Below, in pieces: positions 1-64,000 of a stretch of DNA of 64,000 bases. The stretch comes from Prochlorococcus marinus subsp. marinus str. CCMP1375 (GTDB taxonomy: Bacteria > Cyanobacteriota > Cyanobacteriia > PCC-6307 > Cyanobiaceae): assembly GCF_000007925.1 (NCBI RefSeq), contig NC_005042.1:930001-994000 (forward strand), in the 5' to 3' direction. How positions within the stretch are numbered: the stretch's first letter is position 1; every line of letters starts with the position of its first letter. The position numbers were made by a program, and so were the translations under genes. Under the pieces are notes generated by a model that was given only the letters and a program-made list of their open reading frames with translations, did no database searches and was not told the DNA's origin.

Positions 1-1011
1 AGAACCTCTATACTGCCTCAAATTGCTAAAAAGAAACTGTCTACAGTTTATTCAACTCAACAGACGGTATTACCGGATCCCCTAACTAGGGATGAAGTCA
101 AAAACCAAATTAGATTGCTCTGTAAAGAAAAAAACGCTGTAATTCTCGCTCATTACTACCAAGACGATTTAATTCAAGACATAGCCCATTTCATAGGCGA
201 TTCATTAGAACTTTCACGCAAGGCTGCTGAAACAGAGGCAGAAGTGATTTTATTCTGTGGTGTTCATTTCATGGCAGAGACAGCAAAGATAATTTGTCCT
301 GATAAAAAGGTAATAATTCCTGATATGGACGCTGGATGTTCTTTAGCAGACGAATGTCCTGAAGAAGACTTTAAAAAATTTATAAATAAATACCCTGATC
401 ATTATGTAATTAGCTATATAAATTGTTCAGCAGCTGTTAAAGCACAAAGTGATTTGATATGTACAAGCAGTAATGCTGTTGATTTAGTTAAAAGAATACC
501 TCTAAACATACCAATCATATTTGCCCCAGATAAGAATTTAGGTAGGTGGGTAGAGAAGCAAAGTGGTCGTAAAATGAAACTATGGCAAGGTTCTTGTATG
601 GTTCATGAAACATTTAGCGAAGAAAGTGTTATAAAATTGAAATTGCAGCACCCTAAAGCAGAAATAATTGCTCATCCAGAATGTACAGATCAACTTTTAG
701 ATTATTCAGACTTCATAGGTTCAACTAGTAAATTGTTATCACATGTTCAAATATCTCCGGCTGAAGAATTTATTGTGTTAACAGAACCAGGTATTATTCA
801 TCAAATGAGAATTAAAGAGCCGAAAAAGAAATTTTTTGAGGTTCTAGGGCTAGATGGATGTAGTTGTAACTCTTGCCCTTATATGCGACTAAATACAGCA
901 GAGAAGGTAATTAAATCATTGAAGGAATTAACTCCCGAAATAATTTTAGATGAAGAAGTGCAAAATAAAGCATTAAGACCAATTAAGAAAATGTTGTCAT
1001 TAAGTAAGTAG
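1..1011 (+). CDS. nadA: Quinolinate synthase NadA (5' end outside window)
   Basis: NadA condenses iminoaspartate with dihydroxyacetone phosphate to quinolinate in de novo NAD synthesis, using an oxygen-sensitive [4Fe-4S] cluster. The frame is open from base 1 with no ATG or GTG, so the true start is probably just upstream; the first in-window alternative is a TTG at 115, which would cut a plausible N-terminus. Family landmarks are visible: AHYYQD, GDSLELSRKAAE, FCGVHFMAETAK, CTSSNAV, LWQGSCMVHE and TEPGIIHQM. The three cluster cysteines fit the Cys codon at 424 (INCSA), the one at 682 (HPEC) and one of the CxCxxC group at 859-876. The gene converges on ctpA with a one-base gap. Confidence 0.95.
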   Translation, partial: RTSILPQIAKKKLSTVYSTQQTVLPDPLTRDEVKNQIRLLCKEKNAVILAHYYQDDLIQDIAHFIGDSLELSRKAAETEAEVILFCGVHFMAETAKIICPDKKVIIPDMDAGCSLADECPEEDFKKFINKYPDHYVISYINCSAAVKAQSDLICTSSNAVDLVKRIPLNIPIIFAPDKNLGRWVEKQSGRKMKLWQGSCMVHETFSEESVIKLKLQHPKAEIIAHPECTDQLLDYSDFIGSTSKLLSHVQISPAEEFIVLTEPGIIHQMRIKEPKKKFFEVLGLDGCSCNSCPYMRLNTAEKVIKSLKELTPEIILDEEVQNKALRPIKKMLSLSK

Positions 1012-1012
1012 T

Positions 1013-2356
1013 TTATTTAGAGGATATGGCAACTTCAAAGTTAGAGCTATTAGGCAAATAAGCTTTTTTATCTTGAAACTTTTTTAATAGTCTAATTAAA
1101 GCCGATTCAGCTACTGAATATTGACTATCCTTTTCTGTACCAAGATCAATGCTAGAAAATCTATTACCTTTTATAGATTTCAATTCCACTTCAATATCAG
1201 GAACGATTCCGTATTTATGAATATCAGTACCGCGAGGAGTAAGGTACTTAGCGACAGTAACAGTTAATCCTGAACCATCAACCAATGGTCTAACTGATTG
1301 AACAAGACCCTTACCAAATGTCTTTTTACCAATTAAAATTCCTCTTTTATTATCTTGGATAGCTCCTGACAAGATTTCACTTGCGCTTGCTGAACCTTCA
1401 TTAACTAAAATAGCAATAGGCTTATGTGTCAAAGCATTTCCTCTGGCTCTTCTAACATCAGTAATCCCATCCTTTGTTTTAGTACTTACAATTACTCCTT
1501 TATCTAACAATTGCCTCGAGATATCTATACTTGCCTCCAGTAATCCACCCGGGTTCCCTCTTACATCAATAATATAAGCATCAGGATCATTCCTTTCCAA
1601 TGAGATTAATGCTTTTCGCATTTCCTTAGCTGCATTTGCACTAAACTGTTTTAAGCGTATATATCCAAAATGATTGCCAGAGCTTGATTTATTGATCCTA
1701 CTTACGACAGTACGAATTTCAATTCTGGCCCTGACTAAAGTTAATTTAAAAAATTGATTATCTCTTGAAATTCCTAATTTAACTTCGGTACCTTTTTTAC
1801 CCCTTATCAACTTAACAACATTTTCTATACTCATACCTTTTGTTAAAGTTCCATCTATAGATATAATTTTATCTTTTGCCTTTATGCCAGCTTGAAAGGC
1901 AGGTGTACCTTCAATAGGAGAAATAACTAGTACATCATTATTTTTCTCATCAATAGATATTTGTATTCCAATACCTGTAAGTTCTCCAGAAGTATCTATT
2001 CTCATCTCATTAAATTCCTTAGGTTCTAAAAATCGCGTATAAGGATCTTCCAAACTCGATAACATGACGCGAATTGACTCATAAGCTTGTGAATAATTAT
2101 CGTATTTATTAGATAGCATTTTTCTTCTTACCTTAAACCATTCTTTTTGATCATATTTTCCTGTTGAATCCATGTAATCTCGGTATATTATTTGCCAGAC
2201 CTGATCCATAACCTCCTTAGGACTATCTTCAATTAAAGAATGTATTTTCTGCGGAGCTGATAGAGCTGGTGAAATAATGATGAAAAATGATAAAATCAAA
2301 TTCCTCAAATTCTTATTACTATTATTAGGACAGTTTTTAAAGGTTAAATTAAACAT
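1013..2356 (-). CDS. ctpA: Carboxyl-terminal processing protease CtpA (peptidase S41)
   Basis: This family includes the lumenal protease that trims the C-terminal extension of photosystem II D1; other paralogues act more generally, so the D1 role is inferred. It has 447 residues. A hydrophobic stretch at about 18-34 ending in SPALSA looks like a Sec signal peptide. A PDZ domain (about 125-200, with TGIGIQ and SPIEGTPAFQAGI) precedes the S41 protease core (RGNPGGLLEAS). The Ser-Lys dyad fits S324 in NEGSASASE and K349 in KTFGKG, the 25-residue spacing known for D1 proteases. It starts at ATG 2356 and runs opposite nadA. Confidence 0.93.
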   Translation of the reverse strand: MFNLTFKNCPNNSNKNLRNLILSFFIIISPALSAPQKIHSLIEDSPKEVMDQVWQIIYRDYMDSTGKYDQKEWFKVRRKMLSNKYDNYSQAYESIRVMLSSLEDPYTRFLEPKEFNEMRIDTSGELTGIGIQISIDEKNNDVLVISPIEGTPAFQAGIKAKDKIISIDGTLTKGMSIENVVKLIRGKKGTEVKLGISRDNQFFKLTLVRARIEIRTVVSRINKSSSGNHFGYIRLKQFSANAAKEMRKALISLERNDPDAYIIDVRGNPGGLLEASIDISRQLLDKGVIVSTKTKDGITDVRRARGNALTHKPIAILVNEGSASASEILSGAIQDNKRGILIGKKTFGKGLVQSVRPLVDGSGLTVTVAKYLTPRGTDIHKYGIVPDIEVELKSIKGNRFSSIDLGTEKDSQYSVAESALIRLLKKFQDKKAYLPNSSNFEVAISSK

Positions 2357-2408
2357 TAATTTGACTTATAGAGTTATTAATTAGATAGATTCAATAATTC
2401 ATAACATT

Positions 2409-3632
2409 CTATGGATCGATCCATTTTCCATCACTTTTAATTAATTCTACCAATGCTGAAACTCCTTCATCCTCTGGGACTTTCCTAATTTCTTCCCTAC
2501 CTCTATACAAAGCTATTATACCTTTACCCTTGCCTACATATCCATAATCTGCATCTGCCATCTCACCAGGGCCATTAACAATACAACCCATTACAGCTAT
2601 ATCAAGACCAGTTAAATGGCTAGTGGCATCTCTAACTTTGGCTACAACTTCTTCAAGATTGAATAAAGTTCTTCCACAACTTGGACAACTTATATATTCA
2701 ACCATTGTCTTTCTCAATCCTACTGTTTGTAAAATTGAATAAGCTACAGGAATTTCCTTTTCAGGTGCTTCAGTGAGAGAAACCCTAATAGTATCTCCTA
2801 AGCCTTCTGTTAATAAAGTTCCAATCCCAACTGTACTTTTTATGCGACCATAATCTCCGTCACCAGCCTCTGTAACACCTAGATGAAGAGGATAATTAAA
2901 CCCTTCTTTATCCATAGCATCTGCCATTAATCTATAAGCTGCAAGCATTACAGGAGGTCGTGATGCTTTCATTGAAATCACAATGTTATGAAAGTCCAAA
3001 GAATCACAAATTCGAACAAATTCCATTGCAGATTCAACCATCCCTAGAGGAGTATCTCCATATTGAAAAAGCATCCTTTCTGCGAGTGACCCATGATTCA
3101 CTCCTATCCTTAATGCTTTGTTTTGTGCTTTTAAAGTATTAACTATAGGTTCAAAGTTATTAATTATTTTCTCTTTAATGGCACTGATTTCACTATTAGA
3201 AAATTCTGTGCGAGAAGGGTCCGGGTTTGAAAAAACAAAAAGTCCTGGGTTTATTCTGACTTTATCAACATGTTTTGCTACCTCTAAGGCAATTTTCATA
3301 CCGTTATGATGAACATCCGCAACCAAAGGTACTGGAAGATAATTTTGTTCTAATCGTCGTTTTATTTCCCCAACAGCTTTTGCATGAGAGAGAGATGGGA
3401 CAGTTAATCTAACAATCTCACATCCGATTTCATGTAACCTTCTTATAGCTGAAGTCGACGCCTCTATGTCCAGAGTGTCTTCATTGATCATTGACTGCAC
3501 AGCTACAGGATAATCACTACCAATACCTATATTGCCAACCATCACAGAGCGTGTTTTCCTACGCTGAATCTGCGTGCTATAGCGACGCGAGAGGGTGTCA
3601 ATGTTGATGTTCTGAGTATTTTCTATAGTCAT
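2409..3632 (-). CDS. ispG: 4-hydroxy-3-methylbut-2-enyl diphosphate synthase IspG (GcpE)
   Basis: IspG is a [4Fe-4S] enzyme of the MEP isoprenoid pathway that converts MEcPP to HMBPP. The 407-residue protein opens with the [12 protein letters not shown] / [12 protein letters not shown] region of the TIM-barrel domain. It also shows [21 protein letters not shown] and GVNHGSLA. The C-terminal cluster domain has [10 protein letters not shown] and [17 protein letters not shown], giving the three cysteines and nearby glutamate expected as ligands. The ATG at 3632 gives full family length. It sits 3 bases downstream of the uracil-DNA glycosylase stop, so the two are probably cotranscribed. It supplies precursors for carotenoids, phytol and the plastoquinone tail (compare sds at 27.9 kb). 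Confidence 0.96.
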
Positions 3633-3635
3633 AAT

Positions 3636-4244
3636 TTAGTGACTCATTGGAATTTTAAAACTTGTAGTTTTAGGAACGAATTGAAGTTCAACAAGCTTTC
3701 TGTTTACCTCGCGCAAATCCAAACAAGTCAAATTGTATGGTCCTCCTATGGTTTTGGAGGGATTTCTTAAAAGGTAGGATGGGTGAAAAATTGGCATTGC
3801 ATAGATTCCATTCCAATTGTGCCACGTTCCTCTTAAATCAGAAATTTTTGACTTAATTCCAAGTATTGCACGTAAGGCTGAAGAACCAATTAAAACAATA
3901 ATCAATGGATCAACTAATTTTATTTGTTGGTAAAGCCATGGAATATGATTTTGTATCTCTTGTCTTGTAGGAGTTCTATTATTGGGTGGTCTGGATTTTA
4001 GTAAATTACATATAAATACATCTTTTTCATAATCAAAGCCCTCATTTTCAAGAAGTATATTTAATAATTTTCCAGATCTACCTACGAAAGGGATACCTGT
4101 TTCATCTTCCTTTGCTCCTGGAGCCTCACCGATTAGCATTAAATTGGAGGTTGGATCTCCTCTACTAACAACAATCCGGCAGGTATCTTTATCTAAACCA
4201 CAAGAATGACAGCGCGTATCATGTAGAGAATTTGATAAATTCAT
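3636..4244 (-). CDS. Uracil-DNA glycosylase, family 4-like
   Basis: The protein (202 residues) belongs to the UDG superfamily, which removes uracil from DNA at the start of base excision repair. The signature IGEAPGAKEDETGIPFVGRSG (about 38-58) matches families 4/5, and HPSYLLRNP carries the C-terminal catalytic-loop histidine. Known family 4 enzymes bind [4Fe-4S] through four cysteines. Here the N-terminal C12-x2-C15 pair is present. The usual third Cys before RPPxNRTP appears as Ser (KSRPPNNRTP, about 84) and the usual fourth as His (about 100), so the cluster may be altered or absent. That alignment is from memory. The gene lies just upstream of ispG, in the same direction. Confidence 0.85.
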   Translation of the reverse strand: MNLSNSLHDTRCHSCGLDKDTCRIVVSRGDPTSNLMLIGEAPGAKEDETGIPFVGRSGKLLNILLENEGFDYEKDVFICNLLKSRPPNNRTPTRQEIQNHIPWLYQQIKLVDPLIIVLIGSSALRAILGIKSKISDLRGTWHNWNGIYAMPIFHPSYLLRNPSKTIGGPYNLTCLDLREVNRKLVELQFVPKTTSFKIPMSH

Positions 4245-4268
4245 ATTGCTAAGAATTAATAATAGAAT

Positions 4269-4670
4269 CTATTTCCCCTGAAAATTATTGACAGGTACAA
4301 AAAGCAAAAACTTATTGTCATCTAAGTCTAAAAACCAAGCCTCAGCGCCAAATTTCTCAAGTCTTGGTCCTTCTAATAATTCCGCTCCATATGAAATGAC
4401 TTTTTCTTTCCAATTTTCGAGTACTGCCAGAGGGTCTGAAGATGACTTTTTTTGAAAGCAAATTGAAACAGGCGGAATCGATTTTCTTGAAAAATTCATT
4501 TTAGTAGATGGCTTAAAGAACTTGATAGGGGAAAACTCCTCATTCTTAAGATCAAAATCATTATTTGTAATTCCATCAGAAACACTGCATTCCATCACTA
4601 GCGAATAAAACTTTGCTAACCTTCCTGGATTGGAAGAAGCAATTAAAAGACCAGCTTTAGTAAAATCCAT
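4269..4670 (-). CDS. VOC / glyoxalase-like domain protein
   Basis: The product is 133 residues, the size of a single vicinal-oxygen-chelate module pair. It opens with GLLIASSNPGRLAKFYSLVM, typical of the first VOC beta-alpha unit. A second half (SICFQKKS, EKVISYGAELLEGP, EAWFLDLDDNKFLLF) ends in the usual C-terminal Asp-rich strand. A single His/Glu metal site is not obvious, so activity cannot be named; members include lyases, dioxygenases and antibiotic-binding proteins. It starts at ATG 4670 and is codirectional with the glycosylase 24 bases downstream. About 90 bases separate it from the divergent aspC, so both promoters should lie there. Confidence 0.7.
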   Translation of the reverse strand: MDFTKAGLLIASSNPGRLAKFYSLVMECSVSDGITNNDFDLKNEEFSPIKFFKPSTKMNFSRKSIPPVSICFQKKSSSDPLAVLENWKEKVISYGAELLEGPRLEKFGAEAWFLDLDDNKFLLFVPVNNFQGK

Positions 4671-4762
4671 GTTTCATTTATATAATTCGTAAGGTATTAA
4701 AAACACTAACAAAGTCATGGCCTGATGTTTAGAAAACAACCCAGAATCAACAATTGAACAAA

Positions 4763-5944
4763 ATGTCAAACCTCGATGTAATTTCAGAAAGAGCTCTAAG
4801 TTTAAAGCCATCATTAACTCTAGAGATCAGCTCACTTGCTCAATCCTTAAAACAGAAAGGGAGGGACATATGTAGTCTAAGTGCTGGTGAACCAGATTTT
4901 GACACCCCAAATTTCATTGTAGAGGCAGCGAAAAAGGCACTTGACGATGGAATAACTAAATATGGACCTGCTGGTGGAGACCCATCACTCAGGGAGGAAG
5001 TCGCAAAAAAATTAACCGAAATAAATGATGTTCCTACAAGTCCAGAAAATGTACTAATAACTAATGGTGGGAAACAGGCAATTTTTAATCTTTTACAAGT
5101 AATAATCAACCCTGGAGATGAAGTGTTAATTCCTTCTCCATATTGGCTAAGTTATCCTGAGATTACAAAAATTGCTGGTGGAATACCAATAACAATAAAT
5201 TCTTCAAAAGGAAATTCATTTTCTCTAGATATCGAAGAAATTGAGAAGAATATTAATCATAAAACTAAATTGTTGATATTAAATTCGCCTTGTAATCCTA
5301 CTGGCAGAATAATACAAGAGAGTGAACTGCAATCAATAGCAAACTTATTAAGGAAACACCCAAATATTTATGTTATGAGTGATGAGATATATGAATTCCT
5401 AATCACAGATAAAGAAGTTCATATTAGTCTTGCATCAATAGCACCAGACTTAAAAGATAAAATATTTATTGTAAATGGATTTGCAAAAGCATGGGCAATG
5501 ACTGGATGGAGAGTTGGATATCTACAAGGGTCAAGCAAGATTATTAAAAAAGCGATTGCTTTGCAAAGTCAAAGTACAAGTAACGTGTGTAGCTTTGCAC
5601 AAAGAGGAGCACTAGCAGCTATAAAAGGAGCACCAAAGGGCATTGATTATATGATTCAAAGTTATAACGAAAGACGAAAACTATTAACAGAAGAACTAAG
5701 ACAGATATCTAGTCTTTCATTAGAGGCTCAATCAGGAGCATTTTATGCTTTCCCTAAACTGTCGGATGAATTACCCGATTCATTATCTTTCTGCAAAATA
5801 GCTCTAGAAAAAGAAGGGCTTGCAATTGTTCCAGGGATTGCTTTTGGTAATGATCGCTGCATTCGACTATCTTGTTCTGTTAATACTGAGACACTAAATG
5901 ATGGGATAACTAGATTAAATAGAATAATTAAAGATATTACTTAA
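4763..5944 (+). CDS. aspC: Aspartate aminotransferase, class I PLP-dependent
   Basis: This enzyme interconverts aspartate/2-oxoglutarate and oxaloacetate/glutamate and belongs to the bacterial Ib aspartate aminotransferase group. Visible landmarks are SLSAGEPDFDTP, KYGPAGGDPSLRE, NGGKQAIFNLL, PYWLSYPE, NSPCNPTG, MSDEIYEFL and GFAKAWAMTGWRVGY, which holds the PLP lysine. The substrate arginine lies in CIRLSCS near the end. I chose ATG 4763 over an upstream in-frame TTG at 4754 because MSNLDVISERALSLKPS is a normal family N-terminus. Prephenate or related amino-acceptor activity cannot be excluded. Confidence 0.92.
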   Translation: MSNLDVISERALSLKPSLTLEISSLAQSLKQKGRDICSLSAGEPDFDTPNFIVEAAKKALDDGITKYGPAGGDPSLREEVAKKLTEINDVPTSPENVLITNGGKQAIFNLLQVIINPGDEVLIPSPYWLSYPEITKIAGGIPITINSSKGNSFSLDIEEIEKNINHKTKLLILNSPCNPTGRIIQESELQSIANLLRKHPNIYVMSDEIYEFLITDKEVHISLASIAPDLKDKIFIVNGFAKAWAMTGWRVGYLQGSSKIIKKAIALQSQSTSNVCSFAQRGALAAIKGAPKGIDYMIQSYNERRKLLTEELRQISSLSLEAQSGAFYAFPKLSDELPDSLSFCKIALEKEGLAIVPGIAFGNDRCIRLSCSVNTETLNDGITRLNRIIKDIT

Positions 5945-5961
5945 TTAATAGTGTTCCTTCT

Positions 5962-6864
5962 ATGAAATTTGTACTAAAAAATAAAGCAACTGCTCTCTTG
6001 CTAATTTTATTTAGTATCTTCTCAATTGACCAAGATAAATTATCTAGCGAACAACTCTTCATCAGTGCTATACCAGATCAATATCCAGAAAAACTTAATC
6101 GCTTATATTCACTTTTAGCAAAAGAATTGAGTGATCAACTAAATGTAGAAGTTGTATACAAGCCAGTAATCAACTACCAAGCAGCAGTAAGCGCCTTTAG
6201 AACAGGCGATTTGGATTTGGTGTGGTTTGGAGGCTTAACCGGAGTTCAAGCAAGACTTCAAAGACCTGGGTCAATCGTCATAGCTCAAAGAGATATAGAT
6301 GCTAAGTTTCATAGTGTATTTATAGCTAATACAAACTCTGGAATAAAACCAATATCTAATATTTATGAGCTAAGACAATTAAAAGGTAGACGTTTTACAT
6401 TTGGTTCCGAAAGTTCAACCTCTGGAAGGTTGATGCCTCAGCATTACTTAACTAAGGCCAATGTCAAAACAACTGATTTCAAGGGTGGAAGAGCTGGGTA
6501 TAGCGGGAGTCATGATGCGACTATAGTGCTAGTACAAAGTGGTTCATACGAGGCAGGGGTTCTAAACGAACAAGTATGGAAAGAGAATGTAAGCAATGGA
6601 AAAGCTGATTTAAAGAAAGTTAAAACTATATGGAAAACTCCAGCATACGCAGATTACCACTGGCTGGCTCAACCTAATCTGGATAATAAATTTAGGCCAG
6701 GCTTTACTAAATCATTAACAGAGAAAATTCTTAATCTCAATAATCAACAACCAATACAACAAGAAATCCTAAAGTTATTTAATGCAACTAAATTTGTAAA
6801 GGCATATGCCTACCAATACAAAGATATTGAATCTATAGGGAGAGAACTTGGAAAGATCAGATGA
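5962..6864 (+). CDS. phnD: PhnD-like phosphonate/phosphite ABC transporter substrate-binding protein
   Basis: This is the periplasmic binding component of a phosphonate-type importer. The 300-residue protein starts with a basic N-terminus and hydrophobic segment (about 9-24), a likely Sec signal. The mature part has the PhnD fold signatures: SAIPDQYPEKLNRLYSLLA, NYQAAVSAFRTGDLDLVWFGG, RRFTFGSESSTSGRLMPQHYL and ESGSY-like QSGSYEAGV. Related picocyanobacterial PhnD1 proteins are reported to bind phosphite and methylphosphonate; the ligand here is inferred. Its TGA overlaps the ATG of phnC (ATGA at 6861), the first of several couplings in this operon. No convincing Pho box is visible in the 17 bases upstream. 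Confidence 0.88.
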   Translation: MKFVLKNKATALLLILFSIFSIDQDKLSSEQLFISAIPDQYPEKLNRLYSLLAKELSDQLNVEVVYKPVINYQAAVSAFRTGDLDLVWFGGLTGVQARLQRPGSIVIAQRDIDAKFHSVFIANTNSGIKPISNIYELRQLKGRRFTFGSESSTSGRLMPQHYLTKANVKTTDFKGGRAGYSGSHDATIVLVQSGSYEAGVLNEQVWKENVSNGKADLKKVKTIWKTPAYADYHWLAQPNLDNKFRPGFTKSLTEKILNLNNQQPIQQEILKLFNATKFVKAYAYQYKDIESIGRELGKIR

Positions 6865-7598
6865 ACACTATACTTGCACTCAAGAATGTTGATGTTGGAA
6901 TAGAAGAAAAAGAAAGACTTCTCACCATCAACCTTTCAATAAATCATGGTGATAAAATTGCATTGATAGGCAAGAGTGGCTCTGGCAAATCAACTCTAAT
7001 AAAAGTAGCAAATGGAACATTAACTCCAAGCAAGGGAGAAGTACTCTTTAAAGGAACTGATATTACAAAATTAAATCGTACTCAAAGAAGTCAAATAGCT
7101 ACACTATGGCAAGATCTAAGGCTAATAGACGAAATTTCAGTAGGACAAAACATAAATACAGGTGCTCTTGGTAGACATAGCTTGTTCTGGTCAATCTCAA
7201 ATCTAGTTGGATTAATAGAAATCCAAAAATGTATTGCATGCTTAGAAGCTTCACAATTATCAACCAAATTTATCAACAAAAGAGTATCAACACTATCTTC
7301 TGGACAACGAAGACGCGTCGCTATTGCGAGACTTTTGCGTCAAGAATCAGAATTAGTTCTAGCAGATGAGCCATTAGCAGATTTAGATCCAAATCTTTCA
7401 GAAATTATTCTTAATGTGCTATTAAAAAAACGAACCTCTTTCGAGATCAAAGTAGCTGATACATGCATAATCAGCATACATCAGCCAAATCTAATTAAAC
7501 ATTTTAATCGTGTTGTTGGAATTAAAGAAGGGAGGATAATAATGGATTGTGCTTGTAGCAATATCACTTCTAAACATCTCAATAGATTATACGATTAA
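6861..7598 (+). CDS. phnC: PhnC-like phosphonate ABC transporter ATPase
   Basis: The protein (245 residues) is the nucleotide-binding subunit of the importer. Walker A is GKSGSGKST (about residue 37), the Q-loop region is TLWQDLRLIDEISVGQN, the signature is STLSSGQRRRVAIARLL, and Walker B is LVLADEPLADLDP, followed by the H-loop ISIHQP. The Q-loop spacing and DEPLADLDP are typical of PhnC-type rather than amino-acid-type ATPases. It overlaps phnD by four bases and ends five bases before the permease start, so the three are almost certainly one transcript. Confidence 0.9.
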   Translation: MNTILALKNVDVGIEEKERLLTINLSINHGDKIALIGKSGSGKSTLIKVANGTLTPSKGEVLFKGTDITKLNRTQRSQIATLWQDLRLIDEISVGQNINTGALGRHSLFWSISNLVGLIEIQKCIACLEASQLSTKFINKRVSTLSSGQRRRVAIARLLRQESELVLADEPLADLDPNLSEIILNVLLKKRTSFEIKVADTCIISIHQPNLIKHFNRVVGIKEGRIIMDCACSNITSKHLNRLYD

Positions 7599-7603
7599 TA
7601 AAA

Positions 7604-9175
7604 TTGCAGAAAATACAATTAACAACTCCAGTATTAACTATTCTGCCAGCGATAGCAATTTTTCCTGTAACACTTCAACTTGTAAGCAACCTACATATCG
7701 GAGGTATTAATACCCTATTTCTTTTTTGCATTTCTGCATTTAGGCCTTCTTTTAATTACCAGGTGTTAAAGAGTAGTTGGCATGGATTACAAATAACATT
7801 TTCATTAGCTGTTATTTCCTGGGGTATTAGTCTTTTAATTGGACTTATTTTAGGGCTAATATCCTCTACTACATTTTATAAAATAATTGAGTTACCAAAA
7901 TTTTTAGGAACGATAACAAAAAGGGCATTAGCTATACCTAGGGCTACACATGAATTGATATGGGGTCTGCTTCTTCTACAACTGTTTGGGCTAGCACCTT
8001 GGATAGCAATAGTTGCCTTGTCTATTCCTTATGCATCATTAATGTCAAGAGTGTTTTCAGAGCAAATTGACAGAATTGGATTTGAAAAGATAAATGCAAT
8101 AAAACAAAATGGTGCTAGTGGATTAAGTGTATTAGTAACAGCGCTTTTACCAAAAATCATACCTATTATTGAGACTTATGGTGCATATAGACTTGAATGT
8201 GCTATTCGAGGAGCTACACTTCTTGGTGTTTTTGGTTTGGGCGGAATAGGGACTGAATTGCAGCTAAGTATAATTTCACTTAATTTTCCAGAGATGTGGA
8301 CATCGCTTTGGATGCTTTTTATCGCTTTATTTATTCTTGAGAAATTAATAAAAGCCATTCAAATATCACAATTCTACCTAAATAATATTGGGAGATATAT
8401 TTTAATAAGCCTCTTTATAATATGTCTGTCAATTACTATTAGTATATTAAGAGCAGATAGCCTGGGTCTAAATATTTTTAGTTCATTTGAATTTCATAGT
8501 ATAGGTAGAGTAAGTATAGAAAAATTCTCTTTAGCACTTCGAAGCATTGATTGGACAAAACTAATATTAGACACATTGGTTTTAACTTTATTATCGTCAG
8601 GAATTGCTATAGGCTTACCACCTCTACTTTTGATGATATTTCCAGAAAACTTTGTACAAAGTATTATTAGTGCAATATGGATTGTATGTAGAATTATTCC
8701 TTCACCATTGTCAGTATTACTAATACTTTTGTGCTGTACACCAAGTATATCTGTAGCAGCTCTTGCTTTGGGGCTACAAAACATGGCGGTGTTAGGGAAA
8801 ATATTAAAAGAGAATATTGATTCACAATCTAAAGAATTATTTAATTCGATCAAATCTACTGGCACAAGTAAGCAAATAGCCTGGTTATATGGGAAGCTTT
8901 CTCCTCAAAGTAATAGTTACCTTACATACTCTACATATAGAGTTGATGTAATCTTAAGAGAAACTATTGCGGTTGGGGTAATAGGAGGTGTAGGTTTAGG
9001 GTGGCAACTAAAAGAGTCGCTAAGTTCTTTTGCATGGGAAGAGGTTGTACTTATTTGCACAGCCTTTATTACAATTACATTATCAAGTGAGATATTCACA
9101 GAATCATTACACAAAAAGCTTAATTCTATTGATGACTTAACTCAAGCAAATCCAACCCAAACCTTTACTAAATAA
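7604..9175 (+). CDS. phnE: PhnE-like permease, two permease domains fused in one chain
   Basis: This is the membrane component of the phosphonate-type importer. At 523 residues it is about twice a usual PhnE because two BPD permease modules are joined. The first EAA-type loop is about residues 165-205 (GASGLSVLVTALLPKI, then GATLLGVFGLGGIGTEL). The second is about 425-475 (GTSKQIAWLYGKL, then ETIAVGVIGGVGLGW). About twelve hydrophobic segments are visible. One fused chain could replace the homodimer. The best start is TTG 7604; there is no in-frame ATG before the first membrane segment. Its TAA overlaps the next gene's ATG (TAATG). Confidence 0.87.
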   Translation: MQKIQLTTPVLTILPAIAIFPVTLQLVSNLHIGGINTLFLFCISAFRPSFNYQVLKSSWHGLQITFSLAVISWGISLLIGLILGLISSTTFYKIIELPKFLGTITKRALAIPRATHELIWGLLLLQLFGLAPWIAIVALSIPYASLMSRVFSEQIDRIGFEKINAIKQNGASGLSVLVTALLPKIIPIIETYGAYRLECAIRGATLLGVFGLGGIGTELQLSIISLNFPEMWTSLWMLFIALFILEKLIKAIQISQFYLNNIGRYILISLFIICLSITISILRADSLGLNIFSSFEFHSIGRVSIEKFSLALRSIDWTKLILDTLVLTLLSSGIAIGLPPLLLMIFPENFVQSIISAIWIVCRIIPSPLSVLLILLCCTPSISVAALALGLQNMAVLGKILKENIDSQSKELFNSIKSTGTSKQIAWLYGKLSPQSNSYLTYSTYRVDVILRETIAVGVIGGVGLGWQLKESLSSFAWEEVVLICTAFITITLSSEIFTESLHKKLNSIDDLTQANPTQTFTK

Positions 9176-9819
9176 TGAATTATAAACCTAAGCAATTGAT
9201 AATAATAGGTGATAGCTCTGTATACGGATGGGGGGATTCTGAAGCGGGTGGATGGAGCACGAGACTAAGTCGTCATTGGATTAATTCAGGTAAGAACGCT
9301 GTTATCTATTCATTAGGAATAAGAGGGGATGGGCTTGAAGATGTTGCTCAACGTTGGTATAGAGAGTGGCGATGTAGAGGAGAGCTTAGAAGAAATTTTC
9401 CTGAAGGCTTGTTACTTTCAGTAGGCCTTAATGATACTGCAAGAATAGGTAGAGAAGATGGGCGACCTCAACTTTCAGTGGATGCCTTCAGATTTGGATT
9501 CGAAAGATTGCTCAAACAAATGAAAAAGGAAGCCCAAGTAATGGTAATAGGGCTGACACCTGTAAATGAAAACAAAATGCCATTTGCAAAATGTCTATGG
9601 TATTCAAATAAATCATGTTCTTTATACGAAAGTTTAATAGAAGAAAGCTGTTTAGAGTTGGACGTCCCTTTTCTAGCAACCTATAAAAACATGAGGGATG
9701 AGCTGCTATGGAAAGAATGGATAACGGCTGATGGGATTCATCTAAATTCAGAAGGTCATAAATGGCTCTTCAAACGCCTAAGGGAATGGGCTCCTTTAAC
9801 AACATGGGTGGATTTATGA
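9175..9819 (+). CDS. SGNH/GDSL-family hydrolase
   Basis: The protein (214 residues) has the block order of SGNH esterases. Block I is IIGDSSVYGWGDSE with nucleophile Ser about residue 13, block II has a Gly in YSLGIRGDG, block III is LSVGLNDTARIGRED with the Asn, and block V is ADGIHLNSEGH with the Asp-x-x-His pair. The substrate is unknown; family members are lipases, thioesterases and acetyl-esterases. No signal peptide is visible, so it is probably cytoplasmic. Its ATG overlaps the phnE stop, placing it as the last gene of the phn operon. That linkage is the only functional hint. Confidence 0.82.
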   Translation: MNYKPKQLIIIGDSSVYGWGDSEAGGWSTRLSRHWINSGKNAVIYSLGIRGDGLEDVAQRWYREWRCRGELRRNFPEGLLLSVGLNDTARIGREDGRPQLSVDAFRFGFERLLKQMKKEAQVMVIGLTPVNENKMPFAKCLWYSNKSCSLYESLIEESCLELDVPFLATYKNMRDELLWKEWITADGIHLNSEGHKWLFKRLREWAPLTTWVDL

Positions 9820-9862
9820 TCTAATAAATCTCTACCTCTTATAGAAAATGAAATCAGTAATC

Positions 9863-10621
9863 TTAGCTGGTTGTTAAAAATATCAACGCCAACCAAATTG
9901 AAAGAATAGAAGCAAAACTAGTTTGAAGAAAGTTAACGACTTCATTTGTAAGCCATTTAAATTTATCTTGGTATATGGCTCCAAATAGACTCTCAGCTAT
10001 AGTTGCAACAAAACCGCTTAGCAATACGATTAAAAAAGCTGAAAAGGAATTGACAAATGAAAATACATACATCACTAAAGTCATCACAAAGCTACCCACC
10101 AAGCTAGCCACTGTCCCTTCAAAGCTTATTGCTCCATCTGTGCCTGCTTTCACAGGCTTTAAACTAGTAATTAAAAAAGTTTTACGTCCCCATCTTTTAC
10201 CAATCTCACTACCAAATGTATCTGCTAATTTCGATGAGAAGCTTGATGCGAAAGCTATCAAAATAATATATTGGTATTGACTGAAACTACTAAATAGTTT
10301 AAAAAGCAAAGCCAATATTGCACCAGTTGCCGCAGATCCCCAGACATTCTCTGGCCCTCGTCTACCATCTCTCCCTTCAGCAATACCTCTTGCCTTTTTA
10401 TACGAATATCCAATTTTTGTAACTAGAGATCCAAGCACAAGGTATATAACAACTGTCATCCATCCTGTCCAACCTAAGCAACCCCAAAGAATCGTTCCAA
10501 GGATGCCTGCATGTACCCATCCTATTCTAGTAAGCAGTGGATAACGTTGGGCAAAAGCAATAAGTAAAAAATTTAGGGAAAAAGCCGTTAACCAATCAAC
10601 GAGTACATCATTTACAAACAT
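9863..10621 (-). CDS. DUF92 membrane protein, VTE6-like phytyl-phosphate kinase
   Basis: The DUF92/TIGR00297 family includes plant VTE6 and its cyanobacterial homologue, which phosphorylate phytyl phosphate to phytyl diphosphate for tocopherol and phylloquinone synthesis. Features here are about six membrane segments, the loop GRDGRRGPENVWGSA, SSKLADTFGSEIGKRWG and KPVKAGTDGAISFEGT. These conserved polar loops are characteristic of the family. I prefer ATG 10621 (252 residues) to an upstream TTG at 10690 that would overlap rsmE by 28 bases. It follows rsmE on the same strand. Phytyl kinase activity is inferred from the family; phylloquinone genes menB/menD are also in this window. Confidence 0.8.
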   Translation of the reverse strand: MFVNDVLVDWLTAFSLNFLLIAFAQRYPLLTRIGWVHAGILGTILWGCLGWTGWMTVVIYLVLGSLVTKIGYSYKKARGIAEGRDGRRGPENVWGSAATGAILALLFKLFSSFSQYQYIILIAFASSFSSKLADTFGSEIGKRWGRKTFLITSLKPVKAGTDGAISFEGTVASLVGSFVMTLVMYVFSFVNSFSAFLIVLLSGFVATIAESLFGAIYQDKFKWLTNEVVNFLQTSFASILSIWLALIFLTTS

Positions 10622-10662
10622 ATATCCAAATTTAGAAAATACATTAAAAATTTTAAGTTGAT

Positions 10663-11427
10663 TCAAAAAGAATTCAACGATCGTCTCCAAGATGACATTA
10701 TTTGTGTAGCAACAATTGCAGCAGTAGTGTTTTTAAGTATCGTGTCTGCAAGTAAAACATTGGCACATTCTTTTTCCCTGGCAAGAAAGATTTCATGGTT
10801 TGACCAACCTCCTTCAGGTCCTATTGCAATACATATTTGATTAAGGTCGTCTTTTATATCGTTCAACAATGATTCAAAAGGTATTGCATTATCTATTCTT
10901 GTCGTCCCTAAAGCCATTAAAGTACTTTTCCGATATATATCGATCCATTCATTAAAACAAATAATTTCTTTGAGCTTTGGTTTCCAAAGTTGTTCAGATT
11001 GCTCAACCGCCTCATTAATAATAGAATCCCATCGTTTGACGCGTTCAGATTGGAAATTACGAACTACAGATCGGTCAGAGATGATAGGTTGCAAAACATC
11101 TATTCCAATTTCAGTAGACATTCTCAAAATATCATCAAAATCTTGCTTAGGAACAACTACAGCCAAGCAAATCAAAGGATTCTTTTTAGATTCGGTTACT
11201 TCTGGATTTGATAAATCAGAGTGCAATTTTATAAGATCTTCTTTTATAAAATCCGCAGTCCAAAGATGTCCAACTCCATCAACGATATTTATATGATCTC
11301 CATACCTTAATCTAAGTACACGAGCCAAGTAATGGCTCTCTTGTCCGGTTAAATCAATAATATTGTTATTCAAACTGGATTTATTTATACGCAGCGGATC
11401 AATTAAAAGACGTCTCAATTCAGCCAT
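10663..11427 (-). CDS. rsmE: 16S rRNA (uracil(1498)-N3)-methyltransferase RsmE
   Basis: RsmE methylates U1498 of 16S rRNA with SAM, using a SPOUT (trefoil-knot) fold. The N-terminal PUA-like part contains HYLARVLRLRYGD. The SPOUT part shows VVPKQDFDDILRMSTEIGID, AVEQSEQLWKP, the knot IAIGPEGGWSNHEI and ILKNTTAAIVA. I chose ATG 11427 (MAELRRLL) rather than a codon at 11457 because it overlaps the upstream gene by only eight bases (ATGGCTGA), a usual coupling arrangement. The product is 254 residues, normal for the family. Confidence 0.93.
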   Translation of the reverse strand: MAELRRLLIDPLRINKSSLNNNIIDLTGQESHYLARVLRLRYGDHINIVDGVGHLWTADFIKEDLIKLHSDLSNPEVTESKKNPLICLAVVVPKQDFDDILRMSTEIGIDVLQPIISDRSVVRNFQSERVKRWDSIINEAVEQSEQLWKPKLKEIICFNEWIDIYRKSTLMALGTTRIDNAIPFESLLNDIKDDLNQICIAIGPEGGWSNHEIFLAREKECANVLLADTILKNTTAAIVATQIMSSWRRSLNSF

Positions 11428-11881
11428 TAGATTTACTTGCTGAAGGGAAAATAGCATCTGGATGATCTTCTACATCCCAATCCTCATTAACACCTCCTAT
11501 CAAAATCTCCTCTAACTTGAGTAAGTCGCCATCAATTTGACTTAAGGTGTTTATTAGTACATCAATTGCTAATGCATCTGATGTACCTAGATCTACCCAG
11601 CATCGAGCCCATACATTTTGATATTCTAATTGTCCTAGATTATGCATTAAGGCAGGAAGGTTTGATGACTGCTCATCATTGTCATAACTCATCCAACTTA
11701 AATCTGCTCCTGCCTGATGAGCTTGTAAATTTCCTGAATTAAAGCCGCCAAGTCTACCAATAACATACCAACTATCAAAGATTCCATCTAGATAATTCAT
11801 TTCTCCTTGACTTGGGACTTGTGAGAAACGAAGCCATATCCAACAATTAAATGGGTCAATTTCTCGAAAACGTACTTCCAT
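11420..11881 (-). CDS. DUF3531 family protein
   Basis: The protein (153 residues) is a conserved cyanobacterial/plastid type of unknown function. It begins MEVRFREIDPFNCWIWLRF and has several short Trp/Tyr-rich blocks (SWYVIGRLGGFNSGNLQ, DLSWMSYD, NVWARCWVDLGTSDALA), which together match DUF3531. The C-terminal tail is acidic (NEDWDVEDHPDAIF). No signal, membrane segment or catalytic motif is seen. It is the first gene of a minus-strand run with rsmE and the vte6-like gene, divergent from the ECF ATPase. The roughly 110-base divergent gap contains the leader mini-ORF reported separately. Confidence 0.75.
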   Translation of the reverse strand: MEVRFREIDPFNCWIWLRFSQVPSQGEMNYLDGIFDSWYVIGRLGGFNSGNLQAHQAGADLSWMSYDNDEQSSNLPALMHNLGQLEYQNVWARCWVDLGTSDALAIDVLINTLSQIDGDLLKLEEILIGGVNEDWDVEDHPDAIFPSASKSNG

Positions 11882-11956
11882 GGCAATTTATAGACAATTG
11901 TTATCGTGAGTGAGTAATTTTAAATGATATCTACTAAAAGATTTAGGAGGAACATT

Positions 11957-11998
11957 ATGATTGTTTTATTTATAGGCATTTCAGTGACAAATGCTTGA
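11957..11998 (+). promoter_or_regulatory. Leader mini-ORF (13 codons) with strong SD before ECF-type ATPase gene
   Basis: A perfect AGGAGG at 11945-11950 sits six bases before an ATG at 11957. That ATG opens a 13-codon frame (MIVLFIGISVTNA) whose TGA at 11996 overlaps the ATPase start at 11991 by eight bases. The ATPase gene itself has no SD within 20 bases. This looks like a translated leader that couples ribosomes to the next start; that it is translated is inference. Confidence 0.4.
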
Positions 11999-12620
11999 AT
12001 TAAAAGACATTCATTATCATCCGGCAACTTCTGAGACCCCTGTCCTTAAGGAAATAGTCATCCTTGAGAAGAAATTAAAACCTATTATTATTTCAGGCCC
12101 AAGTGGTAGTGGAAAAACTAGTCTTATAGAAGTTATTAGTGGATTAACAAAACCAAGCAAAGGACTAATAGCTTGGAAAAATCAAACTCTCTCTGAACAT
12201 CAAAGAAGAGCAATCTCTGGCGTAGTTTTTCAATTCCCTGAAAGGCATTTTATAGGATTAACGATCGCTCAAGAACTTAAACTAGGCCATAGACGACTAC
12301 CTAGAGTTATACAATCTGAAGTTTTAAAGAAAGTTGGATTGGATAATATAAAAATGAATGTGTTACCAGAAAACCTAAGTGGCGGGCAACAAAGACGATT
12401 GGCTATAGCTGTACAGCTAATACGAGAACCAAAGATCCTCTTACTTGATGAGCCTACAGCTGGACTTGATTGGTCTGTTCGAGATGAAATTCTCCAACTG
12501 ATCAAAGAACTATCAAACCAGCGTCTAATAGTTATAGTTACACATGAGCCCGAGCTTTTTATAGAAATGGATACATATAATTATCAACTCTCACAAGGAA
12601 CTCTAAGTAAAATACTATAG
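11991..12620 (+). CDS. ABC transporter ATPase, ECF/CbiO type
   Basis: The protein (209 residues) is an ATPase only. Walker A is SGPSGSGKTS, the Q-loop is VVFQFPERHFIG, the signature is NLSGGQQRRLAIAVQL, Walker B is ILLLDEPTAGLDW and the H-loop is IVTHEP. The Q-loop VFQFPE is the hallmark of energy-coupling-factor (EcfA/CbiO) ATPases for vitamins and metals rather than classical importers. No T component lies beside it. A biotin S component, bioY, is 4.3 kb downstream and could be a partner, but nothing in the sequence proves it. Start is ATG 11991, preceded by a mini-ORF; hslO follows seven bases after its stop. Confidence 0.82.
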   Translation: MLELKDIHYHPATSETPVLKEIVILEKKLKPIIISGPSGSGKTSLIEVISGLTKPSKGLIAWKNQTLSEHQRRAISGVVFQFPERHFIGLTIAQELKLGHRRLPRVIQSEVLKKVGLDNIKMNVLPENLSGGQQRRLAIAVQLIREPKILLLDEPTAGLDWSVRDEILQLIKELSNQRLIVIVTHEPELFIEMDTYNYQLSQGTLSKIL

Positions 12621-12627
12621 TTAATGT

Positions 12628-13533
12628 ATGGCTGATTCACTTGTTAGAGCAACAGCAGCAAATGGATCAATTGCACTTGTAGCAGTATTAACAACAGAGT
12701 CCACAAAAGAAGCAAGGAGGAGACATTCCCTATCTTATTTAACGACAATCATGCTCAGTAGAGCAATGAGTGCTGGCTTATTGCTAGCAAGTTCTATGAA
12801 GGTTAAACAAGGTCGCGTAACAATAAAAATCCAATCTGATGGCCCTTTGCAGGGACTAAACGTTGATGCTGGAAGAGATGGAACAGTCCGAGGCTATGTT
12901 GGGAACCCAAGTCTTGAGCTTGACCTAATTAAAACCTCACAGGGGAATCACTATTTCGACTTTAAAAAAGCCACAGGTAAAGGATATCTACATGTCACTA
13001 GGGATATTGGGAAAGGGGAACCATTCACAAGTACCGTAGAAATAGAAGGTGGTGGAATAGGAGAAGATATAGCATCATATTTACTTCATTCAGAACAAGT
13101 CCAATCGGCGGTTTTTGTTGGAGAAATTATCGAAGACCAGGAGTTTATTTGCTCAGGAGCTTTAATAGCGCAAATTCTTCCAAGTGCAGTTGAAAATAAA
13201 ACTCTTATAAATTTGCTAGATGAAGAATGCAAGAAGATCACTGGATTTAGTCAACATCTTCTTGCTAGCAAAGACAACCTTCCAAGCCTATTTAGTCATT
13301 TATTTCCTAATTTAAATCCAAAGATTATTAAAACTATGGACAACAATCAGAGTATAAGTTTTAAGTGTCGTTGTTCTCGTGATCGCAGTATTTCTGCTCT
13401 AAAGTTATTAGGGAAAGAAGAACTAATAGAAATAATGAACGAAGACAAGAAATCTGAATTGACATGTAATTTCTGTAATGAAATATATAATGTGAATGAA
13501 CAAGAGTTAAAAACTATAATTGGCGAATTCTAA
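12628..13533 (+). CDS. hslO: Redox-regulated chaperone Hsp33
   Basis: Hsp33 is a cytosolic holdase that is switched on when its zinc-binding cysteines are oxidised. The 301-residue protein has the N-terminal domain ([28 protein letters not shown]) and conserved [17 protein letters not shown] and [11 protein letters not shown]. At the C-terminus are CRC (CxC, about residue 247) and CNFC (CxxC, about residue 280), the four zinc ligands. This is full family length. It lies seven bases after the ECF-type ATPase gene on the same strand and converges on the CPP1-like gene. Confidence 0.95.
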
Positions 13534-13543
13534 AATGTAATAT

Positions 13544-14242
13544 CTATCCTAAAAGCAGAGCTCCAATCCATAACATTAAAAGCGCTGGTAACGCTTCTAA
13601 CTTATTTATAGAAATCAATAATGTCTGATCGCTAATTCCAGTAAGGTTACTCACAATAAGTCCGCCAAGAATATATCCAATAGACAAGAACACAACACTC
13701 CACCCAAGTGACTGAAGTGTTTTACGACCACGTTTAATTTGACTAACGAAAAGACCTATTGTGGACAAGGAAAGAATTAATTGAATATTACTATCAGGTG
13801 CTACTAATAGAAGAACAATTACTAATAAACCAAGGGAAACCCTAATTGTTAGGCCTTCACCTTCTGGCAAATTAAAATTAGGTTGTGTGTTATTTGTACT
13901 TTTGCCATTGGTCGATGATTTTAATGCATTGAATCTCGTAAGCAATGCACTCCCAAAAAGAGGTTTGCCTGAGTTGGCTCCGTTTTTCTCCTTTTGAGAT
14001 GCATTAACAGCTTCACTACTAACATTGCCTAAGCGTCTTGCTTTTAAACTATTCATAAGCAATGCGTCATAACAAGATTCAATTTTTGCCTTCAATAGAA
14101 GATCTTCTCCTGCTTGTGAAAGTTTTCTATCCCTAGCCTCTTGAATTTCTTCAAAACTAGAATCTGGTGATACACCAAGAAGAGAATAAGGATCATTTCC
14201 CCCTTCTTGGCTGCTCAAATCTGTATCAGACACAATTAGCAT
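13544..14242 (-). CDS. CPP1-like (DUF3353) J-like membrane protein
   Basis: The 232-residue protein has an N-terminal J-like segment (NDPYSLLGVSPDSSFEEIQEAR) followed by KIESCYDALLM, but no HPD motif, so it should not stimulate Hsp70 in the usual way. A low-complexity linker (about 75-120) leads to three or four hydrophobic segments from about 130 to the end. This architecture matches CPP1/DUF3353. The plant member is a chaperone-like partner of protochlorophyllide oxidoreductase; a similar role here is inference. The start is ATG 14242, and it follows prfC by about 54 bases on the same strand. Confidence 0.82.
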   Translation of the reverse strand: MLIVSDTDLSSQEGGNDPYSLLGVSPDSSFEEIQEARDRKLSQAGEDLLLKAKIESCYDALLMNSLKARRLGNVSSEAVNASQKEKNGANSGKPLFGSALLTRFNALKSSTNGKSTNNTQPNFNLPEGEGLTIRVSLGLLVIVLLLVAPDSNIQLILSLSTIGLFVSQIKRGRKTLQSLGWSVVFLSIGYILGGLIVSNLTGISDQTLLISINKLEALPALLMLWIGALLLG

Positions 14243-14296
14243 TTTATTGCTTTCCCTAAGCGTAGGCGAAATATAGTCAATGAAGATAAAATGACA

Positions 14297-15964
14297 TTAA
14301 AGAGTTATAGGGTTTACTCCACTAACAACCGGTGCAACTGCACTTAACTCCAATGAAGGATGATCTTGCTCTAGCTGATTTAGATTCCATTGATTCTTGA
14401 ATAGCAAGACTGGTCTTTGCCAAGAATCTTGAACGGTCTTGCAATTAAAAATCCTTCCAATTTGTTCAAGAGAAGTCCAACCTCCTTTAACCCATCTAGC
14501 GACCTGATAACCCATTGGATCAACTATGGTTTCAACTGAATACTCATTCTCCAAACGATGCTGGACAACCTCTAATTGCAATTGTCCTACAGCTGCCAAT
14601 ATCGGGTCCCGCTTGCTTTGATCCGTGTCATAAAGAATTTGAACAGCACCTTCTTCTCTTAATTCATTAACTCCTTTTCGAAAATTTTTGAAAGCCGAAG
14701 GATTTGGATTACGTAACCAGCAAAAGATTTCCGGACTAAAGCAAGGTATACCCTCATACTCAACATGCTTACCTGTGTACAAGGTGTCGCCTATAGCAAA
14801 CATTCCTGGATTATTTAAACCTATTACATCCCCTGGATATGCATCCTCAACTACTGATCTATCTTGGGCAAATATTTTTTGCGGTCGTGACAAACGAATA
14901 TTTTTACCTGAGCGAGCATGACTGACAGTCATATCTTTTTGAAATCGTCCACTACAGACTCGTACAAATGCAACTCGATCTCTATGACGTGGGTCCATAT
15001 TGGCTTGCAATTTAAAAACAAACCCTGTAAATGTTTCTCTCATTGGATCAACTGGACCATCGGTTGTATTTCTAGCAACAGGACCTTGAGCCATATCTAG
15101 AAAACTATCAAGAAAAGGTCTAACTCCAAAATTTGTCATTGCAGAACCAAAAAAAACAGGTGTCAGTTCACCTTCTCTAACAAGTTCTAAATCCAAAGCT
15201 GACCCTGCAGCTTCCAAAAGATCAAGTTCCTCTATCGCTTTCTCTAGAAGCTCCTTCTCAACAAATTCGCTTAATTTAGGATCATTGATTTTTAATCTGC
15301 GTTCTATAGATTGCTTACCTCTCTCCCCTCTAGCAAATAAAATGACATCTCTACTATCACGTTGGATAACTCCTCTAAATAAGTCTCCACTTCCAATAGG
15401 CCAATTAACAGCAAAAGTTGAAAGGTTTAATTCAGATTCTATTTCGTCAAGGAGAGAAAGAGGCTCTTGACCTGGTCTATCCATTTTATTTATGAAAGTA
15501 AAAATTGGAATATTTCTTAGTCGACAAACTTCAAAGAGCTTTCTTGTTTGAGGCTCCAAACCTTTAGCAGCATCTTCAAGCATCACTGCATTATCTGCAG
15601 CTGCCAATGTTCTATAAGTATCTTCTGAAAAATCCTGGTGACCAGGTGTATCAAGTAAATTTACAGTTATATCCTTATATTCAAATTGCAAAACAGTTGA
15701 AGTAATCGATATACCTCTTTGTTTTTCTAATTCCATCCAATCAGAAGTAACCTTTCGTTGTTCACCTCTTGCTTTTACTGCTCCAGCCTGCTGAATAGCT
15801 CCTCCATACAAAAGGAGTTTTTCTGTAAGAGTTGTTTTCCCTGCATCTGGATGAGAGATGATTGCGAAATTACGCCTCTGATTGACAGCTTCTTGTAATG
15901 AATGCTGAAAATTTTCATCATCATTTATTTGAGGTGCGTTATTTCCTGTAGAGATTGATTTCAT
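14297..15964 (-). CDS. prfC: Peptide chain release factor 3
   Basis: RF3 is a translational GTPase that ejects RF1/RF2 after termination. The G motifs are all visible in the first 150 residues: [15 protein letters not shown] (G1), RGISITST (G2), [12 protein letters not shown] (G3) and FINKMDRPG (G4). RF3-specific regions follow, such as [37 protein letters not shown] and the C-terminal VARWVKGG. The 555-residue length is slightly over the usual 530. The ATG at 15964 immediately follows the TAA of sipA with no gap, which suggests translational coupling. Confidence 0.95.
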
Positions 15965-16195
15965 TTAGGCATTCTCCTCAGAAGAATGTTCTGGCTTCAA
16001 ATGAGAGGTTTGCAATAAAAACGTTCCTCTACGAAATTTGACTTCTGCTAAATCCTTAGGAAGCAACGCTGTGATTATTCCAAGTTCATCTGAAGCAACA
16101 AGATCTGGAGGGCGAAGCATCGGCATGGGATCATTGGTCTTTAAATATGATTGAGATACTTTTAAAGAAACCTTCTCTCCGATTTTGAATTTCAT
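15965..16195 (-). CDS. sipA: SipA-like regulatory protein (DUF3148)
   Basis: The protein (76 residues) is a small SH3-like beta-barrel type. It has the conserved core GEKVSLKVSQSYLKT, DPMPMLRPPDLVASDELGII and VKFRRGTFLLQTSHLKP. The PMPMLRPPDL block is characteristic of SipA, known in Synechococcus to bind the histidine kinase NblS. NblS-related signalling controls stress and high-light genes; such a role here is inferred. It lies directly upstream of prfC with zero bases between stop and start. Confidence 0.8.
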   Translation of the reverse strand: MKFKIGEKVSLKVSQSYLKTNDPMPMLRPPDLVASDELGIITALLPKDLAEVKFRRGTFLLQTSHLKPEHSSEENA

Positions 16196-16327
16196 AAAAG
16201 TTCTTTCCCTAACTTAGTGTCCCAATAATGGTAGTTCAAGCATCCTTAAACATTGAACTACTTTACCTACACGTAAAATCATTCCCAATGACAAAGATAC
16301 TTTTAAGATTGTGTGTATATATGTTCT

Positions 16328-16912
16328 ATGAATAATCCATTGCGAAACTTAGCCCTTTTAGGCTCGTCTCTTACAAGTCTTCTAATGATACTTATAGGAG
16401 GGATGCTTCCATCAGCAATATTGGGTCTAAGTGAGAATTTTAGTTTTCATATTGTTGATTTGCCAAGCTCTTGGCAGATACCTGCTCTATTACTATCAGG
16501 AATGGTCTATGGACCTTCATCTGGAATTATTGCTGTATTTGCTTATCTAACAATAGGGCTCTTTTACTTACCTGTATTTCATGGAGGAGGAAGTATTGGA
16601 TACATTGCGACACCTGACTTTGGATACCTGGTAGGATTTATTCCAGCAGTATGGATAACTGGAAGAATAGTTCAAACAGCCAAGAGGAAAACATTATTAG
16701 CACTATTTATATCTGCAGTGTGTGGATTGACAATTATTCATTCAATTGGAATAATAAACATAATATTTGGCTCTTTAGTATCACGCTGGCAGCAAGGTGT
16801 AGTAGAACTTCTACTTACTTATAGTATATCTACATTCCCAATTCAAATTCTACTTTGTCCAGCGATAGTATTAATTGCAAAGTCTTTACGAAAAATACAA
16901 TTATTAGAATGA
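16328..16912 (+). CDS. bioY: BioY family biotin transporter S component
   Basis: BioY captures biotin in the membrane and usually works with an ECF module. The protein has about six membrane segments. The family signatures SGMVYGPSSGIIAVFAYLTIGLFYLPVF, GYLVGFIPAVWITG and IHSIGI are recognisable. I chose ATG 16328 (MNNPLRNLALLG, 194 residues) over the upstream in-frame GTG at 16313, which adds a short polar MYICS. Its TGA overlaps the ATG of lspA (ATGA at 16909). No biotin-operon (BirA) box is evident in the 117 bases upstream. Biotin-specific transport is inferred from the family. Confidence 0.85.
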   Translation: MNNPLRNLALLGSSLTSLLMILIGGMLPSAILGLSENFSFHIVDLPSSWQIPALLLSGMVYGPSSGIIAVFAYLTIGLFYLPVFHGGGSIGYIATPDFGYLVGFIPAVWITGRIVQTAKRKTLLALFISAVCGLTIIHSIGIINIIFGSLVSRWQQGVVELLLTYSISTFPIQILLCPAIVLIAKSLRKIQLLE

Positions 16913-17379
16913 ACCGGTATTTATTCAAAAGTATAAATATATTTCACTTCTCATTTATATTAATATTAATTGATCAAGCTACAAAATACTTATTTTCTAT
17001 AAATATAAATCAAGATTCCTTTGATTTGATACCAGGAGTAATTAGATTTTATGTAGTAAAAAACTATGGTGCGGCTTTTAGCATTTTCAGCAATTTTCCG
17101 TTAACACTTTCTTTCCTAAGCCTATTTGTCTCATTAGCTTTAATTATATTGATTTGTAAGAAGACATATTTTGATTTCAATCAAGCAATAGCATTTTCAA
17201 TGCTATTAGGGGGCACAGTCGGAAATGGATTAGATAGATGGAGACTAGGATATGTTGTTGATTTTATTCAGATAGTTCCTTTTAATTTTCCTGTTTTCAA
17301 TTTTGCCGATATTGCTATTAATATAGCTGTACTCTTTTTATTACTAGAATACGTAATCCCTAAAAAATATAAGGTATAA
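16909..17379 (+). CDS. lspA: Lipoprotein signal peptidase (signal peptidase II)
   Basis: LspA cleaves the signal peptide of prolipoproteins after lipidation. The 156-residue protein has the four membrane segments and conserved blocks: LIDQATKYLF, VVKNYGAAFSIF, GGTVGNGLDRW with the first catalytic Asp, and VFNFADIAINIA with the second. The start at 16909 overlaps the bioY stop; a longer frame reaching back to 16855 lies within bioY and is not believed. Downstream, mini-ORF 17391 and the membrane GTPase follow closely. A lipoprotein candidate (mntC) is in this window. Confidence 0.93.
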   Translation: MNRYLFKSINIFHFSFILILIDQATKYLFSININQDSFDLIPGVIRFYVVKNYGAAFSIFSNFPLTLSFLSLFVSLALIILICKKTYFDFNQAIAFSMLLGGTVGNGLDRWRLGYVVDFIQIVPFNFPVFNFADIAINIAVLFLLLEYVIPKKYKV

Positions 17380-17390
17380 AGGAGTTAAAT

Positions 17391-17429
17391 ATGAATTCAA
17401 ATCTTATTATTGGCCTCATTAAGCAATGA
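17391..17429 (+). promoter_or_regulatory. Leader mini-ORF (12 codons) with strong SD before membrane GTPase gene
   Basis: AAAGGAG at 17378-17384 precedes ATG 17391 by six bases. The frame MNSNLIIGLIKQ ends in TGA at 17427-17429, which overlaps the GTPase ATG at 17426 (ATGA). The GTPase has no SD of its own in range. The 12 residues are too few for a stable protein, so a coupling or leader role is proposed; expression is unproven. Confidence 0.42.
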
Positions 17430-18988
17430 CTAGAAAAGTAAGATTATTTACTATTCTCCTTTTAATACCTATTGTTGGTATTTTGTCAGGTTTGATAGGG
17501 GCATTATTTAAATTAATAAATATTCAAACAATACTTATTTCTTTATTTATTCTTGCTATTTATTCAAATTCTAAAGCTATAAGAATTTTCAAAGTTTTAG
17601 CTAAAAAAGGTCAATTTTATCTACGAAAACATAAGGATTACAAAACTATTCCTAAGAATAAAAATGATGCGGCAAGAAGAAGTTTAAAAAGTATAGATCA
17701 ATTAACCTCACTTATTCAAAATCAAATTGCAGCACAAGCTCTTAGATATGAAAAGCAACGCGTTGAGAAGGAATTATTAAGAGGAGACTTATTAGTTGCA
17801 GTTTTTGGGCCAGGTTCTAGTGGTAAAACTGCCTTAGTGAGATCCCTTCTTAACAAAATCGTTGGTCATGTAGCTCCTTCTATGGGTTCTACAACTAAAA
17901 CAAACATTTATCGCCTAAAGTTAAAGAGTCTTAGAAGAGGTTTAAAAATAATCGATACGCCAGGGATCCTCGAAGGAGGGGTCCATGGCCGTTCAAGGGA
18001 AAAAGAAGCAATTATTAAAGCAAGTCAAGCAGACCTAATAATATTTGTAGTCGATAGCGACTTGCGCTCATACGAAATGGAAATGATTGTAAATCTTTCC
18101 AAAGTTGGGAAAAAACTATTTATTGTTCTAAATAAATCTGATCTTCGTGGAGAAAAGGAGAAAGCTAAACTTATTTCGTTATTAGAGAATCGTACCCAAG
18201 GAATTGTTGATATAGAAAACATAATCGCAACTTCTGCATCACCTCAAACAATACCAATAATCGGAAGTAATCCTTTGCAACCTAAGCCTGATATAAATCA
18301 ACTAATCAAGCGTATGGCAATAGTTCTACATCAAGAAGGTGAAGAACTTATAGCCGACAACATTTTGCTTCAATGTAGGAATCTAGGCACTTCAGGAAGA
18401 CGATTACTAGACAAGCAACGATTAGCTACATCTCAGCGATGTGTCGAAAGGTATACATGGATCAGCAGCGGCGTAGTATTCATTACTCCTCTCCCTGTTA
18501 TAGATTTACTAGGAGCTGCAGTTGTTAATGGGCGAATGGTAATGGACATTTCTAAGATTTATGGTGTTGAATTGACAAAAGATAGAGCAAAAAGTCTTGC
18601 TATGTCTGTAGGTCAAACCATTGCTGGACTTGGAATAGTTAAAGGAGGTGTATCTCTAATTAGCAATTCTCTAAGCCTACATTTACCAACATATCTAGTT
18701 GGTAAAACTATTCAGAGTGTAAGTGCTGCTTGGCTTACACAAGTTGCTGGCGAAAGTTTTATAACATATTTCCAGCAAGATCAAAACTGGGGAGACGGAG
18801 GGGTTCAAGAGGTCGTTCAACATCATTACAATCTAAATAGACGCGAATACACTCTCAGGGCCTTCATTCGAGCTGCAATGAATAGAGTTATAGAACCACT
18901 GGAGAAAAAAATTAATAACAAGCAACTACCATCGCGCCCAAGGCCTCCGGAGGAGGAGGAAGCATGGGGCCTCGAGCATCGAGAATAG
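17426..18988 (+). CDS. Membrane-anchored GTPase with DUF697 (YcjF-like) domain
   Basis: The protein (520 residues) begins with two hydrophobic segments (about 6-55). A GTPase domain follows: P-loop VAVFGPGSSGKTALVRSLL (about 129), IIDTPGILEGG (G3), DLIIFVVDSDLR and VLNKSDLRGE (G4). The C-terminal third (about 345-480) is the DUF697 module with VVFITPLPVIDLLGAAVVNG and GKTIQSVSAAWLTQVAGES. The substrate is unknown; related proteins act at membranes. Its last 26 codons overlap, antisense, the small ORF at 18912-19079. A degenerate paralogue lies at 48296-49642. The neighbour lspA ends 46 bases upstream. Confidence 0.84.
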   Translation: MTRKVRLFTILLLIPIVGILSGLIGALFKLINIQTILISLFILAIYSNSKAIRIFKVLAKKGQFYLRKHKDYKTIPKNKNDAARRSLKSIDQLTSLIQNQIAAQALRYEKQRVEKELLRGDLLVAVFGPGSSGKTALVRSLLNKIVGHVAPSMGSTTKTNIYRLKLKSLRRGLKIIDTPGILEGGVHGRSREKEAIIKASQADLIIFVVDSDLRSYEMEMIVNLSKVGKKLFIVLNKSDLRGEKEKAKLISLLENRTQGIVDIENIIATSASPQTIPIIGSNPLQPKPDINQLIKRMAIVLHQEGEELIADNILLQCRNLGTSGRRLLDKQRLATSQRCVERYTWISSGVVFITPLPVIDLLGAAVVNGRMVMDISKIYGVELTKDRAKSLAMSVGQTIAGLGIVKGGVSLISNSLSLHLPTYLVGKTIQSVSAAWLTQVAGESFITYFQQDQNWGDGGVQEVVQHHYNLNRREYTLRAFIRAAMNRVIEPLEKKINNKQLPSRPRPPEEEEAWGLEHRE

Positions 18989-19079
18989 TTATTAATATTA
19001 AGTAAGTAATTGCAATAAAAATTGAGAAAGCTCCAGTAATAATCGCTACTAACTTTCCACGATTTTTTTCCGAGGTCAT
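18912..19079 (-). CDS. Small single-membrane-span protein, unknown function
   Basis: This 55-codon frame is too short for ordinary ORF calling but looks real. It starts ATG 19079, seven bases after the stop of the PLP decarboxylase gene (19087) and in the same direction, so it would be cotranscribed. The translation is MTSEKNRGKLVAII, then a hydrophobic span (about 10-33), a Pro-rich block MLPPPPEALG and a short tail. The last 77 bases run antisense to the GTPase end, so its Pro-rich block mirrors that protein's acidic tail. I recognise no family with confidence and can state only the topology. Confidence 0.68.
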   Translation of the reverse strand: MTSEKNRGKLVAIITGAFSIFIAITYLILITILDARGPMLPPPPEALGAMVVACY

Positions 19080-19086
19080 AGAATTC

Positions 19087-20454
19087 TCAAATAGATTGAT
19101 TAAGGATTTGTGCTAACTGATCTATATGAAACAATTTAGTATGTGGATTTCCCATTACAGCTTTTAGGTAATAACGATCTTTATAAAAAGGCCGAGAAAG
19201 CATATATTTTTCACCTAACAATTTATTTTTTGTTGCGATAGACCATAGCTCGGCTTCATGCTTATCTTTATACTTAGGTGAAATGGCTATTAGATGTAGA
19301 GGTCCTGTCACAACATCAAATTTTTTCTTATCAATTTGATCATGAAAATAATTACGACGATGAATAGCACTATCTAATAAAAGGTTAATTCCTTTCTCTC
19401 CCAACTGTCTCAATCCAAGCCATAGTTTAATAATTTCAGCAGGGCGTGATCCTTGCAACCCAATTTCCCCTCCTTGATAATCATTACCAAATGAAGGCTC
19501 TATATATGGAAAGCCTGTAGAGAAACATGAAAACAAGTCATCTTTTTTGGCGACAAGTAGCAATGAAGAGGTTTTTGTAATTCCCAATAATTTCTGAGGA
19601 TTGATGGTTACAGAATTTGCTCTTGAAAGATCTTTTAAATATTTTGTCTTATTAGAAGAAAGGACAAACACTCCTCCAATAGCAGCATCAACATGGAACC
19701 AAATACCATGCCTATTGCAAAAACCAGCAATATCCGACAATGGGTCAATTGCTCCTCTTACTGTAGTTCCAGCTGTCGCAACGACAGCAAAACATTTTTT
19801 ACCTTGGTTTTGAATTCTTGAAAATTCTTTTTCTAGGGACTCAAGACTGATAACTCCTTCTTCATTAGTAGGAAGCTCACACAAAGATTCTGGAGGAAGC
19901 CCCATAACTGATATCGCTCTAGAAATCGAAACATGGGCCTCAGAGCTTGCTAAAACTACAGCGTCAGAATCATAAAGAAGTTGAGCATTAGTTCTAGCTA
20001 CTAAAAGAGCCATCAAATTAGTCAATGTCCCTCCACTTGCAGAGACTCCTCCAGCTGTGTCAGGTAAGCCAATTTTTTCTGAAAACCATCTACAAAGATT
20101 TCGTTCTAGTTTCGTGAGACTTGGGGAAAGCTCTTCTGCCAAGAGATTATTATTTAAACCAGCTGCTATCAATTCGCCAACAATCGATGCTGTAAGCGGA
20201 GGAGGGTCCAAATGGGCTAATGCTCCTGGGTGAGAAGGCTGATATGCTCCATCCATCAATATTTTCAGATCGTTCAATAATTGAGTTTCTGGTATGCCTT
20301 CAAGTTGCGGCTCTACTTGAGGGATCTCAACGGAGAAAGGTGATGGCCCCCTTTTCTCAGTAGTAGCAAACCACTCACAAAGAATGCTGGAAGCTTCTTC
20401 TAAAAATGATTTTAATTTAGGATCTATGCGATCATTGGATGCGAAAAATTCCAC
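19087..20454 (-). CDS. PLP-dependent group II decarboxylase (glutamate/diaminobutyrate/aromatic type)
   Basis: The protein (455 residues) has the group II amino-acid decarboxylase layout. Landmarks are YQPSHPGALAHLDPPPL, NLLAEELSPSLTKLE, the PLP-binding TAGTTVRGAIDPLSDI, WFHVDAAIGGVFVLS, and the lysine in VTINPQKLLG; this is less canonical than the usual DPHK motif but in the right place. The substrate cannot be told; L-2,4-diaminobutyrate, glutamate, tyrosine and cysteine sulfinate are all possible. Its start is GTG 20454 with no closer ATG. It diverges from tadA across about 90 bases. The small membrane ORF 18912-19079 lies directly downstream. Confidence 0.82.
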   Translation of the reverse strand: MEFFASNDRIDPKLKSFLEEASSILCEWFATTEKRGPSPFSVEIPQVEPQLEGIPETQLLNDLKILMDGAYQPSHPGALAHLDPPPLTASIVGELIAAGLNNNLLAEELSPSLTKLERNLCRWFSEKIGLPDTAGGVSASGGTLTNLMALLVARTNAQLLYDSDAVVLASSEAHVSISRAISVMGLPPESLCELPTNEEGVISLESLEKEFSRIQNQGKKCFAVVATAGTTVRGAIDPLSDIAGFCNRHGIWFHVDAAIGGVFVLSSNKTKYLKDLSRANSVTINPQKLLGITKTSSLLLVAKKDDLFSCFSTGFPYIEPSFGNDYQGGEIGLQGSRPAEIIKLWLGLRQLGEKGINLLLDSAIHRRNYFHDQIDKKKFDVVTGPLHLIAISPKYKDKHEAELWSIATKNKLLGEKYMLSRPFYKDRYYLKAVMGNPHTKLFHIDQLAQILNQSI

Positions 20455-20546
20455 TTTATGTTCCTTTCAAATATATTTATGCAAGAAAGCATTCAAGAAA
20501 ATACTGCATTTCGTATGGTCAGACTTTGAAGTAGTTCCTTATAACA

Positions 20547-21041
20547 ATGCAATTTACTAAGCCGGTAAAACTCAACGATACACAAATTCATAGATGGATG
20601 ATGATTCTTCGAAAAAGGGCAAAGATAGTAGGAAAAGAAGGGGAAGTGCCAATAACAGCAATTATCCTTAATGAGAAAGGGCATTGCATTGGTCATGGAA
20701 GAAATACAAGAAACAAAAGATTCGATCCTATGGGTCATGCTGAACTTGTTGCATTACGCCAAGCCGCTTGGTTGAAAGGTGACTGGCGATTTAATGAATG
20801 TACATTGATAGTGACTTTAGAGCCATGCCAAATGTGCGCAGGTGCTCTTATACAAGCAAGAATGGGGAGAGTGATTTTTGGTGCATATGACTTTAAAAGA
20901 GGAGGCCTTGGAGGAACTCTTGATCTCTCGACTCACAAAAGTGCTCATCATAAAATGATTGTTAAAGGTGGTGTAATGAAAAAAGAGATAAAACAAGAAA
21001 TAGAAGAATGGTTTTCTTTGAGAAGATTAATAAAACTATGA
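20547..21041 (+). CDS. tadA: tRNA adenosine(34) deaminase TadA
   Basis: TadA converts A34 to inosine in tRNA-Arg(ACG). The protein (164 residues) shows the zinc site in order: GHAELVALRQAA (His and the catalytic Glu) and LEPCQMCAGALIQARMGRVIFGA (PCxxC cysteines). The following DFKRGGLGGTLDL fits TadA better than cytidine or guanine deaminases. It has family length and starts at ATG 20547 without an SD. The gene ends with a six-base convergent overlap with the aminotransferase gene on the other strand. Confidence 0.92.
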   Translation: MQFTKPVKLNDTQIHRWMMILRKRAKIVGKEGEVPITAIILNEKGHCIGHGRNTRNKRFDPMGHAELVALRQAAWLKGDWRFNECTLIVTLEPCQMCAGALIQARMGRVIFGAYDFKRGGLGGTLDLSTHKSAHHKMIVKGGVMKKEIKQEIEEWFSLRRLIKL

Positions 21042-22202
21042 TTTAAATTTTGGCAACTCAGAATCAAATAAATTTAATATCTTATCAACATTTGTCTTAT
21101 TAGAGTTATATCCCATCAAACCAATACGCCATACTTTACCTGCCAATTCACCTAGTCCTCCACCAATTTCGACGCCATGGTTATTTAATAAATGTAAAGA
21201 GAAAGCCTTCCCATCTACATTGCTAGGAATACTAACTGTTGTTAAAGTAGGAAGTCTAATATCAGAAGGAACATGTAATGACAATCCTAAATCTTCTAAC
21301 CCATTCCATAATTCCAAAGCATTTAATTTATGTCGAGTCCAAGTCGCCTCTAAACCTTCTTCAAGGATAAGCCTAAGTGCCTCTCTAATGCCAAAATTCA
21401 TATTTACAGGAGCAGTGTGGTGATAAACACGATCACTTCCCCAATATTTATTTAATAAGGAAACATCTAAATACCAGTTTGGGACTTTACCAGTTCTTTT
21501 GTTCAATTTTTCTTCGGCTCTTTCATTCATGGTAAATGGCCCTAATCCAGGAGGGCAGCTCAAACCTTTCTGACTACAGCTATATGCAAGATCAACTTTC
21601 CAATCATCTAAATACAAAGGAATGCTTCCCAACGAAGTCACTGTATCTAGAATCAACAAGCAATTATGTTTACGACACAAGTCTCCTATTCCTTCCATTG
21701 GTTGGCAAACACCTGTGGAAGTTTCTGCATGTACTAAAGCCAGAAAAGCAGGCTTATACTTAATTATCGCCTCTTCAAGTTCTTGTAAAGAGAATGCTTC
21801 ACCCCATTTTTTATCAATTGTTTGAACATTGGCCTTATACCTCGAAGCCATATCAGCAAGTCTATTGCCAAAGTATCCTTTAATTGCCACTAGGAATGTG
21901 TCACCTGGCTCAACAACATTCGCAATAGTTGCTTCCATTGCAGCGCTCCCTGTACCACTCATAGGAAGAGTCAAACGATTGCTAGTTTGCCAAACATCTC
22001 TCAACAATCCCTGGACCTCAGCCATTAGTTGAATATAAAAGGGATCCAAATGCCCCACTGGTTGCTGGGATAAGGCATTAAGAACAGACGGATGGGAGTT
22101 TGAAGGGCCGGGGCCTAACAAAAGCCTCTTTGGCACAGTCAGAGGAGCAAATGTTGCGCCAGAAGTACCTAACATTGAGGAGTTAGCTGTTGTTGTCGCC
22201 AA
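21036..22202 (-). CDS. Class V aminotransferase, alanine/serine-glyoxylate type
   Basis: The protein (388 residues) is a class V PLP enzyme. Visible landmarks are LLLGPGPSNSHPSVL, MSGTGSAAMEA, LVHAETSTGVCQPM, LLILDTVTSLG, and the PLP lysine in AYSCSQKGLSCPPGL; VNMNFGIREALRLI and GLGELAGKVWRIGLMG follow. These fit alanine- or serine-glyoxylate aminotransferase, which would serve glyoxylate removal in photorespiration; cyanobacterial homologues are often annotated as the soluble hydrogenase 42 kDa subunit. The start is TTG 22202; an alternative is ATG 22175. About 240 bases separate it from glnA, with divergent promoters including the NtcA box. Confidence 0.87.
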   Translation of the reverse strand: MATTTANSSMLGTSGATFAPLTVPKRLLLGPGPSNSHPSVLNALSQQPVGHLDPFYIQLMAEVQGLLRDVWQTSNRLTLPMSGTGSAAMEATIANVVEPGDTFLVAIKGYFGNRLADMASRYKANVQTIDKKWGEAFSLQELEEAIIKYKPAFLALVHAETSTGVCQPMEGIGDLCRKHNCLLILDTVTSLGSIPLYLDDWKVDLAYSCSQKGLSCPPGLGPFTMNERAEEKLNKRTGKVPNWYLDVSLLNKYWGSDRVYHHTAPVNMNFGIREALRLILEEGLEATWTRHKLNALELWNGLEDLGLSLHVPSDIRLPTLTTVSIPSNVDGKAFSLHLLNNHGVEIGGGLGELAGKVWRIGLMGYNSNKTNVDKILNLFDSELPKFKS

Positions 22203-22373
22203 GACCTGTGAAAAATTGCTTATACATGAGCCTAAACACCTAAAGGTAACGTCGTGATAATTATTTTAGGTATTGCAATGCTGACAAGTTCTGAGAAATG
22301 GATTTATTTTCTTTGAAGTTAGTAGCGAAGGGGATATAAACAATGGGAAATGGAGGCCAATAGTCACAAAAAG

Positions 22374-22387
22374 TACTTATTGATACA
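22374..22387 (+). promoter_or_regulatory. NtcA binding site of the glnA promoter
   Basis: The sequence GTACTTATTGATAC is an exact GTA-N8-TAC NtcA box. Twenty-two bases after it lies TAATTT (22410-22415), a match to the -10 pattern TAN3T. This is the known geometry of NtcA-activated (class II) cyanobacterial promoters. The glnA ATG is 53 bases downstream of the site. Activation of glnA by NtcA under nitrogen limitation is well established in cyanobacteria. Confidence 0.88.
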
Positions 22388-22409
22388 AAATAAGTTTGCT
22401 ACGGTAATT

Positions 22410-22415
22410 AATTTT
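22410..22415 (+). promoter_or_regulatory. -10 element of the glnA promoter
   Basis: TAATTT fits TAN3T exactly 22 bases downstream of the NtcA box, the spacing expected for NtcA-dependent transcription. The start of transcription should be about 6-8 bases further, leaving a 5' leader of about 20 bases. No clear -35 element is needed in this class. Confidence 0.72.
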
Positions 22416-22440
22416 ATTTATACATATCTATAAAAAGTAA

Positions 22441-23862
22441 ATGGGAAAATCTCCGCAAGATGTGCTCAGACAAATCAAAGATGAGGGAATTGAGCTCATT
22501 GACCTCAAATTTACTGATATTCACGGTAAGTGGCAGCACTTAACTGTCACATCAGACATGGTTGATGAAAACTCTTTTAAGGAAGGCCTAGCTTTTGATG
22601 GGTCATCAATTAGAGGTTGGAAAGCTATAAACGAGTCGGACATGTCAATGGTCCCTGATTCATCCACAGCATGGGTAGATCCTTTTTATCGTCATAAAAC
22701 ACTTAGTTTGATTTGCTCAATACAAGAACCAAGGAGTGGAGAAGCTTATTCAAGGTGCCCTAGATCATTAGCCCAAAAAGCATTGGCTTATCTTTCTAAT
22801 ACTGGATTAGCTGATTCTGCTTATTTTGGACCGGAGCCTGAGTTTTTTATTTTTGATGATGTTAGATATGACTCAAAAGAAGGGACCTCTTTTTATAGTG
22901 TTGACACTATAGAGGCGCCTTGGAACACAGGACGGGCAGAGGAAGGAGGAAATCTTGCTTACAAAATTCAATATAAAGAAGGATATTTCCCTGTATCACC
23001 AAATGATACAGCTCAAGATCTGCGTTCAGAAATGTTGCTTCTTATTGGGGAACTCGGCATCCCTATAGAAAAGCATCATCACGAAGTTGCTGGCCCAGGA
23101 CAACATGAGTTAGGAATGAAATTTGCTTCGCTAATAAGCGCAGCAGACAATGTAATGACCTACAAATATGTTGTTCGCAATATTGCTAAAAAGTATGGAA
23201 AAACAGCAACTTTCATGCCAAAACCTGTATGGAACGATAACGGTACAGGTATGCATGTTCATCAAAGCCTCTGGAAGGATGGCCAACCAATGTTCTATGG
23301 GGAAGGAACATATGCAAATCTCTCCCAAACAGCAAAATGGTACATAGGAGGTATTCTCAAGCATGCACCTTCATTCCTTGCCTTTACAAATCCAACAACA
23401 AATAGTTATAAGCGTCTTGTTCCTGGCTTCGAAGCTCCAGTAAATCTTGTTTATTCTCAAGGCAATAGATCTGCAGCCGTTCGTATACCGTTGACAGGTC
23501 CAAGTCCAAAAGCAAAAAGGCTTGAGTTCAGGTCAGGAGATGCTCTTGCAAATCCATACTTAGCCTTTAGTGCAATGATGATGGCAGGAATAGATGGAAT
23601 CAAGAACCAAATTGATCCCGGTGATGGTGTAGATGTAGATTTATTTGAATTGCCAGAAGATGAACTATCAAAAATAGCAACAGTTCCATCATCTTTAAAT
23701 AATGCTTTAGAAGCTCTTAAAGCAGACAATGATTACCTAACGGCAGGTGGAGTATTTGATCATGATTTTATAAACAATTTCATAGAAATGAAGTACGAAG
23801 AAGTCCAACAACTCCGTCAAAGGCCTCATCCTCATGAATTCTTTATGTATTACGATGCATAA
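22441..23862 (+). CDS. glnA: Glutamine synthetase, type I
   Basis: GlnA makes glutamine from glutamate, ammonia and ATP, the main ammonium entry in the GS-GOGAT cycle. The 473-residue protein carries the family blocks in order: [96 protein letters not shown] and NRSAAVRIP. The C-terminus ends [12 protein letters not shown], as in the dodecameric GSI type. The ATG at 22441 is preceded by an NtcA-type promoter and has no SD. Adenylylation is not expected in cyanobacteria, where inactivating factors act instead; none is seen here. Confidence 0.97.
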
Positions 23863-23917
23863 ATAAAATACTTATTTGTATTATTAAAATTTAATATTAT
23901 ATCCAAGGTTTAAAAAT

Positions 23918-23955
23918 TTATATCTAGGACTTATAATTATAAGTCCTAGATATAA
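23918..23955. repeat. 38-base perfect palindrome between glnA and small secreted-protein gene
   Basis: Two 19-base arms are perfectly complementary with no loop (centre between 23936 and 23937). The stem contains the G/C-bearing core CTAGGAC/GTCCTAG. It ends 10 bases before the ATG at 23966, so the transcript could fold over that start. No run of T follows on the plus strand, so it is not a classical intrinsic terminator in that direction. It may be a 3'-end stabiliser for glnA, a protein site, or a translation control element. Confidence 0.7.
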
Positions 23956-23965
23956 TTAGTACATC

Positions 23966-24262
23966 ATGAATTTAAGAATAAGCTTGATACTTATACTTAT
24001 AACAATGTTTAACTTAACAAAAGTAGTCCTTCCGGCTAATAATTTAGCAATTGACAAAATTAATACATTCAATTCATTAATGAACAATATTAATAAAGAG
24101 TTTTATCGTAATAATATCCCTCAAGTATGTATTGATTCTAAAAAGATAAGTTCTCTTATAAAAAATAATCTTGAATCTTTAAATAAAATTGAACCACATT
24201 ATCATTGGAATGAAATTAAAGATTTAATGGAATTTATACCAGAGCAATTATGTCGAGAATGA
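23966..24262 (+). CDS. Small secreted hypothetical protein
   Basis: I do not recognise this 98-residue protein. It starts with a strong hydrophobic segment (about 4-20) and a likely cleavage after PAN, typical of a Sec signal. The mature part is polar, helical and rich in Asn, Lys and Ile, with two cysteines (in PQVCIDS and the near-terminal QLCRE) that could form a disulfide in the periplasm. Its base composition is unusually AT-rich, which matches the intergenic surroundings. The gene lies 10 bases after the palindrome at 23918-23955 and has no SD. A real gene is likely but not certain. Confidence 0.6.
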   Translation: MNLRISLILILITMFNLTKVVLPANNLAIDKINTFNSLMNNINKEFYRNNIPQVCIDSKKISSLIKNNLESLNKIEPHYHWNEIKDLMEFIPEQLCRE

Positions 24263-24353
24263 ATGGCTATTTAATACTCTTGACAACAGAAACGATTATT
24301 TGCTCTCGCAAATCACAAAAATCTGTTGAAATAGTCTTACCTTAAGAAGGTTT

Positions 24354-25421
24354 ATGGCACAGCCAAGCCTAACCAGAATTGCGTACCAAACCCTTCAGCA
24401 AGGGAAAGGGCTTGTCGGCTTAGCGCACAAAGGCATAAGTACAAAACTAATGGAGCTATTAATTCCTGAAGCCATTCCGGAAACATCTCCTATTACCACA
24501 GATTTACTTTTGGAGTTAAGAGATTCAGCTAAGAGTTTAGAAGAAATTGACTGGCTTGAAGCAGAAAGAGGATTGTATCCAAAGAATTTACTTTTTGATG
24601 TCCCTTGGATCGAATGGTTCTTTAAATATCCTCTTGTGTGGCTAGATATGCCATCTACTTGGAAGAGACGTAAAAAGAAACATTTCCAAGATTTGCCAAA
24701 AACAATTAATAAAGAAAACTATCCTGATTATTATTTACAGAATTTCCATCATCAAACTGATGGTTACCTTAGTGATCATTCGGCTGAACTATATGACATG
24801 CAAGTAGAGATTTTGTTTAATGGTACCGCAGATGCAATGAGAAGAAGAGTAATTTCACCATTAAAAGAAGGCTTAGAATTAGGCTTTTCATCAAATAACT
24901 TTGCAAATTATAAGGTTCTTGATATAGCTACTGGTACTGGTAGAACTCTTAAACAAATTAGATCTGCAATACCTGAAATAGAGCTAGTAGGTCTAGATTT
25001 ATCCACCTCATATTTGAAACAAGCTAGCAAATATCTGAATAATTATCAAAAAAGCGAATTAGTTCAATTAGTAAAGGGAAATGCAGAAAGAATGCCTCTT
25101 CTAGACAATTCATTTCATGCAATCACTTGTGTCTTCTTATTTCATGAATTGCCTAGTAAAGCCAGACAAAATGTACTAAAAGAATGTTTTAGGGTCTTAA
25201 AGCCAAATGGATCACTTATTTTAGCTGATTCCATTCAGATAAATGATTCGCCCCAATTCACCCAGGTAATGGAAAATTTCTATAGGATATTTCACGAGCC
25301 ATATTATAGAAACTATATAAAAGATGATATTAATTTAAGATTAACCGATAGTGGTTTCGTTTCGATTAAAGCCAATTCGTTCTTTATGACAAGAATATGG
25401 TCAGCAACAAAACCATCTTAA
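24354..25421 (+). CDS. SAM-dependent methyltransferase (Methyltransf_11/UbiE-like)
   Basis: The protein (355 residues) has a Rossmann methyltransferase domain from about 190: VLDIATGTGRTLKQIRS (motif I), VGLDLSTSYLKQA (motif post-I), GNAERMPLLDNSFHAITCVFLFHELP, and LKPNGSLILADS. The first 150 residues form an extra domain of unknown role, with LLFDVPWIEWFFKYPLVWLDMP. The substrate is unknown. It has a good SD (AAGAAGG, about 24343-24350) before ATG 24354. Its stop is the first of five tandem in-frame TAA codons (25419-25433). Confidence 0.8.
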   Translation: MAQPSLTRIAYQTLQQGKGLVGLAHKGISTKLMELLIPEAIPETSPITTDLLLELRDSAKSLEEIDWLEAERGLYPKNLLFDVPWIEWFFKYPLVWLDMPSTWKRRKKKHFQDLPKTINKENYPDYYLQNFHHQTDGYLSDHSAELYDMQVEILFNGTADAMRRRVISPLKEGLELGFSSNNFANYKVLDIATGTGRTLKQIRSAIPEIELVGLDLSTSYLKQASKYLNNYQKSELVQLVKGNAERMPLLDNSFHAITCVFLFHELPSKARQNVLKECFRVLKPNGSLILADSIQINDSPQFTQVMENFYRIFHEPYYRNYIKDDINLRLTDSGFVSIKANSFFMTRIWSATKPS

Positions 25422-25619
25422 TAATAATAATAACAATAAAGAGACTATCAGCAAAGTAATTAGAAATAGCAAGGTTTAGTTAATGCTTATCCTTCAAGCG
25501 ATATAATTAAAATATAATTATCATGATCCTTTAATTAACACCCTATTTTAGATATTATTTACGGCTAACCTAGATTAATAGGAATTTGCGATTCAACTAT
25601 AAAGCTATTAATCAAATAA

Positions 25620-27596
25620 TCACTTCCTAAGTTCATCTAAAACATTCCTATCTTCTAATGTACTTGTGTCTCCCTTAACTTCCTCACCTGCTGCTAATGC
25701 TCTAAGTAATCGCCGCATAATTTTTCCACTCCTTGTTTTTGGTAAAGAATTGGTAAAACGAATTTCATCCGGCCTAGCAATAGCTCCTATTTCCGTACTT
25801 ACATGTACTTTTAAATCAGTTAAAAGCTTTTCGTTGTGATTTGCTCCTGACTCCAAAGTCACGAACGCAACAATTGCTTCTCCTTTAATATCATCTGGTT
25901 TTCCTACAACTGCTGCTTCAGCAACTGAATTATGGCTTACAAGAGCAGACTCTATTTCCATAGTTCCTAAACGGTGTCCAGATACATTAATTACATCATC
26001 AACCCTTCCCATGATCCAAAAATAGCCATCCTTATCTCGTCTAGCACCATCACCGGCAAAATAAACAAGGCTTCCATTAATTGGAGGCAAATACTCCCAA
26101 TAACTTTCACGAAATCTTTGAGGGTTTCCATGAACCGTTCTCATCATTCCAGGCCAAGGATGTTTGATAACTAAATACCCACCTTGATTAACATCTACAG
26201 ATTTGCCTTCAGCATTAACTATTTCAGCCTCTATACCGGGCAAAGGGAGAGTTGCTGAGCCAGGCTTAGTAGGAATTGCGCCAGGCAAAGGACTTATCAT
26301 CACACCGCCAGTCTCTGTCTGCCACCAAGTATCAACAATTGGACAGGAATTGCCTCCTATAACATCTCTATACCAAATCCAAGCTTCTGGATTAATAGGT
26401 TCGCCAACTGTTCCTAGTAATCTCAAACTTTTCAAATTATATTTATCTGGGATATCCCTACCAGATTTCATAAAAGCTCTAATGGCTGTTGGCGCAGTAT
26501 AAAAAATATTGATCTTATGACGTTCTATAAGATCCCAAAATGCTCCTGGGTTGGAAGGGCGTGGTACGCCTTCATACATGACAGTTGTTGAACCATTAGA
26601 CAATGGACCATAAACGATGTAGCTATGCCCGGTAATCCATCCAACATCAGCTGTGCACCAATAAATTTCCTCTTCACGAACATCAAAAATCCACTGAAAA
26701 GTCATATGGGCCCACAAGTTATAACCTGCCGTAGTATGAACAACACCTTTTGGCTTTCCTGTGGAACCTGACGTATAAAGAACAAAAAGTCTATCCTCGC
26801 TATCCATTTCTTCAGCAGGGCAATCTATTGATTGAGCAGGTACTAACTCATGCCACCAATAATCTCTACCAGGACTAAAGGAAATACTTTCAGAAGTTCT
26901 TTTTACTACTAAAACAGATTCAACGCTTGGACAACTATTCCCCGACAAAGCAGAATCAACAGCATTTTTTAAGGAGATTATTTTATCTTTACGAAAACCA
27001 CCATCTGCAGTAATAATTGCTTTTGCTTGGCCATCATTTATTCGGTCTCGTAAAGCTTCTGAAGAGAAACCTCCAAAAACTACAGAATGAGGAGCCCCTA
27101 TTCTGGCGCAAGCAAGCATAGCCACAGCAGCCTCAGGGACCATTGGCATATACAGTGCAACCAAATCACCTTTTTTAATACCAATTTCTTTTAATGCATT
27201 AGCTGTGCGACATACTTGTTCTAAAAGTTGCTTATAGGTGATTTTCCTAACTTCTCCAGGCTCACCTTCCCAAATAATTGCAATTTTTTCGCCTTTCCCT
27301 TGCTTTACATGACGATCTAAACAATTATATGAAACATTTGTCTTACCTCCATCAAACCATCTTGCAAAAGGAGGATCAGTCCAATCCAAAACAGTATTAA
27401 AAGGCTTAAACCAATGCAATCCCTCTAAAGCTGCCTCACCCCAAAACTTTTGAGGATCCGACTTGGCAGAATTAACCATCTTCTGATATTGAGCAAAACC
27501 TTTAATACTTGCTCGATTAATTGTTTCATCAGAAGGATTAAAAACCCTTTCTTCCTGAAGTACTGTCTCAATTTTTGCTGAAGAATCAGAGCTCAT
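25620..27596 (-). CDS. acs: Acetyl-CoA synthetase
   Basis: Acs activates acetate to acetyl-CoA through acetyl-AMP. The protein shows [29 protein letters not shown], the AMP-binding motif [80 protein letters not shown] and the acetylatable-lysine motif [15 protein letters not shown]. These are diagnostic of Acs rather than other acyl-CoA synthetases. I chose ATG 27596 ([10 protein letters not shown], 658 residues) over an upstream ATG at 27626 in the same frame. Neither has an SD. It converges on the methyltransferase; the 200-base gap 25422-25619 shows no gene. Confidence 0.95.
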
Positions 27597-27869
27597 AAAG
27601 TAAAACTGCTCATTACTAACATTCAAGCTTCTAAATCACAATTGGAAACGGTAGTGAAACGCTTATTTAAATGAAAAACATGAATTCAAAATCAAGTGGC
27701 CAAAATATTGCTTGTTAAGCTTGATGATGTGATCTTTAAGCTGAAGCTTGAATAAGAAAAAAGTATTGCTAAAAATAATTTTTTAATTAGTCCAAATAAA
27801 GTTAGAAGGTCGAAAAGGCTGACTTAATAAAAAATATTGTAAAACTTTTAAAAGTTTAATCTCAGAATA

Positions 27870-28841
27870 TTAAAAAAGTCTGCCTAATACATATTCTGGC
27901 AAATCAAGCAATGCCCTTTTTGAAGGTGAATCTGGCATCCATTTAATTGATTCATAAGAGTTTTTAGCAAAGTTCTCTGCTAATTTCCTCGATCTAATTA
28001 TTGCATTAGATTCTCTAACAAGTTCCATTGCATGATCAAGGTCACCTTCATTGGAAAACTCTCTTATTATTAATTCCTTAAATGATGGATTCTCCTCTAA
28101 TGCATAAAGAGCTGGGGCTGTTAAATATCCAGCTGACAAATCACTTGCTGCAGGTTTACCTAATTGCTTATCATCAGAAGTGAAATCCAAAATATCGTCA
28201 ACAACCTGAAAAGCAAGTCCTAATTGCTTTCCGAAATTATATAGACATTTTAAATGGTAATCCGACTCATTGCTTAAAACCCCTACAGCTTGGGCACTAT
28301 TGGCAATTAATGATGCCGTTTTACAATAACTTTTCTCTAAATAAACATCTAATGATTGATTAGGATCAAATCTATAAATTCCTTGCTTAACTTCTCCTTC
28401 AGCCAAATCCATTATTACTCTACTAAGCAGTTTAACTACATCTAAGTTATCCAAATTTGCTAGGTGCCAACTTGCTTGTGCAAAAAGAAAATCTCCTGCT
28501 AATACAGCAACTTTGTGATCAAAGCGATTATGGACTGTATCCACTCCTCTACGCGTCGAAGCTTCATCAAGCACATCATCATGCACCAATGATGCTGTAT
28601 GAATCATCTCAGTAATCTCTGCCAACCTGCGATGTTTGGATGACAATTCGCCTTCCGCCGATAAAGCTTTTGATATCAAAAGAACTATTCCTGGCCTAAT
28701 ACGCTTTCCACCAGCACTAAATAAATGCTCAGCAGCTGCTTGCAAAATAGGATGGCCAGCTCCTATAAGGTCACGAAGATCTTTGAGTAGATGCTCTAGA
28801 TCTATCTCAATAGGCTGAAGCAACTCAGTTACTGTGGCCAT
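27870..28841 (-). CDS. sds: Polyprenyl (solanesyl) diphosphate synthase
   Basis: This trans-prenyltransferase builds a long prenyl chain from IPP; in cyanobacteria the main product is the C45 tail of plastoquinone. The protein (323 residues) has GGKRIRPGIVLL, the first Asp-rich motif HDDVLDEASTRRG, GDFLFAQASWHLANL, and the second Asp-rich motif QVVDDILDFTSDDKQLGK. I chose ATG 28841 (MATVTELLQPIE) because a GAGG SD lies just upstream; a longer frame to 28904 overlaps murI. It follows murI on the same strand by 22 bases. About 240 bases after its stop have no gene. Chain length cannot be read from sequence alone. Confidence 0.9.
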   Translation of the reverse strand: MATVTELLQPIEIDLEHLLKDLRDLIGAGHPILQAAAEHLFSAGGKRIRPGIVLLISKALSAEGELSSKHRRLAEITEMIHTASLVHDDVLDEASTRRGVDTVHNRFDHKVAVLAGDFLFAQASWHLANLDNLDVVKLLSRVIMDLAEGEVKQGIYRFDPNQSLDVYLEKSYCKTASLIANSAQAVGVLSNESDYHLKCLYNFGKQLGLAFQVVDDILDFTSDDKQLGKPAASDLSAGYLTAPALYALEENPSFKELIIREFSNEGDLDHAMELVRESNAIIRSRKLAENFAKNSYESIKWMPDSPSKRALLDLPEYVLGRLF

Positions 28842-28863
28842 GAAAATCCTCGTTATATAGATC

Positions 28864-29667
28864 TTAGAAGACGCATGAGTGAGAACGCAGAGAAATAACT
28901 TCAACCTCGGGTCTAATTCCTAACCAATGGGATGCCTTGTCGGAGAATTGTGAAGGATCAGAAGTGACACAGAAGTGAATATCAATGGGCTTTCTTGCCA
29001 AATCTACTTCGTTTACCGAAGGAGTTATCAAAGTATCTAATTTCTTTGCCAAATTGAGCGAAGGATCGATTAAACGAATATTAGAAGGCATTAATTCTTT
29101 AAAAATTGGTTTTAATAATGGAAAGTGACTACAGCCAAGAACTATTGCTTCTACATTTTCTTTTATAAGCGGTTCCAAATGATTGACAATGGCTCCCCTA
29201 ACCTCAGAAGAATTTATTTGGCCTCTTTCAATCATTGGAACAAACTCCGGGCAACCTTCTTCTAAAACAAAAGAAAACGGTTTAGAGGATAAGATTTCTT
29301 TTGAATATGCCTTAGAAGCAACTGTGGAAGGCGTTGCCAATATCCCTATCCTAGATTCATGAATAAGCTCTGATGTTGATCCAATTAAATCAAAGACTGG
29401 AACTTCTACATTATTTTTAACGACATCAAGAGCAACAGAATTTGTTGTATTGCAGGCTACAACAACTGCATTTATATTTTGACGACATAACCATTTAGAT
29501 ATTTCCAAAGCTATTTGTCTGATTTCAGATGGTTGTTTTGTCCCAAAAGGAACTCTTTGAGTATCAGCTAAATAAATACTTCTAAAAGATGAATGTCTTT
29601 CCTGGATACTTTTAAGTACCGTAAAGCCTCCAATACCACTATCAAATATACCTAAACGCAATTTCAA
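28864..29667 (-). CDS. murI: Glutamate racemase
   Basis: MurI makes D-glutamate for peptidoglycan. The protein (267 residues) has the two catalytic cysteines in their family motifs: VVACNTTNS (first Cys) and VLGCSHFPLL (second Cys). GIFDSGIGGFTVLKSI, YLADTQRVPFGTK and GILATPSTVAS also match. The start is TTG 29667, overlapping the TGA of the amidase gene upstream (TTGA). Amidase, murI and sds form a minus-strand run, two of them wall genes. Confidence 0.94.
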   Translation of the reverse strand: MKLRLGIFDSGIGGFTVLKSIQERHSSFRSIYLADTQRVPFGTKQPSEIRQIALEISKWLCRQNINAVVVACNTTNSVALDVVKNNVEVPVFDLIGSTSELIHESRIGILATPSTVASKAYSKEILSSKPFSFVLEEGCPEFVPMIERGQINSSEVRGAIVNHLEPLIKENVEAIVLGCSHFPLLKPIFKELMPSNIRLIDPSLNLAKKLDTLITPSVNEVDLARKPIDIHFCVTSDPSQFSDKASHWLGIRPEVEVISLRSHSCVF

Positions 29668-30755
29668 TAGACCTGCCTCAGATAGTTGATTATTCCCTTT
29701 GATATAGCAAATGCAATTTTTTTTCTGTAACTTGTCTGTGATAATAAACGTGCATCTAATCTTCCAGTAATAAAGCCAACCTCAACCAAAGCTGCAGGCA
29801 TATTAGTGTGACGTATTACAAAAAAATTGCTCTGTCTAACACCGCGATTTGGACTACCCTCAGAAATCATAAGGAGCTGTTTTTGTATATTTGAAGCGAG
29901 TGTTCTACCCTTATATCCTCTATAGAAAAACGTCTCTATTCCACTAATATCTCTGCGATTACCTCTTGAAGCATTTGCATGAATACTAATAAAAGCATCG
30001 GCATTAGAACGATTGGCTATTGATACTCTTTGTTGTAAATCAACATCAATATCCCTATATCTGGTTAATTTTACATTAATACCTTTTTCTCTAAGTAAAC
30101 GAGAAACTTGTCTCGATATCTCAAGAACAATATCAGTCTCAATTAAACCATTAAGACCCTTAGCTCCAGGGTCAGGTCCACCATGTCCAGGATCTACAAT
30201 AATTTTATATTTACCATTAGGTATATTAGGAAGGTTTTCTGAATTAAGTTTATTAGATAATGTTTTTGAACGAACATTTGATATATATGAATTCTTTGAA
30301 GATCTGGATAGACTTCCCTCTCCAATACTTTTTATTCCAACTTTATTAAGTCCAACGAAATCTAGCTTCCATAGATTTTCAGATGTTCCTACTAATTTAA
30401 GTTTGTAAGGATTTAAAGAAACACTTTTATTAAATTCAATTACTAATCTTGTATTTCCTTTAAAAGGTTTTCCAAGTCTTATTTCATCGATTGGTCCATT
30501 TCCTTTAAGTTTTCTTGGCTTAATTAATTCACCTGGGAAATCAATCCAAATACGGTCTCCTGTATTTCCTTGGCCACGTTGAAAATAGGCTTCTAATTTT
30601 GCTTTTGATGCTGTACGTAATTTCAATACCCCATCGGAAGTAATAAGCCAGGCAGCAAGAACACTGGCTGCATTGGAAGGAAATACATTAAATAAAGAAA
30701 TAAATGAACTAAGTACAAGCAGGCCAATAAGGGATCTTGCTTTCTTCAATTCCAT
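29664..30755 (-). CDS. N-acetylmuramoyl-L-alanine amidase (AMIN + Amidase_3)
   Basis: The 363-residue protein has a signal-like hydrophobic segment (about 8-30, ending SNA). An AMIN domain (about 35-130, with DEIRLGKPFKGNTRLVIEFN) should bind peptidoglycan or the outer membrane. The catalytic Amidase_3 domain (about 180-360) carries the zinc residues in IVDPGHGGPDPGAKG, the Glu in TDIVLEISR, and DAFISIHANAS with the second His; the catalytic Glu is in AALVEVGFI. Such AmiC-type enzymes split the septal wall during division. It is the first of a run with murI and sds, and starts at ATG 30755. Confidence 0.92.
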   Translation of the reverse strand: MELKKARSLIGLLVLSSFISLFNVFPSNAASVLAAWLITSDGVLKLRTASKAKLEAYFQRGQGNTGDRIWIDFPGELIKPRKLKGNGPIDEIRLGKPFKGNTRLVIEFNKSVSLNPYKLKLVGTSENLWKLDFVGLNKVGIKSIGEGSLSRSSKNSYISNVRSKTLSNKLNSENLPNIPNGKYKIIVDPGHGGPDPGAKGLNGLIETDIVLEISRQVSRLLREKGINVKLTRYRDIDVDLQQRVSIANRSNADAFISIHANASRGNRRDISGIETFFYRGYKGRTLASNIQKQLLMISEGSPNRGVRQSNFFVIRHTNMPAALVEVGFITGRLDARLLSQTSYRKKIAFAISKGIINYLRQVY

Positions 30756-30759
30756 CTAT

Positions 30760-31581
30760 TTAAAAAAGTTCTGGTTTCCTATGTTTTAGACAAGGCATTT
30801 GATTCCTTATACTTTGAACTCTAGAAGTATCTACTGGTGCTATAGCTGAACCTTGTTGAACTCCTGCATCAGCAAGCACAGTTCCCCAAGGATCAATAAT
30901 CATTGCGTGACCATGACTTTGACGCCGACCATAATGTAAACCAGTTTGAGCTGGAGCAACGACATAAGCTGTGTTTTCGATAGCTCTAGACTGAAGCAAA
31001 ACTTGCCAGTGATCTTTACCTGTAAAAGCTGTAAAGGTCGCAGGAATCATTAACAACTCTGCACCTTCATTTACAAGATGCCTATAAAGTTCAGGGAAAC
31101 GAACGTCGTAACAAATCGATATTCCGACCTTACATAAACCAGGAAGATTAATAACCGAAGGCAACTTCTTCCCGGAAATAATAGTTTCGGATTCTCTATA
31201 TTTGTTCCCATCTGGCAAATCCACATCAAACAAATGAATCTTGTCATATCTACCTAAAAGCTGACCATCTCTACCTACTAATTCAGCTCTGTTAAGGGTC
31301 CGCTGGCCATCTCCTGCAGGAACTGGGAATCCACCACCTAAAAGAAATATTTGATATCTCCTAGCCATCGTCACCAAAAATTGACTGCACTGCTCAGCTA
31401 GAGATGCAGAAATATCTAATCGTTGTTGATCATTTCCCAAAAAAGCAAAATTCTCTGGCAAGCCAACTAACTCTGCTCCTCGCCGAGAAGCAAGTTCTAT
31501 TTGCTCTTCAGCCAAAGAGAAATTTGCCTCAATGTCAGAGGTACTTGTTATTTGAACTGCCGCTGCTAGAAAATCCGCCAA
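30760..31581 (-). CDS. Carbon-nitrogen hydrolase, Nit family
   Basis: The nitrilase-superfamily triad is visible: Glu in LVGLPENFAFLG (about 42), Lys in RYDKIHLFDVDLPDG (about 113) and Cys in GISICYDVRFPELYR (about 154). FTAFTGKDHWQVLLQSRAIEN also fits the Nit1/Nit2 branch. Known members repair deaminated glutathione or hydrolyse omega-amides; that activity is inferred, not shown. The protein has 273 residues with ATG 31581. It lies four bases upstream of the amidase start, in the same direction, and about 30 bases downstream of comB. Confidence 0.88.
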   Translation of the reverse strand: MADFLAAAVQITSTSDIEANFSLAEEQIELASRRGAELVGLPENFAFLGNDQQRLDISASLAEQCSQFLVTMARRYQIFLLGGGFPVPAGDGQRTLNRAELVGRDGQLLGRYDKIHLFDVDLPDGNKYRESETIISGKKLPSVINLPGLCKVGISICYDVRFPELYRHLVNEGAELLMIPATFTAFTGKDHWQVLLQSRAIENTAYVVAPAQTGLHYGRRQSHGHAMIIDPWGTVLADAGVQQGSAIAPVDTSRVQSIRNQMPCLKHRKPELF

Positions 31582-31611
31582 TTACTTAACCCAAGCGTAG
31601 AAATTTATTAA

Positions 31612-32343
31612 TCAAAGAGAACATAGTACTCCTTTTTCTCTTTGAGTTGGCACAACACATATCTTATCGAGTTCTGAACAACAAGTGAAATCATCATCAT
31701 GATTCCCTAGTCTCTCGAGTCGTTTGCCATGAGTGGCATTACGAAGACATCCTTCTATATTGTTCTCCCAACAAGACCAAAGAGCTACTGCGGCAGATAA
31801 TTCATCATTAAGTATGTGAACAGAATTTGGATTTTTGTTTAAAAGAAAAGAAGCAAGTGCTCCAGCTGCGAGTGAATCCTCCAAGGAATACGCTCCCTCC
31901 CATCCACTCCCAAGAATTAAGACGCTTTTGGATTGATTTGAAATTAATTTTTCTGCTACTGCTTTCCTGTTGATAAAAGACATTGTATAAAGTGATTTTG
32001 ATTCTTTTACTCTTTCTAAAGAGCGAGTTCCGTTTGTAGTACTCATAAATAATCTTTTCCCCTTTACAACATTACTAGTAACTGCCAAAGGTGAATTACC
32101 TAGATCAAAACCGTCAATTTTCTTACCGCCTCGCTCTCCCAAAAGAAGCCTTTTGGACAATGGCCAACAAGACGCTTGTTCTTTAAGATTATCTAAGTCA
32201 GCAAATGTTTGCACAGCCTCAGCTCCATTGTTTAAAGCACAAGCAATGGTCGTAGTGGCTCTAAGCACATCAATTACAACTGAAGTTTCAGGTTTAATTC
32301 CCGATGGGACATCTTTAGCTACATGAAAATAAGAAAGCTCCAT
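31612..32343 (-). CDS. comB: ComB-like 2-phosphosulfolactate phosphatase
   Basis: In methanogens ComB hydrolyses 2-phosphosulfolactate in coenzyme M synthesis; cyanobacteria carry homologues whose substrate is unclear. The protein shows [54 protein letters not shown] and [19 protein letters not shown], which is a good family match. I chose ATG 32343 ([11 protein letters not shown], 243 residues) over the upstream codon at 32388. It diverges from ubiD across about 60 bases. No comA homologue is visible here, so coenzyme M synthesis should not be assumed. Confidence 0.83.
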
Positions 32344-32405
32344 GGACCAATCTGTGACAACCTGAGTCAGAGTAACTAAATCATTCAACCAGTGTGAAGA
32401 AAATA

Positions 32406-33971
32406 ATGAATGTTTTTCAAAATGGAGTCGGTTCTCAAGACATGAGGGATTTTTTATCTCTTCTAGAGAAGAAAGGGCAATTGAGAAGAATTAGCAAACC
32501 TGTAGATCCAGACCTGGAACTCGCTGCAATTAGTGATCGTGTCCTTTCTATGGGAGGACCTGCACTTCTGTTCGAAAATGTGATTGGATCTTCTATGCCA
32601 GTTGCTATAAATCTATTAGGAACGATTGAGAGAGTCGTTTGGAGTATGGGGCTAAGTTCTCAAGATGAGCTTGAGGGGCTAGGGAAAAAATTGTCCTATT
32701 TACAACAACCAGAACCGCCTAAAGGTATTAAAAAAACAATCGAATTTGGAGGAATACTATGGGATCTTCTTCAGGCACGTCCAGATTTGGATTTAACACC
32801 TCCTTGTCATCAAAGACTGCTAAAAGGAGAAGATGTAAACCTAGATAAATTGCCCTTAATAAGACCATGGCCTGGCGATGCTGGTAAAATCATTACTTTT
32901 GGTTTAGTAATTACAAAAGATCCAGAAACAAATACTCCAAACGTAGGCGTTTACAGACTTCAACAACAATCTATAAATACAATGACAGTACACTGGTTAA
33001 GTGTAAGAGGGGGTGCTCGTCATCTACGTAAAGCCTCAGCAATGGGCAAGAAGTTAGAAGTGGCAATAGCTATTGGTGTCCATCCTCTTATCTTGATGGC
33101 TGCTGCAACTCCTATACCTGTCACTTTAAGTGAATGGCTTTTTGCCGGGCTATACGCAGGGAAAGGAGTTCGATTAAGCAACTGTAAAACAGTTAACTTG
33201 CAAGTACCTAGTCATAGTGAAATTGTTCTTGAAGGGACTATTGCTCCTGGGGAAGAAATGAATGACGGGCCATTTGGAGACCACATGGGTTTTTATGGTG
33301 GGATAGAAAAATCACCTCTAATCCGGTTCCATTGCATAACCAGTAGAAAAGATCCTATTTACTTGACTACTTTTAGTGGCAGGCCACCAAAAGAAGAAGC
33401 TATGCTCGCTATTGCATTGAATAGAATATATACGCCTATACTACGTAGACAAATTAACGAAATTACCGATTTCTTTCTGCCTATGGAGGCACTAAGTTAT
33501 AAATTAGCAATTATTTCAATTGACAAGAGTTACCCGGGTCAAGCAAGAAGAGCTGCTATGGCATTCTGGAGTGCATTGCCTCAGTTTACTTATACAAAGT
33601 TTGTTGTTGTAGTTGATTCAACAATAAATGTTAGAGACCCTCGTCAAGTTGTATGGGCAATATCCAGCTTAGTCGACCCTCAAAGAGATCTATTGGTAAT
33701 GGAGAATACACCTTTCGATAGCCTTGATTTTGCAAGTGAAAACATAGGTCTTGGAGGGAGACTAGCTATAGATGCAACAACGAAGGTTGGACCTGAAAAA
33801 AATCATGAATGGGGAAATCCTTTGATTCATTCAAGTAATCTTTCTAAAAAGATAGATGAGCGATGGAATGAACTTGGACTTTCTGACTTAAAGCCAAACC
33901 ATGCTGACCCATCATTATTTGGATATGTGATAGATGAAATAATAAAATTCAATCAAATCACAAAATCATAA
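32406..33971 (+). CDS. ubiD: UbiD family decarboxylase
   Basis: UbiD enzymes use prenylated FMN to (de)carboxylate aromatic or unsaturated acids; classical UbiD acts on 3-polyprenyl-4-hydroxybenzoate. In cyanobacteria a related step leads to plastoquinone. The protein shows [40 protein letters not shown], the [15 protein letters not shown] block and [26 protein letters not shown]. These conserved regions carry the prFMN-binding and acidic catalytic residues. I chose ATG 32406 (521 residues); GTG 32394 and ATG 32442 are in frame. No ubiX (prFMN synthase) gene is present in this window. Confidence 0.9.
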
Positions 33972-34036
33972 ATGGAGATAAATAAATTATCTTTATAAAG
34001 CATTGACTAATAAAATATTAATTAACCAACGAGATA

Positions 34037-35371
34037 GTGCACTTGAGCTTAATAGAGAACCCATCATCATTAAGAGACATAACACCTGGAGGAAGTCTTA
34101 TTGGGAACGTAAAGGTACCTGGAGATAAATCAATATCTCATAGATCTCTCTTATTTAGTGCAGTGGCAGAAGGAGAGACAACGATAGAAGGCCTTTTACC
34201 AGCAGAAGATCCAATTAGCACAGCTAATTGCTTGAAAGCAATGGGAGTCAAGATAAGTCCAATTAGTAAAGGTGAAATTGTCAAAGTACAAGGTGTTGGA
34301 TTAGATGGATTAAATGAGCCAGACGATGTACTTGATTGTGGGAACTCTGGCACGACAATGAGATTATTACTTGGTTTAATAGTTGGCAGGGAAGGGAGAC
34401 ACTTCGTTTTAACTGGTGACAATTCTTTAAAAAGTAGACCAATGAAACGAGTGGGTCATCCACTAAAGATGATGGGAGCACATGTCAATGGTCGTGCTAA
34501 AGGAGACTTTGCACCAATTTCTATTGTGGGCAAACAACTTCATGGAGCAGTTATAGGGACGCCTGTGGCAAGTGCTCAAATTAAATCTGCAATTCTACTT
34601 GCTGCTTTGACGGCAGAAGGTTCAACTACAGTTATTGAACCTGCAAATTCAAGAGATCACACAGAAAGAATGCTGAAAGCATTCGGAGCTAATCTTGAAA
34701 TAAGTGGTGAGATGGGTCGCCATATAACATTGAAACCCGGAGTAAAATTAAAAGGCACTCAAATTGTTGTGCCAGGAGATATCAGTTCCGCTGCTTTCTG
34801 GTTAATTGCAGGGTCAATAATACCTAAATCAGATATTACAATTGAGAACATTGGACTTAATCCAACTAGGACCGGAATACTTGAAGTGTTAGATAATATG
34901 GGTGCAAATATCCAGTTGTTAAACAAAAGAGAAGTTGCAGGCGAACCGGTTGGAGACATCAGAGTCACTTATTCTGAGCAACTTAAATCTTTTACTCTCG
35001 ACAATGAAATCATGCCAAGACTAATTGATGAGGTGCCAATACTTATAGTTGCTGCATGTTTCTGCGATGGTATAAGCCAAATTACAGGTGCTAGTGAATT
35101 ACGTATTAAAGAGACAGATCGTCTTCAAGTAATGACAAGGCAACTAAAAAAGATGGGGGCAAAAATTGAAGAAAAAGCAGATGGCTTGACAATTAATGGT
35201 AGCCAAAGCCTACATGGAGCCAACCTAGACAGTGAATCAGACCATCGGATTGCGATGAGTCTTGGAATAGCCTCTCTTTTAGCAGATAGTAATTCATCAA
35301 TATTTCGAAGCGATGCTGCTTCAGTCTCATACCCAGAATTCTGGAGTGATCTTGAAAGACTTAGAAATTGA
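34037..35371 (+). CDS. aroA: 3-phosphoshikimate 1-carboxyvinyltransferase (EPSP synthase)
   Basis: AroA joins shikimate-3-phosphate and PEP, the sixth step of the shikimate pathway. The two-domain inside-out fold is recognisable by [95 protein letters not shown] and [12 protein letters not shown]. The product is 444 residues. The start is GTG 34037; there is no nearby ATG, and the first conserved block begins at about residue 18. It ends by overlapping the mnmC-like gene, whose start is uncertain. Confidence 0.95.
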
Positions 35372-36299
35372 GTCAACAAACTTCTATGAAAAGTTGAATC
35401 ACCTAGATATAATTAAAACGAAAGACGGAAGCATAAGTCTAAAAAGTTCCGAATTTAAAGAACCTTTTCATTGCTCATTGGGTGCCAAGAAAGAAGCTCT
35501 TGAAAAATTTATCTATCCATCTGACTTAAAAAACTATGAGAGAAGTAAAAATCTTTTTACTTTAGATGTTTGTTTTGGCATGGGGTATAACACAGCTTGT
35601 CTAATGGAAGAGTTACATAACCATAAAATATCACTAAATTGGTGGGGGCTAGAAAAAGATAAAAGTCCACTTACTATTGCTCTGAATAAAGATATATATA
35701 CCTCTGGCTGGTCAAATGAAACTTTAAGCAATTTAAAAGCTATCCAATGCTTAAATCACTGGAAAACTAAATCAGGGGAAGGTCAGATGTTATGGGGAGA
35801 TGCCCGACAGCAAATCCATTTAATTCCTCATGAAATAAAATTCGATCTAATATTCCTGGATCCATTTTCCCCTCAAAAATGTCCAGAGCTATGGACTGAA
35901 GAGTTTTTGAAAACCCTTTCAAGGAAGCTTTCTAAAAAAGGGCGGATAATCACTTATTGCACTGCAGCTGCTATAAGAGCAACTTTAAGAAGAACTGGAT
36001 TGGAAATAAGATCAATTTTGCCCACTAACTTACATCTCAGAGATTGGAGCATAGGGACAATAGCCTCAAAAGATTTTGAGATAGAAAAGAACACAGCAAA
36101 TAGTGTTAATTTATGGCAATCGCTCACTCAAATGGAGGAAGCACATTTAAAAACTAATGCTTCAATCCCCTATAGAGATCCACATGGGAAGTCGTCAAAA
36201 GAAGAAATCCTCAAAAGAAGAGCAATAGAACAGCAAAGCAGTAATTTTGAAGCTACTAGTTCCTGGAAAAAACGTTGGATAAATACAAAATCCAACTAA
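35346..36299 (+). CDS. MnmC N-terminal-like (DUF752) tRNA methyltransferase domain protein
   Basis: The protein has the DUF752/MnmC methyltransferase domain: [16 protein letters not shown] (SAM motif I), [46 protein letters not shown] and [20 protein letters not shown]. In E. coli MnmC this domain makes mnm5s2U34 on tRNA, and a FAD oxidase domain is fused at its C-terminus. Here only the methyltransferase part is present. The start is unclear: ATG 35313 would overlap aroA by 59 bases; GTG 35346 and TTG 35352 are alternatives, and I list 35346. It ends 33 bases before glmU. Confidence 0.72.
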
Positions 36300-36332
36300 A
36301 GGAGTTAGATTCCTATTGAAAGAAAATTTCAA

Positions 36333-37691
36333 ATGCTTGCTATTGCGATATTAGCTGCTGGTAAAGGCACAAGGATGCAAAGCACCCTCCCTAAAGTTCT
36401 GCAAGAACTATCAGGTTTGACTCTTTTAGAAAGAGTCCTAACAAGCTGCAAAGATTTAACCCCTGACAGGTCACTCATAATTGTGGGGCACGAATCTAAC
36501 AAAGTAAAAGAAAGCGTCAATCACATTTCAGGGCTTGAATTTGTAAATCAACAACCTCAACGTGGAACTGGACATGCAGTACAACAATTAATACCAGTGC
36601 TAAAAGGATTCAAAGGAGATCTTCTGGTTCTAAATGGAGATGTCCCTTTATTGAAAGCAAAAACAATTAATGACCTTATTAATAAGCATCGTTCTTCTAA
36701 AGCAAATGTTTCGATACTATCTGCAAGACTTTCGAACCCAAGCGGCTATGGAAGGGTATTCAGTAATGAGCATGGACATATAGAAAAAATAATTGAAGAC
36801 CGAGACTGTACAAAATTAGAAGCAAAAAACAATCTCACAAATGCAGGTATATACTGTTTTGATTGGGAGTCTCTAAGCAAGATACTTCCGTATATATCAA
36901 ATAAAAACAACCAGAATGAACTTTATCTTACAGATACGATTCAAAAACTTCCTTTGGCGGTGCATTTAGAAATAGAAGATGCAGGTGAAGTAAGCGGAAT
37001 CAACGATAAAAGGCAACTTGCAAAATGCGAGCAGTTACTTCAAGAACGACTACAAGACTTCTGGATGGAACAGGGAGTTACATTCATTAATCCCTCTAGT
37101 TGTACAATTAGTGAGCAATGCGAATTTGGGAAAGATGTAACTATTGAGCCAGAGACACATTTGAGAGGCAAGTGCATTATTGCTAACAACTGTCATTTAG
37201 GCCCTAATTGTTTTATTAGTAATGCAGTTATTGGTAAGAATTCATCTATTATCTATTCTGTTGTAAAGAATGCTCAAATAGGAGACAATGTAAAAGTTGG
37301 TCCTTTTGCAAACATAAGGCCAGATACAATGATTCAAAACAATTGCAAAATAGGTAATTTTGTAGAAATCAAAAAGAGCTATATCTCAGAGGATTCAAAA
37401 ATAAATCACCTAAGCTACATAGGCGATTCAGAAATTGGTAAGGATGTCAATATTGGTGCAGGGACAATAACAGCTAACTATGACGGAACAAATAAACATA
37501 AAACAATTATAGGAGCACATAGCAAAACTGGTGCCAACTCTGTTCTAATTGCACCAATTGTAATTGGTGAAAATGTGACCATTGGAGCAGGCTCAGCAAT
37601 ATCCAAAGATGTATCAGACAATTCTCTTGCAATAGCTCGTTCCAAGCAGTCTATCAAAGACAACTGGTCTAAAAAGTTGAAAGGAACTTAA
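36333..37691 (+). CDS. glmU: Bifunctional UDP-N-acetylglucosamine pyrophosphorylase / glucosamine-1-P acetyltransferase
   Basis: GlmU makes UDP-GlcNAc for peptidoglycan and lipopolysaccharide. The N-terminal uridylyltransferase domain shows [38 protein letters not shown] and GYGRVF. The C-terminal left-handed beta-helix has hexapeptide repeats from about residue 255 ([51 protein letters not shown]). Its 452 residues are normal. Only four bases overlap murF at the convergent end. An upstream GGAG is 28 bases from the ATG and faces a possible TTG mini-ORF (36316-36354). Confidence 0.95.
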
Positions 37692-39088
37692 TAAGCCTCT
37701 TTTAATAAAGGCAATATTCTTTCTAAGGAGACTTTCCTACTGGCTTTTAATAACAAATAATCTCCAGAGTTAAGCCAACTTTTTAGGATTAAAAATGCAT
37801 CTTCAGGAGTAGAAACAACTTCTATATAACTTAAAGGTTGGCCTGCTAAGAGCATAGCCTCAGCTTCAGGTCCATTAACGCAGATAACCAAGCCAGTGAG
37901 TCCCGTCGCTATAGAATGTTGAACAATTTGTTCATGGTAATCAATGGTTTTTTCTCCTAATTCATACATGTTTCCCAACACAGCAAAATGTCTACCTGGT
38001 TTAGTTGCAAGTAAATCGAGTGATGCAATTACTGATTCAGGTGAAGCATTATAGGTTTCATCTAATACGTTAATATTCCCAAATGTCAATGAATGATTAC
38101 GCCCAGGAGGAAGATTAACACTTAAGTTTCTAATCGAGTCCAGTGGAACATTTAGCTCATATGCTACTGCTAATGCAAACATGAAATTAATTGCGTTGTG
38201 CCTTCCTTGTAAAGGCATTTGAAAGATTATTCCGTCATATGTGATCTGCCAGTTATCAGAATCAAGAACTCCTAAGTAATCAACATTTTTCTTCGTTTGG
38301 TGTGAATCATATTCATTAGCGAAAAAGGGATTTGATTTGGATTCGATATCTACACGTACTATTCGTCCCTTCCAAACCTCTTGAAGAGTTTTCTCTAGCA
38401 ACTGATCACCAGCTGGAATAATTACAAAACCATTCGGATTCATATGTGCCGCAATCTCACATTTTGCCGAAGCTATATTTTGTTTACTTCCAAGCAACCC
38501 AATATGAGAGCTACCAATATTAGTAATTACTGCAATATCAGGACAAGCACACTTAGACAACCTTTCAATTTGACCAAGACCACGCATTGCCATTTCCAAT
38601 ACAATTGCTGAATGGTTGACGTTTGCTTTAAGTAAAGTAAAAGGGACTCCTATATCATTGTTGTTATTATTAGATGTCGCTAAAACTTCACCTAAGGGCA
38701 CTAAAGAAGAGTGTATCAGTTCCCTAGTTGTAGTCTTTCCTGCTGAACCAGTAACTGCGACAACGGGAATAGAAAATAACCTTCGATGAAGAAACGCTAA
38801 TTTTTGATATGCCTCTTGAGTGTCATCAACTTGCCAATATAGAAGCTCTTCGGGAATTGCTAAATTACAATCCTTTGATATAAATGCTGCTTGTACTCCC
38901 TTCTCAAAAACTTCCTCAAGAAATAAGTGTCCATCAAATTTATTCCCAATTAAAGGAACAAAGAAATTGCCTTTTTTTATATTTCGACTATCTGTACAAA
39001 CAGTTCCAAGAGGGGCATCAAGATTAACAAGCTTATTTTGATAAGGAGGGCCCCAAATATCATTGAGATTTAACAGGCGAAGCACCAT
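37688..39088 (-). CDS. murF: UDP-N-acetylmuramoyl-tripeptide-D-alanyl-D-alanine ligase
   Basis: MurF adds D-Ala-D-Ala to the UDP-MurNAc tripeptide, the last cytoplasmic wall step. The ATP-binding motif is [18 protein letters not shown] (about 115), then [53 protein letters not shown] and [12 protein letters not shown]. The product is 466 residues, starting at ATG 39088. The convergent neighbour glmU supplies its pathway, a nice functional pairing. It follows glgA on the same strand by about 45 bases. Confidence 0.95.
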
Positions 39089-39132
39089 AATATATATAGT
39101 GAATCAATTAACGCTTTATAGAGAAGATCAAT

Positions 39133-40638
39133 TTAAATAAACCTCTCATTTTTCAAGGAAGAATCTTCATCTTGACCTACAGAAAGCTTCTCATTTTTCA
39201 AGGAAGGATCTGCATCTTGACCTACAGAAAATTTTTCAACTTCAATAGCATCTGGGGAAGGTTCCTTGTATCCACTAACTTCTTTATACATAGTTTCATA
39301 TTCCATAGCAGAGCGCTCCCAACTGTACATCTGAGTCATAGCTCGTTTCTGTAACTCCTTCCAACTACGTCTATGACGAAATGCCTCCCAAGATCTAACC
39401 AAAGCTGTATAAAAGTCAATTGGTTCAAATCTATCAAAGCAAAAGCCTGTTCCTGATTTGTTAATAGGATCATGAGGAATAACAGTATCAACTAATCCAC
39501 CTACATTTCTAACAATTGGTATGGAGCCATAGCGCATAGCAAGTAGCTGGCTAATACCACATGGCTCGAAACGACTAGGCATTAAGAAAGCATCACTCCC
39601 TGCATAAATTAAACGCGAAAGATAATCATCATAGGTAAGGAAAACTGCAAATCGACCAGGGTGATCAATAGCAAGCTCCCATAAAGCTGATTCGAGAATT
39701 TGATCTCCTGTACCAAGAACAACTATTTGAGAGTCAGTGTATGCCAAAAGTCTTCTAGAAACCTGAAGAAGTAAATCAACACCTTTCTGATCAACGAGTC
39801 TACCCACCATCCCAAGCAAGTATTTATCATTATTGACTTCAAGCCCCATTTGTCTCTGAAGGGCCTCTTTATTTTTCTTACGGGTAGACATCTTGCCAGA
39901 ACTAAAATTTGCAGGCAAGGCCTTATCAGTAGCTGGATCCCATTCATCTAAATCGATTCCATTAAGTATGCCTCGTAGTTTCCCCGAAATATAATTTAAA
40001 AGACCTTCTAAACTTTCACCATATTCAGAAGTACGTATTTCCCTTGAATATGTTGGAGAAACTGCATTTACACGATCTGCAAAAAGCATTGCAGCCGCCA
40101 TTGTGTGATCTCCACTCATGTACCACGGACACCATGTCATGCGTTCCAATTTCCACCGCCAAGGTCCTTGATACTTCAAATTATGGATGGTAAATACTGT
40201 ACTAATTTCAGGGTCCTGATGCATCCAGACAGGGATCATTCCAGTGTGCCAATCATGGCAATGCAATACTTGTGGCTTCCATACATTCCAAGCAAATTCT
40301 GCTGTCGCACTTGCAAAAAAAGTAAATCGCCAATCTTCATCTTCACCTCCATAAATCCTCTCAGGATCAAAAACAGGATGTCCGACTAAATAAATAGGAA
40401 GATTAGAAGTTGGGTGCTTAGTTTCGTAAACGGAAAATTCTGCTCCCATTGTTTGGGCCGTATATATGGGATCCTTAGAAATATCAAGTAATCCCCAAAG
40501 TTTGCTATAGCCAGGAATTATCAAACGAACATCATGTCCAAGTTTTGCCAATGCTGATGGCAAAGAAGCTACAACATCTCCCATCCCACCGACCTTAACC
40601 ATCGGTGCGCATTCAGCAGCAGCAAAAAGAACGCGCAT
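39133..40638 (-). CDS. glgA: Glycogen (starch) synthase GlgA with C-terminal repeat extension
   Basis: GlgA elongates alpha-1,4-glucan from ADP-glucose, storing photosynthate. Motifs are [23 protein letters not shown] (ADP-glucose site), [66 protein letters not shown] and [13 protein letters not shown]. The core ends near residue 465. A polar tail of about 36 residues follows, made of two nearly identical 15-residue units (SVGQDxDxSLKNExx). The tail is encoded by a 45-base tandem repeat (see the repeat entry) and is unusual. The start ATG 40638 has an AGAGGA SD. It lies upstream of murF. Confidence 0.94.
39144..39233 (-). repeat. 45-base tandem duplication in the 3' end of glgA
   Basis: Two adjacent 45-base units (39144-39188 and 39189-39233) match at about 41 of 45 positions. 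Both are in frame and encode SVGQDxDxSLKNExx. The duplication therefore lengthens the GlgA tail without breaking the frame. Slipped-strand replication is the likely origin, so copy number may vary among strains. Confidence 0.85.
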
Positions 40639-40686
40639 TTAATCCTCTTTAAGTTTCTAAATTTATAGTTATCGAATCCTAGTAGG

Positions 40687-41565
40687 TCATGGCAACCAAT
40701 CGAAGTCTGAAAAGTCTGGTTTCCTTTTTTGTAAAAAAGCATTTTTACCTTCTTTAGCTTCTGTTGTCCTGTAAAAAAGATGTGTTGCCTGACCTGCCAG
40801 TTCCTGAATTCCAGCCAGGCCATCCGTTTCTGCATTAAAAGCAGCCTTCATACATCGAATAGCTGTTGGACTATTTTCAAGAATTTCTTTTGCCCATTTA
40901 ACCCCTTCAGCCTCTAATTGTTCAACAGGTGTAATTGAATTGATAAGGCCAAAATGCAAAGCTTCTTGTGCTCCATACTTTCTGCACAAAAACCAAATCT
41001 CTCTTGCTTTTCTTTGTCCAACAACTCTTGCTAAATACCCTGCCCCAAAACCTGCATCAAAACTACCTACTCTAGGTCCGGTTTGTCCAAATACAGCATT
41101 ATCGGCAGCAAGACTTAAATCACATAAAAGATGTAAAACTTGGCCACCACCAATGGCATAGCCAGATACAAGTGCTATTACTACTTTAGGAATACTTCTT
41201 ATAAGTCTTTGTAAGTCCAGAACATTTAGGCGAGGCAAGCCTTCTTCGTCTAAATAGCCCCCTTCACCTCTAACACTTTGATCCCCACCCGCACAAAAAG
41301 AAAAGACACCATCCTTTGCGGGTGAGACGCCTGTAAACAAAACAACTCCGATACTTGTGTCATCGCGAATCTTGATAAATGCGTCACAAAGTTCGGAAAC
41401 TGTAAGTGGTCTAAATGCATTTCTTCTCTCAGGACGATTAATTGCCACACGAGCAATACCTTCTTCACTCCTATCAAGGAAAATATCTTCATATTTACCC
41501 CAGGTTTTCCAATTAACCGTAATGTCTCCTGGCAAAACTCTTCTTGATGATCTTATTGGGTCCAA
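40687..41565 (-). CDS. menB: 1,4-dihydroxy-2-naphthoyl-CoA synthase
   Basis: MenB closes the naphthoquinone ring in phylloquinone synthesis; phylloquinone is the A1 acceptor of photosystem I. It is a crotonase-fold enzyme with [64 protein letters not shown] and [26 protein letters not shown]. The protein has 292 residues. The start is TTG 41565; there is no ATG upstream before a stop. It is followed by glgA and preceded by menD by 46 bases. Confidence 0.95.
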
Positions 41566-41611
41566 TTTATCTAAAATTGATTAGGCCATTTACTAAGCAT
41601 CCTATAAAAAA

Positions 41612-43336
41612 TTAATTAATATATTTCTTTAAACCATCAGTAATATTTTTTCGTAGCAATGTATCTTCTTCTGAATTCGTACAAGCTCTAATTATTACAG
41701 GTCCAGAAAGTTTCAGACTCCATTCTAAAGCTGAATTTAATTCATCAAAGCTTGAGATTGTCCTAAAGGGGATATTATGTGCTTTAGCCAGATCACCGAT
41801 ATTAATAGACTGGGGCATGGAAAATAGTTTGTCTACACTTCCTTTAAAAATAGGAGCAAGACTCAATTGCTTAAATATCCCACCTCCATTATTATCAATT
41901 AATAGGATAATTAATGGATACTTTTTAGGTTGGTTAAGTAAAAGAGCATTGCTGTCATGTAAGAATGCTAAATCTCCACATACAACCACAAGAGGTCCAA
42001 GAAAGATAGAAAGTCCAATAGCTAATGAAAGATTACCATCTATACCTGATGCTCCTCTAAAACTATAAAGTCTTCTTTTAAATGGTGAGAAACCAGAATA
42101 AGCTAAAAAATCCCTTACAGGACTACTTGCAGAAAGCATTATAGGTATATCTTCAGGTATTAAATCCAAAAGTTTTCTTGCTATAGAAGGTTCTGTTATT
42201 TTTGAGTCTTCCTTCAAATACTTATCCACCAAATCACCGACTAGTTGATTCTTATTTAGAAGATCTTCTAAAATATTTGTATCATCATTCACAAGATTAT
42301 TGTTTAAATTAGGATAATTACTCTTGAAAATTTTAAGCCAAGATTGTAAGCCACCTGAATACTGCTTGGCAAGATGAAGCGGATCAAGGTATCGTTCTTC
42401 TCCTTCAGTTATCAGAACTTGTTTTTTATTTGTGTTTCGCAGAAATGATTCAAGAGCTCTACTGCAAGATAGTGGTCCTAATCTAAGAACTTGTAATTTA
42501 TCATTTGACTCAAAGATTTGTGCTGAAATCAATAGTTCCCAAAAACTAATAAGGCCAGATTGTTTAATAGTTATTGCTGAAAGACAATCTGCAAATAAGG
42601 GCCATCCAGTAAAAGATTGAAATTCTTTCACTGCCTTCCTAAAACCTAACAATTGAGAAGGTTTGCCTCTCCATGGTCCTGCCAAAATAATTCCAGGTTG
42701 AGAAGGATCTAGTTCAGGTACCTCTTTAGTTTTTATTCTTGTATTTGTAGAAACTGTACTAATGGGTAGCTGAATTTCTTCAAAATTCAAAGGTTTCCAT
42801 CCATTGCAAACTTCTTTTTGTTCCAAAAAAGAGGCGTGTAAAGGTTCCTCTATAGGAATATTTAAATGAACAGGTCCAGGATAAGCATGAGCCTTTTCCC
42901 AAGTTTTTTTTACAAGTGTAAAAAAAGAACGACCAGAAATCTCGTGAAGGCCAATAGAGGGACAATTGAAAACCTCACGACAAACTGGTACAAGGAAGTC
43001 TTCTTGATTTACTGTTTGATTTGAACCACATCCTTTTAATCTCAAAGGTCGGTCAGCAGTAATAAAAATGATTGGCAAACATGAACGATCTGCCTCTACG
43101 GCTGCAGGCAAAAGATTGCTTACTGCAGTTCCTGAAGTCGTTATGACTATAGTTGCTTTCCCTGAAGCAGCAGAAATCCCTATTGCCATAAAGGCAGCAG
43201 ATCTTTCATCAATTGCTGTATAAGCATTAATCCCAGACTCTTCTATTAGAGCTCCTACAGCCAAAGCCAGAGGTGCTGAACGACTTCCTGGACATAAAAC
43301 AATATGTTCTAATCCATAGCGCTGAAAAGCTCTCAA
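41612..43336 (-). CDS. menD: 2-succinyl-5-enolpyruvyl-6-hydroxy-3-cyclohexene-1-carboxylate synthase
   Basis: MenD is a thiamin diphosphate enzyme early in phylloquinone synthesis. Landmarks are LCPGSRSAPLALA, TAIDERSAAFMAIGISAASGKATIVITTSGTAVSNLLPAAVEA, ITADRPLRLKGCGSNQTVNQEDF and GASGIDGNLSLAIGLS. The listed start is TTG 43336, but the frame runs upstream to 43381 with residues (INYFLCLKLL) that look like the family N-terminus. That extension has no ATG, GTG or TTG, only CTG 43378 and ATT 43363. True start is therefore doubtful. It lies directly before menB and diverges from lepB. Confidence 0.92.
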   Translation of the reverse strand: MRAFQRYGLEHIVLCPGSRSAPLALAVGALIEESGINAYTAIDERSAAFMAIGISAASGKATIVITTSGTAVSNLLPAAVEADRSCLPIIFITADRPLRLKGCGSNQTVNQEDFLVPVCREVFNCPSIGLHEISGRSFFTLVKKTWEKAHAYPGPVHLNIPIEEPLHASFLEQKEVCNGWKPLNFEEIQLPISTVSTNTRIKTKEVPELDPSQPGIILAGPWRGKPSQLLGFRKAVKEFQSFTGWPLFADCLSAITIKQSGLISFWELLISAQIFESNDKLQVLRLGPLSCSRALESFLRNTNKKQVLITEGEERYLDPLHLAKQYSGGLQSWLKIFKSNYPNLNNNLVNDDTNILEDLLNKNQLVGDLVDKYLKEDSKITEPSIARKLLDLIPEDIPIMLSASSPVRDFLAYSGFSPFKRRLYSFRGASGIDGNLSLAIGLSIFLGPLVVVCGDLAFLHDSNALLLNQPKKYPLIILLIDNNGGGIFKQLSLAPIFKGSVDKLFSMPQSINIGDLAKAHNIPFRTISSFDELNSALEWSLKLSGPVIIRACTNSEEDTLLRKNITDGLKKYIN

Positions 43337-43423
43337 TAATTTGAGACAAAGAAAATAATTAATTCGTGATAATGACAGTTCTCAAAAAGTAACTAACCTA
43401 ATCTTCTCAAAAAGGAGAATTTT

Positions 43424-43447
43424 TTGGGGCTCTTAGCAAATTTCTAA
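43424..43447 (+). promoter_or_regulatory. Leader mini-ORF (7 codons) with SD, ending at the lepB start
   Basis: AAAGGAG (43411-43417) is followed six bases later by TTG 43424. The seven-codon frame MGLLANF ends in TAA at 43445-43447, and the lepB ATG follows at once at 43448. The SD is 30 bases from the lepB ATG, too far to serve it directly. A TTG start makes this weaker than the other two leaders. Confidence 0.33.
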
Positions 43448-44038
43448 ATGGTATTACCAAGAAAAGACAAATCCACCACAAAGGGTTCTAGCTGGAAAAA
43501 TCTTTTGATCTGGATTCTTCTTGCTTTATTAATTAGATGGCAAGTAATAGAACCCAGATGGATCCCTTCAGGTTCTATGTTGCCAACTCTGCAAATTCAA
43601 GAGAGATTATTAGTTGAAAAGATTTCTCCTAAATTTAATAGCGTATTAGGAACTCCTTATCATAGAAACTCTATAGTTGTATTTCTACCCCCGAAAGCTC
43701 TTACTGATGCTGGCTATGAAGGTAATCAAGCACTTATAAAAAGAATAGTGGGCATACCAGGAGACAAAATTGAAATTAAAAATGGTCGACTTTATAGAAA
43801 TGATTTACTTATCAATGAACCTTGGGTAATTGAAAAAATTAAATATGAAATGAAAGATGTAATAGTCCCAATGCACTCACTTTGGGTCTTAGGTGATAAT
43901 CGAAACAACAGTCTTGATTCACATCTCTGGGGAGCCTTACCAGAAGATAAGCTAGTAGGAAAGGCAGTTTTCAGATATTGGCCCCTAAAAAAACTAGGTC
44001 CTATTCGGTTCCCCGCCTCCAAAGAATTATCTTCTTAG
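43448..44038 (+). CDS. lepB: Signal peptidase I
   Basis: LepB removes signal peptides from secreted proteins. The protein (196 residues) has one N-terminal membrane span (about 18-33). The catalytic Ser is in PSGSMLPTLQIQERLLVEKIS (about 40) and the Lys in ALIKRIVGIPGDKIEI (about 99). The end has VLGDNRNNSLDSHLWG, the third conserved box. ATG 43448 is preceded by an SD-bearing mini-ORF; menD diverges upstream. The DUF760 gene follows by 41 bases. Confidence 0.94.
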   Translation: MVLPRKDKSTTKGSSWKNLLIWILLALLIRWQVIEPRWIPSGSMLPTLQIQERLLVEKISPKFNSVLGTPYHRNSIVVFLPPKALTDAGYEGNQALIKRIVGIPGDKIEIKNGRLYRNDLLINEPWVIEKIKYEMKDVIVPMHSLWVLGDNRNNSLDSHLWGALPEDKLVGKAVFRYWPLKKLGPIRFPASKELSS

Positions 44039-44079
44039 ACCGTATTGCGATAAAGTCTTTATATAAACGCATCGGTTGC

Positions 44080-44430
44080 ATGTTTAACCCAGAGTTTATT
44101 GCTACTGATAACAACGATGGAAGTGAAGGAAATGCTCTTATCCAATATCTACAGGAACAATCTCCAGATGTTCTTCAACGAGTAGCAAAATCAGCCAGCC
44201 CAGAGATTCAAGACATTATTCGGCATAATGTTCAAGGTCTTCTAGGCATGCTTCCAGGTGATCAATTTGAAGTAAAAATCACTTCATCAAGAGACCATTT
44301 TGCAAATCTTCTAGCATCAGCAATGATGACTGGCTATTTCCTCAGGCAAATGGAACAAAGGAAAGAATTGGAAGAATCACTCATAACAGATGAAGAAATG
44401 TCCATAAAACCAGATGAGCTTAATCTCTAA
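44080..44430 (+). CDS. DUF760 family protein
   Basis: The 116-residue protein is a cyanobacterial/plastid family of unknown function. It begins MFNPEFIATDNND and continues ALIQYLQEQSPDVLQRVAKSASPEIQDIIRHNVQGLLGMLPGDQFEV and SSRDHFANLLASAMMTGYFLRQMEQR. This is a helical DUF760 core with a conserved LGMLP turn. I chose ATG 44080; a longer frame from 43978 is largely the antisense-like overlap with lepB. The 3' end overlaps the DUF4336 gene by 11 bases, convergent. Confidence 0.75.
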   Translation: MFNPEFIATDNNDGSEGNALIQYLQEQSPDVLQRVAKSASPEIQDIIRHNVQGLLGMLPGDQFEVKITSSRDHFANLLASAMMTGYFLRQMEQRKELEESLITDEEMSIKPDELNL

Positions 44431-45616
44431 AAGCCTTTAACGGATTTTTAGGGACAATATTTTTGTTCAATAAAATTTGATCAAGCTTTCCTAAGAAAGA
44501 CCAGCTTTTCTCAGATGGAGCCCATTCTGAAAAATTTATTTTGTTCCTTAGAGCTTTGCAATCACTATCATTAAAGTTAATTGGGGCTGAATAATGAGCA
44601 GGAATAATTCTTTTCATTCCTTTAATAGCTTTTATTTCATCTAGCCATCTGAGGAACTCTGACTTAGCTCTAGGAAAAACAAGTCTTTCGATTACTGGAG
44701 CAACTTGCAAAAGAGGACTTTTTACACCGATTATTTCTTCAGTAGATAATTCCCAATTTTTTTCCCATTCAAAGGGATAAATGCCGAAATGAGATTTCCA
44801 ATTACGAAGTCCTGGTTTAAAGCAATTTTTAATGATCGTTTTTATAGAAGGAATTTTCAATTGATCTGGTTTTAAATATGAAGCAAATAACACAAGCCTT
44901 TTCCATCCTTTTTTTCTTAAAGAAAAAGAATCCTTAAGAGGTTCATCCCCCTTTTCTCTTGCATGAAACAAAAGAGGCGTGGGATCTAAGTCAAATATTT
45001 CAGGAGGTTCAGATTCAATTCCAATCAGTGCATCGGTCACAAGCAAAGATTGTGATTCTTTATGGTAACAAGAAATTTCCTGGAATCTACCAAGGCCAAT
45101 ATCTATAGGCCCTAAAGAAATCCATCTACAGCTATCTTGATGTGGCAACCCATCTGCAAATAGTGTTCTGGTTCTATTTGGTGGGAAGCCTAACCAAGTT
45201 AACGGTAATGCTAAAGGGAAACTCCACTGACCTGGACAAAGCCAAAGAGTAGCTTTAGGAAATGCACGTGCCATAGCAGGCATAGGGATCTTGTGCTCTA
45301 ATCCAGAAGCAGTTGGGAGTACTATTGTGCATATCGGACCATGCTTCTGTTGTAGAACTTTTAAACTGTCAATTAAAGCTTTAGTTGGAGGAAGAGGATT
45401 AAATAACATCAAACCTTTCGGAACTTTAACAACGGTCATTCTTATAGGGACAGCTACATAATAAAGTCCTTGTAATTGTTCAAAACACCAAACCTTTTCT
45501 GAGACTAATTCTTTAAATATAGTGTTCCTAGTACCATATGGGTAAAGAGGAAATAAGGGCCACCAAAACCAATTGCTATTTTGATTAAAATTATATGTTT
45601 GTAAATCAGACCCCAT
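44420..45616 (-). CDS. DUF4336 family protein
   Basis: The protein (398 residues) is of unknown function, conserved in cyanobacteria and plants. Recognisable blocks are FPLYPYGTRNTIFKELV, FEQLQGLYYVAVPIRMTVVKV, GLMLFNPLPPT, TIVLPTASGLEHKIPMPAMARAFPKATLWLCPGQWSFP, and LLVTDALIGI. Some DUF4336 members resemble metallo-beta-lactamase-fold proteins, but no HxHxDH is visible here, so activity is unlikely to be canonical. It starts at ATG 45616, two bases after mntB's end. Confidence 0.75.
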   Translation of the reverse strand: MGSDLQTYNFNQNSNWFWWPLFPLYPYGTRNTIFKELVSEKVWCFEQLQGLYYVAVPIRMTVVKVPKGLMLFNPLPPTKALIDSLKVLQQKHGPICTIVLPTASGLEHKIPMPAMARAFPKATLWLCPGQWSFPLALPLTWLGFPPNRTRTLFADGLPHQDSCRWISLGPIDIGLGRFQEISCYHKESQSLLVTDALIGIESEPPEIFDLDPTPLLFHAREKGDEPLKDSFSLRKKGWKRLVLFASYLKPDQLKIPSIKTIIKNCFKPGLRNWKSHFGIYPFEWEKNWELSTEEIIGVKSPLLQVAPVIERLVFPRAKSEFLRWLDEIKAIKGMKRIIPAHYSAPINFNDSDCKALRNKINFSEWAPSEKSWSFLGKLDQILLNKNIVPKNPLKAFRD

Positions 45617-45618
45617 AG

Positions 45619-46494
45619 TTAATGTGGATTTGAATTGTTAATCTTTAAAATCCCATACCTAGGAGCAAAAAGAAATGCCAAAAGGAAAATGAAAGTCTGA
45701 ACAAGTACAATAGAGCCACCAGTTTCAATATCCGACCAATAACTTATATATACTCCTAGCAAACTAGAGATCATGCTGCTAATAACAGCTAGTAAAGTCA
45801 TTCTATCGAAACGATCAGTTAATAAATATGCTGTTGCTCCTGGGGTAATCAACATTGCTACTACCAATATAATGCCTACAGTCTGTAATCCTGCGACAGC
45901 TGCCAATGAAAGTACTGATAGTAATAGATAATGAAGAAATACTGTATTAATACCAATTGATCTAGCATGTTTTGCATCAAAACAATAAAGCATTAAATCT
46001 TTTCTAAATATTAGTAATATAGCAAGTACGATTATACAAATTAGGACAGTTTGATTGACATCAGAATTTGATATACCCAATGGACTACCAAATAAAATAT
46101 GCATTAAGTCAATATTACTTTTTATCTTAGAAACTAAAACTAAACCCAAAGCAAAGAAACCAGTAAAAACTAAGCCAATTACAGTATCTTCTTTGACTCT
46201 AGATTTTTGTTTTACAAAACCAATTAAAGCTACTGAACCCACTCCAAAAACAAATGCTCCAACTGAAAAGGGAATACCAATAGCATAGGCAACTACAACC
46301 CCTGGCATGACGGCATGTGATACCGCATCACCCATTAAGGCCCAACCTTTAAGGGTCATATAACAAGAAAGTAATCCACAAACACCTCCAACCAAAGCAC
46401 TAATAGCAAGTGCCCTTCTCATGAAATCATGCGCAAGTGGATCTACCAATAATGAATAAGGGTATGAAGTAATGAAGAGATTCAGCACATTCAT
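45619..46494 (-). CDS. mntB: Mn2+/Zn2+ ABC transporter permease
   Basis: The protein (291 residues) is a ZnuB/MntB-type permease (ABC-3) with about eight membrane segments. Landmarks are GWALMGDAVSHAVMPGVVVAYAIG, FVFGVGSVALIGF, SIGINTVFLHYLLL, VGIILVVAMLITPGATAYLLTDRF and GVYISYWSDIETGGSIVL. The ATG at 46494 overlaps the mntA stop (ATGA). It completes a C-A-B operon. Manganese is the likely substrate because the partner binding protein lacks the His-rich loop of ZnuA; the choice between Mn and Zn is inferred. Confidence 0.88.
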   Translation of the reverse strand: MNVLNLFITSYPYSLLVDPLAHDFMRRALAISALVGGVCGLLSCYMTLKGWALMGDAVSHAVMPGVVVAYAIGIPFSVGAFVFGVGSVALIGFVKQKSRVKEDTVIGLVFTGFFALGLVLVSKIKSNIDLMHILFGSPLGISNSDVNQTVLICIIVLAILLIFRKDLMLYCFDAKHARSIGINTVFLHYLLLSVLSLAAVAGLQTVGIILVVAMLITPGATAYLLTDRFDRMTLLAVISSMISSLLGVYISYWSDIETGGSIVLVQTFIFLLAFLFAPRYGILKINNSNPH

Positions 46495-47276
46495 TCATCC
46501 GAAGAGATTGGTCCTGAAATAGGATCTGATTTCATGCCTCCAAAAGTCATTGAAAGATTTTCAGAAGTAAAGACATCTGAAGTGTTTCCATATGCAAGAA
46601 CAGTCTTGTTTATAAGAACAACAACATCACAAAAGTTTCGTACATGACTAAGATCATGAGTTGAAATCAAGATTGACCTGCCGTCCTGTCTTAATTGTAG
46701 AAATAGATCTGCCATCAGTTTCTCTGTCCGTATATCAACTCCAGCAAAGGGTTCATCTAACAATAGAACTGAAGCTCTTTGAGCAATTGCTCTGGCGACA
46801 AAAGCTCTTTTACGTTGTCCTCCAGAAAGAGCACCTATTGGTCTATTACGAAAATCTATTAAATCTACTCTCTCTAGAGCATCAAAAACAGCTATGTGAT
46901 CTGATTCTCTAGGGACTCTTAAAAAATTCATTGAGCCATATCTACCCATCATTACAACATCCCAAACGCTTACAGGGAAAGAGCAATCAACTCCTTCGTT
47001 TTGAGGGACATAAGCTACAGCTTGATCTTTCTGAGCTGTGGAAACTGAACATCCATTTATAAGAATTCTTCCTCTAGAAGGACGTACAAAGCCCATCAAT
47101 GCTTTAAAAAATGTCGTTTTTCCTGCTCCATTCATTCCGACCAGGCCACATATGCATCCAGGTTGAAGCTTTAAACTTGCATCATAAAGGGCAAGATTAC
47201 CGTTGTAATCTACGCATACTTGATCTGCATCTATACGCAAAGGAACAAATGTATCTTTATTTGGAATAACTGCCAT
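46491..47276 (-). CDS. mntA: Mn2+/Zn2+ ABC transporter ATPase
   Basis: The 261-residue nucleotide-binding subunit shows CGLVGMNGAGKTTFFKALMG (Walker A), AVAYVPQNEGVDCSFPVSVWDVV (Q-loop), ALSGGQRKRAFVARAIAQ (signature), VLLLDEPFAGVD (Walker B) and ISTHDLSHV (H-loop). The VPQNEGVDxSFPVSV block is typical of Mn/Zn ABC ATPases. I chose ATG 47276 over the TTG two codons upstream. It ends with ATGA overlap into mntB and starts 12 bases after mntC. Confidence 0.9.
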   Translation of the reverse strand: MAVIPNKDTFVPLRIDADQVCVDYNGNLALYDASLKLQPGCICGLVGMNGAGKTTFFKALMGFVRPSRGRILINGCSVSTAQKDQAVAYVPQNEGVDCSFPVSVWDVVMMGRYGSMNFLRVPRESDHIAVFDALERVDLIDFRNRPIGALSGGQRKRAFVARAIAQRASVLLLDEPFAGVDIRTEKLMADLFLQLRQDGRSILISTHDLSHVRNFCDVVVLINKTVLAYGNTSDVFTSENLSMTFGGMKSDPISGPISSDE

Positions 47277-47288
47277 TATCAAATTTTG

Positions 47289-48164
47289 TTATTTAGAAAA
47301 ACCTTCAAGAATTAACTGTACGTTATGTCGTTGAAGGTCAAGGAATGTTGAGGCTGGTCCGTCCGAATCTGACAATGAATCAACATAAAATTTACCACCA
47401 AAACTGGTGTTAGTGATTCTCGCAACTTCCTTTTGTGCTTTGGCACTCACAGTGGTTTCACAAAATATTACAGGGACTTTGGTTTCTCTTATTTTCGCTA
47501 TGAGCCGCTCCATTCTTCTAGGGGTCACTTGACTCTCGGCATTAACTGGCCACAAATAAGCCTCTTCAAATCCATAGTCTTCAGCTAAATAAGATAAGGC
47601 TCCTTCGCAGCTAACTAATATTCTTTTTTTTGAAGGAATTGACTTCAGTGCAAATGACAATTCTTTATCTAATGCCAACAACTCCTGCTTATATGCTTGA
47701 CCATTTTTTAAATAAATGGCTTTACCTTCTGGATCAATGAAAATAAATGCTTTGACGATCTTGTCTACGTAATGTAAGGCCCTATTTGGTGACATCCATG
47801 CATGTGGATTAGGCTTACCTTTATAAGCATCTCCTGCAATATTTAAGGGTTCCATTCCTTCTGATAAAACTACAGTCGGGATATCCTTATTTAATGAAGA
47901 AATGAATTTCTTAGCCCAAAGCTCAAGACCAAAGCCATTCTCTAGAATCAAGTCAGAATTTGCTGCATTAACTAAATCACTTGGTGTTGGCTTGTATCCA
48001 TGAATCTCTGCACCTGGCTTAGTAATAGATTGAACATCTAATCGATCTCCAGCTATATTTTTAGCAATGTCTGCAAGTACAGTAAAAGTAGTTAAAACTT
48101 TAAGTCTGTCCGGATCCTTAGATGAGTAACTTCTTTCAACTGTCGCCTTACAAGAAAGCATCAA
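47289..48164 (-). CDS. mntC: Mn2+/Zn2+ ABC transporter substrate-binding lipoprotein
   Basis: The protein (about 291 residues from TTG 48164) has the metal ligands of cluster A-I binders: His in PGAEIHGYKP, His in NPHAWMSPNRALHYVDK, Glu in VSCEGALSYLAEDYG and an Asp near the end (YVDSLSDSD). There is no His-rich loop, favouring Mn over Zn. It begins right before a lipobox-like MLSC. The frame upstream encodes a fine signal peptide (TKYFSRLSLILTISLL), but it holds only ATT/ATC codons, no usual start. A start as far as 48224 is therefore possible. mntC leads the mntCAB operon. Confidence 0.88.
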   Translation of the reverse strand: MMLSCKATVERSYSSKDPDRLKVLTTFTVLADIAKNIAGDRLDVQSITKPGAEIHGYKPTPSDLVNAANSDLILENGFGLELWAKKFISSLNKDIPTVVLSEGMEPLNIAGDAYKGKPNPHAWMSPNRALHYVDKIVKAFIFIDPEGKAIYLKNGQAYKQELLALDKELSFALKSIPSKKRILVSCEGALSYLAEDYGFEEAYLWPVNAESQVTPRRMERLIAKIRETKVPVIFCETTVSAKAQKEVARITNTSFGGKFYVDSLSDSDGPASTFLDLQRHNVQLILEGFSK

Positions 48165-48295
48165 TAAAGAGATTGTTAGAATTAATGAAAGCCTTGAGAA
48201 ATATTTAGTGATGATAATATAAATCTATTAGTTAATATAATTTACCATAAACCTGGGTTGTATTATTACACATTAAGTAAATAGATTTAGATTAA

Positions 48296-49642
48296 TTAAG
48301 TAATAACTGCTCTCTGATCCTTTAGCTGTTCTTTAATCCAATCCCTGGATTGATTTACAAAACTAGTCCAATCAACTTTTTCTTTTTCTGCAGCTTGAGC
48401 TATTAGAGCAGGAGCTTGGAGCTTGAGCAATTCTAAATCTGGCTTTGAAACTCCATTGTTCAATGCCATCCAATCTGCCATTGAAGTTCCAACAACTCTA
48501 GTTAGATAAGCAGCACTAATTGCTTGAATAGCACCTGCTGCCAACCAAGTGCTTCCATGAAGCTTGGCGACCCCAAGAAGGGCCTGTCCACTCCATTCAA
48601 CAACCCCTTGAGATAATGCAGCTATAGCCAGTTGACGAGCGACAGCATTTAATAAATCAGGTTTAACATCACATGACCATAATTTGCCCATTTCCTGGAT
48701 CATTAAACCATTTACAACTGCTACGGATAACAAATCAGTAGAAGGAACTGGAGAAGCAAAAACCGCTCCTGCTACAAGCCATTGAGAACGGTTTTGAATG
48801 TCACGGAATTTAGTTCTTCTCAAGCCCTCTAAATCAGCCTGCCATGAGGAATGAAGCCTTGAAAGTAATCTTCTACGAGTTTGATCAACATTCTTTTTAG
48901 GTTGTTCTAAACACCGCCTAACTGGGGTTAGAGCTTTCTTCATATTTTCTAGAGATTCATCGCATTTTAAAACTCGGTTTATCCATCTTTCTGGCAATTG
49001 AGATTGAAGTGCTTTTAATTGATCAGGCCAGTCATCTTGATCGTCAAAATTAACTGCTATCCACGACGGCAATTCTTGTGGAACTTTTTCAAGCCATAAC
49101 AAATCAACTGCCCGAAGAGGGAGTGGCAAATAATAAAGAATTAAATCTTGTTCAAAAAGATGTGAAGGGAATTCCCATGATTGATTATCAATAGGAAGTG
49201 ATGCGGAACAAGATAAATTTAAGGGGCTAGAACATTTTAGAGCTGACTGCAATAAATCATTTTGAGGCAAATCAATTCCTTTAGTGCTTAGTACAGAAAG
49301 AGATTGAGAAGCATCCCTAGTAAGAATCTCTTGAAGTGATTCCGCCCTTTGAGTAGCCTTTAAAAAATGTTCAGATGGCTCTTCCAGAAATTCAAATTGT
49401 TTTAAAACAGCATTGCAACGCTTAATCCATCCTTTTACAGTTGATGGTGAGTTAAAAGAAACCGAAGAAGGCTTAGACAAAAACAAAATACCTGCACCTG
49501 CAACAAATACAGCAATTCCTCCTGAAGGAATATGAATCAAGTCACTAACTACCCATTGACCAGCTATAAATGATCCAAGGAGAATTCCAACCTTACCCAC
49601 TGGTAAAGAAGGAATTTTGAAAGATTCAAGAAAATTTTTCAT
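48296..49642 (-). CDS. DUF697 membrane protein, degenerate GTPase paralogue
   Basis: The protein (448 residues) resembles the GTPase at 17426. It has two N-terminal membrane segments (about 15-58) and a C-terminal DUF697 module with AGAVFASPVPSTDLLSVAVVNGLM and AAGAIQAISAAYLTRVVG. Between them, DLILYYLPLPLRAVDLLWLE and WIAVNFDDQDDW align with that GTPase's DLIIFVVD and VLNKSD regions. The G4 NKxD is NFDD here, and no P-loop GxxxxGKT/S is present. It is therefore likely to be unable to bind GTP, a pseudo-GTPase. Its role is unknown. It precedes mntC by about 130 bases. Confidence 0.78.
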   Translation of the reverse strand: MKNFLESFKIPSLPVGKVGILLGSFIAGQWVVSDLIHIPSGGIAVFVAGAGILFLSKPSSVSFNSPSTVKGWIKRCNAVLKQFEFLEEPSEHFLKATQRAESLQEILTRDASQSLSVLSTKGIDLPQNDLLQSALKCSSPLNLSCSASLPIDNQSWEFPSHLFEQDLILYYLPLPLRAVDLLWLEKVPQELPSWIAVNFDDQDDWPDQLKALQSQLPERWINRVLKCDESLENMKKALTPVRRCLEQPKKNVDQTRRRLLSRLHSSWQADLEGLRRTKFRDIQNRSQWLVAGAVFASPVPSTDLLSVAVVNGLMIQEMGKLWSCDVKPDLLNAVARQLAIAALSQGVVEWSGQALLGVAKLHGSTWLAAGAIQAISAAYLTRVVGTSMADWMALNNGVSKPDLELLKLQAPALIAQAAEKEKVDWTSFVNQSRDWIKEQLKDQRAVIT

Positions 49643-49890
49643 GTAATTACATAACCCCCTTCTTAATTAGCTCAATAAAATTATTAAAGCAAATCCAACA
49701 ACCTAAAAGGCATTGAGACTATAGGGTTTGCAATAAAACCTCTTACAAAGTTCAATTCAGTCATTCGTTAAAAATTTAAATCTCTTAAAACAAAAAGTGT
49801 GAATCTGCTCAACGAGTTCATCTAAACCTTCTCAATAAGGCCGATCATGCGCCAAAATTAATTATCTATACTCACTAGAGACTTGATGTA

Positions 49891-50460
49891 ATGGGTGATT
49901 CCTACGGCGATCCTCAAAAAGGAAGAAGCTTTGATGGCAATCGAGATGGAGGAAGGGCTGGATTCAGGGGTGGTCGAGGTGGCGGAAACAGAGAAGGTGG
50001 GGGCTTCCGTATTCGACTAAGTGATAATGAAATGAAAGCTTCAAGAGCCATACAAGAGGCCTTTAACTTACGATCTACCGTTGCAGTTCTAGGATTTGCA
50101 ATTCGAACCCTTGGTCAATTACTGGAAGAAGGGAAACTAGATGAATTTCTCAATGAATATAGATCCAATTCACCACGAGGAGCAGCTAACAATAATCAAC
50201 CTGAGAGAAATGGTGGAAGTAATAATTATCAGTCGACTAAAAAAGCAAAGCCAAATCCATTTGCAAGACCATCCAAACCAGAATCACAATTAGCAGAGCC
50301 AATTCAAGATGGACATGAAGAATCTTCTAAAGAAAAAGAATTGAATACAGAATCTTCAATAGAGTCTAAAAAAGAAGACGAGCTCAATGATGCTAAATCT
50401 ATAGAGACTGATAAAGACGTTACTAATGAAAAAGAAAAATCTATGCCAACTGAAGAATAA
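49891..50460 (+). CDS. RGG-rich protein with RHH-like core, unknown function
   Basis: I do not recognise a named family. The 189-residue protein has three parts. First, a Gly/Arg-rich head (about 1-50, RGG motifs such as FRGGRGGG), typical of RNA-binding tails. Second, a compact core (about 49-90, FRIRLSDNEMKASRAIQEAFNLRS, then a helix with AIRTLGQLLEEGK), whose strand-helix-helix order resembles ribbon-helix-helix DNA-binding proteins. Third, a low-complexity tail rich in Glu, Lys and Ser. The RHH resemblance is my inference. The gene precedes trpS by five bases, so cotranscription is likely. The 248 bases before it (49643-49890) hold no gene. Confidence 0.62.
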   Translation: MGDSYGDPQKGRSFDGNRDGGRAGFRGGRGGGNREGGGFRIRLSDNEMKASRAIQEAFNLRSTVAVLGFAIRTLGQLLEEGKLDEFLNEYRSNSPRGAANNNQPERNGGSNNYQSTKKAKPNPFARPSKPESQLAEPIQDGHEESSKEKELNTESSIESKKEDELNDAKSIETDKDVTNEKEKSMPTEE

Positions 50461-50465
50461 AGCTA

Positions 50466-51485
50466 GTGACTAAAAAAAGAGTTTTATCTGGTGTTCAACC
50501 AACTGGGGCAATTCATATTGGCAATTGGTTAGGAGCTATTCGTAACTGGGTATCTTTGCAAAATGAATATGATACGTATGTATGCGTCGTAGACCTTCAT
50601 GCCATTACTGTTCCACATGATCCTCAACAACTAAAAGAAAACACATTGAGAACAGCAGCACTTTATGTCGCATGTGGAATGGATCCTAAAAAATGTTCGA
50701 TTTTTGTTCAAAGTCATATTTCAGCCCATAGTGAACTTTGTTGGCTTCTCAATTGTGTAACTCCATTAAATTGGATGGAAAGAATGATCCAATTCAAAGA
50801 AAAAGCTATAAAGCAAGGAGACAATGTATCAATAGGATTGCTCGACTACCCTGTACTAATGGCAGCAGACATTCTTTTATATGATGCTGATTTAGTTCCT
50901 GTTGGTGAAGATCAAAAACAACATCTAGAACTTGCTAGAGATATTGCCCAACAAAGAGTTAATTCTCGTTTCAATAAAGAAAGTAAGTCTATACTAAAAA
51001 TTCCTAAACCATTAATTATGAAAGAAGGAGGCAAAATAATGAGTTTAATTGATGGAAATATGAAAATGAGCAAAAGTGATCCAAATGAAAATAGTAGAAT
51101 TGCACTATTAGATAGTCCGGAAATTATTAAGAAAAAAATAAAACGAGCAAAAACCGATTCATTTTTGGGTCTAGAGTTTGATAATAATCAAAGACCAGAA
51201 GCAAATAATCTTTTAGGTATTTATTCAATGGTATCGAATCAAAATAGAGAAGCTGTACAAAAAGAGTTCTCAAATATAGGTTGGGGTAAATTCAAACCAA
51301 TACTTACTGATGCAATAATTGAATCACTTAATCCAATTCAACAAAAATATTATTCATTAATAAAAGATAAAACAGAGCTAAATAATATTCTCAATAAAGG
51401 TTATATAAAAGCAAATACCATATCTAACCAAACCTTAAAAAGAGTTAGAAATGCTCTTGGTTTTCTAGATAAACCTATAAGTTGA
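50466..51485 (+). CDS. trpS: Tryptophanyl-tRNA synthetase
   Basis: This class I enzyme charges tRNA-Trp. It has the HIGH motif as [14 protein letters not shown] (about 11) and KMSKS as [11 protein letters not shown] (about 200). [49 protein letters not shown] and GLEF are also conserved. The protein has 339 residues. The start is GTG 50466. Its TGA shares a base with the thrS ATG (TGATG at 51483-51487). Confidence 0.96.
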
Positions 51486-53416
51486 TGCCAATAATTACAT
51501 TACCTGATGGAGCACAGAGAACTTATTCTACTCCTGTAACTATTGCTGAAATTGCAGCAGAAATAGGGCCGGGGCTTGCAAAAGCTGCAATTGCTGGAGA
51601 AGTAAATGGTGAACTGGTCGATACATGTATTCCTATAAGTGTTAACGCAAATATAAATATTATTACATCTAAGAATAAGGAGGGAATTGATATTATACGT
51701 CATTCCTTTGCTCATCTATTAGGTCACGCAATTAAACAATTATATCCCGACGCAAAAATGGCAATTGGTCCAGTAATTGAAAATGGATTTTATTATGATA
51801 TAGCCTATAAAGATACATTCTCGCTTGATGATCTAAATCAAATAGAGTTAAGAATTAAAGAGCTCATAAAGCAAGACTATGATGTAGTAGTAGAAGAAGT
51901 TTCTAAAGAGAAAGCTCGTAAAACATTCTTAGATAGAGATGAAGCATATAAAGTTCAAATAATAGATGAAATCCCAGACAACGAAACTATAAAACTCTAC
52001 AAACATCAAGAATATATTGATATGTGTAGAGGTCCACATGTTCCTAATACAAAACATTTAAGAGCTTTTTCCTTAATGAAAGTCTCTGGTGCTTATTGGA
52101 GAGGAGACTCAAATAATGAAATGCTTCAAAGAATTTATGGCACTGCATGGGGAAGCACCAAAGAACTTGAAGCCTATCTACTCAAGATAGAAGAAGCTGA
52201 AAAAAGAGATCATAGGAAGATTGGTAAAAAACTTGATTTATTTCATACTCAAGAAGAAGCTCCTGGAATGATCTTCTGGCATCCTAAAGGCTGGTCAATT
52301 TATCAAGTATTGGAAAGTTTTATACGTGAAACTCTTATATTAAATGATTACAAAGAGATAAAAACACCTCAAACAGTAGACAGATCTCTTTGGGAAAAAT
52401 CAGGTCATTGGGATAAGTTTAAGGAAGATATGTTTACTACAACTTCAGAAAATAGAGAATATGCAATTAAACCAATGAATTGTCCGTGTCATATTCAAGT
52501 TTTCAATGAAGGTCTAAAAAGTTATAGGGATCTTCCAATTAGACTTGCAGAATTTGGATCTTGCCATAGGAATGAACCATCAGGCGCACTCCATGGCTTA
52601 ATGAGGGTTCGGAATTTCGTCCAAGATGATGCTCATATTTTTTGCACTGAAGCTCAAATTCAAGATGAAGTTTCTAAATTTATAGATCTAGTCTTTGATG
52701 TATATAAAGCTTTTGGATTTGAATCAATAATCATAAAATTATCTACAAGGCCAACAAAACGAGTAGGGAGCGATGAGATTTGGGACAAATCAGAAAAAGC
52801 ACTAGCCGATGCATTGAATATAAAGAAGTTTGAATGGTCATACTTACCAGGTGAAGGAGCATTTTATGGCCCCAAAATAGAATTTTCATTAAAAGATTGT
52901 ATAGACAGAGTTTGGCAATGTGGTACCATCCAAGTCGATTTTTCTATGCCACACAGACTTGGTGCTAGTTATATAGATGAAAATAGTCAAAAGAAAGTAC
53001 CTGTAATGCTTCATAGAGCAATCCTAGGTTCTTTTGAAAGATTTATTGGCATATTAATTGAAGAATATGAAGGCAAGTTCCCTCCATGGCTTTCACCAAT
53101 ACAAGTAATAGTAATTGGAATAACTGATAGAAATTCTATTAAATGCAAAGAAATCTCTAATCTATTGATGTTAAGAGGTTACAGAGCAACTTACGATACA
53201 AGAAATGAAAAGGTAGGTCTAAAAATTCGAGAACATACTCTTCAGAGAATACCTTATTTATTAATAATTGGTGATAAGGAACAGGAGGAAGGAACTGTTT
53301 CCGTAAGAACTATGCATGGAATTGACATGGGTTCTATGAAATTAACTGAATTTCAAGAAATAATTAATGAAGCCATCTCTTTAAAAGGTAATTATAAGCC
53401 TGTTCCTAAAAGATAG
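51485..53416 (+). CDS. thrS: Threonyl-tRNA synthetase
   Basis: ThrS is a class II synthetase. It has an N-terminal TGS domain, then the editing domain with [17 protein letters not shown] and [13 protein letters not shown]. The catalytic core shows [10 protein letters not shown] (zinc Cys), [31 protein letters not shown] and [10 protein letters not shown], and the C-terminal anticodon domain includes [26 protein letters not shown]. The protein has 643 residues. I chose ATG 51485, which overlaps the trpS stop; an in-frame TTG one codon earlier would add one residue. glk follows 21 bases later. Confidence 0.97.
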
Positions 53417-53437
53417 TGTAGAATTTTTTATCAATTA

Positions 53438-54484
53438 ATGAATTTATTAGCAGCTGATATAGGAGGAACAAAAACGTTACTTGGGGTTTTTAGATATGAG
53501 GGACAAATAAAACAATTGTATAAAGCAAAATATTCATCTGAAGATTGGGATAATTTTGATTTAATGCTAAAAGATTTTATAGCCAATCTTCCTTCAAACA
53601 TAACTACACCAAAATATGCATGTATTGGTGTTGCGGGTGCAATTAATAATAAAATTGTTAAATTAACTAATTTAAATTGGCAAATAAGTCAAGAATCCCT
53701 TTGCAAGACACTTAATACTGATGAAGTTATCTTGTTAAATGATTTTTCTTGCTTGGTATATGCAATACCTTATCTGCAACAAAAACAATATAAGTACATT
53801 CAATCCTTAAAAACAAATTTAGATTATCAAAAGGAAGGTTCCATTTTTGCAATTCTTGGAGCTGGTACAGGTCTTGGTATGGCAAGAGGCATAATAACTA
53901 AATCAGGTCTTAAAGCAATCCCTAGTGAAGGCGGACATAGAGAATTCTCCCCTCGAAATAATAAGGAATGGGAACTATGCCAATGGCTTAAAAAAGATCT
54001 AAAACTAACCAGATTGTCCATAGAAAGAGTAGTAAGTGGAACTGGTCTTGCAAATATTGCTCGTTGGAGATTAAGCCAAGAGGATACTAAGTCTCATCCA
54101 ATATTAAGCATTATAGAAGCCAACAATTCTCATAATTTCAACAACAAGTTACTCCCTGAAAGAGTATCAATCGCAGCCAAAGGAGGCGATCCAATTATGC
54201 GAGAAGTTCTAGAAATGTGGCTTAGTGCTTACGGATCTGCAGCTGGAGACCTTGCATTACAAGAACTATCTACAGAAGGGCTTTGGATTGGAGGTGGAAC
54301 GGCGATAAAGCATTTAGATGGCCTTTCATCAGAAATATTTCTAAACTCCTTGAAAAACAAAGGTCGTTTTTCAGAATATCTTGAGAAACTACCAATAATG
54401 GTCTTAATAGACCCAGAGGCTGGGCTATTTGGAGCTGCATGTAAAGCTCATCTAATGACCAAGTCTAATGTCAAAATAAACTGA
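53438..54484 (+). CDS. glk: Glucokinase
   Basis: Glk phosphorylates glucose to glucose-6-phosphate. The 348-residue ASKHA-fold protein begins LAADIGGTKTLLGVF (phosphate-1), with GVAGAINNKIVKLTNLNW, VILLNDFSCLVYA (substrate Asn-Asp), ILGAGTGLGMA (phosphate-2) and GGTAIKH. This is the proteobacterial-type glucokinase family (Glk/PF02685), not the ROK type. Start is ATG 53438 without an SD. It lies between thrS and thrB on the same strand. Confidence 0.9.
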   Translation: MNLLAADIGGTKTLLGVFRYEGQIKQLYKAKYSSEDWDNFDLMLKDFIANLPSNITTPKYACIGVAGAINNKIVKLTNLNWQISQESLCKTLNTDEVILLNDFSCLVYAIPYLQQKQYKYIQSLKTNLDYQKEGSIFAILGAGTGLGMARGIITKSGLKAIPSEGGHREFSPRNNKEWELCQWLKKDLKLTRLSIERVVSGTGLANIARWRLSQEDTKSHPILSIIEANNSHNFNNKLLPERVSIAAKGGDPIMREVLEMWLSAYGSAAGDLALQELSTEGLWIGGGTAIKHLDGLSSEIFLNSLKNKGRFSEYLEKLPIMVLIDPEAGLFGAACKAHLMTKSNVKIN

Positions 54485-54497
54485 ATAGTTCAAAATA

Positions 54498-55445
54498 ATG
54501 ATTCAGCCGCCAATAGGTAAAAAAGTATTAGTGGAAGTGCCATCCACAACAGCGAATCTAGGTCCAGGATTTGACTGTTTAGGAGCAGCTCTAAGTCTTA
54601 CAAACTTTTTTACCATCAAAAGAATTGATGGAGATAGCGAGAGATTTGAATTAATAATGGAAAGTACTGAAGGAAATCATTTAAGAGGAGGACCAGAAAA
54701 TCTCTTTTATAGAGCAGCTCAAAGGGTTTGGAAAGCAGCTGAAGTAGAGCCCTTTGCTCTAGAAGCAAGAGTAAAATTAGCAGTTCCACCTGCAAGGGGA
54801 CTTGGAAGTAGTGCTACAGCTATCGTCGCAGGACTTGTAGGAGCAAATGCACTAATAAATGATCCATTAAGCAAAGAGAAGCTTCTTGAACTTGCTATTG
54901 ATATTGAGGGTCATCCAGACAATGTAGTCCCATCACTTCTAGGCGGTTTATGTTTTACTGCAAAAGCTGCCTCTCAGAGATGGAGAGTTGTTAAATGTGA
55001 TTGGGACGATTCTATAAAAGCTGTTGTTGCTATTCCTTCCTTACGTTTAAGCACGAGTGAAGCAAGAAGAGTCATGCCTAAGACAGTACCTTTAGGGGAT
55101 GCTGTTATGAACTTAGGTTCTTTAACACTCTTGCTTAATGGTCTTAGAACAGGTCGACAAGACCTTATTACTGATGGAATGCATGATCGTTTGCACGAGC
55201 CTTATAGATGGAAATTAATTAAAGGAGGTGCTCAGGTTTGCGAAGCAGCTATTAATGCTGGAGCCTTTGGATGCGCCATTAGTGGTGCAGGTCCAAGCAT
55301 TCTCGCCTTATGTAAGGAAGATAAAGGTAGAAATATAAGTCAAGCTATGGTGAAAGCCTGGGAAAGTGAAGGTGTTGCAAGTCGAGCTCCATTACTTAAC
55401 CTACAAACCAAAGGCTCCACTTGGTATTCTAATCAAAGTAAGTAG
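54498..55445 (+). CDS. thrB: Homoserine kinase
   Basis: ThrB phosphorylates homoserine in threonine synthesis. This GHMP-kinase (315 residues) shows VEVPSTTANLGPGFDCLGAALSL at the N-terminus, the GHMP ATP motif VPPARGLGSSATAIVAGLVGAN, DIEGHPDNVVPSLLGGL and the C-terminal GAFGCAISGAGPSILAL. Its ATG at 54498 lies 13 bases after glk. ndhD follows 57 bases downstream. Confidence 0.95.
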   Translation: MIQPPIGKKVLVEVPSTTANLGPGFDCLGAALSLTNFFTIKRIDGDSERFELIMESTEGNHLRGGPENLFYRAAQRVWKAAEVEPFALEARVKLAVPPARGLGSSATAIVAGLVGANALINDPLSKEKLLELAIDIEGHPDNVVPSLLGGLCFTAKAASQRWRVVKCDWDDSIKAVVAIPSLRLSTSEARRVMPKTVPLGDAVMNLGSLTLLLNGLRTGRQDLITDGMHDRLHEPYRWKLIKGGAQVCEAAINAGAFGCAISGAGPSILALCKEDKGRNISQAMVKAWESEGVASRAPLLNLQTKGSTWYSNQSK

Positions 55446-55502
55446 TTCTACTTACTAAATAGCACAAGTGCTGATAAGGTTCATTCTCATGTCTTCAAGA
55501 TT

Positions 55503-57074
55503 ATGGACGCAAATACAATAACTACAGCTGCGTCCAGCTCATCCTTCCCTTGGCTATCTTTAATTGTTCTGCTTCCTGCAGTTAGTGCGTTAATAATTCA
55601 ATTCTTGCCTCAAAAACAAGACGAAAGTCCTGATCTCTTTAGGAATATTGCTATTGGTGTACTTGCATTCGACTTTTTAATAATACTATTTGTTCTTAGT
55701 CAATTATTTACAAGTCAATCAAGTGATCTGCAATTAATTGAAAGAACAACTTGGTTGCCTTCAATAGGACTTGAATGGTCCTTAGGAGTTGATGGCATAT
55801 CAGCACCACTTGTTGCTTTAAGTGGCCTAATAACACTTCTCTCAGCTACAGCTAGTTGGAAAATTACTAACAAACCAAAACTTTATTTCTCACTATTACT
55901 AATTCAGGCATCAGCGCAAGCTTTGGTTTTCCTATCTCAAGACTTTCTGCTTTTCTTTCTTGCTTGGGAATTAGAACTTGTCCCTGTATATTTATTAATT
56001 GCAATATGGGGAGGTAGAAAAAGATTATATGCAGCAACTAAATTTATACTTTATACAGCACTTGCCTCATTGTTAATACTTGTTAGTGGTCTTGCATTGG
56101 CATTATCAGGGGATTCTTTTACTTTAAATCTTAGTGAACTAACAGCAAGATCAACCTCTGGCACTTTTGGATTACTTTGTTATTTGGGGTTCTTAATTGG
56201 TTTTGGTGTGAAACTACCTATTTTCCCTCTGCATACATGGTTGCCTGATGCACATGGCGAGGCAAATGCTCCAGTTTCAATGTTATTAGCAGGAATACTT
56301 CTAAAAATGGGTGGATATGCATTGATTAGATTTAATGTACAAATGTTCCCTGAAATTCATATTCAATTATCACCAGCATTAATAGTAATAGGCATAGTAA
56401 ATATAATTTATGGAGCATTAAATGCTTTTGCTCAAGACAATGTAAAACGAAGAATTGCTTGCAGTTCAGTAAGTCACATGGGTTTTGTTCTATTAGGTAT
56501 AGGAGCTATAAACACTTTAGGTATTAATGGGGCAATGCTTCAGATGATCAGTCATGGACTAATTGCTGCAGCAATGTTCTTTATAACAGGTTCATTTTAC
56601 GAAAGAACAAATACTCTTTCAATACCAAATATGGGAGGACTAGCAAAGGCTCTTCCGATAACATTTGCTCTTTTTCTCACCAGTTCGTTAGCCTCCTTAG
56701 CTCTTCCAGGCATGAGTGGATTTGTTAGTGAAATAACAATCTTCCTTGGTATAACTAGTCAAGATGCCTTTACTTCGATTTTCAGATCTATCTCAATACT
56801 AATTGCTGCAATAGGACTTGTACTTACTCCTGTTTACCTTTTATCAATGTGCAGACGAGTGTTTTTTGGGCCTAGGATACCAGCCTTAGCAATGGTTGAA
56901 GAAATGAACTCCAGAGAGCTGTTAATAGCTTTAAGTCTTCTAGTACCAACATTATTCATAGGTTTTTGGCCTAGAATCGCTACAGATTTATTTGAAACAT
57001 CTACTGATGCGATTGCAAGTAACTTGCTTGCTAGCAATTTAATAACTATTGCACCAATAGTATATTTAAATTAA
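55503..57074 (+). CDS. ndhD: NAD(P)H-quinone oxidoreductase chain 4 (NdhD)
   Basis: NdhD is a proton-pumping membrane subunit of the cyanobacterial NDH-1 complex. The protein (523 residues) has about 14 hydrophobic segments. Conserved blocks include [101 protein letters not shown] and [21 protein letters not shown]. Lys and His in the antiporter core are present. NdhD paralogues differ between respiratory/cyclic and CO2-uptake complexes; the respiratory type is likely but not proven. A weak SD-bearing frame (55489-55521) crosses the start. Confidence 0.93.
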
Positions 57075-57083
57075 AAGAAAGAA

Positions 57084-59210
57084 ATGCAAAAACTTCCAGC
57101 ACTATTGATTGGTAAAGGATTACCACTCTTTGAAGAGATTACTAGTCTAGAAATTGAGCAATGTATTCCAACTCTATTAAATATACTTCACAAGGAATTT
57201 GATGTTTTAGAAAATGAGTTAAAAGAGAAGTTGATCTCAGAAAAAGCTTTAACTTGGGAAGATCTAATAAACCCTTTGTACAAAATTGAAGAGAAGCTTC
57301 GCTGGAGCTGGGGAATTGTCTCACATTTAAATGGAGTATCTAATTCTCCTGAACTAAGAAAAGTCTATGCTGATCAACAGCCTGAAGTAATTCGATTTGG
57401 CAATCGATTGGGTCAAAGCAAGGTACTATTTAATGCACTCTTAAACCTTTTCAATAAAAACAAACAATCTCTAGATAACACACAGCTAAGAATTCTTGAA
57501 TCAGAATTACTATCAATGAAGAATAGAGGTGTAGGTTTAACAGGTGAAGACAAAAAAATATTTAATTCTAACAGTGAACGTCTTGCGGAACTTTCTAATA
57601 TCTTTAGTAATAACGTATTAGATGCAACAAAAGAATGGAAACTTCTACTAACAAAACCTGAACAGATAGAAGGGCTACCAAAACGTAGCCTAGAAGCAAT
57701 GGCAAAAGCTGCAAAAGAAGCTGATGATATTTTTCAAGAAAATAGGGGGGAAGGACCTTCAGCAGAAAAAGGTCCATGGCTACTAGGTCTAGACATGCCA
57801 AGCTATACCACTTTTATTACATACTCAAAGAATAGGCACTTGCGTGAAATTATTTATAAAGCCTACATAAGTAGAGCCAGTAGTGGAAAGCTAAATAATC
57901 AAAAGTTAATTGAACAAATTCTTTCAATTAGAAAACACCAAGCTCAACTTCTTGGCTACAAAAACTGGGCTGAAATAAGCTTGTCAAGCAAAATGGCCAG
58001 TAATGTATCTCAAGTAGAAGAATTGCTTGAAGAACTCAGATCCGCAGCAATGCCAGCTGCCAAGGAAGAAATAAAAAGATTAGAGTTATTTGCTGCCGAT
58101 GAAACTGGTACTGACTTCTATAAATTAGCTCCTTGGGATGTCAATTATTGGTCAGAAAAGTTAAGGCAAAAGCTATTTGATCTCAATCAAGAAAATCTAA
58201 GAGCTTGGTTCCCACTTCCTCAAGTACTTAATGGTTTATTTAGGTTATGTGAAAGACTATTCGAGATCTCTATAAAACCATGTAGCGCAAAGTATCCTGT
58301 ATGGCACAAAGATGTTGAATTATATGATGTGTTAGATAAAGATGATACACACATTGCTTCCTTTTACTTAGATCCATTCTCAAGACCTGCTAGTAAACGA
58401 GGAGGTGCATGGATGGACGAATGCCTAACAAAAGAAAGATTAGATAATGGAGACGTCGTAATACCAGTGGCATATTTAGTTTGTAATCAAACACCGCCAA
58501 CTGAAAGACTCCCCAGTCTGATGAGTTTTGAAGAAGTGAAAACCCTATTTCATGAGTTCGGACATGGCCTACAGCACATGCTTACAAAAGTTGAATATCC
58601 AAAAGCAGCAGGGATCAATAATGTGGAATGGGATGCAGTTGAACTCCCTAGCCAATTTATGGAAAATTGGTGCCTAGAAGAGAAAACAATCAACGACATT
58701 GCAAAGCATTGGGAGACTAAGCAACCACTTCCTAATGAAGAATTTCAAAAATTAAGACTAAATCAAACCTTCAATTCAGGACTTAATACGTTAAGACAAA
58801 TTCACTTTGCTTTAACTGATATACGTCTACATAATCTTTGGAACGATAATCTAGGGATTACTCCAGATGAACTTAGAAGGAATCTAGCTAAGACAACATG
58901 TGTAATAGAGCCTATTCCAGAAGATCAATTCTTATGCGCATTTAGTCATATTTTTGCTGGTGGATATTCAGCAGGTTATTACTCTTATAAGTGGGCTGAA
59001 GTACTAAGTGCAGATGCATTTTCGGCGTTCGAAGAAGCTGGATTAGACAATGAATCAAATATTAGATTAATTGGGAAACGATTCAGGGATACAATACTCA
59101 GCCTTGGAGGAAGCAAATCACCAAATGAAATCTTCCAATCATTCAGAGGAAGACCTGCAACTAGCGAAGCATTAATCAAACATTGTGGACTTAGAACAGC
59201 TATCAAATAA
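57084..59210 (+). CDS. prlC: Oligopeptidase A, M3 family
   Basis: This cytosolic zinc metallopeptidase trims short peptides and signal peptide remnants. The 708-residue protein has the zinc site VKTLFHEFGHGLQHML (HExxH, about 490) and further conserved YLDPFSRPASKRGGAWMDE, NVEWDAVELPSQFMENWC, FAGGYSAGYYSYKWAEVLSADAF and LGGSKSPNEIFQSFRGR. It starts at ATG 57084, nine bases after ndhD. Its last 39 bases overlap antisense with the lipase gene. Confidence 0.94.
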   Translation: MQKLPALLIGKGLPLFEEITSLEIEQCIPTLLNILHKEFDVLENELKEKLISEKALTWEDLINPLYKIEEKLRWSWGIVSHLNGVSNSPELRKVYADQQPEVIRFGNRLGQSKVLFNALLNLFNKNKQSLDNTQLRILESELLSMKNRGVGLTGEDKKIFNSNSERLAELSNIFSNNVLDATKEWKLLLTKPEQIEGLPKRSLEAMAKAAKEADDIFQENRGEGPSAEKGPWLLGLDMPSYTTFITYSKNRHLREIIYKAYISRASSGKLNNQKLIEQILSIRKHQAQLLGYKNWAEISLSSKMASNVSQVEELLEELRSAAMPAAKEEIKRLELFAADETGTDFYKLAPWDVNYWSEKLRQKLFDLNQENLRAWFPLPQVLNGLFRLCERLFEISIKPCSAKYPVWHKDVELYDVLDKDDTHIASFYLDPFSRPASKRGGAWMDECLTKERLDNGDVVIPVAYLVCNQTPPTERLPSLMSFEEVKTLFHEFGHGLQHMLTKVEYPKAAGINNVEWDAVELPSQFMENWCLEEKTINDIAKHWETKQPLPNEEFQKLRLNQTFNSGLNTLRQIHFALTDIRLHNLWNDNLGITPDELRRNLAKTTCVIEPIPEDQFLCAFSHIFAGGYSAGYYSYKWAEVLSADAFSAFEEAGLDNESNIRLIGKRFRDTILSLGGSKSPNEIFQSFRGRPATSEALIKHCGLRTAIK

Positions 59211-59795
59211 ATCTGAGGTTATCTTTTCAATAGCTACTGATTTTTTTATTAGCGCTTTATGAGTAAATACAGGCAATGATATAGAAGGTCCTATCGGCAA
59301 AACTGCTCTAAACCCAGGGAAAACCATTAAATCAAATTTACAGAAATAACTTCTACAATTAAGTTTCTGAAGGTTAGTTAAATCATTATTTAATGATTTA
59401 ATCAACTTGCTGCCTACTTTCATTTCTGCGATTCCGGCAAAAATATTGGCAGGTACAAGTTGAGCCGTTAATGTTCCGTAGTGCGGACTACCTACACTAA
59501 AAAATCGCCTAGTTCTTTGATAGCCTCCCATCTCTTGAAGCCAGACTCTACTTATCAAACCACCCATAGAGAACCCAAGTAGATCTATTAATACATCAGG
59601 ACCTAATGTTCGAGTAATTTGAGAATCAAGTTCTACTGCCAATTTACGTATATTTATTCTCCCACAATCATGCGGTAAATGGGGTGCTAATACAAAAGAT
59701 TGTGGTTGATTTAATCTATCCTCTAAGCGTTTAAAAAGTTGAGGAGTATTCCAGAGCCCATGAACTAAGACTAATGGGCGATCTAAAATAGGCAT
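59172..59795 (-). CDS. Alpha/beta hydrolase, lipase-like
   Basis: The protein (207 residues) is an alpha/beta hydrolase. It opens PLVLVHGLWNTPQLFKRLEDRL (oxyanion-hole HG), has the nucleophile elbow LLGFSMGGLISRVWLQ (about 75), and ends soon after a candidate acid/His region (VFTHKALIKK). The short length and PHYGTLTAQ block resemble small triacylglycerol lipases or PGAP1-like proteins. The substrate is unknown; no signal peptide is seen. Its 3' end overlaps prlC, convergent. It follows folB by three bases. Confidence 0.8.
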   Translation of the reverse strand: MPILDRPLVLVHGLWNTPQLFKRLEDRLNQPQSFVLAPHLPHDCGRINIRKLAVELDSQITRTLGPDVLIDLLGFSMGGLISRVWLQEMGGYQRTRRFFSVGSPHYGTLTAQLVPANIFAGIAEMKVGSKLIKSLNNDLTNLQKLNCRSYFCKFDLMVFPGFRAVLPIGPSISLPVFTHKALIKKSVAIEKITSDLFDSCSKSTMFD

Positions 59796-59798
59796 AGG

Positions 59799-60182
59799 TT
59801 ACTTAAAGGGAGGATTGTTCCTATTTCTTTGAATAGAAACACTTCCAGTAAAGCCATCAATTGGCGGATAACATTTTTCAAGTGAAATTCGAATGGGAAC
59901 AGTTCCATATAACATTTCAAGTCGATCTAAAATTTGTTCACTGAAATATTCAATAGTTTTACACCTGATCTGAAATGACAGTTGTTGGAGACTTTTGATA
60001 GCAAGACTATAATCTGCAGATAAAGACAGATCGTCACTCTTACAAGCTGTTTCTAAATCCAGCCAAAGAGTAAAGTCTAAAAGGAATAATTGTCCTAACA
60101 AACGTTCTTTCTCTAATACACCTACATGTGCCCAGAGATTGATACCTTCAACATGTATTGAACTAAAGGTAGGAGGTTTCAT
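59799..60182 (-). CDS. folB: Dihydroneopterin aldolase
   Basis: FolB converts dihydroneopterin to 6-hydroxymethyl-dihydropterin in folate synthesis. The 127-residue protein has INLWAHVGVLEKERLLGQLFLLDFTLWLD, SADYSLAIKSL, KTIEYFSEQILDRL and RISLEKCYPPIDGFTGSVSIQR, all expected for this small octameric tunnelling fold. The catalytic Glu fits LEKERL. It lies three bases before the lipase and five bases after proA, so the three form a compact minus-strand operon. Confidence 0.92.
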   Translation of the reverse strand: MKPPTFSSIHVEGINLWAHVGVLEKERLLGQLFLLDFTLWLDLETACKSDDLSLSADYSLAIKSLQQLSFQIRCKTIEYFSEQILDRLEMLYGTVPIRISLEKCYPPIDGFTGSVSIQRNRNNPPFK

Positions 60183-60187
60183 TAGAG

Positions 60188-61498
60188 TTACAAATCAATA
60201 TGAGAAAAAGTCTTCTTACCATTAGAAAAATCTTCTGCAATATGCCCATCTCCTTCTAAGAAATATCTATAGGTAACCAATCCATCTAAGCCGACTGGGC
60301 CTCTAGGTGGAAGTGTTTGCGTGCTAATACCAACTTCTGCTCCAAAACCATAACGAAATCCATCTGCAAAGCGAGTAGAACAATTATGGTAAACTCCTGA
60401 ACTGTCAACTGTGCGCAGAAACCTCCTGGCTATTTCCTTATTTGTAGTCGCAATAGCATCAGTATGCCTAGATCCATAGCGACGTATATGAAGCATCGCC
60501 TCATCTACTGATGAAACGACTTTTACCGAAAGTTTTAAGTCAAGGTATTCAGTAGACCAATCACTTTCTTCTGCCTTTGTAATAATTCCAAAAGACTGAG
60601 ACAATTCATCTCCTAAAAGAGTGACTCCCAATTTTTCAAACGCTGGAATAGCTAATTTAAGAAAAGAAGCAGCGATATCTTTATGTAATAGCAAAGTTTC
60701 AATAGCATTACATGCTGCCGGATATTGACATTTGCTATCTATCGCAATATCTAGGGCCTGATTTAGATTAACTGCAGAGTCAATATATAAATGACAAATT
60801 CCATCAGCATGGCCCAAAACAGGTATGCGAGTATTGTCTTGAATAAAGCGTACTAATTCATTGCTTCCTCGAGGAATAATTAGATCAACAATTCCATCTA
60901 AACCAAGCAAGCCTAAACTCTCTTGTCTCGTTTTTAACAAGCATATTGATTCAGGCTGAATATCCGATTTGCTCAGTCCTTCTTTCATTGCTTTTACTAT
61001 TTCAATATTTGTCAAACTAGCTTCACTACCACCCTTCAGGATTGCTCCATTACCAGAACGTATTGCTAGAGAAGCAATTTGCATAACAGCATCAGGCCTA
61101 GATTCAAAAATCACTCCGATAACCCCTAATGGAACTGTAACTCGTTGTAAATAAAGGTTTGTATTAAGTTCACGGTGGAGTTGACGTATCCCTATCGGAT
61201 CAGACAACGACGCCACTTGTCTAATGCCTTCAATGCTAATGCGTAATTTTTCTTCAGTTAGTTTTAGTCTTGAAAGAAGAGCTTGATTAAGCCCTTCTTG
61301 TTCGGCTCGATGGACATCATCTGAATTTGCTTTCAAAATTTCGCTAGATCTCAAACTCAAAGCCTCAGTCATTAAAATCAATGCGCTTTGACGCTGATCA
61401 TTTGAACATTGCGACAATGAAACTGAAGCACTCTTCACTTCGAGGGCCCTGTTCACTAATTCATCTGTTGGAGATGGGACCAAAATTTGTTTTTCCAT
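60188..61498 (-). CDS. proA: Gamma-glutamyl phosphate reductase
   Basis: ProA reduces gamma-glutamyl phosphate in proline synthesis. The aldehyde-dehydrogenase fold (436 residues) shows [67 protein letters not shown], the catalytic Cys region [42 protein letters not shown] and [20 protein letters not shown]. The start is ATG 61498. It is followed by folB and preceded, after 75 bases, by the truncated ROK-like gene. No proB is seen nearby. Confidence 0.96.
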
Positions 61499-61573
61499 TA
61501 GAGAATTAGTTCATTCACATCATCCTCCCTCATAAATAGCAATTTTTTTAGAATTTAGTAAATCATTGCATGG

Positions 61574-61993
61574 TTAAGAAGAGGACGATTGATAAAACAA
61601 TGAAAAGCTGTTTTTTAAATGATAAGAAAATACAGATAAATCCTTTATAAATGAAAAGGAATTTTTTCCTGCAAGCACTACCTTGATTTTCAATCTTATT
61701 TCCAACCAATCTGCTAAAGGTATATCAACCCAAAGTGGGTTACCAATCCAAGACTCAACAAATCGTCCTGTTTTATCGATTACTCCAGGGATAATAACTA
61801 CAATAGAATTTACAGCTCCATCATCTAATAAATCTATAGCCTCACAAAGCAAAACAGTAATAGCTCCGGGCGTCAAATAACTATCAACCGTTAAATTCCT
61901 CTTATGGCAAAGATGCTGATCATTAAAACAATGCATTTTTATATATGAAGATCCAACATCAAAGCCAATAAAATCATAAATTATTTTCTTCAT
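61574..61993 (-). CDS. Truncated ROK/ASKHA-like protein, probably a relic
   Basis: The 139-residue product looks like only the N-terminal half of a ROK sugar kinase. IGFDVGSSYIKMHCF matches the phosphate-1 loop but has GSS instead of GGT. VVIIPGVIDKTGRFVESWIGNPLWVDIPLADWLEIRLKIKVVL follows the usual ROK order up to the ND active-site region, which here reads AGKNSFSF. The C-terminal half with the Cys/His zinc motif and phosphate-2 loop is absent. Catalysis is unlikely. I chose ATG 61993; a longer frame to 62032 overlaps the tamB end. It lies between tamB and proA. Confidence 0.62.
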   Translation of the reverse strand: MKKIIYDFIGFDVGSSYIKMHCFNDQHLCHKRNLTVDSYLTPGAITVLLCEAIDLLDDGAVNSIVVIIPGVIDKTGRFVESWIGNPLWVDIPLADWLEIRLKIKVVLAGKNSFSFIKDLSVFSYHLKNSFSLFYQSSSS

Positions 61994-61995
61994 AT

Positions 61996-64000
61996 TTAAT
62001 AACGTACAAAAATTTGAACTTGACTCTGCCAATTACCATTTTTATCTAAAGCACCAAGTACTCCAACACTAGGGTTAATTTGGAATGTGATTGTACCTTG
62101 AGGAGGAATATCTTTACGATTAGGTGTTGTCTGAATTGAAAAGTTAACTCTCTGAGATAAGTCAAAACCAACTTCCGCTATCCAAGCTTGCTGCGGTGAT
62201 AAATCATCCGCACTAGCCTCAGAATCAGTTAATTCATTTACCTCACTATTTTCGCTTTCATCATTAGCTATATCATTAGCAGTGACAAATGCAGGATATA
62301 AAGAGACTTGTATTCTTTCACTAAAAGCACCACTTAAATTACCTAAAGCAGGGGAAAGGAACGACCTATTCAAAAAATCCACAAGAACTTCTCTCTCACT
62401 ACCACTCATTAACATTGTCAAAGAGTTTCCACCAATAAGATCAAGCAGTTGACTCTTTGGCAACGCAGGCGTACTTCTTAGTTGAAAAGTCTCAGAGACT
62501 CGGTCAGCAGGTCCAGTTGCTACTAACTCGACCTTGACGAATCTAGAGCCCCCTATGCCAACAGCTCCAGAGCCATTAGAAGCAAAATCACTAGTAGAGT
62601 CTAATTTAGTTGGGTCCTGAATAACATCTGGAACACGAGTGGTCATTGTTATATCCAAATAAGGAATTAATCCCATAGAGGGTGCAAATAAAGCAATATT
62701 CGGTTCTCGTGTATCGAGAGCAAAAGTTGTTGTAAAGAGATTCACTCTCCCTTTCCTAAGACGAATTAGTCCTCGTAAATCAAGAGTGTCATCTAATGCT
62801 CCGTCCAAGATTAAAGTTCCAGCAGCATCAAAACTTGCAATTGGTTGTGACACTATTCTTAAATCAGGGCCTAATCGAAGCTTTAAGGAATCAAAGCCTA
62901 TAAAAGACAAACCTTTGGGGAGTCCAGAACGTAGTAATTTGTTAGCAGGAGAATTCTTATCCTCTATAAAAAGTACAAGAGGGTCTTTATAATCCCAATT
63001 TTGTTCTGGGAGCTGATTAAAGTAACGCTGAGTGGAATTAGTAGATATCTTTTGAGTTGATGTGGAATTTTTCTTATCTACACGCGATCTTTTTGTAGAG
63101 ATAGACCCTTGCTCAATAGTTATATCACCACCTAACAAAGGCTGAAGAATTGAACCTTTAACATTGAGGTTTGAAGAAACTTTAAAATCAAAATTATTTT
63201 GATCAAATTCAATAGATTTAATTACTAAGTTTAGCTCTTTTGATATTTCTTTATCATCTCTAAATATATACATTCCTCCATTTGCTTTAACAACACCTTT
63301 ATCACCAATACGAGCTGTTAATGTCTGAAAATCTATCTGATTAAAATCAAAGATTATTTTAGTATCGAAATCCTTTACAGGGTTTTGTTTCAATAAAAAT
63401 TCTCCATTGCTAACAACAAAATAACCATTAGCTACTGGTTTAGAACGTGTCCCACTAATTATCAGTTTTAAGTCCGCTGTACCGGATTTCCAATTGACAA
63501 AATCCTTAGACAAACCGTCTAAAAAGGTAAGGCCATCTCCATGGCTTTCTACTTTGACATCAAAAGGAAGATCATTTGATAAAGGTACTTTTCCAACAAT
63601 TTTTACTGGTTGAAGAGAAGAAACTTCACGAATGGATATATCTGTGTTTAAAATTGAATTAGATAAAACAATATTTGCTTTATCTAATACAAATTCTTTT
63701 TCAGATATTTTAGCTTTATTTAATACAAGATCCGCTGACAATTCTGGCAAATTATCATTATATTTGTATCTACCAACAACACCAAACATACCTGTTAGAG
63801 AAGAAGGTGACGTGAAAAATAATGACAAAATTGAAAAAGGTAAATTTAAAATTTTGAACTCTCCTTTATCAGTTAGAGATAATGATTTAAATGATGCTGT
63901 AAAAGGCTCTATCTTCTCCTCACTTTGTTTATCGCCCTTTATCCATATCTTGCCAGAAGCTTTAACCTCTAGATTCAATTTGGAGATTTTAGAGCCCTCT
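61996..64000 (-). CDS. TamB/DUF490 translocation and assembly module protein (5' end outside window)
   Basis: The C-terminal part of a very long TamB-like protein is present; the frame runs off the window end. The C-terminal domain is characteristic: FDAAGTLILDGALDDTLDLRGLIRLRKGRVNLFTTTFAL, IALFAPSMGLIPYLDITMTTRVPDV, VELVATGPADRVSETFQLRSTPALPKSQLLDLIGG and FLNRSFLSPALGNLSGAFSERIQVSLYPAF. It ends in beta-rich segments of DUF490 type. TamB spans the periplasm and moves phospholipids to the outer membrane or helps assemble barrel proteins. No usual start codon is needed here because the frame is open to base 64000 (a TTG at 63978 is only internal). Confidence 0.9.
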   Translation of the reverse strand, partial: EGSKISKLNLEVKASGKIWIKGDKQSEEKIEPFTASFKSLSLTDKGEFKILNLPFSILSLFFTSPSSLTGMFGVVGRYKYNDNLPELSADLVLNKAKISEKEFVLDKANIVLSNSILNTDISIREVSSLQPVKIVGKVPLSNDLPFDVKVESHGDGLTFLDGLSKDFVNWKSGTADLKLIISGTRSKPVANGYFVVSNGEFLLKQNPVKDFDTKIIFDFNQIDFQTLTARIGDKGVVKANGGMYIFRDDKEISKELNLVIKSIEFDQNNFDFKVSSNLNVKGSILQPLLGGDITIEQGSISTKRSRVDKKNSTSTQKISTNSTQRYFNQLPEQNWDYKDPLVLFIEDKNSPANKLLRSGLPKGLSFIGFDSLKLRLGPDLRIVSQPIASFDAAGTLILDGALDDTLDLRGLIRLRKGRVNLFTTTFALDTREPNIALFAPSMGLIPYLDITMTTRVPDVIQDPTKLDSTSDFASNGSGAVGIGGSRFVKVELVATGPADRVSETFQLRSTPALPKSQLLDLIGGNSLTMLMSGSEREVLVDFLNRSFLSPALGNLSGAFSERIQVSLYPAFVTANDIANDESENSEVNELTDSEASADDLSPQQAWIAEVGFDLSQRVNFSIQTTPNRKDIPPQGTITFQINPSVGVLGALDKNGNWQSQVQIFVRY

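Follow-up and report, generated by a model that had tools for sequence, protein, structure and literature searches.

The question raised by this locus is whether the DUF697 protein encoded at 48296-49642 is a membrane GTPase that has lost its catalytic motifs and, if so, which active GTPase it might work with. The window, by which we mean the whole stretch of 64,000 nucleotides of Prochlorococcus marinus CCMP1375 DNA analysed here, encodes two DUF697 proteins, A and B, and a third, C, is encoded elsewhere in the genome; the family labels A, B, C, C1 and C2 were coined in this analysis. The features concerned are the following.

48296..49642, minus strand: family B protein P0001, 448 aa, a DUF697 pseudo-GTPase and picocyanobacterial orthologue of the slr1306 family
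49478..49600, minus strand: N-terminal hydrophobic helix hairpin of B (residues about 15-55), a predicted membrane anchor modelled with low confidence
48884..49318, minus strand: degenerate G domain of B (residues about 109-253), an alpha/beta core without G1, G3 or G4 motif
49256..49288, minus strand: former P-loop position of B (residues about 119-129, STKGIDLPQND), aligning close to GAPGVGKT in L103, a B orthologue that has the P-loop
48422..48862, minus strand: DUF697 domain of B (residues 261-407)
17426..18988, plus strand: family A protein P0002, 520 aa, a membrane DUF697 GTPase with GPGSSGKT, DTPG and NKSD

The reading frame of B was uninterrupted. Against DUF697 (PF05128, gathering cut-off 27.7), B scored 111.4 bits and A 182 bits, and both proteins had the same order of parts, with an N-terminal hydrophobic hairpin, an alpha/beta middle and the DUF697 helices, which bears out the claim of an earlier note that the two are DUF697 proteins of common topology. 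A motif scan of P0001 found no G....GK[ST], no D.PG and no N[KR]xD, so that the protein lacks the marks of an active TRAFAC-type GTPase, and no GTPase family was listed for it in Pfam or NCBIfam at E 1. The P-loop, already reported missing from B in that note, was absent from all 57 named picocyanobacterial B loci and from all 14 picocyanobacterial (f1) genomes of a separate draw. D-x-[PASF]-G was likewise found in 0/57 picocyanobacterial relatives and [NT]KxD in the G4 region of a single one (1/57); the NFDD of P0001 was not conserved, other picocyanobacterial B proteins varying at this place, so it does not represent a kept G4 motif. Among these loci, the B gene of L051 was split by a frameshift or assembly error, with both pieces lacking a P-loop, and that of L041 was cut by a contig end.

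We then compared B with A and C. The C protein (G000:C1:1453404-1454726, 440 aa) carries GRVGVGKS, DTPG and NRCD, and its gene is flanked by a CNNM/CBS gene and a cytidylyltransferase-like one. BLASTP aligned A with B in the DUF697 part only (27% identity, E 1e-17). Profile-profile comparison aligned residues 163-439 of P0001 with 200-491 of P0002 at a probability of 98.9%, pairing DLILYYLP with DLIIFVVD and NFDD with NKSD exactly as had been proposed from the letters. A bridge profile built from B relatives outside the picocyanobacteria (10 rows, 6 with P-loop) matched A across the G domain (probability 100, E 1.9e-58) and matched picocyanobacterial B (probability 99.9, E 2.8e-35), so that through these relatives most of the middle domain aligns between B and A. 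The homology is thus not confined to DUF697 but extends into the middle domain.

The AlphaFold2 model of B (45 sequences, pLDDT 75.8, pTM 0.67) comprised strand 113-119, helix 128-134, strand 141-146 and strand 167-172 in its first half, followed by helix 178-186, strand 193-198, helix 205-215, strand 224-227 and the long DUF697 helices. A model of A made from one sequence reached pLDDT 39.3 and was discarded. Foldseek against the PDB gave weak matches to the B model (best E 5e-3), with CENP-M in the second row and with membrane receptors and receiver domains among the other hits. VIA-align, run over the best 1000 chains from Foldseek, gave 50 rows (Z 9.7 to 12.0) that mostly covered residues 109-267; where a title named the chain, it was a GTPase or GTPase-like, some rows being named only by their complex. 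The scores included Fzo1 (12.0), IIGP1 (10.9), Era (10.7), EngB (10.7) and CENP-M (10.2), while BDLP scored 10.9 with an rmsd of 18.5, at which a whole-chain superposition is not meaningful. No DUF697 structure was recognised among the VIA-align rows, which proves nothing, and a sequence profile (A6) found nothing convincing among PDB sequences (best E 0.16). These comparisons support a G-domain-like core in B as a predicted fold; they bear on fold, not on function. Since neither a GTPase family in Pfam or NCBIfam nor a convincing profile match in the PDB was obtained, sequence search alone misses the G fold of picocyanobacterial B.

Phylogeny kept A, B and C apart in a set of 57 DUF697 proteins. 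In a further tree, picocyanobacterial B joined L103 (99/98*) within the B group, to which L122 and L127 also belong. The latter two scored 618 and 657 bits with slr1306_fam (NCBIfam NF049994, cut-off 490); P0001 (114.4 bits), L103 (291 bits) and L109 (251 bits) scored under the cut-off. In picocyanobacteria B represents the slr1306 family by orthology; because P0001 lies below 490 bits, we term it an orthologue, not a curated member. It shares with that family the orthologous tree position, DUF697, the N-terminal membrane part and a degenerate G domain, and differs in that L122 and L127, two members that scored above the cut-off here, keep the P-loop, which the picocyanobacterial branch lost. 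A, B and C are old families, widespread in cyanobacteria. The earlier description of B as a paralogue of A therefore holds for an ancient paralogue, as the tree places it, but B is no local duplicate.

We traced the motifs across the phylum on an RpoB tree rooted with two outgroup rows, in which supports were moderate; a 16S search had given no match in 6/15 genomes. Families f40 and f47 fell outside a group uniting every other class row tested (88/99), within which f33 and f46 branched off first (83/84), followed by f44 (89/89). The B orthologues read in f33 and f46 (3/3) had P-loop, DTPG and NKTD, and those read in f44 (9/9) had P-loop, DxxG and NKTD. In the remaining families many B proteins keep the P-loop yet lack DxxG; three chance-like matches to the latter occurred in later B proteins of f39 and f9 (DYDG, DLTG and DRAG), and the distance from P-loop to G4 was 63-92 residues in the later-family examples printed, compared with 121-126 in f44. 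The P-loop was present in 85 of 110 B loci overall, in a census that had no B locus for 26/136 genomes, including all of f33, f18, f46, f35 and the basal families. Its frequency was 0/14 in f1, 3/12 in f19 and 12/13 in f5, and it was also missing from B in f13 (2/2) and f18 (1/1). The P-loop status requires at least five changes on the tree. One scored absence, in G165, is not a real loss: the B gene there (L245) is broken into ORF pieces by a frameshift or assembly error, and the P-loop sits in another piece.

A kept its P-loop, D.PG and N[KR]xD in 41/41 loci, and DxxG was also present in 6/6 further loci, early branches included. The early intact proteins of f33, f46 and f44 grouped with B in the best tree (97/86), but a tree placing them next to A was not rejected (p-AU 0.231). 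An IKVR...E segment is common to these proteins and B; no match to it was obtained in L246 or L248, and a similar segment occurs in C2. Because of this shared segment and of a C gene lying beside the early orthologue L270 (f46), we favour B over A as the family of these early intact proteins, other rootings being possible. The decay of B is graded: intact early, then DxxG lost with the P-loop often kept, then the P-loop lost.

By computation, B has thus lost its motifs, has a G-domain-like predicted fold, is orthologous to the slr1306 family and decayed by degrees over the phylum, and sequence, profile comparison, predicted fold and phylogeny all support the earlier suggestion that it is a pseudo-GTPase. 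We read B as a protein that would be a membrane-anchored pseudo-GTPase, its fold and membrane module kept and its P-loop, DxxG and NKxD lost. Judging from the lost motifs, it would handle no nucleotide, although an unusual site could still bind one.

We next considered the genes around B. The same upstream ORF stood beside B in 57/57 named picocyanobacterial loci, where B is divergent from an ORF-trpS-thrS group. This ORF, at 49891-50460 between B and trpS, is conserved, encodes 189 aa with a glycine/arginine-rich start and had no Pfam match at E 1e-5. Downstream of B lie the genes of a transporter.

45619..48164, minus strand: metal ABC transporter (ZnuA-type binding protein, ABC ATPase, ABC-3 permease), downstream of B

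The gap between B and these genes is 131 bases on the same strand, and the order recurs in most Prochlorococcus loci that extend far enough, an arrangement that would fit B as part of the transporter operon, for example as an assembly or regulatory factor; one f44 locus, L248, likewise has a related ABC-3 permease gene downstream of its B orthologue. However, neither the transporter nor the DUF4336 gene was seen within about 6 kb downstream of B in Synechococcus L048, L049 and L059, which keep B beside the trpS group (other Synechococcus loci were too short to show its presence), and among the 89 loci clustered the permease cluster comprised f1 loci only, besides L248. We consider membership of this operon highly unlikely. 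The placement of the transporter in Prochlorococcus looks as if it had arrived beside B later. The DUF4336 gene (44420-45616, 410 bits) ends the same-strand run and follows the transporter genes in Prochlorococcus loci.

Outside the picocyanobacteria, the most widespread neighbour of B was a C-type GTPase. In 31 of the 105 loci with room for it, its gene followed directly downstream of B in the same orientation; these loci fell in 8 families (f3, 1/1; f8, 1/1; f15, 5/12; f19, 3/12; f31, 4/4; f32, 1/2; f39, 13/13; f45, 3/3). Such adjacency is unlikely to arise by chance, as each genome, several megabases in size, has few of these genes. No A gene was found beside B in the loci read, which covered flanks of about 1.5 to 6 kb, or less where a contig ended. 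Gene order thus favours C over A as the putative partner of B. The 57 picocyanobacterial B loci contained neither an A nor a C gene, and in CCMP1375 itself C is unlinked to B. As C is absent beside B here and C2, the partner subfamily of C, is by our score cut absent from picocyanobacteria, the pairing may not carry over to them. Upstream of B in L178, L183 and their relatives, 7 loci in f8, f19, f31 and f45 carried CGLD27-like and asparaginase II genes on the same strand, and 3 loci of f8 and f45 also carried an RsfS gene, all three named by Pfam on single examples.

The distribution of the families was determined in 136 class genomes. At E 1e-30 the B profile, which also catches A, gave two matches in 127 genomes, one in 4 and none in 5; the 127 were not sorted singly, and one of them, G211, has two matches and no B. 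Among 101 picocyanobacterial genomes, unsorted DUF697 matches numbered three in 95, two in 3 and four in 3, and each of the five sorted genomes had one A, one B and one C. The joint occurrence of A and B in picocyanobacteria, which the earlier note had proposed to check, was therefore seen in the sorted genomes, with C equally there. Three genomes (G150, G205 and G211) had A without B, a weak sign of the independent distribution that the note had named as telling against its pairing.

C2 was called by eye from profile scores of about 475 bits or more, with G182 (314 bits, cut by a contig end) counted as C2 and G250 carrying it in two pieces. It was found in 72/136 genomes, all 72 of which have B, while 38 of 110 genomes with B lacked C2 by this score cut; the cut leaves it absent from picocyanobacteria, f10, f18 and part of f19. 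In the raw counts B had a P-loop in 70/72 genomes with C2 versus 15/38 without. After phylogenetic correction on a FastTree tree (G165 left out, five rows added), this association had no support (5-6 independent pairs, median p 1), and it weakened further when C2 was taken to include the diverged C genes that adjoin B in G193 and G229. A correlated loss of P-loop and C2 was dropped as evidence, the phylogenetic test giving no support.

These counts bear on the specific suggestion of the earlier note that B, as the inactive subunit, might form a heteromer with the A-type GTPase encoded at 17426. Most genomes have both A and B, as the 127 with two matches indicate; an N-terminal hydrophobic stretch is present in A and B and absent from the three C proteins examined; and the sorted genomes from groups without C2 by the cut (f10, f18, part of f19 and the picocyanobacteria) keep A and B. 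Against this, A was never beside B in the loci read, C co-occurs with B as well, and three genomes have A without B. We regard A as an unlikely partner, and the suggestion in its specific form was not supported.

B might also act alone or as a homo-oligomer, its G fold a leftover and its DUF697 and N-terminal membrane parts sufficient with no GTPase partner. The invariant columns of B lie mostly within the DUF697 part, and the P-loop was lost both where C2 is present (f13) and where it is absent (f1). E. coli, which contains PF05128 (our search control), offers a parallel: the gene of the P-loop NTPase YcjX adjoins that of YcjF, a DUF697 membrane protein that, unlike B, is not known to have a G domain of its own or a remnant of one. 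The alpha/beta core of B nevertheless keeps its predicted fold, and pairing of its gene with that of a GTPase is seen in 8 families, which makes a solitary B improbable in our judgement.

We therefore return to B as a pseudo-GTPase with a C-type partner. It may take part in a heteromeric membrane complex as scaffold or non-catalytic subunit, with a DUF697 GTPase as the catalytic component; this partner would be the C-type GTPase paired with B in many other cyanobacteria, not A at 17426, and the complex may serve thylakoid-related or inorganic-carbon physiology. We put the probability of this explanation as a whole, from membrane pseudo-GTPase to physiological role, at about 0.5.

Known pseudo-GTPases offer points of comparison. 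CENP-M, a human kinetochore protein not known to carry a membrane module, is called a pseudo-GTPase. Its structures (PDB 4wau, 4p0t) show a GTPase-like fold and ranked second in the Foldseek list for the B model. Among septins, activity was lost several times independently inside the hetero-oligomer, according to PMC10731463. Septins resemble B as GTPase subunits with activity lost, the heteromerisation of B being a conjecture, and differ from it as eukaryotic filament proteins without DUF697. B is most likely a membrane-held subunit without catalysis, and degenerate septins give the best working model for it. The pseudoGTPase domains of p190RhoGAP, whose deletion lowers RhoGAP activity (PMC5593906), are alike in being GTPase-like domains so termed, and differ as domains within a large eukaryotic regulator of an unrelated family. 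In the literature available to our search, which mostly leaves out subscription papers and so does not prove novelty, no cyanobacterial pseudo-GTPase was found apart from a PHLPP-titled match, and DUF697 appeared a single time in each of 6 papers.

With regard to physiology, the five genomes without a B-profile match belong to f40 (4) and f47 (1), namely G155, G166, G176, G186 and G195; none of the five had a DUF697 match over the cut-off, G176 having one below it, and the other class genomes searched with PF05128 had at least two DUF697 proteins each. We take f40 and f47 to be probably Gloeobacter and Anthocerotibacter (Gloeobacterales), which the RpoB branching fits. Neither Gloeobacter nor Anthocerotibacter is known to have thylakoids. 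The absence of DUF697 from these basal families would fit a thylakoid-linked gene set. By its title, a paper by Zhang et al. 2008, cited in PMC5472144, presents slr1306 as putatively part of the CO2-concentrating mechanism, and full-text searches of the available literature for slr1306 and sll0804 gave this citing paper alone and no mechanism for the protein. From that title and the absence in basal genomes we infer a role of B in carbon concentration or at the thylakoid. A broader scheme, in which A, B and C form one membrane GTPase machine that arose after the split from the thylakoid-less basal lineage and remodels or organises thylakoid-associated membranes for inorganic carbon concentration, with B turned from active GTPase to structural subunit in stages that living species still show, seems to us distinctly doubtful.

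Viewing Slr1306 as a GTPase in decay that probably has a catalytic one as its neighbour opens the way to a direct experiment. A single phylum spans family members with every nucleotide motif, others lacking DxxG and others lacking all of them, a natural set that can show which features a pseudo-GTPase retains. Should DUF697 indeed be absent from the basal cyanobacteria, which probably have no thylakoids, its families would be a candidate gene set for thylakoid biology.
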